The translations under genes were made by a program, and so were the position numbers. From Spirochaetales bacterium (GTDB lineage Bacteria; Spirochaetota; Spirochaetia; DSM-27196; Alkalispirochaetaceae): DNA of 64,000 bases. The DNA is taken from NCBI GenBank assembly GCA_028282545.1, contig JANQHT010000060.1, forward strand, positions 1 through 64,000. The letters run 5' to 3'. This document shows positions 1 to 64,000 of this stretch, piece by piece; position 1 is the stretch's first letter, and the number at the start of each line of letters is the position of its first letter. The notes below the pieces were generated by a model that did not search any database, was not told the origin of the DNA, and saw only the letters and a list, made by a program, of their open reading frames with translations.

Positions 1-35
1 CAACGAGAATCGGTCGAACACGTACGCTCTCGTGG

Positions 36-41
36 TATACT
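36..41 (+). promoter_or_regulatory. Extended -10 element of the LarA-like gene
   Basis: TG-G-TATACT (33-41) is an extended -10 hexamer. Its last base is 6 nt before the GTG at 48 and 9 nt before the ATG at 51, so transcription should begin at about the start codon. No good -35 and no Shine-Dalgarno are visible. Confidence 0.45.
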
Positions 42-47
42 CCGGCG

Positions 48-1322
48 GTGATGTACGTACAGCAAACGGCAGGCCCCGAAGGTTTGTCCGACGACGACCT
101 TCGCGACGCTCTTTGCACGGCCCTGGAGGCGCTCCCTCGGGCGGAGCGCGTCCTGGCGATACCGCCCGATTTCACGCGCTTCCACTCTCGCGCCGGTGTT
201 CTCACCGAGGCGGCGTGGCGGTACTACGGCACCCGCCTCGCAGACATTCTGCCGGCGATCGGGACGCACGCCCCCATGTCGGATGACGAGCTGTCCGCGA
301 TGTTCGGCGCCACGCCGCGAGACCTTTTCCGCGTCCACAACTGGCGAGACGATGTGGTCACGCTGGGCGATGTACCCGCGGATTTCGTGGCGGAGGCGAC
401 CGCCGGCCGGATCAGTGTTCCCTGGCCGGCTCAGGTCAACCGCATGCTTGTTGAAGGCGGCTACGATCGGATTCTCTCAATCGGCCAGGTAGTACCGCAC
501 GAAGTGATCGGTATGGCCAACTACAACAAGAACATCTTCGTCGGTACCGGCGGTTCCGACGGCATCAACAAGAGCCACTTCATCAGTGCGGTCTGCGGTA
601 TTGAGAACATCCTGGGCCGCGCGGACAACCCGGTCCGTTCGATTCTGAACTACGCTTCCGAACACTTCGCGCGGGACCTCCCGATCACCTACGTTCATAC
701 CGTAATCGGTATTGATGAATCGGGCCGGCCGCTCCCCCGGGGCATTTTCGTCGGCGACGACATCGAGTGCTTCCACCGCGCCGCCGAGCTCGCGCAGGAA
801 CTCAACGTCTTCGTTCTGGATCGACAACCGCGCAAGGTCATCGCGTACATGGATCCCGGGGAGTTCAAGAGCACCTGGCTCGCCAACAAGGCGGTCTATC
901 GGACGAGAATGGCCATCGCCGATGGTGGTGAACTCGTCGTAATTGCGCCGGGGTTAAAGGAGTTTGGCGAAGACCGCGACATCGACGCGTTGATTCGTAG
1001 GTACGGGTACTGCGGGACCGAGCGGGTCATGGAGATCGTTCAAGAGGACGAACGCATGCGAAGGATGCTCGGAGCGGCGGCGCACCTCGTACACGGTTCG
1101 TCGGAGGGGCGCTTTGAGATCACCTACGCGCCGGGGCACCTCTCGAAAGCGGAGATCGAATCGGCCAACTACGAGTTCCTCGAACTGCACACTGCCCGGG
1201 AGCGGTATCGTCCCGAATCGATGGCGCCCGGCTGGAACACGCTCCCAACCGGGGAAGAGGTGTACTACGTACCCAACCCGGCCCTGGGATTGTGGGCCCA
1301 CGGCTCCCGGTTTGCGCGGTAG
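48..1322 (+). CDS. LarA-family (lactate racemase-like, DUF2088) protein
   Basis: A 424-residue protein of the LarA family, whose founding member is the nickel-pincer-dependent lactate racemase. Visible family motifs are PPDFTRFHS near residue 40, GTHAPMSDDE around 72-81 (the GTHrpm motif that supplies one catalytic His, here His74), PHEVIGM with His151, and NYNKN with Lys161, at the spacing of the LarA His and Lys pair. The natural substrate cannot be told from sequence: many LarA homologues act on other 2-hydroxyacids. No larB, larC or larE cofactor genes are seen in the window, so the cofactor would have to be made elsewhere. The start is either GTG 48 or ATG 51; the promoter position fits either. 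It stands alone, with a separate promoter for the next gene. Confidence 0.8.
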   Translation: MMYVQQTAGPEGLSDDDLRDALCTALEALPRAERVLAIPPDFTRFHSRAGVLTEAAWRYYGTRLADILPAIGTHAPMSDDELSAMFGATPRDLFRVHNWRDDVVTLGDVPADFVAEATAGRISVPWPAQVNRMLVEGGYDRILSIGQVVPHEVIGMANYNKNIFVGTGGSDGINKSHFISAVCGIENILGRADNPVRSILNYASEHFARDLPITYVHTVIGIDESGRPLPRGIFVGDDIECFHRAAELAQELNVFVLDRQPRKVIAYMDPGEFKSTWLANKAVYRTRMAIADGGELVVIAPGLKEFGEDRDIDALIRRYGYCGTERVMEIVQEDERMRRMLGAAAHLVHGSSEGRFEITYAPGHLSKAEIESANYEFLELHTARERYRPESMAPGWNTLPTGEEVYYVPNPALGLWAHGSRFAR

Positions 1323-1345
1323 CCACCGTCCGCGCCGGGATGGTG

Positions 1346-1351
1346 TATACT
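1346..1351 (+). promoter_or_regulatory. -10 element of the flavodoxin-like gene
   Basis: TATACT ends 7 nt before the ATG at 1359, the same close spacing as at 36-41 and 1829-1834. No Shine-Dalgarno is present between it and the start codon. Confidence 0.4.
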
Positions 1352-1358
1352 TGTCTCC

Positions 1359-1796
1359 ATGAACGCCCTGATCGCATTCGTTTCGTACCATGGAAACAGC
1401 AAACACGTTGCAGAGACGCTTGCCCGGGAAGTGACTTCGCGCGGGCACCAGGTCCAGATCGTTCCCGTACTACAAGACCAAAGCAGGAACGATGACTGGG
1501 ACGTGTTATTTGTCTGCGCACCGGTCCGCGGGGGCGCCGTTGTCGGACCGGCCCGCCGTTTTGCAGCGCGTGTCGCCAGAAGTGGAGCTACCTTTGCGCT
1601 GGCGATCACCCACGGCGCGCCCCTGAATCACTTCTTCAGTCCGGTACGTTCCACCCGGAAACTCCGGCGTCGCTTGGAAAACCGTGGAATGCGCGCTTTG
1701 TCCGACTCGCTTTTTTTCCGCGTCACGGAAACAACGGGTCCTCTTGAAGAGGGATTCGAGCAAAAGCTCGCCGATCTCGCGGATCGCCTGGCGTAA
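1359..1796 (+). CDS. Flavodoxin-like domain protein
   Basis: A 145-residue single-domain protein. The N-terminus NALIAFVSYHGNSKHVAETL has the beta-strand plus phosphate-binding loop of FMN-binding flavodoxins (S/T-x-x-GNS/T at residues 9-14), followed by a central strand (DVLFVCAPVRGGAV) and a strand with FALAITHGAP, consistent with a flavodoxin fold. It probably carries FMN and acts as a small redox carrier or flavodoxin-type quinone oxidoreductase; the partner is unknown. It lies 36 nt after the LarA-like gene but has its own -10 element in the gap, so it may be transcribed separately. Confidence 0.75.
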   Translation: MNALIAFVSYHGNSKHVAETLAREVTSRGHQVQIVPVLQDQSRNDDWDVLFVCAPVRGGAVVGPARRFAARVARSGATFALAITHGAPLNHFFSPVRSTRKLRRRLENRGMRALSDSLFFRVTETTGPLEEGFEQKLADLADRLA

Positions 1797-1805
1797 CCTT
1801 CTCGG

Positions 1806-1834
1806 TTGTTTGCAAGGCCATATTGTCATACAAT
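1806..1834 (+). promoter_or_regulatory. Sigma-70 promoter and operator of the GntR regulator
   Basis: TTGTTT (1806-1811), a 17-nt spacer, and TACAAT (1829-1834). The -10 lies inside the near-palindrome ATTGTCATACAAT (1822-1834), a close copy of the operator at 2608-2620. The predicted transcription start is the A of ATG 1841, giving a leaderless, autoregulated mRNA. Confidence 0.65.
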
Positions 1835-1840
1835 AATACG

Positions 1841-2551
1841 ATGTCGTCGTCGCGGATTTCGCAAACCACCGTCGTGGCTCAGGTAATGGCGCGCCTCAAG
1901 GAACTGATCGCATCCGGCAAGTACCGACCCGGCGATCGGCTTCCGTCCGAACAGGAACTGGCGACGGAGTTCGGCGTCGGACGGTCGTCGATCCGTGAAG
2001 CCATCAAAGCCTTCCAGCACCTGGGGGTGCTCACTTCCAGGGCGGCGAAAGGTACATTTGTGTGTGAACGCTCCTCCATTTCCACGGAGGCCACCACGTG
2101 GGCGCTCCTCCTGGGCGAGGACGACATGATGGATATCCTCGAACTGCGACAGTCCATGGAAGCGTTCTCGTTCCACCGCCTCAAATCCGCCCTCGACGAG
2201 GGATCGGCCGACGCCCGGGCCACCTTCGAAGAGCTCACGCAGATCATCGATGAGATGGAAACAAACGCCTCCCGGGGACGAACGCGACAGGTCATCGAAG
2301 CGGACTATCGCTTCCACCAGGCGATTATCCGGTTCGGCGGAAACCGGCTCTTCCTCGGGATCTGGGAAACGCTTCGAAACTTCCTGCACGAGGAGATCCG
2401 CCGTACCTACTCGGCACTGTCATCGCTGGAAGACTCGGCTGCGGATCACCGGGAGATTCTCGATTCCCTCGCCAAAGACGAGATTCACGCGGCGGAGACG
2501 CGGCACAAGCGCCACTTCGACCGGATTCGCCGCCTCCTGTCGGAGGCGTAG
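1841..2551 (+). CDS. FadR-subfamily GntR transcriptional regulator
   Basis: A 236-residue regulator. Residues about 5-75 form the GntR winged helix (VMARLKELIASGKYRPGDRL, then LPSEQELATEFGVGRSSIRE), followed by an all-alpha FCD effector domain with the usual metal/ligand residues in ELRQSMEAFS, DYRFHQAII, DHREILDSL and HKRHFDRI. FCD domains often bind organic acids or sugar acids. The start at ATG 1841 is preferred over TTG 1823 because the latter lies inside the operator. The same 13-bp operator stands before this gene, before the adjacent transaldolase (2608-2620) and, with two mismatches, before iolB at 16659-16671, so the protein probably represses itself, the transaldolase and that iolB. 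The ligand is unknown. Confidence 0.88.
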   Translation: MSSSRISQTTVVAQVMARLKELIASGKYRPGDRLPSEQELATEFGVGRSSIREAIKAFQHLGVLTSRAAKGTFVCERSSISTEATTWALLLGEDDMMDILELRQSMEAFSFHRLKSALDEGSADARATFEELTQIIDEMETNASRGRTRQVIEADYRFHQAIIRFGGNRLFLGIWETLRNFLHEEIRRTYSALSSLEDSAADHREILDSLAKDEIHAAETRHKRHFDRIRRLLSEA

Positions 2552-2607
2552 CGGAAGCCAAAAAAATGCGATTTTTCATTGCCCACGTTCGCGGGGTATG
2601 GTAGAGT

Positions 2608-2620
2608 ATTGTCAGACAAT
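2608..2620 (+). promoter_or_regulatory. Operator of the GntR regulator before the transaldolase gene
   Basis: ATTGTCAGACAAT is a perfect palindrome around the central A (ATTGTC/GACAAT). It matches 12 of 13 bases of the site at 1822-1834 and 11 of 13 of the inverted site at 16659-16671. It lies just downstream of a plausible -10 (TATGGT, 2597-2602), where a repressor would block transcription. A Shine-Dalgarno GGAGGAG (2634-2640) follows. Confidence 0.7.
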
Positions 2621-2645
2621 CTGAATTAAATTTTGGAGGAGAATC

Positions 2646-3734
2646 ATGAACACACACACCACATATAAGAGCCCCCTGCACGAGATGGGTGCGACGACAA
2701 AAACAGACTACTGGAACGATTCGTGCGCAATCTCGGAACTCACCTACGGCATCGAACACGGCGCCGTGGGGGCCACCACCAATCCAACGATCGTACTCAA
2801 CGTACTCAACCTCGAGATGGATCTTTGGCGGGATCGTATCAAAGAGATCATCGCCGAGAACCCCACCGGAACCGAGGACGATGTGGCGTGGCAACTGATC
2901 GAAGAGATGGCGCGGAAGGGCGCGGATCTCCTGCTGCCCACCTTCACGGAAAACAAGGGACTCAAGGGTCGCCTGTCGATCCAGACCAACCCCAAGTTCT
3001 TCCGGAACACGGAGAAACTCGTCGAACAGACGCTCCACTTCCAGACGCTGGCGGAGAACATCCAGGTGAAGATCCCGGCGACCAAGGCGGGGATTTATGC
3101 GATGGAAGAGGTAACGTACCAGGGTGTGAGCATCAACGCCACCGTCTCCTTCACCACGCCCCAAGCGCTGGCTGTGGCGGAAGCGGTGGAACGGGGCCTC
3201 AAACGCCGTGAAGCGGAGGGCAAGGACACCACTACGATGGCGCCGGTCTGTACCATCATGGTGGGACGCGTTGACGACTGGATCAAGGTCATTGCCAACA
3301 AGGAAAACATCATCACCAACCCGGACTACCTGGAGTGGGCCGGCGTGGCGGTCTTCAAGAACGCGTACAAGATTTTCCAGGAACGCGGGTATCGCACACG
3401 CCTGCTGGCGGCGGCGTACCGCAACCACTACCACTGGTCCGAGTTTATCGGTGGAGACGTGGTTGTCACGATTCCCTGCAAGTGGGCGAAGCGCTTCAAC
3501 GGCTCCGACGTGACGGTGGAAGACCGCATCGACACGCCCGTTGATCCGGCGATCGTCGCGGAGTTAAAGAAGAAGTTCAAGGATTTTGGGATGGCCCATG
3601 ACGCGGACGGCATGACGATCGACGAGTTCGACACGTACGGCGCGACGGTCCGCACACTACGCGGTTTCGTCGGCAGCTACGCCGATCTTCTGTCGGTAGT
3701 GCGGGACTTCATGATTCCGAACCCGGACAAATAG
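2646..3734 (+). CDS. Transaldolase-family protein
   Basis: A 362-residue class I aldolase of the transaldolase superfamily. GATTNPTIV (residues 43-51) is the conserved substrate-loop motif, VKIPATKAG supplies the Schiff-base lysine (Lys142), and GVSINATVSFT matches the family motif after it. It probably transfers or cleaves a C3 dihydroxyacetone unit from a ketose or ketose phosphate. It is longer than the small FSA type (about 220 residues) and differs from classical TalB. The upstream operator shared with iolB suggests a role in polyol or inositol breakdown rather than housekeeping pentose phosphate metabolism, but the substrate cannot be read from the sequence. It is preceded by a strong ribosome binding site and followed by a terminator at 3762-3784. 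Confidence 0.82.
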   Translation: MNTHTTYKSPLHEMGATTKTDYWNDSCAISELTYGIEHGAVGATTNPTIVLNVLNLEMDLWRDRIKEIIAENPTGTEDDVAWQLIEEMARKGADLLLPTFTENKGLKGRLSIQTNPKFFRNTEKLVEQTLHFQTLAENIQVKIPATKAGIYAMEEVTYQGVSINATVSFTTPQALAVAEAVERGLKRREAEGKDTTTMAPVCTIMVGRVDDWIKVIANKENIITNPDYLEWAGVAVFKNAYKIFQERGYRTRLLAAAYRNHYHWSEFIGGDVVVTIPCKWAKRFNGSDVTVEDRIDTPVDPAIVAELKKKFKDFGMAHDADGMTIDEFDTYGATVRTLRGFVGSYADLLSVVRDFMIPNPDK

Positions 3735-3761
3735 GCGCAGAGCCGGCGAATCAACACAAGG

Positions 3762-3784
3762 GCCGCCGCCGGGCGGCTCTTTTT
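3762..3784 (+). terminator. Rho-independent terminator after the transaldolase gene
   Basis: A perfect 6-bp GC stem, GCCGCC (3762-3767) and GGCGGC (3772-3777), with a 4-nt loop, followed by TCTTTTTG. Confidence 0.8.
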
Positions 3785-3874
3785 GTCGCCCACGTATGGG
3801 ACACGGAAAACCGTGTTACTATGACCGGTCTGCCGCACAACGAACGTACCGCGAGACGCCCGGGAGAGCGCATC

Positions 3875-4459
3875 ATGAATATCGATGGATTCGATGTCCG
3901 ACCTTTGACTCCAGATCGCTGGGATGATTTCGAGACCGTTTTGGGCGCAAGTGGAATCGGCGGCTGCTGGTGCACCTACTGGATCCACACGTCCAGCACG
4001 GCCTGGGGCGAAGGTTGCGCCGGAGGAAAGGCGGCGAAAAACAAAGCCCTCTTCAAGAGCGTTGTACAAAACGGTACGCCTCCCGGACTGATAGCCTACG
4101 ATTCCGGTGAGCCGATCGGCTGGTGTCGTGTCACCGCGCGATCTAGGCTCCCGGGACTGGCAAATTCACGACATTTCAAAACGCAACTGGACATTGCCGA
4201 CGTGTGGTCGTTGTCGTGTTTTGTTATCCGTACGAAGCATCGAGGACGCGGTCTCACGGTCGTTTTGACAAAAGCGGCAGCGGAGTTCGCCCGTGCAAAC
4301 GGAGCGGCCCTGTTGGAGGTCTATCCTACCGACACCGAGGAACGCAAATCTCCGTCGGTCATCTACACCGGAATTGCCTCGACGTTTACGCGTCTGGGGT
4401 TTGTAGAAGTGCAGCGCCGCGCCCCCCATAAACCGATGATGCGCCTATCCTTGAAATAG
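3875..4459 (+). CDS. GNAT-family N-acetyltransferase
   Basis: A protein of about 194 residues with the Gcn5-related acetyltransferase fold. The acetyl-CoA loop is recognisable as FVIRTKHRGRGLT (motif A, R/Q-x-x-G-x-G/A with RGRGL), followed by the helix TKAAAEFARANGAALLEVYP and the C-terminal TRLGFVEV strand. The N-terminal part contains GGCWCTYW. It most resembles single-domain GNAT proteins of unknown acceptor. An upstream in-frame ATG at 3821 would add 18 residues; ATG 3875 is preferred because the domain begins right after it. It is convergent with the LacI gene that follows. Confidence 0.75.
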   Translation: MNIDGFDVRPLTPDRWDDFETVLGASGIGGCWCTYWIHTSSTAWGEGCAGGKAAKNKALFKSVVQNGTPPGLIAYDSGEPIGWCRVTARSRLPGLANSRHFKTQLDIADVWSLSCFVIRTKHRGRGLTVVLTKAAAEFARANGAALLEVYPTDTEERKSPSVIYTGIASTFTRLGFVEVQRRAPHKPMMRLSLK

Positions 4460-4518
4460 CGCGACCGTTCGCCGGCACCACGTGGTAGGTCACGTCGATC
4501 CCGACTGCCTTTCCGAAG

Positions 4519-5502
4519 CTATCGCGTACTCCCGCGGATGATCAGTTCAGTCGGCACCTCCACGCCTCTGCCCCCTTGTTCACCCTCGATGAGACGAGAC
4601 GCGCAGTCAACGAGCGCGTACGCCAGCCCCCGGAAATCCTGCCGGATGGTCGTGAGCGGTGGCGTGAGGTATCTGGAGACGGGGATATCATCGAAACCGA
4701 CGACGGAAATGTCATCGGGAATTCGCAGTCCGCACTCGTGGATGGCGTTGTAAGCGCCCAGGGCTTTCTCGTCGCCGGAAATGAAAAACACGTCCGGCAA
4801 ATCGCCCGATTGGATGGCAGCTGAGACGATGTTTTTCACCGTTTCCGGGCTGTTGACGCCCCAGTCCACCTCCAACAACGCGGTGTCGATCCCTTTCTCC
4901 TGATGGGCCCGACGGGCACCTTCGTATCGGTCGAGGTTTGTTCCGAACTTGTCGCCGAGAATGAGCCGGCTTCTGCGAAGTCCCCGCGAAAAAAGGTAGG
5001 CATAGGCGTTTGTCATCGCCTCTTCGTTCTTGTTGCTGACGTACGGTACATCGCCGGCGCTGTGCCCGAATACCACAACCGGGATTCCAAACTCTTTGGC
5101 AAGCTCGATCCGAGCGTCGTTGTGCCGTTCGTAGAAGACGATTACCGCGTCAACCAGACTGCCTTCGATCATCGCGCTCTTTTTTTCGTCAAACTCATCG
5201 AAGTACGTTTCCACCAGCACGCGGAAACCCACCTCCTGCGCAGCGTCGATAACCTCCTTCAACAGCCGTTCCAGCCAGATCGTGTTCGCGAAAGTCCGTG
5301 TTCGTCGGATCGAGATGAGGAGCGTCGTCACTGTCTTCCGCCCGAGGTTTCTTGCAAATACGCTCGGTCGATACTTGTGTTTCCTCATCGTCGTGCGGAC
5401 CAGGTCGCGCGTTTCAGCGCGCACGTTTGGTTCGTCGTTTATCACACGTGAGACGGTTTTAATCGAAACGCCGCAGATTTCAGCTAGCTCGGTGATGGTC
5501 AT
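4519..5502 (-). CDS. LacI-family transcriptional regulator
   Basis: A 327-residue regulator. Residues 1-50 are the LacI helix-turn-helix with hinge (MTITELAEICGVSIKTVSRV), followed by a periplasmic-binding-protein-like sensor domain with the GFDDIPVSRYLTPPLTTIRQ motif typical of the family. It is divergent from the YnjB-like ABC operon. Two perfect palindromes (5561-5574, 5595-5608) lie between the two start codons and have the TGACAACG-type core expected of LacI operators, so it very likely represses that operon and itself. Its own promoter is TTGAAC-18-TAGAAT (minus strand, 5552-5581), with one operator inside the spacer. Confidence 0.9.
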   Translation of the reverse strand: MTITELAEICGVSIKTVSRVINDEPNVRAETRDLVRTTMRKHKYRPSVFARNLGRKTVTTLLISIRRTRTFANTIWLERLLKEVIDAAQEVGFRVLVETYFDEFDEKKSAMIEGSLVDAVIVFYERHNDARIELAKEFGIPVVVFGHSAGDVPYVSNKNEEAMTNAYAYLFSRGLRRSRLILGDKFGTNLDRYEGARRAHQEKGIDTALLEVDWGVNSPETVKNIVSAAIQSGDLPDVFFISGDEKALGAYNAIHECGLRIPDDISVVGFDDIPVSRYLTPPLTTIRQDFRGLAYALVDCASRLIEGEQGGRGVEVPTELIIRGSTR

Positions 5503-5551
5503 TCGGCTTTTTCCCTAGAGAGTCCTGACAATTTCACGAAAAACTAACGCT

Positions 5552-5608
5552 ATTCTATGTTGACAACGCTGTCATGTTCAACCAATTATCATTATGACAA
5601 CGTTGTCA
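5552..5608. promoter_or_regulatory. Divergent promoter region with two LacI-type operators
   Basis: TGACAACGCTGTCA (5561-5574) and TGACAACGTTGTCA (5595-5608) have matching TGACA/TGTCA arms and centres 34 bp apart. On the plus strand TTGACA (5560-5565), 18 nt, AATTAT (5584-5589) forms a promoter for the ABC operon, with operators over the -35 and just past the -10. On the minus strand TTGAAC-18-TAGAAT serves lacI. The paired spacing would allow cooperative or looped repression of both directions. Confidence 0.8.
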
Positions 5609-5640
5609 TCGATAAAAACGCAAAGAAAGGGAGACAAAAA

Positions 5641-6786
5641 ATGAAAAACACACTTCTCATTGTCGGCGTGTTCCTCGCGGTCGCGTCCGCACTTTTCGCC
5701 GGTGGCGCCTCCGAAGCCGAGGCAGCACCCGAGATAGCAAAAAATATCATGGAAATGTCCTGGGACGAGATCGTCGCCCAGGCCAAAGAAGAGGGTGAAG
5801 TCTACTGGTACAACTGGTTCCTCCAGGATGCCCTTCGGCCGCTCATGGCTGGTTTCGAGGCCGAGTACGACATCAAGGTCACCATCCCCGACGGAACCGG
5901 CGACGGCAACCGGCAGAAACTGCTGGCTGAGCGTAACCGCGAGGTCGGGGACATCGATGTGCTGTCCAACGGAGGCGATATCCCCAACACCATGGACTTC
6001 ACACAGTTGTTTTACGGCCCCATCACCGACATCCTGCCGGAAGGTTCCAAGCTCCGCACCGCCATCAACGGTGGTGATTCTCAGGGCTACGGTGTGGCCT
6101 ACTGGGGCAACCAGACCGGCATCGCCTACGATCCCCTGCGGATCGACGAAGCCGATCTTCCCCAGACCGTTGAAGAGTTCAGCGCTTTCATGGCCGCCAA
6201 TCCCGGCGATTTCGGTTTCAACTACGAGAACGGCGGCTCCGGCCCGTCGTTCATCCAGAACGTGGCCCGGCACGTCGCCTCCGATGTCGATTTTTCGGAC
6301 CCCGGCGACGACGCCGACAAGATGGCGAGACTCGCACCGGTCTGGGACTGGTTCAACTCCCGGGAAGACCAGTTCGGTGTGACCGGTGGGAACGCCGACA
6401 GCCTGACCCGGCTCAACGACGGAGAGTTTGTCCTGGTTCCCGCCTGGGAAGACCACCTGGCCGGTCTCCAGAACAAAAACGAGATCGACCGGAGGATCAG
6501 GTTTTACATCCCCGAGTTCGGCATGAACGGCGGGGGCAACATCGTCAGCGTTCCCTTGAACGCTCCCCACCCGGCCGCGGCCATCCTCTTGGTGGACTGG
6601 CTCACCTCCGCCGAGACCCAGACCCTCTTCAACGTGGAAATGGGAACCGCTCCCCAGCACCCGGACGCCGACGCCTCCAAGGCCTTGGTGCCCATGGAGC
6701 AGCGGGTGCACCAGACGGACTGGGCACCGAACCCCTTCGGTCGGACCCTCATGGCCGAGTTCATCGCCAACGTGATCCAGGACTAG
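5641..6786 (+). CDS. YnjB-like extracellular solute-binding protein
   Basis: A 381-residue secreted binding protein. The first 24 residues form a Sec signal peptide ending in LFA/GGASEAEA, a spirochaete-style cleavage region without a lipobox Cys. The mature part (AKEEGEVYWYNWF, DIDVLSNGGDIPNT, LFYGPITDILPEGS) resembles the YnjB branch of family 1 binding proteins. The start at ATG 5641 is fixed by AAAGGGA nearby; the frame is open further upstream but overlaps the operators. It heads an operon with an ATPase, two permeases and a glycerophosphodiester phosphodiesterase, so a phosphodiester or related organic phosphate is a possible cargo. That is inference from context: YnjB substrates are not settled. 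Confidence 0.8.
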   Translation: MKNTLLIVGVFLAVASALFAGGASEAEAAPEIAKNIMEMSWDEIVAQAKEEGEVYWYNWFLQDALRPLMAGFEAEYDIKVTIPDGTGDGNRQKLLAERNREVGDIDVLSNGGDIPNTMDFTQLFYGPITDILPEGSKLRTAINGGDSQGYGVAYWGNQTGIAYDPLRIDEADLPQTVEEFSAFMAANPGDFGFNYENGGSGPSFIQNVARHVASDVDFSDPGDDADKMARLAPVWDWFNSREDQFGVTGGNADSLTRLNDGEFVLVPAWEDHLAGLQNKNEIDRRIRFYIPEFGMNGGGNIVSVPLNAPHPAAAILLVDWLTSAETQTLFNVEMGTAPQHPDADASKALVPMEQRVHQTDWAPNPFGRTLMAEFIANVIQD

Positions 6787-6800
6787 CTATTCAACACTCT

Positions 6801-6827
6801 CGGCGGTGCCCCCTGGGGCCGCCGCCG
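6801..6827 (+). other. GC-rich stem-loop between binding-protein and ATPase genes
   Basis: CGGCGG with CCCC pairs with GGGG and CCGCCG across 6801-6827 with one bulge, and no T-run follows. It sits where many ABC operons carry an mRNA-stabilising or attenuating hairpin that keeps the binding protein in excess of the membrane parts. A similar hairpin lies at the same place in the arabinose operon (54784-54813). Confidence 0.55.
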
Positions 6828-6854
6828 TGTCTGTTCGGTGCAGGAGGAACACCC

Positions 6855-7937
6855 ATGAGTACCTTGTCCGTGGAAGCGGTTTCCGTCCGGTTTGGCGATT
6901 TCTACGCAATCCGGGACGTGTCAATCGACGTACACCAGGGGGAGTTCGTCACATTGCTCGGGCCTTCCGGGTGTGGAAAGACCACCCTCCTCAAGGCGAT
7001 ATCCGGGTTCCACGTCCCGGACACAGGAACGATCCACATCGACGGCGTTGACGTTACTACCGTTCCGCCGGAGCGCAGGAACACCACCATGTGCTTCCAA
7101 TCGTACGCCCTGTTTCCCCATCTGAACGTTGCCGAAAACATCGTTTTCGGACTCCGCCAGCAACGAATGGACGGAAACACCCGGAACGAGATCCTGGATC
7201 AGGTGGTCCGCCAGGTAGATTTGGGTACCCAGTTGAAGAAGACCCCCAACCAGCTCTCCGGGGGGCAGCAGCAGCGGGTTGCCCTGGCTCGTGCCCTGGC
7301 TATGCGCTCCGGCATCATCCTCTTCGACGAACCACTATCCAACCTGGACGCCAAACTCAGGGAGCAGGTACGGTTCGAGATGTTGGAGTTGCAGAAGGAA
7401 CACGGCTTCACCGCCATCTACGTTACCCACGATCAGTCGGAAGCGCTGGCGATGAGTGACCGGATCTTCGTCATGGATCAGGGGAATGTAATCCAAAGGG
7501 GAACTCCCTGGGAGATCTACCAGGACCCCGTCAACAGCTTCGTGGCCGAGTTCATCGGCACGGCGAACACGTTTGACGCCCGGGTCCTGGATTCCACCGC
7601 CGCCGGGCGATACCGGATCACTACCGCCATGGGTGAACTCACCGTGGCATCCCCCACGCCCCCGAAAGCGGAAAGAATCAAGGTCTGCTGGCGGCCCGAG
7701 GCGGCACGGCTCACCGAAGCAAGCGGCGAGGACAATACCTTCTCCGCCACCGTAGGTCTCGCGGTGTTCCAGGGCAACCTCACAGACATCCTCATTCACG
7801 AGAACGAGCACGGAAACGATCTCCACCACCGGTCCTATCGACTGCAGATCTTTCAGCACACAAACCTCTCCCGGGGGGACGAGATCACATTCCGAATCGC
7901 TCCCGAGGAGATCCGCTTCCTGGAGGCCGTCCAATGA
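6855..7937 (+). CDS. ABC transporter ATP-binding protein (PotA-like, with TOBE domain)
   Basis: A 360-residue ATPase. Walker [10 protein letters not shown] (residues 36-44), Q-loop [10 protein letters not shown], signature [15 protein letters not shown], Walker [12 protein letters not shown] and switch YVTHDQSEA are all intact, followed by a C-terminal TOBE-type regulatory domain (from about residue 235). This is the architecture of polyamine, iron and phosphonate importers. It is expected to act as a homodimer on the cytoplasmic face of the two permeases encoded next. AGGAGGA (6841-6847) is its ribosome binding site and its stop overlaps the next start (ATGA at 7934). Confidence 0.9.
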
Positions 7938-8797
7938 AGGATTCAGTGAAGCGCTCCATTACCGTTGTCGCCCTGCTCCTACCGGGCCTGGGGCTGATCG
8001 TGGGCTTTGTGGGGATCGTCGTCGTAATGGCGGTGGTCCAATCCCTGGGGTTTTTGAACTTCCTCGGGGAGAGCGGGTTTTCCCTGCATTTCTGGCAGAG
8101 ACAACTGTCAAATTCCACGTTCTGGAAAGCGTTCTTTTATTCGACGCGCATGGCGGTCATCGGAGCGTTCTGCTCAGTGACGATCGCCTACCCTATCGCT
8201 CTGTGGCTGAGGAAACCCTTTCCCGGGTCTCACTTCATCGCGTCGATGATCAAGATTCCCCTCCTCATTCCCGGTCTGGTCGCCGCCTTCCTCTACGTGA
8301 ACCTCATCTCCCATTCGGGCTTTATTAACCATGGACTCATGGCGATGGGCATTATCGAGGAACCGCTCAAGATGCGGAACGACCCCTGGGGCATCGGTGT
8401 CATCATCCTCCAGACCTGGAAGAACATGCCCTTCGCCCTCCTGCTCCTGGCCGGGGCGGTTCGAGCCATCCGGGACGACGTGCTGGACGCCGCCCAGGAT
8501 TTGGGCGCAAACATCTGGGTTCGGTTCCGCAGAGTCGTCGCACCTCTCACGCTGACCTCTCTGCAGGCGGCCCTGGCGATCATTTTCATCGGTGCGGCAG
8601 GGGACTTCTCCTTCCAGGTTATCGCGGGACCAATCAGGCTCAATTCCATGGCCCAGTATATGATGCGGCAGCAGCGGGAACTGGGAAGTTGGAACGACGC
8701 CGCAGTGGTGGGGGTCTCCCTCATGGTCCTTGCTCTCATCGGGTCCGCGGTGGTGGCGATGATCTCGCGAATGATCGTAAAGGCAGGAGAGAAATGA
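7934..8797 (+). CDS. ABC transporter permease (first of pair)
   Basis: A 287-residue inner-membrane permease of the PotB/CysT type with about six hydrophobic segments. The EAA coupling loop is seen as RDDVLDAAQDLGANIWVRFRRV near residues 176-196. It overlaps the ATPase gene and the following permease gene by ATGA junctions, which implies translational coupling and equal amounts. It forms a heterodimeric channel with the next protein. Confidence 0.88.
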   Translation: MKDSVKRSITVVALLLPGLGLIVGFVGIVVVMAVVQSLGFLNFLGESGFSLHFWQRQLSNSTFWKAFFYSTRMAVIGAFCSVTIAYPIALWLRKPFPGSHFIASMIKIPLLIPGLVAAFLYVNLISHSGFINHGLMAMGIIEEPLKMRNDPWGIGVIILQTWKNMPFALLLLAGAVRAIRDDVLDAAQDLGANIWVRFRRVVAPLTLTSLQAALAIIFIGAAGDFSFQVIAGPIRLNSMAQYMMRQQRELGSWNDAAVVGVSLMVLALIGSAVVAMISRMIVKAGEK

Positions 8798-9624
8798 AGA
8801 TAAACCGCCGTCGGTTCAACACAGGTGTTCTTGTGGCCATGCTGGTGGTGATGTTGGTCTGGATGATTTTGCCTCTGGCGCTCGCCCTGCTCTGGGCCAT
8901 GGTCGATCCCGACTACACCTGGAGCTACCCTGACGTCTTTCCCCAGAAGCTCTCCTTCCGGCGCTGGCCCATGCTCTGGGAGACGACGACTCTGAAGCAG
9001 TCGATGATCAACAGCTACAGCCTGGGTGCGGCGGTGACCGTCATGACACTCCTCCTCGCCATGCCTACTGCCTACGCCTTCGGGAGAATTGAGTTCAAGG
9101 GCAAGAACGTGGCGAGGCTCCTGACCCTACTCCCGATGGTGCTGCCGGGTTTCGTGGTCGCCATCTTTTTCTCGTCGCTCCTCATCAGTATCGGTGTCTA
9201 TTCCCGATTCCTGGGAATCATGATCGGCCACTGCATCGTGCTCCTTCCCTTCGCCATCCGCATCCTCTCCGTCTCCTTTTCCCAGGTGCGACAGGACCTC
9301 ATTGACGCCGCCAAGGATCTGGGCGCGGGTTGGTTCGGAGTCGTGCGCCACGCGTACCTGCCGACAATCAAATCGGGAATCTTTGCCACCCTGATCGTAG
9401 TACTGATCCGAAGCGTGGAGGAATTCTCTCTGGCTTTTATCATCGGCTCACCCGATTTCACCACTGTCCCTACGATTCTGTTCCAGTATCTGGGTTACGC
9501 ATACATTCGGACGAACGCCGCGGTTATCTCACTGATCCTGGCGGGACCGAGCATCATTCTCATGGTCCTCCTGGAACGCCGGCTGGAACTGGCGAACCCG
9601 GCCGCGGAAGTGGGAAAAGGATAG
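8794..9624 (+). CDS. ABC transporter permease (second of pair)
   Basis: A 276-residue permease of the PotC type. The EAA loop reads VRQDLIDAAKDLGAGWFGVV. The start at ATG 8794 is chosen because it overlaps the previous stop (ATGA) and follows AGGAGAG; the frame is open further upstream, inside the previous gene. It ends 30 nt before the phosphodiesterase gene. Confidence 0.88.
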   Translation: MKINRRRFNTGVLVAMLVVMLVWMILPLALALLWAMVDPDYTWSYPDVFPQKLSFRRWPMLWETTTLKQSMINSYSLGAAVTVMTLLLAMPTAYAFGRIEFKGKNVARLLTLLPMVLPGFVVAIFFSSLLISIGVYSRFLGIMIGHCIVLLPFAIRILSVSFSQVRQDLIDAAKDLGAGWFGVVRHAYLPTIKSGIFATLIVVLIRSVEEFSLAFIIGSPDFTTVPTILFQYLGYAYIRTNAAVISLILAGPSIILMVLLERRLELANPAAEVGKG

Positions 9625-9654
9625 ACGGATGCCCGTTAACAAACTGGGGGAAAT

Positions 9655-10590
9655 ATGAAAGGCAGTCTAAGAAACAGACGGGACGAACTGGTTCGATACG
9701 TACGTGACGAAAAGCGGGTCCTGATAGCAGCACACCGCGGCGCGGCGGCGGGAAACATCGTGGGGAACACGACAAACGCCTTTATCGCCGCGCTTCGCCA
9801 GGGAACGGATATCTTAGAGATCGACGTGTCCATGACCACCGACAACCGTTTGGTCACGTTCCACGACGGGGGCGAACGCGCGGCGTTCGGCCTCGAACAG
9901 AACATCCAGACGCTTTCCTCGTCGGAGGTGGCTGATCTTCGGTTTTACAACTGCATCGGCGCGCCGACGGATCAAAAGGTTGAACCACTGGAAGAGGTAC
10001 TCGCCGCGCTGAAGGGCGATTCTCCGCTCAACGGCGAGGCGCTCATCAATCTGGATCGGGGGTGGGAACACTGGCAGGAAATCATCGAACTGGTGGAACG
10101 GCTCGATATGGCCGAACAGATCATTCTCAAAAGCCCTGCCGATCGTCGTCTCCTCGCTAATCTCGCGGAAACCGGGTCCGATCAACTCTACATTCCGATC
10201 GTAAGGACACCTGAAGAAATTGAGTTGGCGCTTTCGTTCGATTTGAATGTGCTGGGTATCGAGATCGTTTTTGCGTCTGCATCCGACAAAGTGGCGCAAC
10301 CGGCGATCCTCGACTCCGTCCGCGACTCCGGCCTCCTGCTCTGGGGCAACGCAATCAAACTGAACCATATCGATCGCCTCGCCGACCGGTACGACGACGA
10401 CACGTCGATTCTGATTCATCCCGATCAGGGTTGGGGCAGACTGGTCGACATGGGATTCGATATCATCCAGACGGATTGGCTTATGTTGCTGCGCCATTAT
10501 CTGATGTCACGGGGAATTCACGTGAGAGATCTCCTGATCCAGGAAGCTTCGATCCAGGGTCCCACCGGTCGCCGGACGTTACGTGCATAG
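9655..10590 (+). CDS. Glycerophosphodiester phosphodiesterase family protein
   Basis: A 311-residue TIM-barrel enzyme of the GDPD family, which cleaves glycerophosphodiesters to glycerol-3-phosphate and an alcohol. Catalytic and metal residues are visible: AAHRGA (His27, Arg28), LEIDV (Glu55, Asp57) and FHDGG (His70, Asp71). No signal peptide is present, so it acts in the cytoplasm. It closes the operon of the YnjB-like importer, which suggests the importer brings in its substrate. Some relatives act on other phosphodiesters, so the exact substrate is open. Confidence 0.85.
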   Translation: MKGSLRNRRDELVRYVRDEKRVLIAAHRGAAAGNIVGNTTNAFIAALRQGTDILEIDVSMTTDNRLVTFHDGGERAAFGLEQNIQTLSSSEVADLRFYNCIGAPTDQKVEPLEEVLAALKGDSPLNGEALINLDRGWEHWQEIIELVERLDMAEQIILKSPADRRLLANLAETGSDQLYIPIVRTPEEIELALSFDLNVLGIEIVFASASDKVAQPAILDSVRDSGLLLWGNAIKLNHIDRLADRYDDDTSILIHPDQGWGRLVDMGFDIIQTDWLMLLRHYLMSRGIHVRDLLIQEASIQGPTGRRTLRA

Positions 10591-10756
10591 AATCCCACCT
10601 CCTTGCGAATGGCCGCCTTTAGGAAACCCTGATATGAAGAACCTATTGTCACACCGATGATGCGCTGTAGAACGCGGCATCGCTGATACCGCTATCGGGA
10701 ACGTTGTCGGATTGAAACGGACTCTCTCCCCGCTTTTCCGAGAACCGGACGGCCGT

Positions 10757-10762
10757 TATAAT
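10757..10762 (+). promoter_or_regulatory. -10 element upstream of the PII-like gene
   Basis: A consensus TATAAT, 27 nt before ATG 10790; the matching -35 (TTTTCC, 10734-10739) is weak. It probably drives the PII-like, EIIA and antiporter operon. The rest of the 10591-10756 gap shows nothing recognisable. Confidence 0.5.
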
Positions 10763-10789
10763 CGGGACCGTGAAAAAGCGGGCGCTGCC

Positions 10790-11122
10790 ATGAAACTCAT
10801 AGTTTTCGTTCTCAATCGTGAAGAGCTTCTAGAGCGAGTTTTGGAGGCGTATGTCGAGGCAGGCGTCAACGGCGCTACGATTCTCGACTCCGAAGGAATG
10901 GGGCATTTCCTCACCTATGAAGTGCCGTTGTTTGCGGACTTCAAAGAATTCATGAAGGGAAATAAGCCGTATAACAAAACGATCTTGTCGGTTGTGGAAG
11001 ATGACGATTGCATCCACCGTCTCCGTAGTATTCTTGACGAGGTATGCGGTGGACTATCATCTCCAGGGACCGGAATACTGTTTACCGTACCGGTCGATTT
11101 TGCCGTCGGCTTTGTCGGATAG
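10790..11122 (+). CDS. PII-like signalling protein
   Basis: A 110-residue protein with the ferredoxin-like beta-alpha-beta fold pattern of PII-like proteins: MKLIVFVLNREELLERVLEA at the start, a mid loop (EVPLFADFKEFMKGN) in place of the T-loop, and the C-terminal GTGILFTVPVDFAVGF strand that is conserved in this group. It probably forms a trimer that senses a nucleotide or ion and gates a partner protein. It heads the operon of the multisubunit antiporter, so that antiporter is the natural candidate partner (inference). The start at ATG 10790 gives the expected compact domain; an in-frame upstream start (10712) lies before the -10 element. Confidence 0.65.
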   Translation: MKLIVFVLNREELLERVLEAYVEAGVNGATILDSEGMGHFLTYEVPLFADFKEFMKGNKPYNKTILSVVEDDDCIHRLRSILDEVCGGLSSPGTGILFTVPVDFAVGFVG

Positions 11123-11153
11123 ATCAAACCACTGGATCGCAATGGAGGCTCTC

Positions 11154-11618
11154 ATGAGTGATCTCATCTCCGCTATTCTCGATGTTGATGCGGTGTCTCT
11201 CGACATACAAGCGAAGAAGAAGCCTGAAATCATTCGTGAGCTTGTAAACGTGTTGGGGAAAACCGGAACGGTAACCGATGTCGATCGGGTAGCCTCCGAA
11301 GTGATCGCCAGGGAAGAGTTGGCGACGACCGGCATAGGGAACGGCATTGCGATTCCTCACTGCCTCTCGGATTCGGTGACGGGTACCGCTTTGGCCTTCG
11401 GACGGAAAGTGCCCGGTGCGAAGTTTGACGCCGTGGACAAGCAGCCGGTTCAACTCTTTTTTCTGATGGTGGGGCTTCCGGGAACCCACAATGAGCACCT
11501 TCGCCTTTTGAGCAAGCTCTCCCGCTACCTCTACGATCCGGATACCAAAGCCGGCCTTCTTGCGGCCAGGACCCCCCAGGAGGTGGTGGATATCTTTTCC
11601 GGCCGGGAGGGAGTGTAA
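11154..11618 (+). CDS. PTS EIIA (fructose/nitrogen type) domain protein
   Basis: A 154-residue stand-alone EIIA domain of the fructose/PtsN class. GNGIAIPH carries the phospho-accepting His69, preceded by VIAREELATTGIG. No EIIB or EIIC is nearby, so it is more likely regulatory than part of a sugar permease. GGAGG (11144-11148), 5 nt upstream, fixes the start at ATG 11154. Its stop overlaps the MrpE-like start (TAATG), so it is co-translated with the antiporter; a role in setting ion transport according to phosphorylation state is plausible, as PtsN proteins affect K+ transport in other bacteria. Confidence 0.85.
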   Translation: MSDLISAILDVDAVSLDIQAKKKPEIIRELVNVLGKTGTVTDVDRVASEVIAREELATTGIGNGIAIPHCLSDSVTGTALAFGRKVPGAKFDAVDKQPVQLFFLMVGLPGTHNEHLRLLSKLSRYLYDPDTKAGLLAARTPQEVVDIFSGREGV

Positions 11619-12130
11619 TGGCGTCCAGCACTCATTGGAACGTCGTCCGTTTCTTCGTTACCACTCTCTACCTCTGGATGGGTTGGATTCTCTTCACGTG
11701 GTCTCTTTCCTTGGGCAACCTCCTTTTGGGATTGGTCCAAAGCGGCCTGGTGGCGCTGTTCACCTGGCCGGTGTTTGTTGAAGAGAATGAAGCCGCCCGC
11801 CGATCACACGTTCCCCGGGTTCATTTTCTCATCGTTTACCTGTTGTTCCTGATCGTTCAGATGTACGGCGCGAGTTTTCGGGTCTTGTGGCAAATCCTGC
11901 GGGGCCGGATCAATCCCGGGGTGGTGCATTTTCGGACCCGCCTCAGAACCGATATCGCCAGAACGGCCTTGGCCAATTCAATTACCCTGACTCCCGGAAC
12001 GATTACCCTGTTTCTCGATGACGATCATCTCATCGTCCATTGGCTCGACTCCCGAACGACCCATTCGAGGTACGCGCGCAAATTGATCGCCGAATCGTTT
12101 GAAAGAGTGCTCAAACGGATTTGGGCATAG
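11618..12130 (+). CDS. mnhE: Na+/H+ antiporter subunit E (MnhE/MrpE, MbhA-like)
   Basis: A 170-residue membrane protein with two to three N-terminal hydrophobic segments, then a soluble tail with the MrpE pattern RTDIARTALANSITLTPGT. It is the first of eight consecutive subunits of a multisubunit cation/proton antiporter in the cytoplasmic membrane. The start overlaps the EIIA stop codon. Confidence 0.85.
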   Translation: MASSTHWNVVRFFVTTLYLWMGWILFTWSLSLGNLLLGLVQSGLVALFTWPVFVEENEAARRSHVPRVHFLIVYLLFLIVQMYGASFRVLWQILRGRINPGVVHFRTRLRTDIARTALANSITLTPGTITLFLDDDHLIVHWLDSRTTHSRYARKLIAESFERVLKRIWA

Positions 12131-12141
12131 CGGGATGAGTC

Positions 12142-12402
12142 ATGGACCAGCTACTGCAATACGCCTTGTGGTTCTTCCTAGGATCGATTCTGGTTAGTAT
12201 GGTTCGGGTTCTGGTCGGCCCAACCACCGCGGACCGGATGATCGGTCTCAACATGGTGTCGGCCCAGATCCTTGCGATTCTGGTGCTCCTGGCCGTCAGG
12301 GAGGAGCGAAGCAGCTTCCTCGATGTGGCACTGGTGTACGACATCTTCGGTTTTATTGGAATCTTGGCCATGGTTCGGTATTTCGGGAGGAAGCGGGGAT
12401 GA
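12142..12402 (+). CDS. mnhF: Na+/H+ antiporter subunit F (MnhF/MrpF, MbhB-like)
   Basis: An 86-residue protein with three transmembrane segments and the MrpF signature RVLVGPTTADRMIGLNMV plus the conserved FLDVALVYDIFGF near the C-terminus. It overlaps the next gene by ATGA (12399-12402). Confidence 0.85.
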   Translation: MDQLLQYALWFFLGSILVSMVRVLVGPTTADRMIGLNMVSAQILAILVLLAVREERSSFLDVALVYDIFGFIGILAMVRYFGRKRG

Positions 12403-12731
12403 ACTGGGGAACGGTTATCTTTATCGGTTTGGGGGTGATCTTCGGCATCATGGGCAATTTGGGTGTGCTGATCTTTCCCGACGTCTACACCCGACTCCAC
12501 GCATCATCCACGGCGAGCACCTCATCGGTTTTCTCGATTTTCGTCGCCTGTATGTTTGCCGCCGGGTGGAGCCCGATGACCGGAAAAATCCTGGTGATCG
12601 CCTTCTTTTTCTTTATTACCAACCCCATCTCCTCCCATCTCATTGCACGTTACGCCTGGGAGAAAGACGTGGTGCCCTGGCGGCGGAGTTACGCCGAACG
12701 ACAGAGACTGTCCCATACGTCCGATGAATGA
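12399..12731 (+). CDS. mnhG: Na+/H+ antiporter subunit G (MnhG/MrpG, MbhC-like)
   Basis: A 110-residue protein with three membrane spans and the MrpG motif GVLIFPDVYTRLHASSTAST, followed by NPISSHLIARYAW. Overlapping junctions at both ends mean it belongs to the same translation-coupled unit. Confidence 0.85.
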   Translation: MNWGTVIFIGLGVIFGIMGNLGVLIFPDVYTRLHASSTASTSSVFSIFVACMFAAGWSPMTGKILVIAFFFFITNPISSHLIARYAWEKDVVPWRRSYAERQRLSHTSDE

Positions 12732-12969
12732 GTCACTCCTGGTCGTCTTGTCCGTGCTGGCCGCTCTCTCCCTGGCCGCCCGGGACCTTCTTACCTCGGT
12801 GATTTTGGTGAGTGTGTTTAGTCTGGTAAGTTGTTTGTTCTTCTTCGTATTGGGTGCTCCGGATGTGGCCCTGACCGAGGCCGCCGTGGGAACCGGGGTG
12901 GGGAGCATCGTATTCATCTGGATCGTCCACAAAATCCGGAGAAGGGAACGCAGTGATGCGGATAGTTGA
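12724..12969 (+). CDS. MbhD-like subunit (MrpA C-terminal fragment, DUF4040)
   Basis: An 81-residue protein with three hydrophobic stretches and the DUF4040 motif FFFVLGAPDVALTEAAVGTG. It corresponds to one piece of the C-terminal extension of MrpA, here a separate gene as in archaeal mbhD. The start at ATG 12724 overlaps the previous gene by 8 nt. Confidence 0.75.
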   Translation: MNESLLVVLSVLAALSLAARDLLTSVILVSVFSLVSCLFFFVLGAPDVALTEAAVGTGVGSIVFIWIVHKIRRRERSDADS

Positions 12970-13204
12970 AATTGTGGCCATGGTCACCGTTGCCCTTTTT
13001 CTTGCGTTGATTCTGGGCGGTTCTCATCCGACGGAAACGCCCCTGCGGGGTCATGTGGTGGAAAACGGCGTCGCCGAGACCGGGGCGGTCAACTTGGTTA
13101 CCGCCATTTACCTCGGCTATCGCGCCTTTGACACCTTGGGAGAGACCGTCGTGTTGATGCTGGCCGTCTCCGGGGTGATCTTCTTTGTGGAGCAGCGCCG
13201 GTAA
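12956..13204 (+). CDS. MbhE-like subunit (MrpA C-terminal fragment)
   Basis: An 82-residue protein with two membrane spans and the motif ETGAVNLVTAIYLGYRAFDT, then ETVVLMLAVSGVIFF, as in MbhE and the end of MrpA. A GTG at 12953 is an alternative start. It overlaps both neighbours. Confidence 0.72.
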   Translation: MRIVEIVAMVTVALFLALILGGSHPTETPLRGHVVENGVAETGAVNLVTAIYLGYRAFDTLGETVVLMLAVSGVIFFVEQRR

Positions 13205-13623
13205 TGGCTAAGACCGATATACTCGACGTCGTTGCCCGGAAACTCGCTCCTTTTATGCTTCTCTTCGGGCTCTATTTGGTAAGCTACGGCGATACCTCTC
13301 CCGGCGGGGGATTCCAGGGCGGGGTTGTGATTGCCTCCGGGGTGATCCTCCTTGCCATGGCCCGGGGCGTCTCCGCCGCGGAGCGGCTTTTCCCTATGCA
13401 CCGTTTATCCGCGGCTGAAACCGCGGCCTACGGCGTTTTTCTGGCAGCGGGAGTCGTCGGTTTGGTACTGGGCGTCGGCTTTCTCGGCGATTTCACCAGA
13501 CCCGGTTGGACAAACAGCCCGCTGCCGGCCGCCCGGTTCATCTTTCTTCTCAATCTTGCCATCGGTATCAAGGTAGCATGCGGAGTGAGTCTGATCTGCA
13601 TGTACCTGTTTCGGGAGGACTGA
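13204..13623 (+). CDS. mnhB: Na+/H+ antiporter subunit B (MnhB/MrpB, MbhF-like)
   Basis: A 139-residue protein with four membrane spans and the MrpB signature YGDTSPGGGFQGGVVIASGV. Its start shares a base with the previous stop (TAATG). Confidence 0.85.
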   Translation: MAKTDILDVVARKLAPFMLLFGLYLVSYGDTSPGGGFQGGVVIASGVILLAMARGVSAAERLFPMHRLSAAETAAYGVFLAAGVVGLVLGVGFLGDFTRPGWTNSPLPAARFIFLLNLAIGIKVACGVSLICMYLFRED

Positions 13624-13625
13624 GA

Positions 13626-13964
13626 ATGACCTGGTATCTGATCGGCGCGATCTTTCTTCTCGGCTTGTGGGGGGTAATAGGGCTGAAGAACCTGGTGAAA
13701 CAGGTGATCGCCTTGAGTATCGCCAACAGCGCGATCATCATGCTTTTTGTTTATTACGCCTCTCTGTCGGGCGAAGATGCCCCAATCATGGATACCGCCG
13801 GAATTCCCGTAGATCCGATTCCCCATGCGCTGATGCTCACGGCCATAGTTGTAGGTATCTGCATTGTCGCCCTCGCCCTGGCTTTGGTCTACGTCCTCTA
13901 TCAGCGATACGGAACCTTGAACATGGACGAACTGGAAGACCGGATTTGGAAAGCGGATGACTGA
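13626..13964 (+). CDS. mnhC: Na+/H+ antiporter subunit C (MnhC/MrpC, NuoK-like; MbhG-like)
   Basis: A 112-residue, three-span NuoK-like protein. The motif GLKNLVKQVIALSIANSAI and DPIPHALMLTAIVVGIC are conserved in MrpC. The start at ATG 13626 is chosen by family length; the frame is open upstream inside mnhB. It overlaps mnhD by 8 nt. Confidence 0.85.
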   Translation: MTWYLIGAIFLLGLWGVIGLKNLVKQVIALSIANSAIIMLFVYYASLSGEDAPIMDTAGIPVDPIPHALMLTAIVVGICIVALALALVYVLYQRYGTLNMDELEDRIWKADD

Positions 13965-15681
13965 ACCCGTACTCCTGATACTTTTTCCTTTGGCAGGTTC
14001 TCTTTTCTCACTCCTGGGAAAGCTTGTACCGGCCAAGAGAGTATGTACCGCACTCGCCCTTTCCATCTTTGCGGCCATGGCAGTGGTCCTCTTCCTCCAG
14101 CTTCCCCTGGTATTGAACGGGGAGAACCTCACGTACGCCCTAGGAGGATTTGTTCGAGAACCTGGAATCTCTCTGATCCTTGACGGGCCGGCGTGGCTCG
14201 CCTCGGCGCTCATCGTACTCATTTCTCTCATGGTGGCAATCTACTCGTTGGACCGGCCGGAGTTCGACCTCCGCTACTTTTTTTTCCTGCTGATGCTGGT
14301 GGCCGGTATGGAAGCGGTGGTCCTCACCGGCGACATCTTCACCATGTTCGTCAGTCTCGAAATTATCGCCATTGCGGCGTACGTTCTTATTGCCTGGGAG
14401 AAGAGCGATGAAGGTCTGCTCGCCAGCCTGAAATATCTCTTTCTCAGCTCGGTCGGAATTCTCTTTTTCCTTCTTGGGGTGTTCATTGTCTATCGCGACC
14501 TCGGCACCCTCTCATTTGCGGTTATCGCCGAACGGATAGCCGAGTTGAAAACCGATCCTGTCGTTCTAGGCGCTCTTTCCGGGGAAAACCGGTTCCCTGA
14601 AAAGATCGGTTCGATTCTCCAGGGGTACCCCGGACGCTCCATCAACTTCGCCCTTGCGGCTCTATGTGTGGGAATAGGCGTTCGAACGGCGTTCATCCCG
14701 TTCCACACCTGGCTTCCCGAAGCTCACGCCTGGGCGCCCCACCCGGTCTCGGCCCTCCTCTCCGGAGTACTGATCAAAACATCGTTCTTCGCCCTCTTTC
14801 GGATACTCGCCGTTTTCCACGCCTTTCATATGCATTCGATGCTGATGTGGCTCGGTTCAATAACCGCTCTTGTCGCCGTAGGATGGGCTCTGGCCCAAAG
14901 TGACTCCAAACGTCTTCTGGCGTATCACTCCATTTCCCAGATGGGGTATATACTCGCCGCCGCCGGAGCGGCTTCCGTCTTCTCCGTTCCCGCCGCCTAC
15001 ACCCACGCAATCAATCACGCTCTATTCAAAGGTCTTCTCTTTCTCGCCATCGGCCATGCCATCCATATGGTCGGTGAACGAAACCTCTTTCGAATAGGCC
15101 CCTTGGGACGCCGTTCTCCTCTGATCGCCCTCGCCCTGTTATTCGGAGCTCTTTCCATTTCCGGAATACCGCCGTTCAACGGCTTTGTCAGCAAACAGCT
15201 TATCTCCCATGCCTTGGACGGATCACCCGCCTACATCCTCTTGTGGCTCACCGCGGTGGGCACCACTGCGTCGTTTATCAAACTGTCGAGGATTGCACTG
15301 CCCGGGCCGAAGGACATCTCCGGTTTTCGACGACACGATTCCAACCACCGCCACTCCGCGGCAACCGTCATCCCTCTCGTGATTCTGAGCGTTCTGGTTC
15401 TTCTCTCCGGGGTATACGGGGCGGGCTATACCCGGTTTGTATGGCGTCTCGTGGGTGACCCCTCCGTCACGGCAGTGGAATTTCCGGCTCTTTTCAAAGT
15501 GGATAAGTTTACCGACAGTCTCATCATCCTTCTTCTCGGCATCGCCCTCTATTTCCTTGTGATGAGCCCCGTCGGAAAACGAGTTGCGAAACGGGTGAGT
15601 GGAGTCGCTCCCAAACTGGGAACCGTGCTTACCTTTTTCGTTTTCGGCCTCGCCCTTTTTTCTATTGCCGCGTGGCGGTAA
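13957..15681 (+). CDS. mnhD: Na+/H+ antiporter subunit D (MnhD/MrpD, NuoN/NuoL-like; MbhH-like)
   Basis: A 574-residue, about 14-span proton-pumping subunit. The conserved glutamate is in FVSLEIIAIAAYVLI and the channel motif is WLPEAHAWAPHPVSALLSG, with the lysine of GVLIKTS. It is the only large pumping subunit in the operon, since a full MrpA is absent. It is the last gene; a dyad (15697-15719) follows. Confidence 0.9.
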   Translation: MTEPVLLILFPLAGSLFSLLGKLVPAKRVCTALALSIFAAMAVVLFLQLPLVLNGENLTYALGGFVREPGISLILDGPAWLASALIVLISLMVAIYSLDRPEFDLRYFFFLLMLVAGMEAVVLTGDIFTMFVSLEIIAIAAYVLIAWEKSDEGLLASLKYLFLSSVGILFFLLGVFIVYRDLGTLSFAVIAERIAELKTDPVVLGALSGENRFPEKIGSILQGYPGRSINFALAALCVGIGVRTAFIPFHTWLPEAHAWAPHPVSALLSGVLIKTSFFALFRILAVFHAFHMHSMLMWLGSITALVAVGWALAQSDSKRLLAYHSISQMGYILAAAGAASVFSVPAAYTHAINHALFKGLLFLAIGHAIHMVGERNLFRIGPLGRRSPLIALALLFGALSISGIPPFNGFVSKQLISHALDGSPAYILLWLTAVGTTASFIKLSRIALPGPKDISGFRRHDSNHRHSAATVIPLVILSVLVLLSGVYGAGYTRFVWRLVGDPSVTAVEFPALFKVDKFTDSLIILLLGIALYFLVMSPVGKRVAKRVSGVAPKLGTVLTFFVFGLALFSIAAWR

Positions 15682-15696
15682 TGAACCGCCTTGAAG

Positions 15697-15719
15697 TTGT
15701 GTCAGAGGCTCTAACACAA
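15697..15719. repeat. Inverted repeat between convergent genes
   Basis: TTGTGT (15697-15702) pairs with ACACAA (15714-15719), with AGAG and CTCT inside. It lies between the ends of mnhD and iolB and lacks a T-run. It may act as a weak terminator; function uncertain. Confidence 0.35.
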
Positions 15720-15758
15720 TGTGGTTGGCGTCTAACCGGGTAATACCGGCCCCCGGCC

Positions 15759-16607
15759 CTACGTGTTCTCCTGGTACTTGATCACGTCTTCCACCGACGC
15801 GTCGGGCCAGATCGGCGCGGCACCGTCCATGACCCACTCGTGCTCTTTCCGGAAGTTGCGGCTATCCGGTCCGAAGCGGTCACCGGGCAGGTGGGGAATC
15901 GCCCAGATGTAGTACATGGCGTACCCCGGAGCGGCGAGCTGGCTGTGCGTTACCCCCGGGGGAATCGCGTAGGTATCTTCATGTTGAACCTTGAAGACGT
16001 CGTCCTCGCACTCCGCGTGCCCCCACCCCTGGCGCGGAAAGAAGCGGTAGTGGTAGATCTCGGGATGGGCGTGGTCGTGGGGCGGGTAGCTGGACCACTT
16101 GCCGGGGTGGTTGATCACCTCCCCCAGGACCATGGCGCTATCAGGCGCCGTGGCGGCGTCGAATATGGTTGAGACGGTCCTTGTGCTCGTGTCTTGTAAC
16201 GTGCCCTCGCCGAATCGGTCGCGCCGATAGTCGCCCGGTTTCCAGAACTTCGGGGCGAACTCCGTCTCGTTTGTGACCGCCTGGATCGCGAGTTCCGTTT
16301 CGACTTCCGCCGCGCTGATCGTGACGGATACGCCCAACGGGACGTGGAGCGCCGCCGGCTCCTCGTCTAGGAGGCTGTGCCGCTCCCACGCCTGTTCGCC
16401 CGACCCGGCGTCACCGCTCCAGGTAAACGTCACGGCGCCGTTCATCAGCAGGAAGGCGCGTTCTTTCCCCGCCTTGCTCTCGTACGTCTCTCCCGCGTCG
16501 AGACGCAGGATGCCGAAGTCCATCAGCATCGTGGAGAGCGTGCCGCCCTCCTCGCTGATCGCGGTGTACCCTTTTCCAAATCCCCCGGCGGGGCGCTTCA
16601 CTATCAT
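15759..16607 (-). CDS. iolB: 5-deoxy-glucuronate isomerase
   Basis: A 282-residue double-cupin enzyme that converts 5-deoxy-D-glucuronate to 5-dehydro-2-deoxy-D-gluconate in myo-inositol breakdown. The family core is clear: HPGKWSSYPPHDHAHPEIYH near residues 166-185, RFFPRQGWG, and PGVTHSQLAAPGYAMYYIW. It stands alone, far from the main inositol cluster, which has its own iolB-like gene (39810-40655). Its promoter (16667-16695) carries the operator of the GntR regulator at 1841-2551. GAGGAGA is the ribosome binding site. Confidence 0.9.
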   Translation of the reverse strand: MIVKRPAGGFGKGYTAISEEGGTLSTMLMDFGILRLDAGETYESKAGKERAFLLMNGAVTFTWSGDAGSGEQAWERHSLLDEEPAALHVPLGVSVTISAAEVETELAIQAVTNETEFAPKFWKPGDYRRDRFGEGTLQDTSTRTVSTIFDAATAPDSAMVLGEVINHPGKWSSYPPHDHAHPEIYHYRFFPRQGWGHAECEDDVFKVQHEDTYAIPPGVTHSQLAAPGYAMYYIWAIPHLPGDRFGPDSRNFRKEHEWVMDGAAPIWPDASVEDVIKYQENT

Positions 16608-16658
16608 CGCATTCTCCTCGTGGACAGGTCGCCGCCGCGATTCCCGCGCGACACCCCA

Positions 16659-16695
16659 ATTGTCTGATAGTAGGATGAAAGGTCGGTGGTGTCAA
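16659..16695 (-). promoter_or_regulatory. iolB promoter with GntR-type operator
   Basis: On the minus strand TTGACA (16690-16695), 17 nt, TACTAT (16667-16672) is a near-consensus sigma-70 promoter. ACTATCAGACAAT (16659-16671 reversed) overlaps the -10 and matches the palindrome at 2608-2620 in 11 of 13 bases. Confidence 0.7.
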
Positions 16696-16886
16696 CAAAT
16701 CCGAAGATCGCGGCGCTGGACGACGTGGTGGTAGCGACAGACGTGTGTGATCTATCGATACCGTGGAGATCGGGTCCTCACTACGAGGCGAAGACGTGAA
16801 TTAACTCCCTCCTCACACATATGTAATCCGGCATTCATACATGCGGAAGATGCTGTTAATTAAAAGAGTGGATTGAGGAGTAGACG

Positions 16887-18845
16887 ATGCGCGCAAAGGT
16901 ATCGGTTCTCGTGATCGATTTGTTTCTGGTAATAACGGCGGCGTGGACGACGGGAGTGCGGGAAGGAGAGCCGATCACCCCCTTTGACCCCGGCCGGCCG
17001 GCGACTCTGTCTCTTTTGACCGAGCCGTATTTGCAGTTGCCGACCGAGAGCACGGTCACCGTGGCGTGGTTCACCGACTTCGTTGGTACCGAACACGCCG
17101 TTGTTTACGGCGAATACCTGGAAAACACGGTTCGAGCAGTCACGACGAGGATGAGCCGTTCATTTGAAGATCACCAATCGGATCTCTTCGACGCCGCCGG
17201 TGAGCGCCTGTACGATTCGTTTACCGAACGCGGTGTCTGGCGCCACGAAGCGATCGTGACCGGTCTCGAACCGGGAGAGAGAGTCTCCTACTACGTGACG
17301 AGCACCGACGGAAGTGAGGTCGGCCGTAGCCACGTGTACACGCTGCAGGCGAACCCACGGCCCGGTACGCCGCTCACGATCGTCCTTACGAGCGATCAGC
17401 AAAACCGCGCCATGAGTCCCGGAACGTTCCAGAAGCTCGTCGAAACGGTCGGCATCCCCGACGCGGTTCTCTTTGCGGGTGACTTTGTTGACAACCCCCA
17501 TCGTGCGAGTGAGTGGTTCGATCGCCGAAACGAGGAGCGCCCGGCGTTCTTCCCCAGCTTGCAGGGGACGTTCCGGACGCTGTTTCCCGATCACCCCTAC
17601 ACGGGCGGCGCCGTTCTTCAGTACGCGCCCGTTTTCGGCACGATCGGGAATCACGAGACGCCGGGACGCTTTGCGAAGCACGCCGAAGATCAGGCGGGAA
17701 TCGGTCCGGTGGACGGCGATCCGCAACCGCGCTGGTACGCGGAGTATCGATACGAGCGCGAAGTGGCTGCCGAAAACATCATACCTCCGGCCGATCCAGA
17801 ACGGGCGGTTCTTTTTCGGGAGCAGTACATCCGGGACCGGTCGTACGAACACACCGCGTACTTCGAGATGTGGAACCACCCGGAAGACGCACCGCAGGGA
17901 GAAAGCTACTGGGCGAACCGATTCGGCGATGTCTTCATCATCTCCATGCACGTCAACAGAGTGTGGCGCCATTGGAACCCGAATCGACGCGGCAAGTTCT
18001 CCGAGGCGCCCGAGCATCTCAACGATCCGGATGAATGGGGCTTCGGCGATATGTTTTTCGAGTACTACGGCGTCGGTACGGAGCAGTACGAATGGCTCGT
18101 CGATGTCCTTGAAAGCGAGGAGTTTCGGGAGGCGCGCTACAGGATCGTCATGGGGCACCAAACGATGTTCGGCCTCGGCGACAACGCTCTGCCGGTCATG
18201 ACCGATCCCGTCGCGACGATCACATACCTGGATGAAAGCGGCGATGAGCAGACGATCGAGCGCGTGTGGCCGGCCGACGCGGGCACCTTTCAGCGCGATA
18301 TCGTACCACTCGTGGAGCGCGAGGCGATCGTGGATATCTACTACGAATATCCGGTCGCGAACGATATCTGGCTCAACGATATCGAGCCGCTGCTCCTCGA
18401 TCACGGCGTTCATCTCGTGCATACCGGTCACAGTCACCTGTGGAACCGGACCCGCATCGGTGATCTGCACTACATCGAAACGTCCAACTACGGCAACAGC
18501 TTCGGCGTCGGGTATCGGGACGACCATGTGGAGACCCGACGCGCTCCGTGGGCGCGCTTCCCGGGAGACGAAGGGGGCAAACCCGGACCTGTACGGGAGA
18601 ACTACCCTCGCTTCGGCGACGCCCACGACCGCCGACCGCTCTACCCGACCGTTCTCAACCCGGAGTTACACTTCGGAGAATCCGAAGTGGAGGTTCCCTA
18701 CGTAAGCAGCAACGAGATCGGCGTATTTACCGTTCTCGATACGGAAGCCGGCACCGTTCGCAGCTACGCCTACGACTGGAACGATCCCGAGGGAGAGGTT
18801 ATGCTCTTTGATGAGTTCTCCCTGCTGAGCAAGGGCGATGGGTAA
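16887..18845 (+). CDS. Secreted metallophosphoesterase (purple acid phosphatase-like)
   Basis: A 652-residue exported phosphatase. An N-terminal hydrophobic segment (VLVIDLFLVITAAW) is a signal peptide or anchor. Residues about 45-150 look like the fibronectin-type N-domain of purple acid phosphatases (YLQLPTESTVTVAWFTD, RYESYYVTS-like region), and the catalytic domain follows with LFAGDFVDNP, GTIGNHET, IVMGHQT and VHTGHSHLW as metal-binding motifs. The first motif reads TSDQQN rather than the usual DxH/DxG, an oddity worth noting. It probably releases phosphate from organic esters outside the cell. GAGGAG precedes the ATG. It is divergent from iolB. Confidence 0.8.
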   Translation: MRAKVSVLVIDLFLVITAAWTTGVREGEPITPFDPGRPATLSLLTEPYLQLPTESTVTVAWFTDFVGTEHAVVYGEYLENTVRAVTTRMSRSFEDHQSDLFDAAGERLYDSFTERGVWRHEAIVTGLEPGERVSYYVTSTDGSEVGRSHVYTLQANPRPGTPLTIVLTSDQQNRAMSPGTFQKLVETVGIPDAVLFAGDFVDNPHRASEWFDRRNEERPAFFPSLQGTFRTLFPDHPYTGGAVLQYAPVFGTIGNHETPGRFAKHAEDQAGIGPVDGDPQPRWYAEYRYEREVAAENIIPPADPERAVLFREQYIRDRSYEHTAYFEMWNHPEDAPQGESYWANRFGDVFIISMHVNRVWRHWNPNRRGKFSEAPEHLNDPDEWGFGDMFFEYYGVGTEQYEWLVDVLESEEFREARYRIVMGHQTMFGLGDNALPVMTDPVATITYLDESGDEQTIERVWPADAGTFQRDIVPLVEREAIVDIYYEYPVANDIWLNDIEPLLLDHGVHLVHTGHSHLWNRTRIGDLHYIETSNYGNSFGVGYRDDHVETRRAPWARFPGDEGGKPGPVRENYPRFGDAHDRRPLYPTVLNPELHFGESEVEVPYVSSNEIGVFTVLDTEAGTVRSYAYDWNDPEGEVMLFDEFSLLSKGDG

Positions 18846-18952
18846 CGTACGAGATCGTCCGGCACCCTATCGCGTATCCCGGCCCCACTCTTCCAGTATG
18901 AGGCCGCACCACTGTTGATCTCGCCGGCTCCAGGCGGTGGAAATCTATTCGT

Positions 18953-19822
18953 ATGCGCTCCGATTCCGCCAAATACGACGCCTCCTGCGCCTCATCGGGG
19001 AACTCGAGAGGAACGACAAACGGTATCGGCATCGCACGGACAATAGGTGTATGCCACAGTTGGTAGACCGACGGGCGCTGTATCTCACTACTCAAGGTGC
19101 TCTTCACCAACCACTGCATCTACGATTGCGCCTACTGCGTGAACCGGCGGAGTAACGATATCCGGCGCACCTCGTTCACCGTAGACGAGCTGGTTGAGCT
19201 GACGAAGCGGTTTTACACGCGCAACTACATTGAGGGACTCTTTCTCAGCTCCGGCATCGCGGGAGATCCGGACTTCACGATGCGCAAACTGATCGCTGTG
19301 GCACGTCGTCTTCGCCGTGACGAGGGATTTGGAGGCTATATTCATCTCAAGGCGATCGTCGGCACGATGGATTGCCTGGCCGACAAGCTCCAAGAGACGC
19401 GGGAGGATCGGAAACACCGTTTTCAACACGTCCCCTGTTTTGCCCCCGCGGGTCAATCGACACAGCTCATCGTCGGGGCGAGTCCCGAGAGCGATCGTAC
19501 GATCGTCACGCTCTCCTCCTACTTCTACCGCAGACTCGGTATGCGCCGCGTGTACTATTCGGCGTTTATGCCGGTCGGTGACGACCAACGCCTATCCGCG
19601 ATCGGTTCGCCGCCGTTGCGGCGGGAGCACCGTCTCTACCAGGCGGATTGGCTATCAGGCTCTATCGCTTCGATGTGGGCGAACTTTTTCCTGACAACGG
19701 CACTTTCCTCCCAAGAAGTACCGGCGCTACCTCCCGGAGATCGATTCCGATTAGATGATGGCCGCGCCTGGCGCGCAACGAGTCTAGGGTGTCACGAAGC
19801 TTGTGTACGTGACAACGAATAA
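18953..19822 (+). pseudogene. Decayed radical-SAM gene (putative DNA modification/repair type)
   Basis: The reading frame from ATG 18953 gives SAKYDASCASSG, then GVCHSW, an in-frame TAG (19064-19066), TDGRCISLLKVLFTN, and the radical-SAM cluster motif CIYDCAYCVNRRSND. These are hallmark segments of the SplB-related radical-SAM family annotated as DNA modification/repair proteins. Besides the stop codon, the segment after GYIHLKAIVGT is fused directly to a later part (the expected second half of the barrel is missing), and after RLYQADWL the homology continues in another frame (RLYRFDVGELFPDNG). Stop, internal deletion and frameshift together make this a pseudogene. A shortened protein from 19097 is possible but lacks much of the fold. 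Confidence 0.8.
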
Positions 19823-19890
19823 CAGACGGTAATACTGAGAGATACGATACGCGTGTTGCCTCACCCAAAAATCTTACCGTAGGGCGAGAG

Positions 19891-19931
19891 TTGACATTTC
19901 CTCTAAGCTCCGCAATTATTAGGCTACACAA
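19891..19931 (+). promoter_or_regulatory. Promoter with DtxR/IdeR-like half site
   Basis: TTGACA (19891-19896), 17 nt, AATTAT (19914-19919). Directly on the 3' side of the -10, TTAGGCTACACAA (19919-19931) matches 12 of 13 bases of the element at the same position in the ABC exporter promoter (24764-24782). Regulation by a metal-dependent DtxR-type protein is inferred. Confidence 0.5.
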
Positions 19932-19968
19932 TAGCGAAAGGGAGTCGCTTGTCCGGTAAGGTCGCCTT

Positions 19969-20100
19969 ATGAACGACGAAGCCGGAACCGTTGAAACCCA
20001 CAGTCAGACGTACTCGGCCCTTTATTTCGACAAAGGCGAGTTATGTTCGAGTGGATTTCAACACATTCCCGTACGTCCGTACTTTCATCTGATTTGTTGA
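19969..20100 (+). CDS. Possible small protein, unknown
   Basis: A 43-residue frame (MNDEAGTVETHSQTY...) that is the first open frame after the promoter at 19891-19919, with AAGG 8 nt before its ATG. It matches nothing recognised. It may be a leader peptide for the methyltransferase gene or a remnant; GC content is lower here than in flanking genes. Confidence 0.25.
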   Translation: MNDEAGTVETHSQTYSALYFDKGELCSSGFQHIPVRPYFHLIC

Positions 20101-20145
20101 TCCATTCGGCAACACTTGCCTTCTCTCAGACTCCAGGAGGCATTA

Positions 20146-20958
20146 ATGTTGATCGACGGCGATCAAAAACACTCTTTGCACTCACTCTTTCATCTTATCC
20201 GTTTGCGTGGTACACACCCCGGATCCGGTAACAGCGAAAAAGTTGAACAGATACTGGCATACCTTGAAGTCATTCACGCTCAGGTACGAAAGACATCATC
20301 CAAAAGGAAACTGGTATTCATCGACTGTGCGGCAGGGAACTCCTATTTGAGCTTCCTTACGTATCATTTCTACAATAATCTTCAGAATCGAGGTGTCACG
20401 ATCCATTGCATCGACAACAACGAGCGACTTGTCGAAAAATCTAAGGGTATTGCTCGTACGCTCGGATTCGATGGAATGCACTTTCATGCGGGAGACATTC
20501 TCGAACTCCCCGACCTGCCGCGAGTAGACGTAGCGTATTCGCTCCACGCTTGCGATTCCGCTACGGACAAAGCGTTGTTTGTAGGATTGAAGGTGCAAGC
20601 GAGGTGTATTCTTTCCGTCTCGTGTTGCCAACACAGCGTTCGGAAGTCGTTCAAAAACAACGCTGTCAAAGGGGTAACTCGGTATAAAGCGTTTAAGGAT
20701 CGATTAGTGTATATGGTCGCGGATACGATGAGAGCGCACCTGATCGCAACGTTCGGGTACAAGGTAGACGTATTCGAGTTTACATCCGCTCGTTGCACGG
20801 ACAAGAACACCATGATTCGTGCGCGCAGATCTTGTACCCACGGGTCCAGGCAATTAATAGACGAGTACGAAAATCTGCGTCTCGGGTTCAACGTTGAACC
20901 CGAGTTGGCTCGATTGGTCCGGCATCGATCGAAGGGGCGAACGCCAAGGAACCTATGA
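20146..20958 (+). CDS. SAM-dependent methyltransferase (METTL25/RRNAD1-like group)
   Basis: A 270-residue class I methyltransferase. The SAM-binding motif I is FIDCAAGNSYLSF (near residue 60), then IHCIDNNERLVEKS (acidic ribose-binding loop), followed by YSLHACDSATDKAL and SVSCCQHSV, motifs of the METTL25/RRNAD1-like methyltransferase group (usually LHACdTATD and PCCQ). These are thought to modify RNA or protein; the target here is unknown. AGGAGG (20135-20140) fixes the start at ATG 20146. Base composition is lower in GC than the window average, hinting at transfer. It may share metal-dependent control with the ABC genes downstream. Confidence 0.75.
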   Translation: MLIDGDQKHSLHSLFHLIRLRGTHPGSGNSEKVEQILAYLEVIHAQVRKTSSKRKLVFIDCAAGNSYLSFLTYHFYNNLQNRGVTIHCIDNNERLVEKSKGIARTLGFDGMHFHAGDILELPDLPRVDVAYSLHACDSATDKALFVGLKVQARCILSVSCCQHSVRKSFKNNAVKGVTRYKAFKDRLVYMVADTMRAHLIATFGYKVDVFEFTSARCTDKNTMIRARRSCTHGSRQLIDEYENLRLGFNVEPELARLVRHRSKGRTPRNL

Positions 20959-21055
20959 AAGCGGTCAATGGAAATGTGACGGGGTAACAAGACGGACACG
21001 CCGACACCTCGCGATGCTCGGCCGGCGGGCAACTTCACTCAGCGTTCCCGTGCGT

Positions 21056-22831
21056 TCACTCCGCGGGTACGGAAAACCTCCCGGCAGAGGCGACTTTCCA
21101 CTGGTGCGCACTGCGTTGCTCGTCCCACATCGTCCGGTACACCCCCGATGCGTCCTGGAGAAGATCGGAATGCGTGCCGCGCTCCACGATCACACCCTCT
21201 TTCAACACTACTATCTGGTCGGCGTGCGTGATCGTACTGAGCCGATGCGCAATCACCACCAGTGTCCGACCGCGAATCAGTTCGTCGATCGCTTGCTGAA
21301 TGAAGAGTTCATTCTCGGGGTCGAGCGAAGCGGTGGCTTCATCGAGCAGGACGATAGGAGCGTCCTTAAGGATCGCCCGGGCGATCGAGATTCGTTGCTT
21401 CTCTCCGCCCGATAGCGTCGCGCCTCCTTCGCCGACCATCGTCGCGTACCTATCGGGGAGTTCCTCGATGAAGTCGTGACAGCGTGCGCGTTGCGCGGCG
21501 GCAACGATCTCTTCCATGGACGCATCGGTTTTTCCGACCCGAATATTGTTCTCGATGGTGTCGTTGAAGAGGTACACGTCCTGAAAGACCATGCTGATCA
21601 TGGACATCAGCTCCTCCGCGGCAATCGCACCGACGGGTACCCCCCCAATCGTCACTTCACCGTCGTCGACATCCCAAAATCGCGCAATCAGGCGCGTGAT
21701 CGTCGACTTGCCGGAGCCCGAATGCCCGACCAGGGCGGTCATCGAGTTCTGCGGCGAACGAAACGAGACGTCGGTCAGGACATCCTTGTCGTGATAGCGG
21801 AACCGCACGCTGCTAAATTCGATGTCGTGGGCACGAATTGCATGGGACGTCGAACCGACCGGCAACGGACGAGTCTGCAGAATCGCCCGGACGCGGCCCG
21901 CCGAGATCGAGAAATAGCTCAGCTCGACAAAGGTGATGAGTACCTTGCTGAGCGGGTCGTACATGCGCGTTGCCACGATCAGAAAAACGAGGAACTCGGA
22001 TACACCAAGCGTACCGTTGATTACAAACGAGATTCCGAAGAGCATGATCAAGGCGATGCCGACGTTTAGAATCCAAACGCCGGTGATCACAAAGGGACCA
22101 CCCGTCGCTTCAACGCGGATACTCATCCTCTTCAAGTGTTCGAACGACCGCTTCAGGCGCTGGAACTTGGAGCCGTGCAGGTTGTGCGCTTTGATGTTCT
22201 TTATGCCGTCGAGATACTCGAGCATGCGGGCCGAAGCGTCGTTCTTGGCAGCGATGTGTCGGTTTCCGGTGAACATGACCACCCGGCGTGTGACGATCGC
22301 GGCCAGGAGCGCCAACGGTATGGGAGCTACGGTTATAAGCGCCATTCGCCAGTTGAACGGGAGCAAAAACGCAAGGAAGAGGAGCGGAGTGACAACCGCA
22401 CCGATTGCGTCCATCAGGAGGTGGCTAACCATCATCTCGATGTTCGAGTAGTCCTGCAGCATGAGCGCGGTGATATCACCGGGATCGCGGCCACGGAAAA
22501 AGCCCATCGAAAGACGCCGAAGATGATCGCCCAGTGCAAGCCGCCCCTCCGCCGCCACCGAATAGGCCGCCGAGTGCTCCGTCCGATAGGTCCAGCGTCC
22601 CGTGAAAAAGAGCAGTGCAAGCGACGCGCCCAACCACGCGACGTACCACCAGAGCCGCACAAGATCCGGGTTCCGCCCCGCGTCGGTGATGGGGCGTATC
22701 AGTTCCAGAATCACAAAGAGGATGACGAAGTACGGTTGCCCCTGCAGGACCGATTGGATGAACTGAGCGAGAATCGGTTTCGCGAGCGTGCGCAGTCGAC
22801 CGTTCGTTATCGTTTCAAAAAACGCTTTCAT
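21056..22831 (-). CDS. ABC transporter, fused membrane-ATPase half (second of pair)
   Basis: A 591-residue type-1 ABC half-transporter: six membrane spans (residues about 1-300) and a C-terminal ATPase with Walker A GHSGSGKST, signature LSGGEKQRISIARAI, Walker B IVLLDEATASLDPENE and the switch IAHRLSTI. It overlaps the upstream partner by ATGA (22828-22831), so the two make a heterodimer. Family members of this paired type include multidrug exporters and the YbtPQ/IrtAB siderophore transporters, which are exporters by fold but importers by function. A metal-regulated-looking promoter favours the iron-related reading (inference). Confidence 0.85.
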   Translation of the reverse strand: MKAFFETITNGRLRTLAKPILAQFIQSVLQGQPYFVILFVILELIRPITDAGRNPDLVRLWWYVAWLGASLALLFFTGRWTYRTEHSAAYSVAAEGRLALGDHLRRLSMGFFRGRDPGDITALMLQDYSNIEMMVSHLLMDAIGAVVTPLLFLAFLLPFNWRMALITVAPIPLALLAAIVTRRVVMFTGNRHIAAKNDASARMLEYLDGIKNIKAHNLHGSKFQRLKRSFEHLKRMSIRVEATGGPFVITGVWILNVGIALIMLFGISFVINGTLGVSEFLVFLIVATRMYDPLSKVLITFVELSYFSISAGRVRAILQTRPLPVGSTSHAIRAHDIEFSSVRFRYHDKDVLTDVSFRSPQNSMTALVGHSGSGKSTITRLIARFWDVDDGEVTIGGVPVGAIAAEELMSMISMVFQDVYLFNDTIENNIRVGKTDASMEEIVAAAQRARCHDFIEELPDRYATMVGEGGATLSGGEKQRISIARAILKDAPIVLLDEATASLDPENELFIQQAIDELIRGRTLVVIAHRLSTITHADQIVVLKEGVIVERGTHSDLLQDASGVYRTMWDEQRSAHQWKVASAGRFSVPAE

Positions 22832-24657
22832 CGGACCACCCCTTCGTCCATGTCCAGATTCCAGTTGCGCGCCTTCGTGTGGACGTCCCACATACGTCGG
22901 TAGAGCCCGTCAGTCGCTAGGAGATCGCGGTGGGTCCCCGCCTCGACGATGCGGCCGCGATCAATCACCAGTATCTGATCTACGTCTGTGATCGTGTACA
23001 GACGATGCGCAATGATGATAACGGTCTTGCCGTCGAGCACGGTCTGGAGCGCCCGTTGGATGCGTGCTTCGTTTTCGGGATCGGCGTATGCGGTCGCCTC
23101 GTCCAGCACGACGATCGGCGCGTCTTTCAGAATTGCCCGCGCCAGCGAGACGCGTTGCTGTTCGCCACCGGAAAGGTAGGTACCGCCTTCACCGATCTTG
23201 GTTGCGTATCCTTCGGGTAGTGAATCGATGAAATCGTGGATTTGCGCCACCTTAGCCGCGGCAACGACATCGTCGAACGTCGCATCACCGTTCCCCATTC
23301 GGATGTTCTCTTCGATCGTGTCAAAGAAGAGAAAGACGTCCTGAAAGACGGTAGACACCAACCGGTTCAACCGTTCGCTGCCGATGTGTCGGACATCCGC
23401 ACCACCAACCATGATCTGACCCGACCCGACGTCCCAGAGGCGGCCGACGAGGTTCGCTATCGTCGTTTTGCCGCCTCCGGATGGCCCCACCAACGCCGTC
23501 ACGCTCCCCGCGGGAACGGTGAACGATACGCCGTCAAGCACCGTCTGCTCGCCGTACGCGAACGAAACATTGCGAAACTCGATGTTCGTGGCGTGCGGTT
23601 CCTCGCCGTCCTCGGGTTCGGGCAGTTCGGGAGCGGTGAGAACCTCGTCGATCTTGGTGAGTCCCGTAGTGATCTGAACGATGTGCGCTACGAGCGTCAT
23701 GAGTTTGTACAAGGGCGTCGCGATCCCCATACCGATATAAAGAAAGAGAAAAACCGTCGTCACCAGATCGACGTATCCGACGCCGCCGGCGTTGCGCATC
23801 AGGAAGAGTGCGATTGGCAATACGAACAGAGGGCCGGCGCTCAAAAGCGTCAGGAACCCTGTGAAGCTCGTCGCCGATACCTTGACCCAGTGAAGCGTCA
23901 GGTCGCGATATGCGTAGACGTCGGCGGCAAAGCGCTTGAACGCCCGAACCGTCTGATTGAACACTTTGACCACCGGCATCCCGCGAACGTATTCGACGAT
24001 CGTGCCGTTCATGGCGGCCAGGCGTTTCTGCCACTCCTCGTATAGCTCGAGGCCTCTGGGGCTGAACATGGAATACTGCGCCAAAAAGGCGAGCGGAAGC
24101 GGGATGATGACACCGACGGCTAAGCGCCAATCGAAAAAGAACAATGCGCCGACGGACACGATCGGAAGCACGACGCACTGTACGATGTCGAGGATGTGGT
24201 GGGCCACGAATAGTTCGATCCGTTCCACATCGTCGTGGAGCACTTTCTTGATGCTGCCGTTGGTCCGCTCGGTGAAGTAGCCCATCGGCATGCGCCCCAA
24301 CTTGGCCGCGAGCCCGGACCGTATCTCGAACAGGATTGAAAACGCAGCGATGTGGGAAAGCATATTGCCGGTGTACGTCAGAACGCCGAAGACGGCGATT
24401 CCACCCAACGTAATCCAGCCCAACCGCCAGACGTATGCGATGTCGATCTGCGCCACATTTCCGAGGTTCAAGAGAAGCTCACGGACGAGCAGATAGACGG
24501 TTGCAAACGGCGTCACCTGGGCAACCACCGCGATTGCCGCGAGAATGCTCGCAAACACCAGGTAGGCGGACTTTGTGCCTGCGATCTCGAGCAGGCGCGG
24601 AATTCCGGTTTTGCCGTTTTGTACGAGCTGAGTTTCGTAGAGCGAAACCTCTGACAT
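22828..24657 (-). CDS. ABC transporter, fused membrane-ATPase half (first of pair)
   Basis: A 609-residue half-transporter with six membrane spans and an ATPase domain: Walker A GPSGGGKTT, signature LSGGEQQRVSLARAI, Walker B IVVLDEATAYADPENE, switch IAHRLYTI. The ATAYADPENE variant is common in YbtP/IrtA-type siderophore ABC proteins, although also seen in other heterodimeric exporters. The start at ATG 24657 follows GAGGAAC; an upstream in-frame start (24711) has no ribosome binding site. Transcribed from the promoter at 24764-24806. Confidence 0.85.
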   Translation of the reverse strand: MSEVSLYETQLVQNGKTGIPRLLEIAGTKSAYLVFASILAAIAVVAQVTPFATVYLLVRELLLNLGNVAQIDIAYVWRLGWITLGGIAVFGVLTYTGNMLSHIAAFSILFEIRSGLAAKLGRMPMGYFTERTNGSIKKVLHDDVERIELFVAHHILDIVQCVVLPIVSVGALFFFDWRLAVGVIIPLPLAFLAQYSMFSPRGLELYEEWQKRLAAMNGTIVEYVRGMPVVKVFNQTVRAFKRFAADVYAYRDLTLHWVKVSATSFTGFLTLLSAGPLFVLPIALFLMRNAGGVGYVDLVTTVFLFLYIGMGIATPLYKLMTLVAHIVQITTGLTKIDEVLTAPELPEPEDGEEPHATNIEFRNVSFAYGEQTVLDGVSFTVPAGSVTALVGPSGGGKTTIANLVGRLWDVGSGQIMVGGADVRHIGSERLNRLVSTVFQDVFLFFDTIEENIRMGNGDATFDDVVAAAKVAQIHDFIDSLPEGYATKIGEGGTYLSGGEQQRVSLARAILKDAPIVVLDEATAYADPENEARIQRALQTVLDGKTVIIIAHRLYTITDVDQILVIDRGRIVEAGTHRDLLATDGLYRRMWDVHTKARNWNLDMDEGVVR

Positions 24658-24763
24658 CGATAGTTCCTCTTTCGTCTGGTGCGTTGGCGCGCGGCCGGGG
24701 CTCGGCGCCACGCGCGCGTGAGAACGCGCGGCCGGTATATGGAACGCCGGATCTCTCCGGAAG

Positions 24764-24806
24764 TTTGTTTAGCCTAACTTTATAGAACCAGCGGATCGGC
24801 TGTCAA
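24764..24806 (-). promoter_or_regulatory. Promoter with DtxR/IdeR-like box for the ABC pair
   Basis: On the minus strand TTGACA (24801-24806), 16 nt, TATAAA (24779-24784). TAAAGTTAGGCTAAACAAA (24764-24782) overlaps the -10 and agrees with the known IdeR/DtxR consensus TTAGGTTAGGCTAACCTAA at 15 of 19 positions, including an unbroken GTTAGGCTAA core. Spirochaetes carry DtxR-family regulators such as TroR, so metal-dependent repression is likely. Confidence 0.65.
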
Positions 24807-24857
24807 CGTCGGTAGCAATAGGGCAGCAGTTTTTATATACACAGCGGGCGACAAGGC

Positions 24858-25544
24858 TTAAGGGTCCGGCAAACCCACCGCGACTGCCTCGAGTCGCTGC
24901 TGCACGGCCGCGCGGTCCCCGGTATCCGTGATATCCGCTATGATCCCAACCGGCGCCGGCGAGAAGACGACGATCCGGTCGGCAATCGTCGCCGCGACCT
25001 CGAGATCGTGTGTCGCACACAGCACTGTCTGCGAACGGTCTCGAAACTCCGCCGCCACGACGACGGCGAGACGCCGTTTCAGGTCGGTGTCGATGGACAC
25101 AAAGGGTTCATCAAGGAGGAGCGTGTCCGCGGGCGATGCAAGTGCGCGTGCGAGCGCTGCGCGCCGCGCCATGCCGCCGCTGAGTTCCGCCGGAAGAAGA
25201 TCTGCCGCATCCGAGAGTTCAACGCGATCGAGTAGATCCCGTGCTTTGGTGTCGCGCTTGTCGGCCGGCTCGCGGTGATCCATCACGTACGAGACGTTGG
25301 CTGCCACGTTCTTCCACGGCAACAGGCGTGGTTCCTGAAAGAGAAACGCTACCGGTCGCCGGGCGAACGTTCGTGTTTCGCCGGAATCCGGTTGGCTCAG
25401 CCCCGCCGCGATCCTGAGCAGCGTCGTCTTGCCGCACCCCGAAGGTCCGAGAATGACCGTACACCCGCCCGGTTCAACCACCAAGGAAAAGTCGTCGAAA
25501 ACGACCTTTGGTCCGAATCGCTTTGTGAGACGTGCAAACGTCAT
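24858..25544 (-). CDS. ABC transporter ATP-binding protein (NitT/TauT type)
   Basis: A 228-residue ATPase of the SsuB/TauB group. Walker [11 protein letters not shown]-loop FLFQEPRLLPW (the typical FQE.RLLPW of this group), signature LSGGMARRAALARAL, Walker B TLLLDEPFVSID, switch ATHDLEVA. The frame is open 37 codons upstream, but ATG 25544 begins the domain exactly. It is last in a binding protein, permease, ATPase operon with an 8-nt gap to the permease gene. Confidence 0.85.
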   Translation of the reverse strand: MTFARLTKRFGPKVVFDDFSLVVEPGGCTVILGPSGCGKTTLLRIAAGLSQPDSGETRTFARRPVAFLFQEPRLLPWKNVAANVSYVMDHREPADKRDTKARDLLDRVELSDAADLLPAELSGGMARRAALARALASPADTLLLDEPFVSIDTDLKRRLAVVVAAEFRDRSQTVLCATHDLEVAATIADRIVVFSPAPVGIIADITDTGDRAAVQQRLEAVAVGLPDP

Positions 25545-25552
25545 CACATCAC

Positions 25553-26389
25553 TCAGGCGGCGCGTGCCGAAATGTATCGCGCGCTCCCCCGGCCGGAGAG
25601 TCGCGTAAGGACAAGATCCAACGTCCCGGCAATGACGATCACGACAAGACACCACGCGAAGACACCGGGTGTGTTCAGTCGTGCCCGCTCGATCTGAAAC
25701 ATCGTACCGATCCCTTCGTTCGGCTGGCTCAATACTTCGGCAGCGATCATGACCTTGACGGTCAGCCCCAACGCCGCCGCCACACCCGCCCGAAGGTGGG
25801 GAACCATCGAGGGCACATAAAACTCTCTCACGCGTCGAAACAAACCGATTCCGAAGACGGTGTTCATCTCCGATAGGAGGGGGTCAATCGCACGAATCGC
25901 CGTCACGACCGACGCGTACATGATGGGGAACGAGACGAGCGCGGCGACGAGGAGCGGAGCCCCTTCCGAGTCGAGCCAGATGAGGGAGAGCAGTATGATC
26001 CCCATCGTCGGCACCGACCGCGTGATAGTGATCGGCGCGTGGAACGTGTCCTCCACGGCGGGCCACAAGCCGGCCGCGATACCGATCGCGAGCGACGCCA
26101 GGAGCGATATCGCAAACGAGGCGAGAACACGTACGACTGTCGCGCCCACCACGCTCCCGAATGTAGGCGAAAGTACGATGTACGACAGTTCGACGAGGGT
26201 CTCTCGTGGAGACGGCAGAATGATACTCCTCCCGACAACCACCGAGGCGATGTGCCAGGCGCTGAGCCCCAACAGCGGCGACACGACTCGCCGGATGCGT
26301 CGGCGGCGAACCGCCTCGCGGGAGGCGGCCCCGCCGTCCGGCACGTCGTTCAACGAAGCCGCGTTACTTGACGTAGTAGAAGTCGTCAC
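25553..26389 (-). CDS. ABC transporter permease (NitT/TauT type)
   Basis: A 278-residue permease of the SsuC/TauC family, with about six membrane spans after a charged N-terminus. The coupling loop is seen around NTVFGIGLFRRVREFYVPSM. It overlaps the binding-protein gene by 26 nt, so expression is coupled. Confidence 0.85.
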   Translation of the reverse strand: MTTSTTSSNAASLNDVPDGGAASREAVRRRRIRRVVSPLLGLSAWHIASVVVGRSIILPSPRETLVELSYIVLSPTFGSVVGATVVRVLASFAISLLASLAIGIAAGLWPAVEDTFHAPITITRSVPTMGIILLSLIWLDSEGAPLLVAALVSFPIMYASVVTAIRAIDPLLSEMNTVFGIGLFRRVREFYVPSMVPHLRAGVAAALGLTVKVMIAAEVLSQPNEGIGTMFQIERARLNTPGVFAWCLVVIVIAGTLDLVLTRLSGRGSARYISARAA

Positions 26390-27395
26390 CGGGCAGGGAA
26401 CCCGCGGCTACGTTCGGGGAATCGGCGCCAAGCACGCGCAGGTACTCTTCGACCGCGGGCCGAGCCGTAAGCGAATCGACAAACTCGAGGTTGGTACGCG
26501 GCATCGCTTTTTCGATGAGCGGCGCCGATAACTGCGGCATCATGGCCGCGCTATACTCGGCCGCGGCGGCCGGATCACCGACCGCCAGCGAAACCGACTC
26601 GGCGAATACGTCGAGAAACTCCGCCACGTAGGCGTTATGACCTTCCGCGAACGAGGTCGAAATCACGAGTGAAGCCTGCGGAATCGGGCGCCCCGACTCG
26701 GACACGCGCGCCCACTCCTCCTGCAGATCAAACGCAATCGTCGCACTCTGGGCGCGGCTCATCACCATAGTGAGCATCGGCTCGGGCATGATGGAAACCT
26801 TCGTGGCGCCGGTGATAAAATTGGGTGCAAGTTCCGTGGAGGCGTTGACGTACCGGAGCGAGAAGTCGCGATCGGGTTCCAGACCGTTTTCCTGCGCCAA
26901 GTACCGGAAAACGATGTCGGGAGTCAGCCCGCGCCCAAGCATACCGATTTCCCGCCCTCGTAGTTGGTCCCAACTCTCGATCGGTTCCGCCGACACAACG
27001 TAGAGAATCCCCCAGACGACAACGCCGGCGAGTTGGACGGGAACCTCCTGGTTATAGAGGCGCGCACCGAGATTGGTCGGCACGATCGCGATGTCCGCTT
27101 CGCCGGAAACGAGGCGCGCACCCATCACATCGGGAGACGCAACCACCTCGATCGATGTCTCGTACCCGAGCACATCCACGGTAAGCGCTCCGGACGCCAT
27201 GTGACTCACACTAATCGCCGGCACACCGGTAGGAACGACGATCTGAACGGGTACCGTGGTCTCACCGGTCGGCTGGGGTACAGCTTCCGCAGCCGGTTCG
27301 AGCGGCTCCTGAGAACCTCCGCCAAATAGCGCGACGGGTACGATAAAAAGGCAAAGCAAAACGCCCACACCTATCCGATTGCTACGTAAATACAT
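26364..27395 (-). CDS. ABC transporter substrate-binding protein (NMT1/SsuA-like)
   Basis: A 343-residue secreted binding protein. The signal peptide (VGVLLCLFIVPVALFGGGSQEP) has the spirochaete-style junction. The mature part follows the NitT/TauT pattern: GVPAISVSHMASG, MGARLVSGEADIAIVPTNLG, YVVSAEPIESWDQLRGREIG and FITGATKVSIMPEPM. Substrates in this family range from taurine and nitrate to thiamine precursors and metals; the sequence does not decide. The start at ATG 27395 follows AAGGAGAG. A weaker DtxR-like box (27515-27533) upstream would suggest metal control together with the ABC pair. Confidence 0.8.
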   Translation of the reverse strand: MYLRSNRIGVGVLLCLFIVPVALFGGGSQEPLEPAAEAVPQPTGETTVPVQIVVPTGVPAISVSHMASGALTVDVLGYETSIEVVASPDVMGARLVSGEADIAIVPTNLGARLYNQEVPVQLAGVVVWGILYVVSAEPIESWDQLRGREIGMLGRGLTPDIVFRYLAQENGLEPDRDFSLRYVNASTELAPNFITGATKVSIMPEPMLTMVMSRAQSATIAFDLQEEWARVSESGRPIPQASLVISTSFAEGHNAYVAEFLDVFAESVSLAVGDPAAAAEYSAAMMPQLSAPLIEKAMPRTNLEFVDSLTARPAVEEYLRVLGADSPNVAAGSLPGDDFYYVK

Positions 27396-27514
27396 GCAAA
27401 CTCTCCTTCGAACGAGTCGGTAGCACCGCCGACACGAGCGTGCGCGGCAGCTCACCGTCTCGTCGCGTTTTGTTTCGATACTCACGGTCCATTTCCAACC
27501 GAAGAGACGACCAA

Positions 27515-27564
27515 CGGAGTTAGTCTCACCAAACTCCTTAACTCGGCCTTCTGCGATATGTCAA
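27515..27564 (-). promoter_or_regulatory. Promoter region with weaker DtxR-like box
   Basis: On the minus strand a consensus -35 TTGACA (27559-27564) is followed, with only a poor -10, by TTTGGTGAGACTAACTCCG (27515-27533), which matches 12 of 19 positions of the IdeR/DtxR consensus and 10 of 12 in its core. Confidence 0.35.
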
Positions 27565-27617
27565 TAGCAATCGGGGCGTCGGATCGAAAGAGGAATAGCA
27601 ACTCCTTAAAAATATAG

Positions 27618-28083
27618 TTATTTTTTATCGATAAAAATATCCGTTGCCGTTTTTCGACAAACCAGTGGGGTCAAGATTCGTTCGACCAGGGTAAGGACGC
27701 AGTGGTAGCGATCGGATCCGATGGCGGTATCACCCTCCCAGTGGCCAAGTGTTTCGTGGGTTTCGACCTCTGCAGGGCGACCGGAGATCTGCTCGGGGCT
27801 CCATGTGAGTTCGAGAAGTGCTTCAACGAGGTTCCAATGGCAGGGGGAGTGGTGGGAGGTTGGAGCCACGCGGAACTCCGCAACGTCGTGCGGTGGCGTA
27901 GCTGTGGGCCGATTCAACGCGGTAGGCATTGTTTGAGTTGGCTCGATTCCGTCCCAGCTCGCGGCCGATGGTGCTGCGAGTCCGTCCGAGGATGCGAGCG
28001 ATCTGTGCGTTCGAGCAGTGGTTTGTGAGAAGTTGGGATTCAAGAAATGGTGTATCGTTTTCTTTGTGCCTACCGTGTTGCAC
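27618..28083 (-). pseudogene. IS30-family transposase relic
   Basis: From 28083 a frame encodes the IS30 helix-turn-helix (FLESQLLTNHCSNAQIARIL, then GRTRSTIGRELGRNR). After a frameshift, a second frame gives WSPEQISGRP and VETHETLGHWEGDTAIGSD, with LTLVERILTPL, i.e. the start of the DDE catalytic domain. The 50-70 residues normally between WSPEQI and GHWEGD are missing, and the protein breaks off before the later catalytic acids. No terminal inverted repeats or target duplication could be recognised. The remaining gap between 27396 and 28250 holds an AT-rich stretch near 27590-27640 and nothing else identifiable. Confidence 0.8.
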
Positions 28084-28250
28084 TGAGTATGTGAATCCTC
28101 GACCGGTTCGCCGACGGCGGGCCCGCCGAACTCGATCTACGGATTGTTCTCACCGGCGCCCATCGTGGCACACCCATAGCGTTTAGAAATTGATATAGGT
28201 AAAAGTACGGCTCAGTTTCGACAAAACTCGCCTGCGGGCTCACTATGCGG

Positions 28251-28985
28251 TCAGGTGTCCATTCGAGCCGCCCGATAGACCCGTACCCACGAATCGGGAC
28301 CAGCAGACTGCAAAGAAAAACCACCGTACACTTCAACGTCCGTGAAACCCGCGCGTTCGAGGGCATCAATGTACCACTGTGCTCGGGGATGGACCAGTCG
28401 CTGTTCGATCGGTACCGATTCTCCGGTGCGTCTGTCGACAAGCTCCGCCCTGAACCGTGTCTCGAGGTCGGACGTTCGTTCGTAGGTACGAAGGAACCGC
28501 CAAATCGGAGTCTCGATGATGGGCAATCGACGCTCACCACCAATCGTGATCGCCTCCATGTCGACACACTGGAAAACGAGTATACCGCCCGGTGCGAGGG
28601 CGCGTGCAAACGCACCGATGGCAGCCTCGATGTACTCAGTACCGGGAAGGTGAGAAATCGAGTTGCCGATACAAAAGAGCGTACCAAACGGCGAGCTGGC
28701 GAGCGCGTCGACGCGTCGCATATCGTGTTCCCGGAGCTTCGAGGCGTACCGTGGTTCACGAACGCGTCGACCGGTTTCGATCATCGTGTGGTCGCTGTCG
28801 ATTCCCACAACGTCGAGTCCCCGGCTTCCAAGTGCTTCGGTGTACCCACCCGTGCCGCACGCTACGTCGACAACCGCGAGCGACCGGTCTGCTACCGACG
28901 ACGCAAGAAACGCCAAGACCGTCTCGTCCACCGGAAACAACTCGTCATATACCGGAGCGAGGGCACGATAGAACTCGGTTTGCAT
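28251..28985 (-). CDS. Class I SAM-dependent methyltransferase
   Basis: A 244-residue methyltransferase. It starts FYRALAPVYDELFP, has motif I VVDVACGTGGYTEALG, the ribose-binding IDSDHTMI, and SPFGTLFCIGNSISHLPG, then PGGILVFQCVD. This is the layout of small-molecule or biotin/ubiquinone-type methyltransferases; the acceptor is unknown. The start at ATG 28985 has GGGAGA upstream; longer in-frame starts exist. No operon partner. Confidence 0.78.
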   Translation of the reverse strand: MQTEFYRALAPVYDELFPVDETVLAFLASSVADRSLAVVDVACGTGGYTEALGSRGLDVVGIDSDHTMIETGRRVREPRYASKLREHDMRRVDALASSPFGTLFCIGNSISHLPGTEYIEAAIGAFARALAPGGILVFQCVDMEAITIGGERRLPIIETPIWRFLRTYERTSDLETRFRAELVDRRTGESVPIEQRLVHPRAQWYIDALERAGFTDVEVYGGFSLQSAGPDSWVRVYRAARMDT

Positions 28986-29140
28986 TCCGATCTCCCGGAG
29001 GGAACCTTCGCGTGATCCGGCAATCATAACGGGTCTCCGGAGGCATTTCAACGCTCGCCCGGCGCGTAGAGATACGAGTCCCGACGGATACTCCGGACGG
29101 CAACGGTCGGGACTCATAGTGCCGGTGCGCCGTTCGCCCT

Positions 29141-30598
29141 CTACGCAACTTCCAAACCCGCTGCCAGTAGCCCAACTCCGTGTTCGATCTCGTCCAGCTC
29201 GAGGTGGCCGTAGCCGAGGATAAGCGCATTCCCCAGGTCGCGGCGAGTCACGCGATGGCGGTCGACCGGGTAGAGGGCCAATCGCTCCGCCCGCATTCGT
29301 TCGAGCCAGTCCGCGCCGATAGACAACCCGTCAACGGCGAGTATGATGTGGATTCCCGTCTGGGTTCCCAGGACGCGGTAGGGTCGTTTCAGCGCCCCGG
29401 CGAGACACGCCAGGAGAAACGCGCGCTTCTCACGATAGACGTTCCGCATCGCTCGCAGATGGCGGTAGTAGGCTCCCGAACTCAGGAAGTGCGCCAATGT
29501 CAGTTGCTCAATGACGGGATTGTGAAGGTCGGTGAGCCACTTCAGCTCGCGTGCGCGGTCCATGAGGCGCGGCGGCAAGATGAGAAACGCCATTCTTAAT
29601 CCGGGCGCCAGCGTCTTGCTGAACGTACCAATGTAGAGTACGCGGTCGGGGTTCAGACCGAAGAGGGGGCTCAGCGGCGGACCGTGATAGCGGAACTCCG
29701 AATCGTAGTCATCCTCGACGATGAAGGTGTCGGCATCGATTGCCCGCGCAACGAGGTCAACGCGCCGGCTCATCGTCAGAACCGAGCCCATGGGAAACTG
29801 GTGCGATGGCGTCACGTAAACAAAAGCGGCCCGCCGGAGGTCGGGGAGACGTTCGGTGCACAGGCCGTCCTCGTCCACCGTGACTCCAATGACAGAGCCG
29901 CCATGCTGCGCGATTATTCGGGGGATATCGCGCGTAACGGGATCCTCCGTGACGGCCGTCCCGCGGCCCCGCGCCAGCAGCAATCGTGTGACCAGACCAA
30001 TCGCCTGGGTCGTACCCGCCGTCATCACGATCCTCTCAGGCGACGCATCGATTCCACGTTGACGCAGCAAGTACTCGCTGATCGCTTCGCGCACCTCGGC
30101 GACCCCTTCGGGTGGCCCGTACGACAGGAGTTCGCGGCCGTGCAGTTTCAGAACGGTCGTAATGCTCTTCTGCCACGCCGAACGCGGAAACCGCCGCAGA
30201 TCGGGGAGGCCCGACCGGAAATCGATGACGCCCTCTTCGAGTGGAGCGAAGCACGTTGATACGGGAGCGGCTCGATCGGCGCCGTTGGTCTTCCCGGGCG
30301 CGTGCCCCGCTGAGTCCGTCCGGGCACGAGGACGCGCGCGCGACGCGCTTGCTACGAGCCCCGGAACGACGTACGTGCCCGATCCGGAACGCGTCACCGT
30401 GTACCCCTCGGCGAGTAATTGATCGTAGACCGAAAGAACGACGGTGCGCGAAATGCCAAAATGCGCCGCCATGTCGCGTGACGAAGGGAGTTTCGCGGTT
30501 CCAGCGGGCCGCCCACGCTTGATCCCGTCGGTCAACCCGCGATAGAGCTGCCGGTACAACGTCTCATCGGACGTTCGGTCGATTACGATCCCGTACAT
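29141..30598 (-). CDS. MocR/PdxR-type GntR regulator with aminotransferase domain
   Basis: A 485-residue fusion. Residues about 10-80 are a GntR winged helix (LYRQLYRGLTDGIKRGR, LPSSRDMAAHFGISRTVV), then a fold-type I aminotransferase domain with TAGTTQAIGLV, the VEDDYDSEFRY strand and the PLP-binding lysine in YIGTFSKTLAPGLRM. MocR proteins usually sense PLP with an amino compound and often control the neighbouring divergent gene, here a DMT-family transporter. The start at ATG 30598 follows GAGG; a TTG at 30619 is less likely. Confidence 0.88.
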   Translation of the reverse strand: MYGIVIDRTSDETLYRQLYRGLTDGIKRGRPAGTAKLPSSRDMAAHFGISRTVVLSVYDQLLAEGYTVTRSGSGTYVVPGLVASASRARPRARTDSAGHAPGKTNGADRAAPVSTCFAPLEEGVIDFRSGLPDLRRFPRSAWQKSITTVLKLHGRELLSYGPPEGVAEVREAISEYLLRQRGIDASPERIVMTAGTTQAIGLVTRLLLARGRGTAVTEDPVTRDIPRIIAQHGGSVIGVTVDEDGLCTERLPDLRRAAFVYVTPSHQFPMGSVLTMSRRVDLVARAIDADTFIVEDDYDSEFRYHGPPLSPLFGLNPDRVLYIGTFSKTLAPGLRMAFLILPPRLMDRARELKWLTDLHNPVIEQLTLAHFLSSGAYYRHLRAMRNVYREKRAFLLACLAGALKRPYRVLGTQTGIHIILAVDGLSIGADWLERMRAERLALYPVDRHRVTRRDLGNALILGYGHLELDEIEHGVGLLAAGLEVA

Positions 30599-30691
30599 AA
30601 GTGGTACCTCAATATTCAAAAAATGTGGCTCTATGACAATACCGCCTGCCTTTCTACGCTTGGGTCCGAAACCGAGTATGGAGGGGCATTA

Positions 30692-31612
30692 GTGGCGATG
30701 CAGAGCGGCAGGAACGAAACGGTCCGTGGGGCAGTGCTGCTCGCCGCCGGCTTTGTGCTGGCCGGATCGAGCGTTATTGTCGGCAAACTGGCCGTCCGAG
30801 AAATTTCGACCTTTATCTTTGTGTGTGGCGGTCTCACCGTCGCGTTGGCGACGCTGGTGCCGTTTCGGGTTGCGTCGATCAAACGCACGTGGCGGATGGG
30901 TGTTCGTGAGTGGGCGCTCGTGTTTGTCCAGGGCGGGTCGGGAATCGTACTCTTTCGCGTCTGCCTCTTGAGCGGGCTCAGAATCGCGCCCGCGTTTGAG
31001 GCGGGTCTCGTGATGAGTTTTGGTCCCCTCGTTTTTGCGCTCCAAGCTGGAGTGATCCTACGGGAGAAGATACCGGGACGAGTTTGGTTCGCCGCTTGCC
31101 TGGCGGCATGCGCGCTTCTGATTACGCGACTCGACGGTTTCCGGCGCTTCGGAGATAGTCCGGTCGGCGGATATCTCTGGTTCGGCGGGGCCGTATTCTT
31201 CGAGGCGCTCCTGTCCATTGTGCGGAAAAAAAGCGATCACAAACGGCCCGCGCTGGACCACGCGATCTACGTGATCTTCGCCGGCTGGGTGCTCTCGGCT
31301 CCGCTGGCGATGATCGAAGCGATTGGGCACCCGTTCCCTGGGCGCGAGGCAATCCTCCCCACGCTCTACTACGGGGTAATGGCGACCGCGCTCGCGTATG
31401 CGTTCTGGAGCGCAGGAACCAAACGACTCAGCGGATCGGTGGTCGGCGTGGTGAGTACGCTCATCCCGCTATCGTCGATGCTCTTTTCCGTGCTCCTTCT
31501 GAACGAGATGCTTACTATGGCGCGGGCGATTGGCGGCACGCTGGCGCTTCTCGCCATGGTGGTTGCGGTAACTCGCGATCGATCGCGACCGGTCGCTTCG
31601 CGATCGACCTAA
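30692..31612 (+). CDS. DMT-superfamily (EamA) transporter
   Basis: A 306-residue inner-membrane protein of ten predicted spans in two EamA repeats (first about residues 15-145, second 160-295), with family features such as GLRIAPAFEAGLVMSFGPLVF and STLIPLSSMLFSVLLLNEML. Members export amino acids, nucleotide sugars or metabolites. The start is GTG 30692, since GGAGGGG lies 7 nt upstream; the frame is open to ATG 30623. The divergent MocR regulator probably controls it. It ends 31 nt before the convergent iolO-like gene. Confidence 0.82.
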   Translation: MAMQSGRNETVRGAVLLAAGFVLAGSSVIVGKLAVREISTFIFVCGGLTVALATLVPFRVASIKRTWRMGVREWALVFVQGGSGIVLFRVCLLSGLRIAPAFEAGLVMSFGPLVFALQAGVILREKIPGRVWFAACLAACALLITRLDGFRRFGDSPVGGYLWFGGAVFFEALLSIVRKKSDHKRPALDHAIYVIFAGWVLSAPLAMIEAIGHPFPGREAILPTLYYGVMATALAYAFWSAGTKRLSGSVVGVVSTLIPLSSMLFSVLLLNEMLTMARAIGGTLALLAMVVAVTRDRSRPVASRST

Positions 31613-31643
31613 AACCAAGCAGTGCGTCCGACCCGTTGCCTCA

Positions 31644-32465
31644 CTACCCCGTGGTTGCCGTGACGATCGGCCGCATGTGCTCGATTCCCTTCCGAATCGA
31701 CGTCGGGCCATCCGGCTTAGGCACGAACTCGCCCGATATCCACCCGTCGTAGCCGATGGAAGCGAGCGTCTCGACGAGTTCGCGAAAGTCGATATGCCCC
31801 GCTCCCGGGTACCAGCGGTTTGAATCGGCCACGTGGAAGTGGAACACGCGGTCACCGGCGATCCGGATACTCTCCGCCATGTCCGGCTCCTCGATGTTCA
31901 TGTGAAACGTGTCCAAGAGCAGCCCTATCGAATCGTTGCCCACCCGGTCCAACAGTTCCAGACTGTCCGCTACCCCGTTCGCATAGGCGGTCTCGTACCG
32001 GTTGATCCCCTCCAGGGCCACCCGGACACCGGCGCGCGCAGCGGACTCCCCTACCGCACCAAGCCCCTCCACCAGCCAGCCCGCAGCGGTCTCCCGCATC
32101 TCCTCCCGGGGAAAGACTCCCCGTACAAGACCGATAATGACCAGCGCATCCAGATCCGCCGCCAACGCGATGTGCTCGTCCAGACGCCCCAGGATCGCCT
32201 CCCGGACCGCGGCGTCTTCGCTCGTGAGCGAGAGTCTCTCCTCGCCCCACATCTGGCCGGTGCCGATCGCCGGTACGGAAAGCCCATACCGCGCCGCGAG
32301 CGAAGAGATCTCCTCCGCCCTCACCTCCCCGGCGTTGCGGACGGCAAGCTCAACGCCGTCATACCCCGCCGCAGCAACGGCCGCCATGGAGTCGCCCACA
32401 CTCCCCTTGAAGCTCACCGCCTCAAAGGAGGCCTGGTGCGTTGAGACTACGACTGACAGGTTCAT
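31644..32465 (-). CDS. iolO: Sugar isomerase/epimerase, likely 5-keto-L-gluconate epimerase (IolO-like)
   Basis: A 273-residue TIM-barrel protein of the xylose-isomerase-like superfamily. Metal-binding carboxylates and histidines are visible: VALEGINRYETAY, LLLDTFHMNIEEPDM, FHFHVADSNRWYPGAG and WISGEFVPKP. In Thermotoga maritima a protein of this superfamily (IolO) epimerises 5-keto-L-gluconate to D-tagaturonate. Here the gene is third after a zinc dehydrogenase and a creatininase-fold hydrolase, which mirrors IolM and IolN of that pathway; the name rests on that context plus family, not on specific residues. Confidence 0.68.
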   Translation of the reverse strand: MNLSVVVSTHQASFEAVSFKGSVGDSMAAVAAAGYDGVELAVRNAGEVRAEEISSLAARYGLSVPAIGTGQMWGEERLSLTSEDAAVREAILGRLDEHIALAADLDALVIIGLVRGVFPREEMRETAAGWLVEGLGAVGESAARAGVRVALEGINRYETAYANGVADSLELLDRVGNDSIGLLLDTFHMNIEEPDMAESIRIAGDRVFHFHVADSNRWYPGAGHIDFRELVETLASIGYDGWISGEFVPKPDGPTSIRKGIEHMRPIVTATTG

Positions 32466-32584
32466 CGCGCGCCCCCTATTGATCTCGCGGCAGTCGCCCA
32501 TCGCGCAGGAGCGCCCCGGGTCGGCCGCCACCGGCACGCACCACAGCGGGTACGCCCGGCAGCAAGGGCCCTACGAGAGATCCT

Positions 32585-33691
32585 CTACGCCTTGTCCCAG
32601 ATCCCGATCTTGGGCAGCTCGTGGATCGACTTCCACCCGGCCGACATCGGCTCCCGGCAGTACGGCTCCACCTCGGCCGGATCGCGAAGCGTGACCTTCC
32701 GCGGGTCCGGCACCGTTCCCGGCGGAAAGGCCTGCCGGATGTGGTCGTGCACCTGCGTCAGGTAGCTCAGGATCGCCGCAATCGGGCGTTTCGCCTTGTC
32801 CACGTGCGCCTTGCTCGGTGTCCCCACAACGCCCTCGGGCGTGGCGTATCGCTCGATCGCGATGTGCCCTTCCCCCTCGGACCAGCGGCTGGGCCGCCGG
32901 TAGGGATCAACCGAGAGGTCGAAGTGTCCATCCTCGATCAGCCGTTCCGGCGTGGAATCCTGGACGTACTTCATGTCGATCATCCACGGGAAGAGCAGCT
33001 GTGCCACCGACGTCTCCGCTTCCGCGGCGTGGATGAAGTTGGTCGAGAGCGAGTCGGGCCGGTCCGTAACGAAGAAGAACTCCCGGACCGCCCGGTGCCA
33101 GTCAATAACGCGCACCACCGCCGGAAGCTGGAAGCGCTTCATAAACTCCTGGATCGCCCCCACCAGCGTCCACAGGTGGCCGTGGTTGTTGATGAAGACC
33201 ATCTTCCGGTAGCCGTCGTCCCAGAGGCCCGCCATCGTGTAGATGAGCGCTTCCTGCACAACCTCCGGCGGAAAGATCATCGTACCGGCCATGCCGAGGT
33301 GGTGGTGCGGGTGGTTCCCGAAGTTGAGCGGCGGCAGGCAGATGTTGCACTCCGCGCCGTGCTTGGCCGTGTAGCGCCGGACGCCCTCGACGATCTGGGT
33401 GCACATGTAGGTATCGAGGCCGGTGTTGTTGTGCATGCCGTGATTCTCGGTCACACCGATCGGGACGAAGACGATGTCGTTCTTCTTCCGTTTCTCGATC
33501 GCCACCGCCCGCGGTGTGGACTGGATGTAGGTGTACCCCTTCCCCAGTTCCGACTCGGAGGGGATCTCGTATTCATCGAGGATCGTCTCGATCTCCGCCA
33601 TGGGCGCGTCAAAGAGCCTCTTCTTTAATCGACCTACTTCGTTGTCCTCGAAGATGATCTCCGGATACTCCGTGGTCAGCCACTTCTTCAT
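32585..33691 (-). CDS. iolN: Creatininase-family hydrolase, likely diketo-inositol hydrolase (IolN-like)
   Basis: A 368-residue metal hydrolase with the creatininase fold. Metal ligands are seen as IGVTENHGMHNNTGLD (Glu82, His84, Asp93), INNHGHLW, and AAEAETSVAQLLFP. Compared with ordinary creatininases (about 250 residues) it has about 60 extra N-terminal residues. IolN of T. maritima hydrolyses the product of IolM, a diketo-inositol, opening the ring to 5-keto-L-gluconate; related proteins are known as 3-dehydro-scyllo-inosose hydrolase. Position between iolM-like and iolO-like genes supports this role. It starts 10 nt after the iolM-like stop. Confidence 0.72.
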   Translation of the reverse strand: MKKWLTTEYPEIIFEDNEVGRLKKRLFDAPMAEIETILDEYEIPSESELGKGYTYIQSTPRAVAIEKRKKNDIVFVPIGVTENHGMHNNTGLDTYMCTQIVEGVRRYTAKHGAECNICLPPLNFGNHPHHHLGMAGTMIFPPEVVQEALIYTMAGLWDDGYRKMVFINNHGHLWTLVGAIQEFMKRFQLPAVVRVIDWHRAVREFFFVTDRPDSLSTNFIHAAEAETSVAQLLFPWMIDMKYVQDSTPERLIEDGHFDLSVDPYRRPSRWSEGEGHIAIERYATPEGVVGTPSKAHVDKAKRPIAAILSYLTQVHDHIRQAFPPGTVPDPRKVTLRDPAEVEPYCREPMSAGWKSIHELPKIGIWDKA

Positions 33692-33701
33692 TGCATTCCT
33701 C

Positions 33702-34760
33702 CTAGGGGTCTATCTCGAGCATCACCTTCATCGCGTCCGCCTTTTGGTTGACAGCGACGTCGAACGCGTCGTGAATCTTGTCGAAGGCGAAACGATGGGA
33801 GGTCAGGCCGGTGATATCTACCGTGTCCTTAATGCGATCCATAAAGCGAATCGTCCGCTGACCGAAGTGCTTCGTCCCACCGGACCCGGTGATTCGCAAG
33901 GTGCGCCAAATCGTTTTGCCGATCTCCACCGGTACCTTCCGACCGATCGAGTGGCCCACCAAGTGCACACGAGCGCTGTGGGCACCTACGTCAAAGAGTG
34001 ACGCCAGGGCGGCGTCGTTCCCGGAACACTCGACACACACGTTTGCGCCGTGCCCGCCGGTGAGGTCCATGATCTGGTCGACAAAGTCTGATGTCGGATC
34101 GACGCAATGGTCGGCACCGTACTTCACGGCCAGGTCGCGCCGCGACTCGAGCGGATCCGCAACGATCACCTTGGCGCCGCTCGTTTGTGCGACGATCAAC
34201 GCGGTCTGACCGATGGGCCCCAGGCCCAGAATGAGCGCCGTATCACTGGCGTCGATAAACCCGTCGTTGCCCCAGACGCCGAAGTACCCGATCGAAAAGG
34301 GTTCATGCCACGCGCCGAGTTCCCAGCTCCAGGAATCGGGAAACGCGTGCACGTACTGCTCTTCAACGACCATGTATTCGCCCATGCCGCCGGGCGAATC
34401 GGGGCGGAAGCCGATCTCTCGCATGTTCAGACACGCCGACGGCATCTTGCCCTCTTTGCAGTTGTAGCACGTGCCGCACCCCATCACGCAGTCGCCGATA
34501 ACCTTGTCGTCCACTTTGAGACCGCTCTTGCACTCGGGGCCCACCTCAATGATCTGACCGGCCCATTCGTGCCCCGGTGTATACGGTGCGATGTCGTACC
34601 GCCCTTCCGCGCTGTTCCCTTCGAAACACTCAACGTCGGACCCGCAAATGCCGCACATCTTCACCTTGATCAGCACCTGTCCGGTTCCGAGCCGCGGAAC
34701 CTCCACCTCTTCCACGCGCAAATCATGGGGGCCGTGCAAAAAAGAGACCTTGTTCTTCAT
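33702..34760 (-). CDS. iolM: Zinc-dependent dehydrogenase, likely 2-keto-myo-inositol dehydrogenase (IolM-like)
   Basis: A 352-residue medium-chain dehydrogenase. Catalytic zinc ligands: GICGSD (Cys39) and GHEWAG (His64, Glu65); the structural zinc cluster is CGTCYNCKEG with Cys110; the NAD fold is LILGLGPIGQTALI, with an acidic VADPLES strand end that favours NAD over NADP. IolM in T. maritima oxidises 2-keto-myo-inositol made by IolG. Here it leads iolM-iolN-iolO from its own promoter, divergent to the classical iol cluster. Other polyol dehydrogenases look similar, so the assignment depends on the neighbours. Confidence 0.72.
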   Translation of the reverse strand: MKNKVSFLHGPHDLRVEEVEVPRLGTGQVLIKVKMCGICGSDVECFEGNSAEGRYDIAPYTPGHEWAGQIIEVGPECKSGLKVDDKVIGDCVMGCGTCYNCKEGKMPSACLNMREIGFRPDSPGGMGEYMVVEEQYVHAFPDSWSWELGAWHEPFSIGYFGVWGNDGFIDASDTALILGLGPIGQTALIVAQTSGAKVIVADPLESRRDLAVKYGADHCVDPTSDFVDQIMDLTGGHGANVCVECSGNDAALASLFDVGAHSARVHLVGHSIGRKVPVEIGKTIWRTLRITGSGGTKHFGQRTIRFMDRIKDTVDITGLTSHRFAFDKIHDAFDVAVNQKADAMKVMLEIDP

Positions 34761-34789
34761 AGAAACTCCTCCGTCTCAAAGACACGATC

Positions 34790-34841
34790 ATTCTCGCACC
34801 ACACTTACCCATTGTCAACGTTTATTTTCAATGAAAATAAA
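34790..34841 (-). promoter_or_regulatory. iolMNO promoter with 21-bp palindrome
   Basis: On the minus strand TTGACA (34813-34818), 17 nt, an extended -10 TGC-GAGAAT (34790-34795). Just upstream of the -35 lies a perfect inverted repeat, TTTATTTTCA (34821-34830) and TGAAAATAAA (34832-34841) around a single A. Its sequence differs from the LacI operator across the same intergenic region, so another regulator is expected. Confidence 0.7.
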
Positions 34842-34949
34842 AAATAATCTGGATAAAATCCCGTTATAATTAATATCAAACTGAATGTCCGGCTATGAGG
34901 TCGGGCGCGTCGCAGGTGGTCGACGAGAACCGCGCCCGTTGCAAATCAA

Positions 34950-34987
34950 TGCAAACGCTTGCAAAAACAACGCACCCGGGGTACAAT
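34950..34987 (+). promoter_or_regulatory. iol operon promoter with LacI-type operator
   Basis: TTGCAA (34959-34964), 17 nt, TACAAT (34982-34987). TGCAAACGCTTGCA (34950-34963) overlaps the -35 and fits the LacI/CcpA consensus TGNAANCGNTNNCA at every fixed position. The LacI regulator encoded in the same operon (42547-43584) is the obvious ligand; a CcpA-like regulator is the alternative. Confidence 0.75.
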
Positions 34988-35029
34988 GGTCGGCACCACC
35001 AAACAAGATTTCGATCCGAGGAGAGCACT

Positions 35030-35926
35030 GTGATCAAGATTGGTAACGCACCCTGTTCCTGGGGCGTCATCGAAAACGTGGAAGGGAGCCGTCTCACCTA
35101 TGAGAACGTGCTCGACGAAATGTCCGAAACCGGGTACGCGGGAACGGAGTTGGGTGACTGGGGCTTTATGCCCACCGATCCTTCGGAGCTGTCGGTGGCG
35201 TTGAACCAACGGAAGCTCGAGCTGATCGGTTCCTGGGTGTCCGTGTATCTACACGACGCGTCCCGTCTTAGCCGGAGCATCGACGAAGCGGTACGGACCG
35301 CGCGCCTCCTCCGTACCGTGGGCGGGGAAAAGGCGGTGATCGTACTCGGGAACGATCCGCACACCGACATCATCAGAACCAACAACGCCGGACGCATCAC
35401 GCCGGAGATGGGTTTGACCGCGGCACAGTTCGAGGCGTTCACCAACGGCGCCAATGCAGTGGCCCGCGCCGTGAAGGATGAGACGGGGCTGCACACCGTG
35501 TTCCATCCCCATATCGCGACGTTTGTTGAAACGCCGGACGAGATCGACGCGTTTGTGAACGGGACGGATCCCGACTTGGTCGGGATCGCCTTTGATACGG
35601 CGCACATCGCCTTTGGCGGCGGCGATCCGATTGCGGCCCTCCGGAAGTACGGCGACCGCGTTCGGCACGTCCACTTCAAGGGTTACAGTGAACAGGCTGC
35701 CGCGAAGTGCCGAAACGAAAAGATCGACGGCGTAGCCGCCGTTGGTGAGGGCGTCTTCTGCGAACTCGCCGAGAGTGACATCGACTTTGTATCGGTACTC
35801 GCGGTGCTGCGGGAGATCGACTACGAAGGGTGGATCGTAGTGGAGCAGGACGTTCTGCCGGGCACGGGAACACCAAAGGAAAACGCGAAGCGGAATCGCG
35901 AATTTATCCAGACGCTGGGGGTATAG
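35030..35926 (+). CDS. iolE: Inosose dehydratase
   Basis: A 298-residue TIM-barrel enzyme that dehydrates 2-keto-myo-inositol to 3D-(3,5/4)-trihydroxycyclohexane-1,2-dione. The N-terminus IKIGNAPCSWGVIENV and the metal motifs TVFHPHIATFVETPDE, GIAFDTAHIAFGG, HVHFKGY and WIVVEQD are those of IolE. The start is GTG 35030, 4 nt after GAGGAGAG; an ATG upstream would include the promoter. First gene of the plus-strand inositol operon. Confidence 0.9.
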   Translation: MIKIGNAPCSWGVIENVEGSRLTYENVLDEMSETGYAGTELGDWGFMPTDPSELSVALNQRKLELIGSWVSVYLHDASRLSRSIDEAVRTARLLRTVGGEKAVIVLGNDPHTDIIRTNNAGRITPEMGLTAAQFEAFTNGANAVARAVKDETGLHTVFHPHIATFVETPDEIDAFVNGTDPDLVGIAFDTAHIAFGGGDPIAALRKYGDRVRHVHFKGYSEQAAAKCRNEKIDGVAAVGEGVFCELAESDIDFVSVLAVLREIDYEGWIVVEQDVLPGTGTPKENAKRNREFIQTLGV

Positions 35927-35931
35927 CACGA

Positions 35932-36951
35932 GTGAAAACGATCAAAATCGGCATTATCGGAACGGGCCGTATCGGCCGGGTCCACGCCATGAGCCTCGTC
36001 CGGGACGTCCCGGGGGTCGAGGTAACCATGGTGGCGGACCCCTACGTGGACAACGCCACGGCGTGGCTCGATGAACTCGGAATCGCGGGGCGCACCACCG
36101 ATTACAAAGAGATCATCGCCAAGGACGAGATCGACGCCGTCTACATCTGCTCGGTGACGTCGACGCACGCCATGATCATGGTGGAGGCGGCCCGGGCAGG
36201 GAAAGACATCTTCTGCGAAAAACCGATCGACCTCGACATCGCCAAGGTGCGCGAGGCGCTTGAAACCGTGAAAGAGTGCGGCGTGCGCCTCCAGTTGGGG
36301 TTCAACCGTCGCTTCGATCCCAGCTTCCGGGCCGTCCGTGACCGAACGGCCGCGGGAGAGGTCGGCCCGGTAGACATCATCAAGATAAGCAGCCGTGATC
36401 CCGAGCCGCCGCCGATCGAATACGTCAAGGGTTCCGGCGGAATGTTCCTCGACATGACGATCCACGACTTCGATATGGCACGCTTCCTGGCCGGTTCCGA
36501 AGTCACCGCCGTTCATGCGGCCGCCGCTGTTCGCGTCGATCCGGCGATCGGCGAGGCCGGCGACGTCGATACCGCCATTATCACCCTCTGGTTTGAAAGC
36601 GGGGCGATGGCGGTAATCGACAACAGCCGCGCCGCGATCTACGGCTACGACCAACGGATCGAGGTCTTTGGCCGCAAGGGTATGCTCCGGGCGGAAAACA
36701 ACACGCCTACGCGGGTGGAGTACTTCGGTCCCGATAGCGTCTCGGCAGACAAACCGCTCTTCTTCTTCCTGGAACGCTACGCGGACGCCTACAGCGCGGA
36801 ATCGCGGGCGTTCGTGGAGGCGATTCGACAAGGAACTGAACCGGAAGTCACCGGTATCGACGGGCTGCTGCCGCTCTACATCGGAACCGCGGCCGGGCGA
36901 TCATACAAAGAAAAACGCGTCGTAACGATCGACGAGGTGAAGGGGGAGTGA
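35932..36951 (+). CDS. iolG: Inositol 2-dehydrogenase (Gfo/Idh/MocA family)
   Basis: A 339-residue NAD-dependent oxidoreductase converting myo-inositol to 2-keto-myo-inositol. GIIGTGRIGRVHAMSL is the Rossmann motif, FCEKPIDLD contains the catalytic EKP lysine, and GGMFLDMTIHDFDMARFL the substrate-binding Asp and His. The start is GTG 35932, 5 nt after iolE; an in-frame ATG further up lies inside iolE. Its product feeds both IolE and the IolM-like enzyme encoded divergently. Confidence 0.88.
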   Translation: MKTIKIGIIGTGRIGRVHAMSLVRDVPGVEVTMVADPYVDNATAWLDELGIAGRTTDYKEIIAKDEIDAVYICSVTSTHAMIMVEAARAGKDIFCEKPIDLDIAKVREALETVKECGVRLQLGFNRRFDPSFRAVRDRTAAGEVGPVDIIKISSRDPEPPPIEYVKGSGGMFLDMTIHDFDMARFLAGSEVTAVHAAAAVRVDPAIGEAGDVDTAIITLWFESGAMAVIDNSRAAIYGYDQRIEVFGRKGMLRAENNTPTRVEYFGPDSVSADKPLFFFLERYADAYSAESRAFVEAIRQGTEPEVTGIDGLLPLYIGTAAGRSYKEKRVVTIDEVKGE

Positions 36952-38816
36952 TGAAGACGATTCGAATGACCGTTGGACAGGCGCTGGTGAAGTTTCTCGA
37001 CAACCAGTATCTGCAGGTGGACGACCGCGAAATCAAGTTCGTTGAAGGTATCTTTGGTATCTTCGGGCACGGTGTGGTCGTGGGGCTTGGTGAAGCGATC
37101 CAGGAACCGAACCACAACCTGACCTTTTACCAGGGTCGAAATGAGCAGGGCATGGCTCACGCCGCTGTAGCGTACGCCAAGCAGAACAACCGCCAAAAGA
37201 TCATCGTGGTCACCAGTTCGATCGGCCCCGGTGCTTTGAACATGGTCACGGCGGCGGGTACCGCTACCTCAAACCGGATCCCGCTCCTTTTGCTGCCCGG
37301 CGACGCCTTTGCGTGCCGCCAGCCGGACCCGGTGCTCCAGCAGATAGAGCAGAGTTACGACTACAACCTTACCGCCAACGACGCCTTCAAGGCGGTGAGC
37401 AAGTACTGGGACCGCGTGGTGCGTCCGGAGCAGCTCATGACGGCACTGATCAACGCCATGCGGGTCCTCACGGATCCGGCGGAAACGGGTGCCGTCTGCC
37501 TGGCGCTGCCACAGGACGTCCAGGGCGAGGCGTTCGACTACCCGGAAGAGTTCTTTGCAAAGCGCGTCCATCGCTTCTCTCGCCGCCCCCTCGCCGCCGG
37601 CGAAGCGGCGATCATCGCCGACACGATCGCCGGTAAAAAGCGGCCCATGATCATTTGCGGCGGCGGCGTGCGGTACTCCGAAGCGGGTGAGGCGCTCGCA
37701 GCCTTTGCAGAGGAGTTCAAGATCCCGATCGGCGAAACGCAGGCGGGGAAGGGCTCCATACGCTGGGACCACGACCAAAACCTGGGAGGTCTGGGCGTAA
37801 CGGGAACGCTCGCCGCCAACCGTATCGCCCGTGACGCGGACATGATTCTCGCCGTGGGGACGCGGCTCAACGACTTTCACACGGCGAGCAAGTCCGCCTT
37901 CCAAAGCCCCGATCTCGAGATCGTCACGATCAACGTAAACAGCTTTGACGCGTACAAGATGAACGCGAAACCCTTCGTGGCGGACGCCCGGACCGCCCTG
38001 GAACAGATCACGCCGCTCTTGCGCGACAAACAGTACACCGCCTCATTCGGCAACGACCTAATGGACATCAAGCAGCAATGGAACGTCGAGGTAGAGCGCC
38101 TCTTCACCCTGGACGATTCGGACGGACTCGCCCAGACGCGGGTGATCGGTATGTTGAGCGACTTCATGGAGGACGACGACGTGATCGTCTCCGCCTCGGG
38201 CAGCCTTCCGAGCGACCTGGAGCGCCTCTGGCGGCCGGTCAATCCCGAAAACTACCACCTGGAGTACGGCTTCTCCTGCATGGGATACGAGGTCCCCGGC
38301 GCATTCGGCGCCAAACTCGCCGTGGGCGATGACCGCGAGGTCTACACGCTCGTTGGCGACGGGGGTTTCCTGATGCTCCACTCGGAGCTTCTCAGCTCGC
38401 TGCAGGAGGGGAAGAAGATCACGGTGGTCCTGGTGGACAATATGGGTTTCCACTGCATCGACAACCTGCAGGGATCAAAGGGCATTCCGCACTTCGGATG
38501 TGAGTTCCGCTACCGGGACGAGAAAACGAACACGCTCAGCGGAGAGGATATCCCCGTTGACTACGCTACCGTCGCCAGGGGCTACGGGTGCGACTCCTTC
38601 TCCGCGCGGAACGCGGCTGAACTCAAGGAGGCCCTTGAAGCGGCGCGCAAGAGCACCCGTTCCGTCCTGATCGACGTGAAAACGGTCAAGAAATCGATGA
38701 CCGACGGGTACGAATCGTGGTGGCGCGTGGGCATCCCGGAAGTCTCGAACAAGAGGGAAGTTGTCGAGGCGTACCGGGAACAGCAGGAGATGCTCGGGAA
38801 AGTGAAGCTCTTCTAA
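36951..38816 (+). CDS. iolD: 3D-(3,5/4)-trihydroxycyclohexane-1,2-dione acylhydrolase
   Basis: A 621-residue thiamine-diphosphate enzyme that opens the ring to 5-deoxy-glucuronate. The activating glutamate lies in YQGRNEQGMAHAAVAYA, and the ThDP/Mg motif is LVGDGGFLMLHSELLSSLQE to VDNMGFHCID. The start overlaps the iolG stop by one base (TGATG region, 36949-36953); GTG 36948 is an alternative. Length and order match IolD. Confidence 0.92.
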   Translation: MKTIRMTVGQALVKFLDNQYLQVDDREIKFVEGIFGIFGHGVVVGLGEAIQEPNHNLTFYQGRNEQGMAHAAVAYAKQNNRQKIIVVTSSIGPGALNMVTAAGTATSNRIPLLLLPGDAFACRQPDPVLQQIEQSYDYNLTANDAFKAVSKYWDRVVRPEQLMTALINAMRVLTDPAETGAVCLALPQDVQGEAFDYPEEFFAKRVHRFSRRPLAAGEAAIIADTIAGKKRPMIICGGGVRYSEAGEALAAFAEEFKIPIGETQAGKGSIRWDHDQNLGGLGVTGTLAANRIARDADMILAVGTRLNDFHTASKSAFQSPDLEIVTINVNSFDAYKMNAKPFVADARTALEQITPLLRDKQYTASFGNDLMDIKQQWNVEVERLFTLDDSDGLAQTRVIGMLSDFMEDDDVIVSASGSLPSDLERLWRPVNPENYHLEYGFSCMGYEVPGAFGAKLAVGDDREVYTLVGDGGFLMLHSELLSSLQEGKKITVVLVDNMGFHCIDNLQGSKGIPHFGCEFRYRDEKTNTLSGEDIPVDYATVARGYGCDSFSARNAAELKEALEAARKSTRSVLIDVKTVKKSMTDGYESWWRVGIPEVSNKREVVEAYREQQEMLGKVKLF

Positions 38817-39826
38817 TGAACGTCCTTGCCGTTCCCTCCGGGCGCAGGCTCGACTGCGTAGCCTTCGGACGAGTCAACATGGATCTCTACACGAAGCCGG
38901 GGCATTCGATTCAGGATACCCCCTCGTTTGCCAAGTCCCTGGGAGGTTCCCCGGCAAATATCGCCGCTGCCATGGCACGCCTGGGAATGCGCGTGGGCAT
39001 GATCACCCGCGTTGCCGACGATCCGGTGGGGCACGTCGTCGTGCAGTTCCTCCGGGAGCTGGGAGTGGACGTGTCACGAATCGTTTTCGACACGAGCGGC
39101 GCCAGTACGAGCGTTGCCTTCGCGGAGACGCGACGGGAAGGATCCAACACCGTTCTCTATCGCAACAACGCGGCAGACCTCCTGATCAACCCCGCCGATA
39201 TCGACGCGGATCACATCGCATCGACGGCGATGCTCGTCGTCTCCGGAACGGCCCTGGCGGCGTCTCCCTCGCGCGACGCGGCGATGCTTGCGATCGAAAC
39301 GGCCCGGAAGACGGGAACGCTCGTCGCCTTCGACGTGGACTACCGTCCCTACTCGTGGAGCGGTCCGGAGACGGCCTCCGTGGCGCTCACCGTTGCGGCC
39401 GAGCGCTGTGACGTCGTGATAGGCACCCGCGAAGAGTTCGACGCCCTGGAAGCCGTCTACGGCAACACCGGTGCAACGCCCCGGGAGCGGGACGCCGCCA
39501 CTGCGGCGCGCCTCATCGACGCCGGCAACTCGGTGGTTGTGGTGAAACGCGGGGAGGAGGGTTCCACGGCGTTTACCGCCGGCGGCGGAACGATACGCGG
39601 ACCGGTATACCCGGTTGAACCGGCGAAGGTCTACGGCGCCGGAGACGCCTTTGCGGGGGCGCTGCTCTCGCGGCTTCTCAGCGGCGACTCATTGGAAGAT
39701 GCGCTGGCAGCGGGCGCCGCGAACGCTTCGATCAACATTTCAAAGACGCGATGCGCCGAGGACATGGCAACCTGGCCGGAGATATCACGCTTCATCGAGG
39801 AGAGAGAGAATGCCCTATCACCGTAG
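38816..39826 (+). CDS. iolC: 5-dehydro-2-deoxygluconokinase
   Basis: A 336-residue PfkB-family kinase. GGSPANIAAAMARLG is the first PfkB signature and VYGAGDAFAGALLSRLL the second, with the catalytic Asp in GAGD. It phosphorylates 5-dehydro-2-deoxy-D-gluconate. Its ATG shares a base with the iolD stop (TAATG), and it overlaps iolB2 by 17 nt. Confidence 0.9.
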   Translation: MNVLAVPSGRRLDCVAFGRVNMDLYTKPGHSIQDTPSFAKSLGGSPANIAAAMARLGMRVGMITRVADDPVGHVVVQFLRELGVDVSRIVFDTSGASTSVAFAETRREGSNTVLYRNNAADLLINPADIDADHIASTAMLVVSGTALAASPSRDAAMLAIETARKTGTLVAFDVDYRPYSWSGPETASVALTVAAERCDVVIGTREEFDALEAVYGNTGATPRERDAATAARLIDAGNSVVVVKRGEEGSTAFTAGGGTIRGPVYPVEPAKVYGAGDAFAGALLSRLLSGDSLEDALAAGAANASINISKTRCAEDMATWPEISRFIEERENALSP

Positions 39827-40655
39827 ACCATACGACAACAGGAACGAGCCGATTATCGACGTCGACAACAGCTGGACGCCGCTGATCTATTTCAACGACG
39901 TTCGCCTGAAGATGGGCGAGTCGGTTTCCCAGCAACTGGAAGAGCACGAGTCGGTGTTCGTGGTCGTCTCCGGAGCGGTAGACATCGACGTGGCCGGCGA
40001 GCGATTCGAGAGCGTGGGAACGCGGGATCACCTCTGGGCGGGCAAACCCGATTCGGTGTACGCGCCGCGCGGTGCGAAGGTGACGATCACCGGCAAGGGC
40101 GACTCGGCTGAAATCTTTGTTGCCGGCGGGCGGACGGGCACCGGACCTGAACCGTTTCGCGTCTCCCCGGACGACATCGACACGGTCCAATACGGAAGCG
40201 ACGACACCAAGACGCACCGCCGCATCTATCACGTCCTGGGCCAAAAGGCGGAGGGGCGTGCGGGGAACCTCCTGGTGAGCGAACTCTTCACCGTCGGCGC
40301 CGGCGGCTGGTCCGGTTTCCCGCCGCACAAGCACCACATCGAGCGCCCGCCGATCGAAACGGACTTCGAGGAGGCCTTTCACTACCGATTTAACCCGGAC
40401 CACGGTTTTGGCGCGCAGTTCGCCTATACCGGTGACGACGACTTTGGTCCGGTCTATCACGTGAAGAGCGGGAGCACGATCCTGCTCGACAAGACGTATC
40501 ACCCGTCGGTGGCGGCGCCGGGATACGAGATGTACTACTTCACGATACTGGCCGGCCGCCACCAGCGGTCATTGATCCAGTACTTCCACCCCGACCACGA
40601 GTACCAGGTTCACACGATCCCGGGACTCAAGGACATGATCGCCAAATTCAAGTAG
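39810..40655 (+). CDS. iolB: 5-deoxy-glucuronate isomerase (second IolB)
   Basis: A 281-residue double cupin of the IolB family: GGWSGFPPHKHHIERPPIET, EEAFHYRFNPDHGFGAQF, YHPSVAAPGYEMYYFTILAG. It is clearly diverged from the IolB at 15759-16607 (for instance WSGFPPHKH against WSSYPPHDH), so the two are paralogues under different control. GAGGAGAGAG precedes ATG 39810. This copy lies in the correct pathway order. Confidence 0.88.
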   Translation: MPYHRRPYDNRNEPIIDVDNSWTPLIYFNDVRLKMGESVSQQLEEHESVFVVVSGAVDIDVAGERFESVGTRDHLWAGKPDSVYAPRGAKVTITGKGDSAEIFVAGGRTGTGPEPFRVSPDDIDTVQYGSDDTKTHRRIYHVLGQKAEGRAGNLLVSELFTVGAGGWSGFPPHKHHIERPPIETDFEEAFHYRFNPDHGFGAQFAYTGDDDFGPVYHVKSGSTILLDKTYHPSVAAPGYEMYYFTILAGRHQRSLIQYFHPDHEYQVHTIPGLKDMIAKFK

Positions 40656-40664
40656 GCCCCGGCG

Positions 40665-41540
40665 ATGATTGCACGGTTGGATGGGTTGCTCGCCGGAGCG
40701 GTAGTCGAAGGGCGAGCGATAGCGGGATTCAATGTCTTCGGACTCGACGAGGCGATAGAGGTCGTTGCCGCCGCCGAAAGGGTCGGCGCACCGGTGATCC
40801 TGATGACCAACAAGGAGATCGTCCGATCGATCCCCGTGGAGGTACTGGGTCCGGCGCTCCGAGCGGTGGCGGAACGCGCATCGGTACCGGTCGGCGTGCA
40901 CCTGGACCATACGTACGAGTTTCCCCTGATCTATCGTGCGGTCGCCGCCGGGTATACGTCGGTCATGTTCGACGGTTCCCAGTTGGCCTTTGCGGAGAAC
41001 GTGGCGCGGACCAGGCACGTGGTCGAGATGGCCCACGCCTGCGGCGTCAGCGTTGAGGGCGAGATCGGCTCGGTTTCGTATAACGAAGCGGGCAGTACGA
41101 TCAAGGACGAACCGACGGACCCGGGGTTGGCGGCAGACTTCTGCCGCGAAAGCGGCGTCGATGCCGTGGCGGTATCGATTGGGACCGTCCACAAACTGAC
41201 GGACAAGAGCGCCGCCGTGGACCGTGGCCTGCTGGCGGAGATCGCCGCGGCAACGGACACGCCGCTCGTGATCCACGGGGGCTCGGGGGTACCGAATGAG
41301 GACCTCCGCCGCATGGCACAGGGACCGGTAGCCAAGTTCAACATCGGAACGGTGCTGCGGCGCGCCTGGGGCGACTCGCTCCGCGCAGAGTTCGAGCAGA
41401 ATCCCGGTCAGTTTGACCGGTACACACTGACCCGGGCGCCCCTAAGGGCGCTCCGGAAGCGCGCGGAGGAGTTGATTGCCCTCCTCGCGAACGGACCGGT
41501 ACCAAAAGGCATCGGTACCAAAACGGGAGAGAGCACATGA
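40665..41540 (+). CDS. iolJ: Class II aldolase, likely IolJ (6-phospho-5-dehydro-2-deoxy-D-gluconate aldolase)
   Basis: A 291-residue zinc aldolase of the fructose-bisphosphate/tagatose-bisphosphate class. HLDHTYEF carries the catalytic Asp and first zinc His, EGEIGSVSYNE, VSIGTVHKLTD and LVIHGGSGVPNED follow in family order. Cleavage of the IolC product gives dihydroxyacetone phosphate and malonate semialdehyde. The position straight after iolB supports IolJ over a glycolytic aldolase. It overlaps the next gene by ATGA. Confidence 0.82.
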   Translation: MIARLDGLLAGAVVEGRAIAGFNVFGLDEAIEVVAAAERVGAPVILMTNKEIVRSIPVEVLGPALRAVAERASVPVGVHLDHTYEFPLIYRAVAAGYTSVMFDGSQLAFAENVARTRHVVEMAHACGVSVEGEIGSVSYNEAGSTIKDEPTDPGLAADFCRESGVDAVAVSIGTVHKLTDKSAAVDRGLLAEIAAATDTPLVIHGGSGVPNEDLRRMAQGPVAKFNIGTVLRRAWGDSLRAEFEQNPGQFDRYTLTRAPLRALRKRAEELIALLANGPVPKGIGTKTGEST

Positions 41541-42550
41541 ATGAAGTAAGACTCGGAATCGTCGGCCTGGGCCGGCTGGGCAAACGGCACGCGCAGAACC
41601 TGCACTACCGCGTTCCCGGCGCAAACCTCGTGGCCGCCTGCAGCGTCGTCTCGGACGAACTTACCTGGGCAAAGGACGAACTGGGGGTCAACAAAACGTA
41701 CGAATCGTACGACGACCTCCTAGCGGACCCGGAAATCGACGCGGTGTTCCTGGTCTCCACGTCGAGCGTTCACGCCCAGCAGATCAAGGCGGGACTCGCC
41801 GCCGGGAAGCACGTCTTCTCTGAGAAACCGATGGGCGTCACGATCGAGGAGTGCCTGGACGTGGAAAAGGTGGTGGCGGCTGCGCCGGATCTGCACTTTC
41901 AACTGGGATTTGTCCGGCGCTTTGACCCCAGCCTCGCCTACGCGAAGAAAAAGATCGAAGAGGGACTCATCGGCGAGCCCTTCCTCGTTCGCGCCCAGAC
42001 GGTAGACACGGACGAGTTCGCGGAGTTCCAGATCAAGTTTGTCCCCACCTCCGGGGGGATCTTCATGGACATGAACTCTCACGACATCGATCTGGCGCGC
42101 TGGTTTATCGGTTCCGAGATCAAGAGCGTCTACGCCATTGGGGGAAGCTACGTCCACCCGGGATTCGCCGAGGTGAACGACGCGGACAACACCGTCGCGC
42201 TCTGCCGGTTCGAGGACGGCAAGATGGCGGTCATTTCCGCGAGCCGCACGGCGTTCCACGGACACGACACGCATACGGAGATCACCGGATCGAAGGGGAT
42301 CCTCAAAATCGGCATGAGGGCGAACAAAAACCGCGTGGAGATCTTTGACTCGGTCGGCGCTCGCGTGGAGTGCGTACAGGACTTCTACGAACGATTCCAG
42401 GAGGGCTTCCTGCTCGAGGCGCAGAGCTTTGTGAAGGGCATTCAGAGCGGCGAAAAGCCGGCGATTATCGCCAAGGACGGCACCAAGGCGACGGAAGTGG
42501 GTTTTGCGCTGACCACATCGTTCAAGGAGAAACGGGTCGTCGAGCTTTGA
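41537..42550 (+). CDS. Gfo/Idh/MocA-family inositol dehydrogenase paralogue
   Basis: A 337-residue oxidoreductase related to IolG: GIVGLGRLGKRHAQNL, FSEKPMGVTIEECLDVEKV, and SGGIFMDMNSHDIDLARWFI. A second dehydrogenase in iol operons often acts on scyllo- or D-chiro-inositol (IolX/IolW/IolG2 types), letting other isomers enter. Which isomer cannot be told from sequence. ATGA overlap with the aldolase gene; its stop overlaps the next start. Confidence 0.85.
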   Translation: MNEVRLGIVGLGRLGKRHAQNLHYRVPGANLVAACSVVSDELTWAKDELGVNKTYESYDDLLADPEIDAVFLVSTSSVHAQQIKAGLAAGKHVFSEKPMGVTIEECLDVEKVVAAAPDLHFQLGFVRRFDPSLAYAKKKIEEGLIGEPFLVRAQTVDTDEFAEFQIKFVPTSGGIFMDMNSHDIDLARWFIGSEIKSVYAIGGSYVHPGFAEVNDADNTVALCRFEDGKMAVISASRTAFHGHDTHTEITGSKGILKIGMRANKNRVEIFDSVGARVECVQDFYERFQEGFLLEAQSFVKGIQSGEKPAIIAKDGTKATEVGFALTTSFKEKRVVEL

Positions 42551-43584
42551 CGTTAAAGGACATCGCTGAACTCGCCAATACCAGTGTCTCTACCGTCTCC
42601 CGCAGCCTGAACAACAGCGATCTCGTCGCCGATGAGACAAAGCGGCGGATCAAGTTGATTGCCGAAGAGCACGGATTCGAGTTCAACGCCAGTGCACGCG
42701 GCTTGGTGACGAGCACCACCGGCACGATCGGCGTCATTCTCCCGGAGAACTACGACCGTTTCGACGTACTGCTCTACCACGCCGCTCTGCACAACGACTT
42801 CCGGAAGAGCCTGGAACGCGCCGACAAGGATATGATCGTTGCCTTCTTCAGGAATCGCTTTACCGGTCTCAGCAACGTGGAGAAGCTCGTGACCCGCAAG
42901 AAGGTAGACGGGCTGATCGTAGTCCAGTCCGAGATCGATTCCGAAGCGGTACGCTTTCTGGAGCGGCGCGGCGTGCCCTTTGTTATGACGCAGTTCCCGC
43001 CGCCGGATCCATCCCCGGCATACGACGTCATCTATTCCGACAACTGGACCGGCGGAAAACTGGTGGCGGAACACTTCATCGAACGGGGCTTTACCCGCGT
43101 CGCCTGCATTACCGCGGGAGACGAGAGGCAGTCGCGTCAGCGCATCGCCGGATTCGCGGACACCTTCGCCGCCAACGGAATAGACGTAGACCCAGATATG
43201 GTGTTCACCGGCGACTACCAGAGCACAACCGCTATTCGCATCGTCCGGGAACAGACGGACCGGTTGCGTGGGGTTGAGGCGCTCTTTGCGACCAACGATC
43301 TCATGGCCTTCGGCGCGCTGCAGGCGTTCCAGGCGACCGGGCGGAACGTACCTGACGATATCGCGATCGCCGGGTACGACGACACGCCTCTCGCGTCGAT
43401 TACCCTGCCGGGTCTCACCAGTGTCCACCAGTCCCGCGAAGAGATCGCGCTGCTGGCAAGTGAACTGCTGCTCGACCTGATCGCACGGAAGTCGGACGAG
43501 AATCCACCCGACCACGAGCCGCGGGCCATCGCGATCCAGCCACGGTTGATCGTTCGCGCGAGTTCGGAGAGGAGGCACTCATGA
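42547..43584 (+). CDS. LacI-family regulator of the iol operon
   Basis: A 345-residue LacI protein. With TTG 42547 as start (TTGA overlap with the preceding stop), residues 1-50 are an intact helix-turn-helix TLKDIAELANTSVSTVSRSL with hinge, followed by the sugar-binding domain (GVILPENYDRFDVLL, VDGLIVVQSEID, AGYDDTPLASITLPGLTSV). A longer version starting at an earlier codon would overlap iolG2 extensively and place the HTH away from the N-terminus. Being inside the operon it likely binds TGCAAACGCTTGCA at 34950-34963 and responds to an inositol intermediate. Confidence 0.88.
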   Translation: MTLKDIAELANTSVSTVSRSLNNSDLVADETKRRIKLIAEEHGFEFNASARGLVTSTTGTIGVILPENYDRFDVLLYHAALHNDFRKSLERADKDMIVAFFRNRFTGLSNVEKLVTRKKVDGLIVVQSEIDSEAVRFLERRGVPFVMTQFPPPDPSPAYDVIYSDNWTGGKLVAEHFIERGFTRVACITAGDERQSRQRIAGFADTFAANGIDVDPDMVFTGDYQSTTAIRIVREQTDRLRGVEALFATNDLMAFGALQAFQATGRNVPDDIAIAGYDDTPLASITLPGLTSVHQSREEIALLASELLLDLIARKSDENPPDHEPRAIAIQPRLIVRASSERRHS

Positions 43585-44579
43585 CAATTCTGGACCAGGG
43601 CGGCGGCGAGGTATTTCTCGACCCCGATCCCGACAAGGCGCGCGCGTTTTTCCGGACAAAATCGCGGAAACAGACGACAAAACGGATGGACCTCCGGGAC
43701 GCGATCGAGACGTTCCTGCACGACGGCGACTACTTTGTCCTGGGCGGTTTTGGTGCCGTCCGCGCTCCCATTGCAGCGGCCCACGAAATCGTGCGCCAGG
43801 GGCGTCGGAACATGGGGCTCGCCGGCCACACCTCCACGCACGACATCCAGGTGCTCTCCGCCGGCGGGGTCTTTGACCGGGTCGACGTGGCGTACGTTGT
43901 GGGACTCGAGGCGCGGGGGCTTTCGAAGGCGAGTCGCAACCACTTCGAAAACGGCAGCGTCCGCGTGGTGGAGGACTCGAACCACGGGTTGGCGCTCCGG
44001 TTCAAGGCCGCCGCAATGGGTGTCCCCTTTCTCCCGATGCGAACCACCTTGGGTTCCGACACGTACCGATACGGTTGTGGAAAAACCGTGGAGTGCCCGT
44101 ACACGGGGAAGCGCATCGTGCTCAAACCGGCCTTGTACGCGGACGTGGCGGTGATCCACGTACACGAAGCCGACCTCTTTGGCAACGCCCGCTTTCGCGG
44201 CATCCAGGTATCGGATATCGACGTCGCCAACAGCGCGAAGCGGGTGATCATTACCGCGGAGCGCCTCGTCCCCCACGAAGAGATGGTGCGGCAACCGGAA
44301 ACGATCGGCATCCCCTACTACCTGGTAGACGCGGTGTGCGAGGTGCCGTACGGTGCCTACCCCGGCACGATGCCCTACGAGTACTACTCCGACGAACACC
44401 ACCTGCGCGAATGGCTCTCCGTCGAAGCGGACGCGGGGGCGTACCGCGAGTTCATAGACACCTACGTATTTGACTGCGCGGATCACGACGAATACGTAAT
44501 GAAGTGCGGCGGTCCCGACCGACTCGCCCAATTGCGCCGGATCGAGTACTCCCTGGACATGGAGGAACGCCATGGCTGA
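43581..44579 (+). CDS. CoA-transferase subunit A (glutaconate/3-oxoadipate type)
   Basis: A 332-residue family I CoA-transferase alpha subunit (GctA-like). Features: MDLRDAIETFLHDGDYFVLG, GFGAVRAPIAAAHEI, LAGHTSTHDIQVL, and YADVAVIHVHEADLFGNARF (the typical D-A-x-x-G-N-x-x pattern). It is coupled to the LacI gene by ATGA (43581-43584) and to subunit B by an 8-nt overlap. Its acyl substrate is unknown; being continuous with the iol operon is unusual. Confidence 0.82.
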   Translation: MTILDQGGGEVFLDPDPDKARAFFRTKSRKQTTKRMDLRDAIETFLHDGDYFVLGGFGAVRAPIAAAHEIVRQGRRNMGLAGHTSTHDIQVLSAGGVFDRVDVAYVVGLEARGLSKASRNHFENGSVRVVEDSNHGLALRFKAAAMGVPFLPMRTTLGSDTYRYGCGKTVECPYTGKRIVLKPALYADVAVIHVHEADLFGNARFRGIQVSDIDVANSAKRVIITAERLVPHEEMVRQPETIGIPYYLVDAVCEVPYGAYPGTMPYEYYSDEHHLREWLSVEADAGAYREFIDTYVFDCADHDEYVMKCGGPDRLAQLRRIEYSLDMEERHG

Positions 44580-45342
44580 TTACAACGAGATGGAACTGAT
44601 GATCGTTGTGGCCTCGCGGCAACTGGAAGACGGGAGCAGCGTCGGCGTCGGAACGGGGGCGCCCTGCGCCGCAGCCATGCTCGCCCAGAAGATGCACGCA
44701 CCGGACCTCCTGATCATGTTCGAGGCCGGCGGCGTTGGACCGGAGCTGCGACGTATGCCCATCTCCGTCGGTGACAGCCGGACCCATTATCGGGGCGTTC
44801 GCGCCGGCGCCATGAGCGACATAATGGAACCCTGCGCCCGGGGCATGGTGGACTACACCTTCCTGGGCGGCGCACAGATCGACATGTACGGCAACATCAA
44901 CTCGACGGTGATCGGTCCCGACCCGGCCAAACCGAAGGTCCGCCTTCCCGGCAGCGGCGGTGCCAACGACTACGCCTCCTACTGCTGGAGGACGATGGTA
45001 ATGACCGTTCACGACAGGCGGCGCTTTGTGGAGAGGGTCGACTTCCTCACCTCCCCGGGCTACCTGGACGGACCGGGGGCGCGGGAACGCGCGGGACTGC
45101 CGGCGGACACAGGACCCTACCGGGTGATCACGAACATGGCGGTGATCGGCTACGAGGAGGCCACGAAACGAATGCAGGTGCTGTCGCTCAACCCCGGCTA
45201 CACCCGTGGCGACGTCCGGGAGAACACCGGTTTTGAACTGCTCTGGGCGGACCCCCTGGGAGAGACGGAGCCGCCCTCCGATGATGAGCTGCGGATACTG
45301 CGAAATGAGATTGACCCGGACCGGATCTTTATAGGACGGTAG
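44572..45342 (+). CDS. CoA-transferase subunit B (glutaconate/3-oxoadipate type)
   Basis: A 256-residue beta subunit (GctB-like). The presumed catalytic Glu lies in LLIMFEAGGVGPE, followed by FLGGAQIDMYGNINST and LPGSGGANDYAS, both standard for the family. It should form a heteromer with subunit A and activate an acid by moving CoA from acetyl- or succinyl-CoA. Confidence 0.82.
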   Translation: MADYNEMELMIVVASRQLEDGSSVGVGTGAPCAAAMLAQKMHAPDLLIMFEAGGVGPELRRMPISVGDSRTHYRGVRAGAMSDIMEPCARGMVDYTFLGGAQIDMYGNINSTVIGPDPAKPKVRLPGSGGANDYASYCWRTMVMTVHDRRRFVERVDFLTSPGYLDGPGARERAGLPADTGPYRVITNMAVIGYEEATKRMQVLSLNPGYTRGDVRENTGFELLWADPLGETEPPSDDELRILRNEIDPDRIFIGR

Positions 45343-45346
45343 GCTC

Positions 45347-46525
45347 GTGGAAGGTGTAGTCATTGCGGCGGCGGCGCGTACGCCGGTTGGATCGTTCGGA
45401 GGTGCGTTCAAGACGGTGTCGGCCGTGGACCTGGGCGTCACAGCCGGCCGGGCGCTCTTCGACCGTAGCGGGATATCGCCGGAACTGGTGGACGAGGTTG
45501 TCATCGGGTGCGTACTGGATGCCGGACTCGGGCAGAACGTGGCCCGGCAGGTTGCGATTCGCGCCGGCTGCCCCGAGACGGTCCCCGCAATGACCATCAA
45601 CAAGGTCTGCGGGTCCGGCCTCCGGGCCGTCTCCCTGGCGGCCCAGATGATCCGGGCCGGGGACGCCCATGTGGTCCTCGCCGGGGGAACGGAAAACATG
45701 AGCCGGGCGCCCTTCCTGGTCCGTGACGCCCGCTGGGGTGCCCGCCTGGGTTCACGGGAACTGACCGACTCGATGATTGCCGACGGCCTCTGGGACGCCT
45801 TTGCCGACTATCACATGGGCGTTACCGCGGAAAACGTGGCGGAGCGCTGGAAGGTCACCCGGAAAGAGCAAGACTCATTCGCGGCGCTGAGCCAGGAAAA
45901 AGCCGCCTGGGCGCGGTCTCAAGGGCGGTTCGCCGAGGAGATCGCACCGGTGGAGGTTGCCACCGAGAAGGGCGCTCCCGTACGCGTCGAAGCGGACGAA
46001 CACCCGCGCCCGGAGACCACGGTGGAGACGCTGGCAGCGTTGAAACCCGCATTCACGCCGGAGGGAACCGTCACGGCAGGCAACGCCTCCGGTATCAACG
46101 ACGGCGCGGCGGCGCTCCTCGTGATGTCGGAGTCCCGAGCGAGCGAACTCGGTATCTCCCCGCCGGCGCGTATTGCCTCCTATGCGTCCACCGCCAACGC
46201 CCCGGATGTCATGGGCGTCTCTCCCATCGACGCGATTGCGGCCGCTGCGGACCGGGCGGGTGTGGCCATCGACGCGATCGATCTCTTCGAGGTAAACGAG
46301 GCCTTTGCAGCCCAGGCGATCGTGGTAGCCCGCGAGTCCGGCATTCCCGCGGAAAAATTAAACGTGAACGGAGGCGCCATTGCACTGGGTCACCCCATCG
46401 GCGCCTCCGGCGCGCGAATCGCCGTGACGCTCCTCTACGAGATGCAGCGACGCGGGGCCAATACCGGCATGGCGGCGCTCTGTATCGGTGGCGGCCAGGC
46501 CGACGCGGTCCTGTTCCGGCGCTGA
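45347..46525 (+). CDS. Acetyl-CoA acetyltransferase (thiolase)
   Basis: A 392-residue thiolase. Nucleophilic cysteine in TINKVCGSGLRAVSLA (near residue 89), GGTENMSRAP, NEAFAAQAIV, NGGAIALGHPIGASGARI (catalytic His) and the C-terminal CIGGGQADAVLF are complete. The start is GTG 45347, 4 nt after the CoA-transferase stop. Together with the transferase it would activate a 3-oxoacid and cleave it, or condense acetyl-CoA in reverse. Last gene of the long plus-strand run. Confidence 0.9.
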   Translation: MEGVVIAAAARTPVGSFGGAFKTVSAVDLGVTAGRALFDRSGISPELVDEVVIGCVLDAGLGQNVARQVAIRAGCPETVPAMTINKVCGSGLRAVSLAAQMIRAGDAHVVLAGGTENMSRAPFLVRDARWGARLGSRELTDSMIADGLWDAFADYHMGVTAENVAERWKVTRKEQDSFAALSQEKAAWARSQGRFAEEIAPVEVATEKGAPVRVEADEHPRPETTVETLAALKPAFTPEGTVTAGNASGINDGAAALLVMSESRASELGISPPARIASYASTANAPDVMGVSPIDAIAAAADRAGVAIDAIDLFEVNEAFAAQAIVVARESGIPAEKLNVNGGAIALGHPIGASGARIAVTLLYEMQRRGANTGMAALCIGGGQADAVLFRR

Positions 46526-46568
46526 TTTTAATTTCGTTCACCAAATAGCCGTGCCGGACTTCAGTCTG

Positions 46569-46597
46569 TTGAATATCGGCCTCTTCTTGTGTACCAT
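46569..46597 (+). promoter_or_regulatory. Promoter of the XRE-cupin regulator
   Basis: TTGAAT (46569-46574), 17 nt, TACCAT (46592-46597). The -10 ends 9 nt before ATG 46607, so the mRNA leader would be only a few bases. Confidence 0.5.
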
Positions 46598-46606
46598 CGA
46601 GGTAGG

Positions 46607-47164
46607 ATGAATCGGGCAATCCAGGACATGGGCATGAAAATCCGCGAAATCCGCCAAGCGAAGGGCCTGAAGCTCAAGGACGTTGCCCACGTCACCGGCC
46701 TGACCGAGAGCCTGCTCAGTCAAATCGAGAATTCGAAGGCGAATCCGTCGATTACCTCCCTGGTTGCGATCTCAAAGGCACTGGACACTCCGATAAGTAC
46801 CTTCTTTGACGTCGGCGAAGACCAGCATCGCTCGCCGGTGCTTCGCCGGAGTGAGCGGACCGTGAGCCGGACGTCAAACGGAATCCTCTACTACCTGCTG
46901 ACGCCGCACCTGGAAGAGATGCCGTTTGAAGTGCTCTTTTGCGAGTACCAACCCGGTGCGGACACCGGCGAGTTTATCACCCACGACGGTGTTGAGTGCG
47001 GCATCATCCTGGAGGGGAAGCTTGAAGTCCGCGTTGAGGAGGACGTGCACATCCTCAACGGCGGTGACAACATCATCATCGCGAGCAATCGGCCGCACAG
47101 GATGAAAAACATCTCGGATAAACTCACCACCACGATCTGGATCGATTCTCCGCCAACCTTTTGA
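46607..47164 (+). CDS. XRE-family regulator with C-terminal cupin
   Basis: A 185-residue regulator: XRE helix-turn-helix at residues about 10-65 (IREIRQAKGLKLKDVAHVTG, LTESLLSQIENSKANPSI) and a cupin at 110-180 (HDGVECGIILEGKLEVRVEE, GDNIIIASNRPHRMKN). HTH-cupin proteins commonly control catabolic or polyamine genes and bind the small molecule in the cupin. It follows the CoA-transferase/thiolase genes and may regulate them or the 21-bp palindrome promoter; this is a guess. Confidence 0.85.
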   Translation: MNRAIQDMGMKIREIRQAKGLKLKDVAHVTGLTESLLSQIENSKANPSITSLVAISKALDTPISTFFDVGEDQHRSPVLRRSERTVSRTSNGILYYLLTPHLEEMPFEVLFCEYQPGADTGEFITHDGVECGIILEGKLEVRVEEDVHILNGGDNIIIASNRPHRMKNISDKLTTTIWIDSPPTF

Positions 47165-47316
47165 CCCATACCCATCCGCCGGGGGAACTGCTCCACTCAA
47201 TCGGTGTTGATCCACATGCAATCGAACACGTCGTTCTATCACATCTGAACTGGGGCCATGCCGTTGGGATCGACCGCATCGGCGAGGAGATCGTCCGATG
47301 CCTTTCGAACACATGA
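47164..47316 (+). pseudogene. Fragment of a metallo-beta-lactamase-fold hydrolase
   Basis: In frame from 47164: PPGELLHSIGVDPHAIEHVV, then LSHLNWGHAVGID and a stop at 47314-47316. This resembles the first metal motif region of MBL-fold hydrolases (GidpddIdhVvlTHlHwDHagG), but the HxHxDH motif has decayed to SHLNWGH. Only about 50 codons remain, without start or the rest of the fold. Confidence 0.55.
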
Positions 47317-47365
47317 CCAGCCAGCGACGAACCGCACGAGGGGCCGTTCGTGTGCACTCGGCCGG

Positions 47366-48547
47366 TCATATCCCGCCCGCGTATTGCTCGTCGCGTAGCC
47401 GAGGCAGGAGCCAGTCCGGCGTACAAGCAATCGTGTCGCGCCCCATGGGGTACGCTCCGGGAGTGGTCAAGGGAGCAACAACAAAGCGCAGGTCAACATC
47501 GAGGTCGTCTGTAGCCTCGTAAAAGCCACGAGTCACCCGCGGTGAAGATGAGGCCTTGGCTTCAATGGCCACGCGCCGGCCGCCTCGTTCCAGCACCAAG
47601 TCGATTTCCGCCCCGCCGGATGTTCGGTAGAACGAGTGCGACCACTCGGGCAATGACCCGCAGATCTGCTCCACCATGTATGACTCCCACGACGCCCCAA
47701 TCCCCATGTGGCCAAAGAGCTCGTTCATTGAACGGATGCCCAGGAGCGCGTGGAGCAATCCCGTGTCACGCACGTAGACCTTCGGCGATTTGACGAGACG
47801 CTTCCGCGTGCCGACGAGGCTGGGGCGAAGGACGCGAATCATGAAGGTTGCCTCGAGTACGCCAAGGTAGCGCGCGATTGTCTGAGGAGAGACGCCCACC
47901 GGTTCGGCGAGCTTCGCCTTGTTCAGGAGTGCTCCTGAAGCGCTCGCAAGCATCTGCCAGAGACGGCCGATTGCCGCGGTAGTGATGTCGATACCAAGAG
48001 ACGGCAGATCGACCTCTCGGTACGTACGGATAAATTGCTCCCGCCATGAATACGATTCGTACTCGGTTGACACAAGGAAACTCTCCGGAAATCCCCCGCG
48101 AAGCCAGTGATTCCGGGTATGGGCCGCGCCGACCTCCTCAATCGTGAACGGAGTCAGGTCGATGTACCCGATCCTGCCGGCCAACGACTCCGTTGACTGG
48201 CGTAGAAACGCAGGCGATGCCGAGCCAAGCAGCAAAAACCTTCCCGGCCGACGATCCTCGTCCACCAGGGCGCGAATCAGTGGGAAGAGATCCGGCGCAC
48301 GCTGAACTTCGTCCAGGCATACCAACGCCCGCGCGTTCGCACGCAGGAACGCTTCAGCGTCGGTCAGGCGGTTGATATCTGACGGCAACTCGAGATCGAG
48401 TCGGACTGAGGGAGTTCTAGACTGCAGGACCTGGAGAGCAAGTGTCGATTTTCCCGACTGTCGCGGGCCCACGATTGCAGCCACCGGGAATCGGGATAGA
48501 AACTCGGCAACCTTGTCACCCGCACGTCTCGGAAGGAGCGAAGGCAC
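47366..48547 (-). CDS. AAA ATPase with DUF4143 (AAA_14) domain
   Basis: A 393-residue protein. Walker A VGPRQSGKST near residue 27, Walker B RALVCLDEVQRAPDLFPLIR, LLGSASPAFL (sensor), then a DUF4143 C-terminal part with a winged-helix-like segment (LAEPVGVSPQTIARYLGVLE) and the nuclease-like SFYRTSGGAEIDLVLERGGR and VAIEAKASSS. The role of this widespread family is not established; links to defence and stress have been suggested. It stands alone between gene relics. Confidence 0.85.
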   Translation of the reverse strand: MPSLLPRRAGDKVAEFLSRFPVAAIVGPRQSGKSTLALQVLQSRTPSVRLDLELPSDINRLTDAEAFLRANARALVCLDEVQRAPDLFPLIRALVDEDRRPGRFLLLGSASPAFLRQSTESLAGRIGYIDLTPFTIEEVGAAHTRNHWLRGGFPESFLVSTEYESYSWREQFIRTYREVDLPSLGIDITTAAIGRLWQMLASASGALLNKAKLAEPVGVSPQTIARYLGVLEATFMIRVLRPSLVGTRKRLVKSPKVYVRDTGLLHALLGIRSMNELFGHMGIGASWESYMVEQICGSLPEWSHSFYRTSGGAEIDLVLERGGRRVAIEAKASSSPRVTRGFYEATDDLDVDLRFVVAPLTTPGAYPMGRDTIACTPDWLLPRLRDEQYAGGI

Positions 48548-48721
48548 GAGGTATTATTTATCCTTGTAAATCGTAAGTCAAGTGGTCGATTTGCATGAAA
48601 AATGGAGCCGTATCCACCCGAGATCATTCTCACAACCTACAACGAAATTTTTTGGGCCAATTGTGTACACATCTGAAATTATAGAGCGTTCCCGCAAAAT
48701 CCTGGACCGCTTATTGTCCAA

Positions 48722-48928
48722 CTATGGGATGTCGGATTTGGAACCAAACACACAGCGATGAGTCGCATCATACTCCACCGGCGCATCGAGAGAGTAGCGC
48801 AGGTACTCGATGTCGCGAGACGCCTGTCTTCGAGTTATCTCGAAGCGTTCGGCTATGTCGCTGCAGTTGGGATACCGCTCTCGGTGGATCTGTTCATCTA
48901 TCCACTGTATGCGATGAAGGCTGGACAT
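48722..48928 (-). pseudogene. Truncated WYL-family regulator (N-terminal HTH only)
   Basis: A 68-residue frame with the DeoR-like helix-turn-helix of WYL regulators: LHRIQWIDEQIHRERYPNCS, RRQASRDIEYLRYSLDAPVE. In full-length members this continues into a GYYY... linker and a WYL domain; here it ends after DATHRCVFGSKSDIP. The rest of the 48548-49009 gap shows no matching continuation, so this is probably a remnant. Confidence 0.6.
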
Positions 48929-49009
48929 AGCTCCATAGCATGGTAGATCGGGAAAATCGGCTGTGCAAGTATCCGGTCGATCGTCCGGGCTGACGGCGGG
49001 GCGATGAGG

Positions 49010-49690
49010 TCAGTTCCCGACGGCCTTTCGCAACGCTTCGACATACACCGCGACGAATTCATCCAGGCGCTTGCGGCGGTACTGCATCACCCACCGGGGA
49101 TGGGGCAGGGGTTCGACTCGGTCGAAAAAACTATGGCGTTGGTTGAAAGCGACCAGGTGTTTGAAATTGGCGCCCTGTCCCATGGAAAAGGCCACCCGTC
49201 GGTCGCATCCCGCGGCGGTTTGGACCTCCATGGCCTCCGCCATCCATCCGTCTAACTGCTCCGGGAGCCCTTTCACGTCATAGTAGTTCAGGTTCTTCCC
49301 GTCCCGGAGGAACCCCACCGGGCTGAGAGCGGTGAGGTAGAAGTGCCGATAGAAATCACGGGGGCCCCCGTAGGCGGCGATCACTCGGTAGACGAAGTCC
49401 GCCGAGAGTTCCCGTCCACCGGCCAGACCGTGGGGGATGGCCAGGTCTTTGACCAGGCGCACCGGATCGGTGAAGCACAGGCCCGTGACGCCGGCGCCGA
49501 AACGGCCTGGGTTGATGCCGATGAGGAAGATGCGATCCCCCTCGTCGGCTAGGTACTCCCGGTAGAACGCCGCCATGACCCTTTTCACTTCGTCGTCGCC
49601 GTAGGGCCAGAGTATGTCGACACCGGGCGGGAGATCGGCCGGAGGAGTGAGGTTCGCGAAGAAGTCGATGATGGCCTCGCCGAAAGTCAT
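49010..49690 (-). CDS. Uracil-DNA glycosylase family protein (SMUG-like)
   Basis: A 226-residue protein of the UDG superfamily, SMUG branch: FLIGINPGRFGAGVTGLCFT is the catalytic motif region and LPHPRWVMQYRRKRL the second motif (HPSP-like, here HPRW). It would remove uracil or oxidised pyrimidines from DNA. The start at ATG 49690 is used because the upstream in-frame part is not domain sequence. Confidence 0.8.
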   Translation of the reverse strand: MTFGEAIIDFFANLTPPADLPPGVDILWPYGDDEVKRVMAAFYREYLADEGDRIFLIGINPGRFGAGVTGLCFTDPVRLVKDLAIPHGLAGGRELSADFVYRVIAAYGGPRDFYRHFYLTALSPVGFLRDGKNLNYYDVKGLPEQLDGWMAEAMEVQTAAGCDRRVAFSMGQGANFKHLVAFNQRHSFFDRVEPLPHPRWVMQYRRKRLDEFVAVYVEALRKAVGN

Positions 49691-49777
49691 AGGACCATTA
49701 TAGCCGCCATGGGCGCGGCCGGAACAAGGTCGTCCCTTGCGATCAGTTCCATCCACTCCAACGGCGACGGCCATCCT

Positions 49778-51286
49778 CTATATCCCGGACTTCACATGGT
49801 AGTAGAGTTCATTCCAACGGAGTTCGTTCTTGACCGACTCCACAGTAGAGGATGCGTCGATTCGAATAAGCTCGATTCCGGCCATTGATGCAAAGTCAGT
49901 CACATGTTCCGCGTTTACCGCCTGACTGTAGCCGGTGTGGTGCGCTCCGCCGGCATAAATCCACGCGGCCGCGGCGGTGGCGAGATCGGGAATCGGGTCC
50001 CACACGACCCGGGCGACCGGGAGGCACGGGAGGTTCTTGGGCGGATCGATCGCTTCAACTTCGTTCAAGACCATTCGAAAACGAGCGCCCACGTCGATCA
50101 CGGAGACGTTGACGGCCGGACCGGGTGCGCCGTCGAACACAAGTCGTACCGGATCGTCCTTACCACCGATTCCAAGCGGATGCACCTCGATCGAGATCTC
50201 GCCACCCGAAACGGAGGGACAAATCTCGAGCATGTGAGCGCCGAGCACCAGAGAGCGCTCCGCGTCGAAGTGGTAGGTGTAGTCTTCCATAAGGGTAGTA
50301 CCCGCCGGCAAACCGGCACCCATCACCTTCATTGCCCGCACCAGCGCCGCGGTCTTCCAATCCCCCTCGGGTCCGAACCCTATACCCGCGGCCATCAGGC
50401 GTTGGACGGCGATCCCCGGCAACTGTTCCAGGCCATGCAGATCCTCGAAGGTCGTAGTAAACGCCTTGAAGCCACCCTCCGCAAGAAAAGCGCGTAAGCC
50501 GATCTCGATCTTGGCGGCAGCCCGAAGACGACGCGCTCCTTCACCGCCCTCTATTCCATCTCCAATGCGATAGCTCGATCGGTACTCGTCTATCAGACGC
50601 TCGGTTTCGTGGTCACTCACCGCGTTGACATAGGCAACGAGGTCGCCGACACCATAGCCGTTGACGCTATAGCCGAAGACGCGTTCCGCTTCCACCTTGT
50701 CGCCCTCGGTAACCGCCACCTGCCGCATGTTGTCGCCGATCCTTGCGACCTTGAGCGCGCGGCTGTCCGCGAAAGCGCCCGCGGCGCGCATCCAGGCGTC
50801 GATTCGGGCGAGGACATCTGAATCTCCCCAGTGCCCGACAACGACCTTTCGTTCCATCCGCAGCCGGCTTCCAATAAACCCGAACTCGCGTCCTCCATGA
50901 GCGGTCTGGTGAAGGTTCATGTAGTCCATGTCGATTGAATCCCACGGGATTCCACTGCGAAGCTGGGTGTGCAACTGCAGGAGCGGCTTGGTAAGTTGGG
51001 AAAGACCCGAAATCCACATCTTGGCCGGGCTGAAGGTGTGCATCCAGGCGATCACGCCGATACACGTCTCTTCAGCCGACGCTTCGCGCAGGGTTCGCGT
51101 GATCTCGTCCTTCGTCGTTACCGTCTGTCTCGTGATGATCCGGGTCGGCATTTTCCCATCACTGTTCAGGCTTTCAACGATCCGCTTCGAATCCTCGGCC
51201 ACCTGTTTCAGCGCCTCCGGTCCGTAGAGGTGTTGACTCCCGGTGACAAACCAAACCGAATAGTCCTTAAGCGTCGTCCTATCCAT
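49778..51286 (-). CDS. araA: L-arabinose isomerase
   Basis: A 502-residue enzyme converting L-arabinose to L-ribulose. GSQHLYGPEAL, AWMHTFSPAKMWI, LLQLHTQ, TTTFEDLHGLEQLPG, GFGPEGDWKTAALVRAMK (metal Glu), LMEDYTYHF (metal Glu) and AGGAHHTGYS (metal His) are all present, and length is as expected. Last gene of the arabinose operon, 34 nt after araD. No ribulokinase (araB) follows. Confidence 0.95.
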   Translation of the reverse strand: MDRTTLKDYSVWFVTGSQHLYGPEALKQVAEDSKRIVESLNSDGKMPTRIITRQTVTTKDEITRTLREASAEETCIGVIAWMHTFSPAKMWISGLSQLTKPLLQLHTQLRSGIPWDSIDMDYMNLHQTAHGGREFGFIGSRLRMERKVVVGHWGDSDVLARIDAWMRAAGAFADSRALKVARIGDNMRQVAVTEGDKVEAERVFGYSVNGYGVGDLVAYVNAVSDHETERLIDEYRSSYRIGDGIEGGEGARRLRAAAKIEIGLRAFLAEGGFKAFTTTFEDLHGLEQLPGIAVQRLMAAGIGFGPEGDWKTAALVRAMKVMGAGLPAGTTLMEDYTYHFDAERSLVLGAHMLEICPSVSGGEISIEVHPLGIGGKDDPVRLVFDGAPGPAVNVSVIDVGARFRMVLNEVEAIDPPKNLPCLPVARVVWDPIPDLATAAAAWIYAGGAHHTGYSQAVNAEHVTDFASMAGIELIRIDASSTVESVKNELRWNELYYHVKSGI

Positions 51287-51319
51287 CCTGTTCTCCTCGT
51301 TCCCGAGTTGGTATCGGGG

Positions 51320-52024
51320 CTACTCCGGTTGCCCGTAGTACGCGTTGCCGCCGTGTTTCCTTTCGTAGTGTTTGTTGCGGAGCACCCGCGGCAACCGCTT
51401 CGCTTCGGGGTCGATTTGCAGCGTGAGCGTCGCCATCCTGGCGATTTCCTCCAAGGCGATCGCGTTCGCAACGGCCTTTTGGACGGAGGCACCCCACGTG
51501 AAAGGTCCATGACAACCAACCAGCACCATCTCTACCTCGGCGGCATCGAGCGCGTGTTCGCGGAAGTAGTCGACAATTTGCATACCCGTTTCGGTCTCGT
51601 AGTCGCCGTTGATCCGCTCTGCCGACATCGGCGGCGTGCAGGGAATATCCACGGTTGTGTGGTCGGCATGGGTTGTCCCGAAGATCGGGATCGGTCGTAA
51701 CGCCTGGGCCCAGGCAACGCAGTACGTCGCGTGGGTGTGAACGATCGCTCCCACGTCTTCAAACGTTCGGTAGAGTACCGCGTGGGTTTTCGTGTCCGAA
51801 CTGGGTCGAAGCGTTCCGTCAATTACGGTGCAGTCCATGTCGACGACCACGATGTCCTCCGGCCGAAGCCGTTCGTACGAAACACCGCTTGGCTTGATTG
51901 CAATAACGCCTCGCTCACGGTCAACGACACTGACATTGCCCCAGGTGAGTACCGCGAGATCATTGCGTGGTATCGACATGTTGGCGTCGTAGACCTCTCG
52001 GCGCAGCGCGGTGAACTCGTTCAT
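51320..52024 (-). CDS. araD: L-ribulose-5-phosphate 4-epimerase
   Basis: A 234-residue class II aldolase-type epimerase producing D-xylulose-5-phosphate. Zinc ligands: VHTHATY (His96, His98), GCHGPFTWG, and Asp77 in PSSDTKTH. The C-terminal KHYERKHGGNAYYGQ is highly typical of AraD. Two bases separate it from the permease gene upstream. Confidence 0.95.
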   Translation of the reverse strand: MNEFTALRREVYDANMSIPRNDLAVLTWGNVSVVDRERGVIAIKPSGVSYERLRPEDIVVVDMDCTVIDGTLRPSSDTKTHAVLYRTFEDVGAIVHTHATYCVAWAQALRPIPIFGTTHADHTTVDIPCTPPMSAERINGDYETETGMQIVDYFREHALDAAEVEMVLVGCHGPFTWGASVQKAVANAIALEEIARMATLTLQIDPEAKRLPRVLRNKHYERKHGGNAYYGQPE

Positions 52025-52026
52025 AT

Positions 52027-53199
52027 TCAGTGTGTTGCCTCGCGGTTCTTGGTCATCACATCAAAGAACACTGCCAACAAGAGGACAATACCCTTGATTG
52101 TCTGCTGCCAGTCAACACTCACACCAAGAATCGACATACCGTTGTTGAGGACGCCCATCACGAGGCCGCCGACGATCGCACCAATCACCGTACCGACGCC
52201 GCCCGTCGCGGATGCGCCGCCGATGAAACAGGAGGCAATGGCATCCAGTTCGAAGTTGACACCCGCTTTGGGCGTAGCCGCATTGAGACGCCCGGCTACG
52301 ACGAGGCCCGCCAGAGCCGCCATGACACCGTTGTTCAAATAGACAAGGAAGAGAACACGTTCCGTTTTGACACCGGAGAGCTTTGCCGCTTTGGCGTTCC
52401 CACCCAAAGCATACACGTGACGGCCGAAAATGGTCCTATCGGTAATGAAGGTATAGAACGAAACCAGGCCGAGCAGGAGGATAAGAACGATTGGAATGCC
52501 GTTGTAGTCGGCGAGGCTGAAGGTAAGCAGGTTGATCGCGAAGACAATGAAGAGAATCCTCAGCGCCTCGATCCACCGCGGAATCACCTCGAATCCGTAA
52601 CGGATCTTGTTGCGTCGTGCATTGAGGACCAGGATGACAAAAACGACCGACAACGCCAGTCCGAAGATCAGCGCGATCGTGTTGAAATTTCCGATACGAA
52701 TTTCACGGCCCGGCAGGTACCCGGCTGCAATGGCCTGGAAACTGCGATCGAAAGGCGCTTTTGTCTGCCCCTTGAGGATTACCATTGTAAGACCGCGCCA
52801 GATAAGCATGCCGCCGAGCGTGGTGATGAACATCGGTATCTTCAGGAACGCAATCAGGTATCCGTGGAACGCACCGACCGCGGCGCCGATCACAAGGGCC
52901 GCAACGATAGTTACGCCGACAGAGATGCCCCAGTCCACCATCATGACGGCGGAAACGGCGCCCACAAATGCAACCACGGAACCTACGGAGAGATCGATTC
53001 GACCGGTAATGATCACCAGGAGCATTCCCGTAGCCAGTATCAACACATAGGCGTTCTGCAACACCAGGTTGTTCACATTCATCGGGCGGAAGAGGATGCC
53101 CCCGGTCAACAACTGGAAGAGCACCATGATGAGGACCAACGCCATCACCATGCCGTTCTGTCGAATGTTGTTCCTGAAGTAGGCGACCAGTTGATTCAT
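52027..53199 (-). CDS. Sugar ABC transporter permease (GguB/XylH-like)
   Basis: A 390-residue permease of the RbsC/XylH family, with about ten to eleven membrane spans. GRIDLSVGSVVAFVGAVSAV and the long CISCFIGGASATGGVGTVIG-like end (ASCFIGGASATGGVGTVIGA) are typical. The length of 390 matches XylH/GguB rather than RbsC (about 320). It imports a pentose, presumably L-arabinose, with the proteins encoded upstream. Confidence 0.9.
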   Translation of the reverse strand: MNQLVAYFRNNIRQNGMVMALVLIMVLFQLLTGGILFRPMNVNNLVLQNAYVLILATGMLLVIITGRIDLSVGSVVAFVGAVSAVMMVDWGISVGVTIVAALVIGAAVGAFHGYLIAFLKIPMFITTLGGMLIWRGLTMVILKGQTKAPFDRSFQAIAAGYLPGREIRIGNFNTIALIFGLALSVVFVILVLNARRNKIRYGFEVIPRWIEALRILFIVFAINLLTFSLADYNGIPIVLILLLGLVSFYTFITDRTIFGRHVYALGGNAKAAKLSGVKTERVLFLVYLNNGVMAALAGLVVAGRLNAATPKAGVNFELDAIASCFIGGASATGGVGTVIGAIVGGLVMGVLNNGMSILGVSVDWQQTIKGIVLLLAVFFDVMTKNREATH

Positions 53200-53201
53200 A
53201 A

Positions 53202-54746
53202 TTACCCCTTAACCAACGTCTTTTGGTGCGTCATGATGATCTTCATGACGCTCTCCTGCGATGCGTCCTCGCGGGCGAGCACACCGGCGATCTGTCCTCC
53301 GTTCACAACGTATATGCGATCGCACATGCCGAGCAGTTCCGGCATCTCCGAACTGATCATCAATACCCCTTTTCCTTCGGAGGCAAGCTTGTTGATGATC
53401 GTGTAGATTTCGTACTTCGCGCCGACGTCGATGCCGCGCGTCGGTTCGTCAAGCAAGAGGACGTTCGGTTCCGCCATCAACCATTTGCCCAACACAACTT
53501 TTTGCTGGTTCCCACCGGACAATGTCTGGACCGTCTGCCCCAAGCCGCGACAGCGTACCGACAGGCGGTGGCGGTAGTCATCGGCCTGGATTATCTCCTC
53601 GTTGGGATTAATCACACCGTTTGCAGAGAGTCGTTTCAGGTTTGCAAGGGAGATATTGTTCTTGATATCCTGGATCAGGAAAAGCCCATAGGTTTTGCGG
53701 TCTTCGCTGACGTAGGCGACACCGTGTTCGATCGCCTCGTCGACGGAACGCAGAGGTACCTCTTCCCCATCGATGTAAATGCGTCCACTGTGGTTCTGAC
53801 CGTAGGAGCGACCAAAGAGACTCATGGCAATCTCGGTGCGCCCCGCTCCCATGAGGCCGGCGAATCCGACCACTTCCCCGCGGCTAATCGTGAAGCCCAC
53901 GTTATCAACTACCTTTCGGTGTTCATACTGCGGGTGATACACGGTCCAATCCTCCACCCGAAAGATCTCTTTGCCCACCTCGTGTTCGCGTTGCGGCCAT
54001 CGGTCGGTGATCTCGCGCCCGACCATGCTGCGGATGACGCGGTCCTCGTGAAAGTCATCCTTGCCCCGGCTAAGCGTTTCGACAAATTGGCCGTCACGAA
54101 TCACCGTGATGTGATCGGCGATCTTCTCTACCTCGTTCAGCTTGTGACTGATCAGGATCGACGTGACCCCGCGCTCTTTCAATCCTACAAGAAGGTCCAG
54201 CAGCTTGTCCGACTCTTCGTCGTTGAGGGCGGCGGTCGGTTCGTCGAGAATCAAGAGCTTCACCTCCTTCGACAGTGCTTTGGCAATTTCGACGAGTTGC
54301 TGCTTTCCAACGCCGATGTTACCGATCAACGTGCTTGGATTTTCATCGAGACCCACTTTGTTCAGGAGTTCGCCGGCACGATGGATCGTCTTGTTCCAGT
54401 CGATAATCCCCGTGACTGCCTGTTCGTTTCCGAGGAAGATGTTCTCCGCGATCGAAAGATCCGGGACGAGGGCAAGTTCCTGATGGATGATGACGATGCC
54501 GTGACGCTCACTGTCCTTGATGCCGCGGAATGAACACTCCGCTCCCTCCAGCAGAATCATGCCCTCGTACGTACCGTACGGGTACACGCCGGAGAGGATG
54601 TTCATAAGCGTCGATTTGCCTGCACCGTTTTCGCCAACGAGTGCGTGGATCTCATCGTCCTCCACCGTCAGATGGACATCGTCCAGCGCCTTGACGCCGG
54701 AAAACTCCTTGGTGATGCCACGCATGTCCAGAATAACGTTTGCCAT
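53202..54746 (-). CDS. Sugar ABC transporter ATP-binding protein (GguA/XylG-like)
   Basis: A 514-residue tandem ATPase. Domain 1: Walker [25 protein letters not shown] signature region, Walker [14 protein letters not shown]. Domain 2: [12 protein letters not shown] (degenerate Walker A usual for this family), [27 protein letters not shown]. Two nucleotides separate its end from the permease start. It energises pentose uptake. Confidence 0.92.
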
Positions 54747-54783
54747 TGTCCCGTATCTCTCTTCGCCGTAGGTAGTATAAACG

Positions 54784-54813
54784 GTGACCGGCGGCCGGTG
54801 GGCCGCCGGTCAC
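54784..54813 (-). other. Perfect 13-bp stem-loop in the arabinose operon
   Basis: GTGACCGGCGGCC (54784-54796) and its exact complement (54801-54813) flank a 4-nt loop, between the binding-protein and ATPase genes. No T-run follows on the minus strand, so it is more likely an mRNA-stabilising or attenuating hairpin than a full terminator. Confidence 0.75.
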
Positions 54814-54853
54814 GAGATCATGCTGTGTTTCTACAACTCCAGCACCAACACAA

Positions 54854-55930
54854 CTACAGACCGAGATCCTCCATCGTGTAGTACCCGGTGTCAATCAGGG
54901 CCTCTTCCCAGTTGGTGATATCAACCGAAACGGGTTCTTCGAGGAATGAGGGGACTACCTTGATGTTGTTGTCGTAGGTGGTAGTGTCATTGATCTCCGG
55001 TTCCACTCCCTGCAGGACGGCGTCAACCATGTCGGCGGCACGCCGCGCGAGAGTCCGCGTATCCTTGAACACGGTGTGTGCCTGTTCGCCGGCGAGGATC
55101 GACTTCATTGACGGGACCTCCGCGTCTTGTCCCGTCACGATCGGGATATCCTTTGCACTTCCATACCCGACGCTCTTGAGCGCGGAGAGAATACCGATCG
55201 AAAGACCATCGTAGGGCGAGAGGACCGCATGGACGTCGGTGTCGGTGTAAAAGGCGGCAAGGATGTTGTCCATGCGCTGTTGTGCGACCTGTCCGTCCCA
55301 GCGAAGCGTCGCGACTTGGTCGAAGTCGGTTTGACCGCTCACGACATTCAACTGGTCGCTGTCAATGTAGGGCTGAAGCTCGCTCATCGCACCATCAAAG
55401 AAATAGTACGCGTTGGTGTCGTCGGGAGATCCGGCAAAAAGCTCAATGTTGAAGGGACCTGCGCCGGAGGCGAGGTCGAGAGCCTCAACGATATAACCGC
55501 CCTGCTGTACACCAACCTTGAAGTTGTCGAAGGTTGCGTAGTAACTGACGTGGGGACTGTTGATGATCAACCGGTCGTAGGAGATGATCTTGACGTCGTT
55601 GGCGGCTGCCTGTTCGAGCACGTTGAAAAGCGCCGCACCGTCAATTGCCGCAATAACGAGCACATCGGCACCTTTGACGATCATGTTCTCGATCTGTGAA
55701 ACCTGGGCGTCGATATTGTCCTCTGCGTATTGGAGGTCTACTTCGTACCCCCGTTCCTCGAGAATTTCCTTCATGAATCCGCCGTCCTGGATCCAGCGCT
55801 GTGAGGACTGAGTCGGCATGGCAACTCCTACAATCTGCGCGTCGCTCTCCTCCTGGCCGCCGGCGAAGAGCGGCGTGAATCCAACCAGAAGCAACAGGGC
55901 TACCGTGACAATCTGCGTGAACCGTTTCAT
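54854..55930 (-). CDS. Sugar-binding protein (ChvE/XylF-like), probable arabinose binder
   Basis: A 358-residue periplasmic or surface binding protein with a signal peptide ([21 protein letters not shown], spirochaete style). [55 protein letters not shown] and [20 protein letters not shown] are close to ChvE, the arabinose/galactose/glucose binder of Agrobacterium. AGGAGG is placed before ATG 55930. First gene of the araD/araA operon. Confidence 0.9.
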
Positions 55931-56054
55931 ATTCGGTCCTCCTTTGTGGTTTGTACTCCGGTGATACGATCGTTTTTGCTCAAAACGTAATCGTTATCTT
56001 TCGAAGTTGTTCGATATTGTCGATCCAGTCCGGCAATCTGTCAAGATAAAATTT

Positions 56055-56118
56055 CGTTTCTGTCTGAAATGATCTGAAACGGTCAGGTCTGGCGTGATTT
56101 GACCGGCACTGGTATGAT
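56055..56118 (+). promoter_or_regulatory. Control region between arabinose operon and deoR
   Basis: CGTTTC (56055-56060) and GAAACG (56076-56081) form an inverted repeat, and TCTGAAA occurs twice 10 bp apart (56063-56069, 56073-56079), the direct-repeat style of DeoR operators. An extended -10 TG-G-TATGAT (56110-56118) serves deoR. The rest of the 214-bp gap must hold the arabinose operon promoter, not clearly seen; AACG/CGTT arms flank TAAT at 55984-55995. Confidence 0.45.
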
Positions 56119-56144
56119 TCACCAGTCTACAGGGAGTAACACGC

Positions 56145-56930
56145 ATGTACGCGACCGAACGCGCTCGGGTGATCAGGCAGTATCTCGAGGAACACGGGCA
56201 AGCACACGTTCACCAACTTTCCGCCATGCTCGGCGTTTCGGAGGTTACGGTCCGGCGCGACCTGGAACGTCTCGAAGCACGAGGATTCCTCACCCGCACC
56301 CATGGCGGTGCAGTTTTGAACGAACGGGCCGGCGCCGGTGAGATCGCGGCACTTGTCACTTCACCCGTAGACGAACACCTGGACGAAATTGCGACCGTCG
56401 CGTTGCATATGGTCGGCGACGGTGACGTGGTTATGTTGACCAACGGCGCAACGAGCACTCGTATCGCCCAAAGACTCGAAGCGCGGAGCGGGCTTACCGT
56501 CCTTACGAACGACGTCACGATTGCCTTGAGCGTTTCGGTCCAACAGACGAACCGTGTGGTGATGCTTGGCGGCGACGTTGTTGCCCAGGAACGCGCGGTG
56601 TTCGGTTCGATGGCGCTATCGAATCTCCAACGCTTCTACGTAAACCGGCTTTTTGTTGAAGTGGATGGAATCAACGATCGCCTCGAAGTATCGGTGAACA
56701 GCCAGGAGAAGGCTGACCTGATTCTCGGTGCCATAGACGTCGCGAAGGAAACGATCCTCGTGTGCCCGGCGGAACGCTTTGCCCGGAACGCCTTTTACCG
56801 GCTCGGGTCCGTGCAAATGGCCCAACGGGTGATCACAAATACCTTTGTCGAAGAGAATTACAAAACCGCACTTTTTGCACACGATATTCCCATCTATACC
56901 TCGGTGGCGGCCTTCGAAGGGAGCGCATGA
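56145..56930 (+). CDS. DeoR-family transcriptional regulator
   Basis: A 261-residue regulator: helix-turn-helix at 5-60 (ARVIRQYLEEHGQAHVHQLS, VSEVTVRRDLERLEARGFL, RTHGGAVL) and a DeoRC sensor domain (LTNGATSTRIAQRL, VLTNDVTIALS, VVMLGGDVV). Such proteins usually sense sugar phosphates. Divergent from the arabinose operon and coupled to the next gene by ATGA, so it may control both. Confidence 0.9.
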   Translation: MYATERARVIRQYLEEHGQAHVHQLSAMLGVSEVTVRRDLERLEARGFLTRTHGGAVLNERAGAGEIAALVTSPVDEHLDEIATVALHMVGDGDVVMLTNGATSTRIAQRLEARSGLTVLTNDVTIALSVSVQQTNRVVMLGGDVVAQERAVFGSMALSNLQRFYVNRLFVEVDGINDRLEVSVNSQEKADLILGAIDVAKETILVCPAERFARNAFYRLGSVQMAQRVITNTFVEENYKTALFAHDIPIYTSVAAFEGSA

Positions 56931-58456
56931 GAACGGTACCGGCGCGTCCGACAGATACCCAGCACTCGTCAGGGATCGTCGCAAGGTTGGTCGACGTTAC
57001 CAAGATCTTCCCGGGCTTTGCACTGTTCGACATGTCAATTGACGTACGAGCAGGTGAGGCACACGTTATCGTCGGTGAAAACGGTTCAGGCAAGTCGTCG
57101 ATGATGAAGCTTCTCGCCGGATGGTTTCCGCCCGATGCCGGGAAAGTCTTTGTTCGCGACAACCAAGTAGGTTTCCGATCGATGCACGAGGGGCAGTCCG
57201 CCGGGGTGTTTTACCTGCACCAGGACGTGCAGACATGCGAGAACCTTTCCGTTGCGGAAAACGTCTTTCTCGGACGATTGCCGACAGGACGCTTCTCGAT
57301 ACTGTTCGATCGGCCGCGAATGATCCGGGAGTGTGGCGCGGTATTCCAACGGCTCGGGATCGATTTCGCCGTGGAGACTCCCGTAGCGTCGCTGGGGTAC
57401 GCGGAACGACAACTGGTAGCCGCGGTTAGAGCCTTTGTCAGCGATTCGGAAATCGTGATATTCGACGAACCCACTTCAGCTATGAATGACGGCGAGCGCG
57501 AGATACTCTTTCGCATCGTAGACGAACTCAAGAGGGACGGGCGCGCGATCTTTTACATTTCGCACCGTTTGGATGAGATCCGTCGCGTGGGCGATCGCGT
57601 CACGGTAATTCACAAAGGTCGGATCGTCACGACGGAAGCGTGCGATCGAATCGACCACGAAGCACTGGTAAAAATGATGACCGCCGAGGTCCGAAGTGAC
57701 CGGTACCCGCGCCTTGAGCAAACAGTCGGGCCCACGGTTCTATCCGTTCGCAATTTGACCAAGGATCCTATCCTCAAAGGAGTAAGTTTCGATCTCAGGC
57801 GGGGCGAGATTCTTGGAATCACCGGTCTGATGGGTTCCGGCAGAACACTTCTTGCGAGTTGCCTGTTCGGACTGGCGAAACCCGTCGGCGGTTCAATCGA
57901 AATCAACGGGCGGGCGGTGGAAATCAACACCCCCTGGGACGCCATGGCGGCGGGTATCTCCCTGATTCCCGAAGACCGTGTGGAGAACGGCATCTTCCGC
58001 CGCCACAACTTGGTTCACAACGTCACTACCGCGACACTCAACCGCTTCCTGCGGCGCTTCTTTTTGGACGAGCGCTACATGGAGGAGCTGACACTGGAGT
58101 ACGCCGAGGAATTGACGATAAAGCCGGGGAACCCGGGCGATGTCATGGAAACCTATTCGGGTGGAAATCAGCAGAAGGTCCTCGTCGCACGGTGGCTCAT
58201 GAACCGCTCGCACATCTACATCATGGACGAGCCGACTCGGGGGATCGACGTGGCGGCGCGCGTGGACATCTACAACGCGATGAACGATCTCACCACCAAA
58301 GGGGCGGCGGTAATCCTGATCTCTTCGGAGATCGAGGAGATTCTCGGCATGAGCAATCGAGTTCTGGTACTGGAGGGCGGGAGGATCGCCGCGGAATTTC
58401 CGTGGCGGGACGCCTCCAAGGAACGAATTCTCGAATACGCGACCGGCGACAGATAG
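56927..58456 (+). CDS. Orphan sugar ABC transporter ATP-binding protein (RbsA-type)
   Basis: A 509-residue tandem ATPase. Domain 1: Walker A GENGSGKSS, Walker B IVIFDEPTSAMND, but the signature region reads LGYAERQLVAAVRAF, lacking SGG. Domain 2: [38 protein letters not shown]. No permease or binding-protein gene follows, which is unusual for this family; partners must lie elsewhere or it serves the arabinose permease. The start overlaps the deoR stop (ATGA). Confidence 0.88.
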   Translation: MRTVPARPTDTQHSSGIVARLVDVTKIFPGFALFDMSIDVRAGEAHVIVGENGSGKSSMMKLLAGWFPPDAGKVFVRDNQVGFRSMHEGQSAGVFYLHQDVQTCENLSVAENVFLGRLPTGRFSILFDRPRMIRECGAVFQRLGIDFAVETPVASLGYAERQLVAAVRAFVSDSEIVIFDEPTSAMNDGEREILFRIVDELKRDGRAIFYISHRLDEIRRVGDRVTVIHKGRIVTTEACDRIDHEALVKMMTAEVRSDRYPRLEQTVGPTVLSVRNLTKDPILKGVSFDLRRGEILGITGLMGSGRTLLASCLFGLAKPVGGSIEINGRAVEINTPWDAMAAGISLIPEDRVENGIFRRHNLVHNVTTATLNRFLRRFFLDERYMEELTLEYAEELTIKPGNPGDVMETYSGGNQQKVLVARWLMNRSHIYIMDEPTRGIDVAARVDIYNAMNDLTTKGAAVILISSEIEEILGMSNRVLVLEGGRIAAEFPWRDASKERILEYATGDR

Positions 58457-58589
58457 CAGCGCCGGCAAAACCACGGGGCGCGGCCACAAACGACCACATT
58501 AAAGAGTGACGGGACATCGCGCGTTGGAGTCACCGGCGCACGCGCCTTCGCCGTGAACCCGGAGAATGAGAAGTAAGAGTCACCGACCG

Positions 58590-58970
58590 CTACTCCCACA
58601 CCGCTCCTTCGTAATGCGAACGGATGGCCTCATCGGCCGTGACAAGCGGATGACCGTGTACAGCGGCGGCGGCGGTGATCATTCGATCAAACGGGTCCCG
58701 TGTCCACGAGAGGCGCTCCGCCTCCCGGGCAACGACAAGGAACGGCGTATCGTCCGGAGTCAACCCGATCCGGTCTCGCAAGTAATCGAGAATCGTTTGC
58801 GAGGAAACCGTCACACGGCCGATCTCGTAGAGGTACGTGATTTCCAGTCCAGATACGGGCGAATAGACCAGATGCGCGTGATCCAGCGCGGCCGCAGCGC
58901 GGGACGGAATCCGCGATCGGTCGCCGGCGTAGAGCCACACGATCACATGCGTGTCGAGATGGAGAATCAC
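58590..58970 (-). CDS. PIN-domain toxin (VapC-like)
   Basis: A 126-residue PIN domain: LHLDTHVIVW (Asp6), SGLEITYLYEIGR (Glu), SWTRDPFDRMITAAAAVHG (Asp pair) and PLVTADEAI. This is a small single-strand ribonuclease of toxin-antitoxin modules. It overlaps the antitoxin gene by ATGA (58967-58970). Confidence 0.85.
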   Translation of the reverse strand: MILHLDTHVIVWLYAGDRSRIPSRAAAALDHAHLVYSPVSGLEITYLYEIGRVTVSSQTILDYLRDRIGLTPDDTPFLVVAREAERLSWTRDPFDRMITAAAAVHGHPLVTADEAIRSHYEGAVWE

Positions 58971-59197
58971 GTTGTCTCGATCTCCAGTTCCCCGTCCCAG
59001 TACTCGCCAAAGTCGACGTTGAGGTCACCGCGAACGACGTCGTGTACCTCGAGACGATCCCAGATCGAAGGGCGCGTTTCGGGCACGATTCGGACCGAGC
59101 CATTCCGACGTACGATTTCGACCGTTTCGCCCGTTTTTATCACTTGGTCAATCACCTGGTACAACCGCCGGCGCAACTCCGTCGCCGTCATCTTCAT
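58967..59197 (-). CDS. Antitoxin, Phd/YefM-like
   Basis: A 76-residue antitoxin. MKMTATELRRRLYQVIDQVI followed by a strand (GETVEIVRRNGSVRIVPE) is the Phd/YefM DNA-binding fold; the acidic C-terminus (DFGEYWDGELEIETT) would neutralise the PIN toxin. The predicted leaderless promoter and palindromic operators lie at 59204-59249. Confidence 0.75.
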   Translation of the reverse strand: MKMTATELRRRLYQVIDQVIKTGETVEIVRRNGSVRIVPETRPSIWDRLEVHDVVRGDLNVDFGEYWDGELEIETT

Positions 59198-59203
59198 GGG
59201 AGT

Positions 59204-59249
59204 ACCATACCACGATATACGTACGTAATCAATAAACGTACGTACGTTT
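59204..59249 (-). promoter_or_regulatory. Antitoxin promoter and paired palindromes
   Basis: On the minus strand TTGATT (59227-59232), 17 nt, TG-G-TATGGT (59204-59209); the -10 ends 6 nt before the ATG. TACGTACGTA (59218-59227) and AAACGTACGTACGTTT (59234-59249) are perfect palindromes flanking the -35, expected autoregulation sites. Confidence 0.65.
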
Positions 59250-59411
59250 CAGTACACTACAGGGAGAATTGGATGACCTACGTCGCAGGCACCGAGGCGA
59301 TCGATGTGAAGTTGCGGGGGAACGGGTGGTCGCGGAGCAGGCTGTGCCCACTCCCACACCGCTCCTGCGTCTTGCGAGAGTGGTGCGCACCGCGAGAGTA
59401 CAACCGAAGTG

Positions 59412-59444
59412 TTGAATCACAAAGTAATATACAGTACTGTATAT
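59412..59444 (+). promoter_or_regulatory. Promoter and 18-bp palindrome of the second antitoxin
   Basis: TTGAAT (59412-59417), 17 nt, TACTGT (59435-59440). ATATACAGTACTGTATAT (59427-59444) is a perfect 18-bp palindrome covering the -10 and ending 2 nt before ATG 59447, a likely ribbon-helix-helix operator. Confidence 0.6.
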
Positions 59445-59446
59445 GT

Positions 59447-59677
59447 ATGAAGATGATTACAATCAACGTTGATGAATCTGTATACCGTCGTTTCCAGGAC
59501 GCAGCTACCAGAAGGAACCGGAGCGCGTCGGAACTGATTCGGGAGGCGATGGCGCAGTACAACGAACATTCAATCAGACAGGCCACGAGCATCTTTGATG
59601 ACAAACCGGCCCTCGTTGGTCGCGTGACGGCGCCTTTGACGATGGACGACGACATTCTCGGCGAAATGCTCACATGA
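59447..59677 (+). CDS. Ribbon-helix-helix antitoxin (CopG/VapB-like)
   Basis: A 76-residue protein: strand KMITINVDESVYRRF, helix and RSASELIREAMAQYNEH, the RHH DNA-binding fold, then an extended acidic tail (PLTMDDDILGEMLT). The start is ATG 59447 (or 59453). Overlaps the toxin gene by ATGA. Confidence 0.8.
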   Translation: MKMITINVDESVYRRFQDAATRRNRSASELIREAMAQYNEHSIRQATSIFDDKPALVGRVTAPLTMDDDILGEMLT

Positions 59678-60096
59678 TTGGCATCGATACCTCGTTTCTT
59701 GTGGCCTTTGAGCTGTTTGAACACGACAGACACCAAGCTGCCCGTGATCTCGCACAGGCGAAAGCTGCCGAAGGCTTCGCCGTTGCGCCTCAGATCTTGG
59801 CGGAGTTCCTCCACGTCGTCACCGATCCGCGTCGATTTGAAAAACCACTACCAATGCAGTCGGCGATACGGCGGGCGGAGAGGTGGTGGCACTCCCAGGA
59901 AGTACGTGTTGTTTCCGCCGGCGAGGGCGCGGGGCGCCGTTTCCTTGATCTGCTTCGGCAACACCATCTGGGCCGCAAACGCCTTCTCGATACGCTGCTG
60001 GCGGCTACCTATCTTGAAGCGGGTATTCACGTCATTGCCACGACGAACGCCCGCGATTTTGCTGCGTTCACCGGTCTTGCGCCAATCATGGTTTGA
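59674..60096 (+). CDS. PIN-domain toxin (VapC-like), second module
   Basis: A 140-residue PIN domain: MIGIDTSFLVAFELF (Asp5), PQILAEFLHVVTDPRRF (Glu), GRKRLLDTLLAATYLEAG (Asp) and VIATTNARDFAAF (Asp). It differs clearly from the toxin at 58590-58970, so these are two independent modules placed head to head rather than a duplication. Confidence 0.85.
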   Translation: MIGIDTSFLVAFELFEHDRHQAARDLAQAKAAEGFAVAPQILAEFLHVVTDPRRFEKPLPMQSAIRRAERWWHSQEVRVVSAGEGAGRRFLDLLRQHHLGRKRLLDTLLAATYLEAGIHVIATTNARDFAAFTGLAPIMV

Positions 60097-60218
60097 CGGC
60101 AACTCTCAGTAAGGAAGAACAAAACGCGGCAGATACTCCTGACACCCGGACTGATCGTACACGCAACAACAGGGCGGGTTAAAACCGCAGAGGGCCTCGC
60201 GGTTCGACGAGGTATCGA

Positions 60219-61124
60219 CTATTGGGGTGCGTCGCGGGCAACGCGAAAGCCGAGGTTGCCGGTACTTGAGTCGGGCGTGTTGGAACTCCGGGCAGCAACG
60301 CGGTAGCGGTTGCAGTAACTCGCGTGGCAGAGATAACTTCCTCCACGGTTGACACGACGGTCACCCGTGGGAGGTCCCTTCGGATCGCGTCGCGTCTCAG
60401 GCCGTTCCGGCACGTGCCAGTCGGGCGAAAACCAGTCCGCACACCATTCCCAGACGTTGCCGGCCACGTTGTGCAGCCCGAATCCGTTGGGAGGGAAGGC
60501 GTCCACCGGTGCCGTCCCTGCGAAACCGTCGTCGCGGGAGTTCACCGTCGGGAATGTCCCCTGCCAGATATTGGCGTGGTGTTTGCCGCCGGGAACGAGT
60601 TCGTCCCCCCAGGCGAAGCGCTTCTGTTCGAGACCGCCCCGCGCCGCGTATTCCCACTCCGCCTCCGAGGGGAGGCGGACACCGGCCCAGGCGCAGTACG
60701 CGAGCACATCGTTATAGCTCACGTGCACCACGGGATGATCACCACGGCCCTTTATGTTGGAGCCGCGGCCTTCCGGGCGTTTCCAACAGGCCCGTTCCAC
60801 CCCGAACCACCACTCTAGCCCTGGAACCGTCTTGACCTCTCCCCTCTTGTGCGAAATCTTAGACACAAAGAGGTGAAAGACATAGCTCCAGCCGAAGCGT
60901 TCCGCCTCCGTGACGTAGCCGGTGCCCGAAACGAACGCGGCAAAGTCGTCGTTGGATACGGTGAACGCGTCGATTTCGAAAGATGAAACCGCTACTTTCC
61001 GAACCGGGCCTTCCCCGTCCTCGGGAAACCCCTCGTCACCGTCGGTACCCATGAGAAACGGTCCGCCCGGGAGGCGAACCAGTTGCCGGGGGTGTTGGTA
61101 GCCCCGCGATTGGTCAGATGCCAT
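60219..61124 (-). CDS. Formylglycine-generating enzyme (SUMF1 family, catalytic cysteines kept)
   Basis: A 301-residue protein. Opening LVRLPGGPFLMGTDGDEGFP and core VRLPSEAEWEYAARGG, NVAGNVWEWCADWFSPD are general FGE-sulfatase folds, but here the copper-binding catalytic pair is also present: GGSYLCHASYCNRYR with Cys266 and Cys271, closely like the human enzyme. True FGE converts a Cys in sulfatases or phosphonate-hydrolase-type enzymes to formylglycine. No sulfatase is in the window. An in-frame TTG at 61160 would add 12 residues. It ends a minus-strand group of sugar genes but is 60 nt from the next, so co-transcription is uncertain. Confidence 0.85.
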   Translation of the reverse strand: MASDQSRGYQHPRQLVRLPGGPFLMGTDGDEGFPEDGEGPVRKVAVSSFEIDAFTVSNDDFAAFVSGTGYVTEAERFGWSYVFHLFVSKISHKRGEVKTVPGLEWWFGVERACWKRPEGRGSNIKGRGDHPVVHVSYNDVLAYCAWAGVRLPSEAEWEYAARGGLEQKRFAWGDELVPGGKHHANIWQGTFPTVNSRDDGFAGTAPVDAFPPNGFGLHNVAGNVWEWCADWFSPDWHVPERPETRRDPKGPPTGDRRVNRGGSYLCHASYCNRYRVAARSSNTPDSSTGNLGFRVARDAPQ

Positions 61125-61184
61125 ACCAGGAAGGTCGCTACCATCGACACAAATAGGCAAGACCCGCCGGGCATCTTGCTTCCT

Positions 61185-62018
61185 TTACGCTCCCGCGACG
61201 AGCGCTTGTAACCGCCCCAGGGCGTCCCGGGCGATGCCGGGCAGGTTGGCCTCCCACAGAGTTCGCCCCAGAATTTCCGGCGACCAGGAGCCGTCGTACC
61301 CGGTGGCCTTCACCGCAGCCGTCCACTCTGCGCAGGGCAGCTTCCCGTCACCGGGAAGTTCGTCGCGGAGGAGCGTTTCGTCCGGCCACGGTTCACCCGG
61401 TTCCGGCCTCAGGCCGTCGGTGAGGTGCACGCCGTAGATCAGATCCTTGTTTACCCGCGCGATCTCATCCGCGGTCGTCTCCCGGCTTGCCCACATGTGC
61501 CAGTAGTCGAGCACCAGGGCAAAGTTGTCCATGGCAACCTCGTGTACTAAATCCAGGCACTGCCGGAGTGAGTGAATCGGTGTCCAGGCGGCTCCCTCGT
61601 ACTGGAAGCGAATCCCGTACTGCGCCCCGATTTCGCAGATGCGCCTGATGTTGGCGGCGGTGAGCTTGATATTCTCGGCGTAGGAGCGGTCCGCGAGTTC
61701 GGTAAAGGCGTTGACCTGTATCGTTTCGCAACCGATCTCCTGTGCCGTCCGCGAAAGCGCCTCCGTCTTGCGCAGGACGCCGTCCAGCTTCCGTGCGTCC
61801 TGCGTTTCCGCGTCGGGAATGATCCCGATACAGGTGACGCTGGTGTTGTGATCCCGCAACGCCGCGTTGATCTCGCCGGAGCCGAGCCCCGAGGCGAGAA
61901 AACGGTCGAGCTTGTCCGTGTGCAGTTCAACGCTGTCGTAGCCCGCCTCAGCGCCGAGCATGATATCGGTCAGAACGTTCGAGTAACGGACCAGGAGTCC
62001 GTGGAGTGCAAAGGTCAT
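61185..62018 (-). CDS. Sugar phosphate isomerase/epimerase (IolI/IolE-like TIM barrel)
   Basis: A 277-residue xylose-isomerase-like TIM barrel. GAEAGYDSVELHTD, QYEGAAWTPIHSLR, ALVLDYWHMWAS and YGVHLTDGLRPEPG with ELPGDGKLP look most like IolI-type 2-keto-myo-inositol isomerases and related sugar epimerases. Start ATG 62018 has AAGGGGAGG. It lies 13 nt after an SDR gene and downstream of a sugar permease, so an isomerisation plus oxidation step for an imported sugar or polyol is likely; the compound is unknown. Confidence 0.75.
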   Translation of the reverse strand: MTFALHGLLVRYSNVLTDIMLGAEAGYDSVELHTDKLDRFLASGLGSGEINAALRDHNTSVTCIGIIPDAETQDARKLDGVLRKTEALSRTAQEIGCETIQVNAFTELADRSYAENIKLTAANIRRICEIGAQYGIRFQYEGAAWTPIHSLRQCLDLVHEVAMDNFALVLDYWHMWASRETTADEIARVNKDLIYGVHLTDGLRPEPGEPWPDETLLRDELPGDGKLPCAEWTAAVKATGYDGSWSPEILGRTLWEANLPGIARDALGRLQALVAGA

Positions 62019-62031
62019 CGACGACCTCCCC

Positions 62032-62811
62032 TTATTCCGGGTACGCTCCGGCAATCTGCTGGTCGTAGTCGATCAGCGATCCCGTTATTACCCCGGACTC
62101 CGGGCTGACCAGGTACGCAACCAGCCCGGCCAGTTCGTCCGGCTGCACGAGCTTTCCCATGGGAAGTGTCTTGCCCGCTTGTTCCGCCCAGTCGTCCCCG
62201 GCGTCGTGGTACCTCTTCTGGATCTCCGCCTCAGCCGGTGTTTCCATCCAACCGGTCAAGACGCCGTTGCACCGGATACGATCCCAGCGGAAGGCGTTGG
62301 CCACGTTCTTGGTGAGCGTTGAAAGGCCGCCCTTGGCCGTTGAGTAGGGAGTGAGGTACGACTGCCCGCAGTGGGCAACCATGCTGATGATGTTCACGAT
62401 CGACCCGGGGATGGCGCGTTCCTTCATGTGGGCCACCGCGGCTTGCATCGTGAGGAAGGGTGCGCGCACGTTCACTGCCATCTGCCGGTCCCACATCTCA
62501 ACGGTTGTGTCGAGGAGCCCACCCCGACCGGTAAGTCCGGCACAATTCACCAGGGCATTCACCGTTCCGAACTCGTCAATTGCCGCAGTCACGCTCCGCG
62601 TGGCATCCTCCGGTTTCTCCAGATCCGCCTGAACGTACAACACCTCCGCGCCAAGCTCAGTAAGTTCGGCAACGGCGGACTCGCCCTTTGCAGCCGTGCG
62701 GCCGCAGATCGCGATCTTCTCGGCCCCTTCCGCGATAAGCCTCCGAGCCACCGCCAGGCCCAGCCCCTGAGTTCCGCCGGTGATCACCGCCCGGGTTGTC
62801 TCGTTTTTCAT
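62032..62811 (-). CDS. Short-chain dehydrogenase/reductase
   Basis: A 259-residue classical SDR: TGGTQGLGLAVARRL (NAD(P) motif), VNCAGLTGRGG, IVNIISMVAHC (catalytic Ser) and YSTAKGG (catalytic Tyr and Lys). VSPESGVITGSLIDYDQQIAG is the usual end. It probably oxidises a sugar or polyol in the same operon as the isomerase and permease. Confidence 0.85.
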   Translation of the reverse strand: MKNETTRAVITGGTQGLGLAVARRLIAEGAEKIAICGRTAAKGESAVAELTELGAEVLYVQADLEKPEDATRSVTAAIDEFGTVNALVNCAGLTGRGGLLDTTVEMWDRQMAVNVRAPFLTMQAAVAHMKERAIPGSIVNIISMVAHCGQSYLTPYSTAKGGLSTLTKNVANAFRWDRIRCNGVLTGWMETPAEAEIQKRYHDAGDDWAEQAGKTLPMGKLVQPDELAGLVAYLVSPESGVITGSLIDYDQQIAGAYPE

Positions 62812-62953
62812 CGCTGTTCTTCCTGAATCTGAATGTTGCCCGCCCCGCCGGCGGGAGCCTGTCTGTCGGATCATGGTAGTAGGACGCAATCGCCTGCTAA
62901 AAGATCATACGAAGGGATACATCACTCCGGCCGCGTATGCACCCGGCGGCAAA

Positions 62954-63007
62954 GACGCAAGCGCGTCGGAATCGCGCTTCGATCAGACCGAGGGGCGCAA
63001 GCGCCCC
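62954..63007. repeat. Two GC-rich hairpins between permease and SDR genes
   Basis: GACGC/GCGTC (62954-62967) and GGGGCGC-AA-GCGCCCC (62992-63007) are perfect inverted repeats in the 224-nt gap 62812-63035. Neither has a T-run. They may adjust mRNA ends between the permease and the enzyme genes; otherwise nothing is seen in the gap. Confidence 0.5.
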
Positions 63008-63035
63008 CTTCCCTCCCGCTAAAACGTCTCGGAAC

Positions 63036-64000
63036 TCACTTACCCATTTTCTTTCGGTTCCGCATGGTATCGAGGACAACAGCCGTAACAATGATCACAC
63101 CCTTCAGAATCTGCTGCCAGTAGGAGGACACGCCCAGAAGCTGAAGGCCGTTGTTCATTACGGCAATGATGAGGGTACCCACCACGGTACCACCTATCGT
63201 TCCGATACCACCCTGAAGACTGGTACCTCCGATAACGGCACTGGCGATTGCATCGAGCTCGTACATCAAACCAGCACTGGGCTGACCGGCGCTCACGCGG
63301 GCCGTCAGGACCACTGCGGCGATGCTGGTAAGGAATCCCGCCCAGGCGTACACGAGTATCTTGTGTCGGTCAACGTTGACGCCGCAGATGTAGGCCGCCT
63401 GCTCGTTGCCGCCGAGCGCGTAGGTGTACTTGCCAAACCGGGTCTGCGAAAGCAGGAAGTGGGCGATGAGTGCCATCAGGAGGAAGATGATTACGGGGAT
63501 CGGAACAAAGAAGTTCTGTCCGAACTCGAGAATTGAGCCCTGCCCAAGGTACTGGTAGGTCTGGGTCAGGTTGTCAATTGGACGCCCTTTGGTGATCAGA
63601 AACCCGACACCACGAGCGGAAACCATCATACCGAGCGTCGCGATAAACGGCGGTATCTTGAACTTCGCGTGAAGCGCGCCGTTAACTGCACCCGCAAGAA
63701 ATCCAAGAGCAAGCGCCACGATAATCGGCAAAATAACGGGCAGACCGTAGATTTCCCTCGCTACAATCGCAGAGAGACAACCGATCATCGCTACCAGCGA
63801 GCCCGACGAGAGATCGATGCCCCCGGTGATGATGACGTACGTTACGCCAAGGGCGATGATTCCAATGACAGAGGACTGCCGAAGGATGTTTACGATGTTC
63901 CGGAACTTGAGGAATATCGACTGCCCGCCATCGATGGTCAGAATTGCCAGCAAAGCGGACATCCCTATCAGGACAAGAAGAATACCCCATCGATTGACAA
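63036..64000 (-). CDS. RbsC-type sugar ABC permease (5' end outside the window)
   Basis: At least 321 residues of a ribose-type permease. ALGVTYVIITGGIDLSSGSLVA, the SAVIGGTSLQGGIGTIGGTVVG end and WQQILKGVIIVTAVVLD are characteristic. The frame stays open from ATG 63962 to the window edge (NRWGILLVLIGM just before it, normal RbsC N-terminal sequence), so the true start lies beyond 64000. ATPase and binding-protein genes are expected to the right. Confidence 0.88.
   Translation of the reverse strand, partial: VNRWGILLVLIGMSALLAILTIDGGQSIFLKFRNIVNILRQSSVIGIIALGVTYVIITGGIDLSSGSLVAMIGCLSAIVAREIYGLPVILPIIVALALGFLAGAVNGALHAKFKIPPFIATLGMMVSARGVGFLITKGRPIDNLTQTYQYLGQGSILEFGQNFFVPIPVIIFLLMALIAHFLLSQTRFGKYTYALGGNEQAAYICGVNVDRHKILVYAWAGFLTSIAAVVLTARVSAGQPSAGLMYELDAIASAVIGGTSLQGGIGTIGGTVVGTLIIAVMNNGLQLLGVSSYWQQILKGVIIVTAVVLDTMRNRKKMGK

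Follow-up and report, generated by a model that had tools for sequence, protein, structure and literature searches.

The DNA analysed here, a stretch of 64,000 nucleotides from a Spirochaetales bacterium (hereafter the window), carries ten open reading frames in a row on the forward strand at positions 10790–15681, all of which we confirmed. The first encodes a PII-like protein of 110 aa (10790..11122; PF00543, E = 3.2e-5), and the second a PTS EIIA protein of the fructose/Ntr type (11154..11618; PF00359, PTS_EIIA_2, E = 1.2e-32). Translation of the EIIA gene likely starts at ATG 11154, which has GGAGG 5 nt upstream (an alternative start lies at 11142), and its stop codon TAA (11616–11618) shares one base with the ATG of mrpE (11618). 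The 1 nt overlap bears out the sequence-only reading of this DNA, which had placed two small signalling genes ahead of an antiporter with the second overlapping mnhE. A promoter scan of the locus gave nothing above shuffles.

Eight membrane genes follow, adjacent ones overlapping or almost touching: MrpE (MbhA-like; 11618..12130; PF01899, MNHE, E = 1.5e-34), MrpF (MbhB-like; 12142..12402; PF04066, MrpF_PhaF, E = 2.4e-16), MrpG (MbhC-like; 12399..12731; PF03334, PhaG_MnhG, E = 6.4e-23), the two MrpA C-terminal pieces MbhD (12724..12969; PF13244, E = 9.6e-19) and MbhE (12953..13204; PF20501, E = 3e-7), MrpB (MbhF-like; 13204..13623; PF04039, MnhB, E = 1e-24), MrpC (MbhG-like; 13626..13964; PF00420, Oxidored_q2, E = 9.3e-22) and MrpD (MbhH-like; 13957..15681; PF00361, Proton_antipo_M, E = 4.6e-59), the sole antiporter-like subunit of the cluster. 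Pfam matches and reading frames thus agree with the earlier description of an mbhA–H order with split MrpA C-terminal pieces and neither hydrogenase nor full MrpA. The assembly, which is 86% complete, has PF00361 at three places, one in this cluster and two in another Mrp cluster; hence the window cluster lacks a NuoL-like MrpA. Open reading frames and flanking families showed no redox module MbhI–N, either within the cluster or beside it.

Judged by its subunit set (MrpB, C, D, E, F and G plus the MbhD/E-like pieces), the membrane part is a predicted stand-alone group-3 Mrp without MrpA, a form already known, for example from Pyrococcus furiosus (PMC8415708). The P. furiosus operon (mrpEFGBB'CD, Pf1147-53) resembles ours in subunit set, order, the absence of MrpA and hydrogenase, and a single MrpD, but as described it has no PII or EIIA gene, and MbhD and MbhE are fused there whereas they are separate in the window (PMC8415708). 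The MBH hydrogenase shares the order and identity of all eight membrane genes, but the window has no MbhI–N in or beside the cluster. The best PDB match of MrpD was 6cfw_H, which is MbhH. A residue survey found E135, K274, H354, K358 and K413 retained, while the TM7 lysine, a further difference from P. furiosus, is replaced by Arg243 in the window and by Arg in 68/72 of its clade. With these key MrpD residues retained, the cluster is predicted to be a monovalent cation/H+ antiporter. What drives an Mrp complex that has neither MrpA nor a redox module has been called unknown (PMC8415708); how such a complex is driven and kept from idle running is the question on which the two signalling genes, the new part of this locus, may bear.

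The sequence-only reading had named antiporter relatives without the two small genes as the observation that would count against it, and had proposed a genome survey. MrpE of the window clade occurred in 56/297 genomes of the class, and 54 of these 56 have a PII-like gene on the same strand, 477–546 bp upstream. At the remaining two the contig breaks off, and once this is allowed for the linkage holds for 56/56; loss of PII from antiporter relatives was accordingly rejected, both apparent cases being contig ends. A per-genome table built from match lists (57/0/4/236) gave a Fisher p of ~1e-56, with kinship not corrected for, and Fermentibacterota agreed with the MrpE–PII linkage in 3/3 cases. 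All ten genes occurred in order at 57/81 loci. Among the named loci, a stand-alone EIIA was missing only from L093 and L100, the latter carrying PII and Mrp with no EIIA nearby. In the closest relative (L085, a contig of a binned metagenome) MrpD is missing. No other flanking family recurred, the commonest being found at nine loci on mixed strands and sides, and therefore the unit ends at ten genes. With dozens of genomes showing it, the arrangement is not due to chance.

The PII-like protein of the window falls just short of the PF00543 gathering cut-off (24.6 versus 25 bits; 33.8 bits for the L100 relative). Its AlphaFold2 model matched the PII fold in Foldseek (E = 9e-6), and the top 50 PDB matches were all PII or GlnK. 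With a mean identity of 71%, against 36–54% for the others, it is better conserved than any other protein of the operon; the window protein shares 84–88% identity with its nearest relatives. Of the 24 invariant columns, 16 lie within residues 30–65 around the T-loop (approximately residues 36–58), and invariant stretches surround DSEG, VPLFA.F and MKGNKPYNKT. In canonical PII proteins, the ATP/2-oxoglutarate site is formed by the B-loop GDG[KR] and a C-loop Arg, and YRGAEY is the uridylylation motif. Alignments show PGTGI in place of GDGRI in the B-loop, the PF00543 match ends at profile position 93 of 102, ahead of the C-loop, and YRGAEY was not found in the T-loop. With neither the canonical ATP nor the canonical 2-oxoglutarate features seen in profile match and alignments, the earlier description of this protein as nucleotide-sensing is unsupported.

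EIIA keeps its phospho-acceptor His, which lies in the motif GIAIPH (codon 11358–11360). The window protein passes the fructose-type model TIGR00848 (105.8 bits versus a cut-off of 103.5) and scores far below the curated cut-off of the PtsN (EIIANtr) equivalog TIGR01419 (66.5 versus 138.7 bits). HPr and EI were both found in 16/16 genomes tested; genome G000 has the HPr and EI families at seven places each. These data bear on the reading that PII and EIIA belong permanently to the complex as cytosolic accessory or assembly subunits, with EIIA phosphorylation a vestige. The tight operon and the very conserved PII are compatible with this, as is a second Mrp type (MrpII), in which EIIA is degenerate (motif GFALIH, 29–40 bits). 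We nonetheless consider it improbable, because the phospho-acceptor His is kept in 110/111 EIIA proteins of the window cluster type and in all 28 aligned fusions linked to CPA antiporters, and no such subunits appear in the Mrp/MBH/MBS subunit table of PMC8415708.

PII and EIIA also occur together beside other antiporters. Fusions in the order EIIA–PII, whose PII parts are divergent relatives of the window PII, adjoin an antiporter of family PF00999 at 13 Spirochaetota loci and at 16/17 Fermentibacterota loci. The opposite order, PII–EIIA, is found upstream of MrpE at L098. In the second Mrp type, PII (a separate supported clade) lies inside the operon, usually with EIIA, at another position than upstream of MrpE. 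Linkage by chance or within one clade only was rejected on the counts above and on this association with a second antiporter superfamily. The presence of the pair beside an unrelated antiporter family points to a switch that links ion exchange with metabolic state; fusions and CPA linkage, as genomic patterns, lend considerable weight to the notion that the antiporter is gated. The same patterns bear on hitchhiking, i.e. that an unrelated PTS signalling unit once gained the mrp promoter and has been co-inherited since. The sampled members come mostly from one phylum, as hitchhiking would have it, and for this reason counts are not independent. Yet the pair is linked to antiporter genes in separate ways: it lies upstream of MrpE, at another position within the operon of the second Mrp type, or fused beside CPA antiporters, and the fusions come in two opposite orders. 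These linkages, and carriers in Fermentibacterota, Aerophobetes and bacterium UASB270, argue against hitchhiking, which is already disfavoured because the pair is found repeatedly beside antiporters of a non-homologous family; we regard it as very unlikely.

We propose that a switch formed by PTS-phosphorylated EIIA and PII probably acts directly on antiporter activity, as E. coli PtsN does on YcgO. The proposal is based on which genes are present and in what order, on their recurrence and fusions, on the association of the pair with two antiporter superfamilies that are unrelated to each other, and on the retained phospho-acceptor His, the presence of EI and HPr, and the PII fold. The group-3 Mrp cation/proton antiporter, presumably exchanging Na+ or K+, would carry its own cytosolic regulatory module, composed of the divergent PII-like protein and the EIIA phosphoprotein. 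EI and HPr would phosphorylate the EIIA His from PEP, so that EIIA phosphorylation would track the PEP/energy state; the PII-like protein, via its conserved T-loop, would cooperate with EIIA and sense a ligand. We infer that the two together bind the antiporter from the cytoplasmic side and thereby open or close it, the closed state most likely being that with unphosphorylated EIIA.

In E. coli, the K+/H+ antiporter YcgO is inhibited by PtsN, which binds it in the unphosphorylated form (PMC11808508). By analogy, an EIIA phosphoprotein could control a cation/proton antiporter through phosphorylation-dependent binding here as well. The E. coli system, however, lacks a PII partner; YcgO belongs to CPA1 and brings a cytoplasmic RCK/CorC region of its own, whereas the partners here are Mrp or a CPA with the PF00999 domain only; and by its scores the window EIIA is of the fructose type rather than a PtsN equivalog. 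PII proteins with direct transporter control act mostly on trimeric transporters (PMC10710835). Mrp is not known to be trimeric, which speaks against the proposal. The PII-family proteins SbtB and GlnK bind transporters and, like the window protein, are small PII-fold proteins encoded with a membrane transporter (SbtA and AmtB respectively), with the T-loop as a likely contact, but their directly bound targets act as trimers (PMC10710835). SbtB also acts with AMP, whereas the window protein lacks the canonical nucleotide motifs and has EIIA as an added partner.

Some observations speak against a direct switch: PII–EIIA pairs occur without an adjacent antiporter (L137, L150, L155, L156, L161, L269–L273, L200, L201 and L206), EIIA is missing from L100 and from L199 (which has PII and CPA), and EIIA sequences vary widely (36% mean identity). 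A shared operon can also serve assembly or co-expression. The orphan pairs would suit a reverse flow of information, in which the antiporter, or the nearby ion or pH state, changes PII and EIIA, and the pair relays this to the PTS or to transcription at other places. HTH–EIIA proteins, which adjoin the fusion loci L198 and L202 and occur in L155, would fit such an output, as would the action of E. coli EIIANtr (PtsN) on the sensor kinase KdpD as well (PMC13104625). Direct control explains the strict antiporter linkage and the fusions at least equally well, however, and the direct precedent, PtsN–YcgO, runs from EIIA to the antiporter, which makes the reverse direction unlikely. The KdpD precedent would likewise suit a pair that regulates operon expression rather than transporter activity, e.g. 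by sequestering a sensor kinase or a transcription factor, but Pfam found no DNA-binding domain in either protein and the flanks contain no recurring regulator gene; we hold this to be highly improbable.

More broadly, and with only somewhat more confidence than doubt, we favour a PII+EIIA module dedicated to cation/proton antiporters, attached several times to the multi-subunit Mrp family and to the unrelated, single-subunit PF00999 family, as separate proteins or fused in both orders, in Spirochaetota, Fermentibacterota, Aerophobetes and bacterium UASB270. Such a module would combine two inputs, PEP-dependent phosphorylation and a second ligand, the latter read by a PII-like protein that lacks canonical nucleotide motifs. 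We found no paper describing it among the open-access papers searched, and the switch is apparently undescribed so far. If the switch operates as proposed, Na+ or K+ exchange would be tied to PEP and to metabolic state, multi-subunit antiporters would join the targets of PII control, and many poorly annotated 'PTS IIA' and 'P-II' genes would gain a function. Carriers of the unit include the cultured organisms Alkalispirochaeta alkalica, Sphaerochaeta halotolerans and Breznakiella homolactica, and the switch is therefore directly testable.

The cluster at 10790-15681 comprises ten open reading frames on the forward strand, each overlapping its predecessor or lying close behind it. Pfam assigned nine of the products (PTS_EIIA_2, MNHE, MrpF, MrpG, MbhD, MbhE, MnhB, MrpC as Oxidored_q2 and MrpD as Proton_antipo_M), while the PII-like protein encoded first matched P-II at 24.6 bits, slightly below the cut-off of 25. 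The best candidate start of the EIIA gene is ATG 11154, with GGAGG 5 nt upstream, and its stop codon shares one base with the MrpE start. The sequence-only reading had described an mbhA-H order without a full NuoL-like MrpA, and the Pfam order of the membrane genes agrees with this. In the source assembly (4.28 Mb, 165 contigs, 86% complete), PF00361 occurs in three places only, i.e. in the window's MrpD and twice on contig C51, where there is another Mrp cluster; because both other copies sit in that cluster, the window's cluster has no NuoL-like MrpA. The C51 cluster (locus L083:3214-8693, minus strand) carries neither PII nor EIIA, and a single open frame of 1,144 aa apparently spans both of its antiporter-like subunits, which would make it a natural D-D fusion. 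By eye, we recognised an ABC transporter and a GlpQ-like gene upstream of the window's cluster, and an IolB-like gene downstream on the opposite strand.

Scanning genome contigs with a PII alignment yielded 80 loci, mostly from Spirochaetota but also from Aerophobetes, Fermentibacteria/Aegiribacteria, bacterium UASB270 and one Deltaproteobacteria bin. With the window counted in, the ten-gene order is complete in 57 of 81 loci, and it is present in 46 of the 53 loci with at least 5.5 kb beyond PII. The seven exceptions are L093 and L100, which lack a stand-alone EIIA gene (the L100 genome has two elsewhere), four orphan PII-EIIA pairs, and L085, which lacks MrpD. The converse test matters more. 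MrpE of the window's clade (> 120 bits) was found in 56 of 297 genomes of the source organism's class, and PII lies 477-546 bp upstream on the same strand in 54 of them, a distance that fits one EIIA gene. Antiporter-bearing relatives devoid of the small genes would speak against a functional association; checked for PII, the only two candidates (G427 and G402) have both PII and MrpE, on separate contigs cut at their ends. A per-genome table compiled by hand from the hit lists of the 297 genomes gave 57 with both genes, none with MrpE only, four with PII only and 236 with neither (Fisher p ~1e-56, uncorrected for relatedness); the one genome beyond the 56 is G433, where a fragment of MrpE adjoins PII at the end of a contig. 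The same linkage was seen in 10/10 cases in a wider phylum sample and in 3/3 from Fermentibacterota; in most Mrp clusters farther from the window's, the pair is missing. No other recurrent gene was found in the cluster flanks. Mean pairwise identity is 71% for PII and 36-54% for the other nine proteins.

More distant PII-like matches were C-terminal domains of EIIA-PII fusion proteins. Next to the fusion lies a gene for a single-subunit Na_H_Exchanger (PF00999, here CPA), both in Spirochaetota (13 loci: L190-L198, L202-L205) and in Fermentibacterota (16 of 17 loci, all but a short one); PF00999 was called by Pfam for six antiporters and by a profile built in this analysis for the rest. The source genome has its own fusion (C140, 7363-8184), a paralogue of the window's pair that directly follows a PF00999 antiporter (L190; C140:6032-8184). 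Thus Mrp and PF00999 antiporters, unrelated to each other, are both accompanied by PII-EIIA. The CPA proteins scanned with Pfam showed the PF00999 domain alone and no regulatory domain; at L195, a separate CBS protein lies between fusion and CPA. HTH_17-EIIA proteins adjoin fusion and antiporter at L198:9018-9740 and L202:5331-6050.

Other arrangements recur. In a second Mrp type (L257-L262), EIIA-PII (four loci) or PII alone (two) is inserted between MbhD and MrpB, and L098 encodes the reversed fusion, PII-EIIA, directly 5' of MrpE. Directly 3' of the L093 operon, 13757-15586 encodes a membrane protein ending in an EIIA domain; this protein is CPA-like by our own profile and was not called by Pfam. 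In a PII tree, limited by 106 columns and long branches, the groups separate: the six PII of the second Mrp type fall into a single supported clade, and at least three label changes are needed for the CPA-linked PII. An orphan pair at L155:9001-18168 is accompanied by an HTH-EIIA gene and by what resembles a hydrogenase-4 type module, made up of three NuoL/M-like genes and one NuoH-like gene. Unfused EIIA/PII pairs with no adjoining antiporter have genes for fatty-acid synthesis nearby at L272 and L273, and genes for RND/TRAP transporters at L270.

The AlphaFold2 model of the PII-like protein (pLDDT 79) has PII topology, with the T-loop (36-58) at low confidence, and its top 50 PDB matches are PII/GlnK. 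Canonical PII proteins are marked by GDG[KR], a C-loop and YRGAEY. The alignments have PGTG[IV] in place of GDG[KR], the Pfam match stops short of the C-loop, and no YRGAEY was found in the protein; the nucleotide sensing initially attributed to it was therefore not borne out. Sixteen of the 24 invariant columns fall within residues 30-65. Mrp-linked and CPA-linked PII share a P-hydrophobic-F-A motif in the T-loop, and since these groups have unrelated antiporters but EIIA in common, the partner of the T-loop may be EIIA and not the membrane protein. L199, a PII-CPA locus without EIIA, counts against a strict rule. The EIIA phospho-histidine is kept in 110/111 cluster members and 28/28 aligned CPA-linked fusions, and HPr and EI are encoded in 16/16 genomes.

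The E. coli EIIA protein PtsN, when unphosphorylated, binds the K+/H+ antiporter YcgO and inhibits it; once phosphorylated, it binds less strongly (PMC11808508). SbtB and GlnK, both of the PII family, close transporters by binding to them directly (PMC10710835). By analogy, the pair probably regulates antiporter activity directly. EIIA, phosphorylated via EI and HPr, would report PEP supply, the PII-like protein would report a second signal, and the two would jointly set activity. That the antiporter is closed when EIIA is unphosphorylated is a polarity we suggest only tentatively. Gradients could be run down by an Mrp complex that has no module for energy input, and a metabolic gate would therefore be physiologically sensible. 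Among open-access full texts, we found no paper on PII with Mrp or CPA antiporters, nor on EIIA-PII fusions, although subscription or preprint literature may describe either; a recent PTSNtr review (PMC13104625) and an Mrp review (PMC5703873) do not mention PII in their text.

The membrane part itself is of a known kind, a stand-alone group-3 Mrp. MrpA is absent from group-3 operons, among them the stand-alone mrpEFGBB'CD of P. furiosus, for which the driving force is described as unknown (PMC8415708); the layout of this operon is like that of the window's membrane genes. The top PDB match of the window's MrpD (13957-15681) is MbhH (6cfw_H). The clade has conserved the candidate proton-transfer residues, i.e. 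Glu in TM5 (72/72), Lys in TM8 (71/72), His and Lys in TM11 (72/72) and Lys in TM12 (72/72). The TM7 position, mostly Lys in other Mrp, is Arg in 68/72 (Arg243 in the window), and this sequence change possibly alters proton coupling. Six ten-gene clusters (L102, L105, L140, L141, L144 and L147) carry a second, tandem MrpD.
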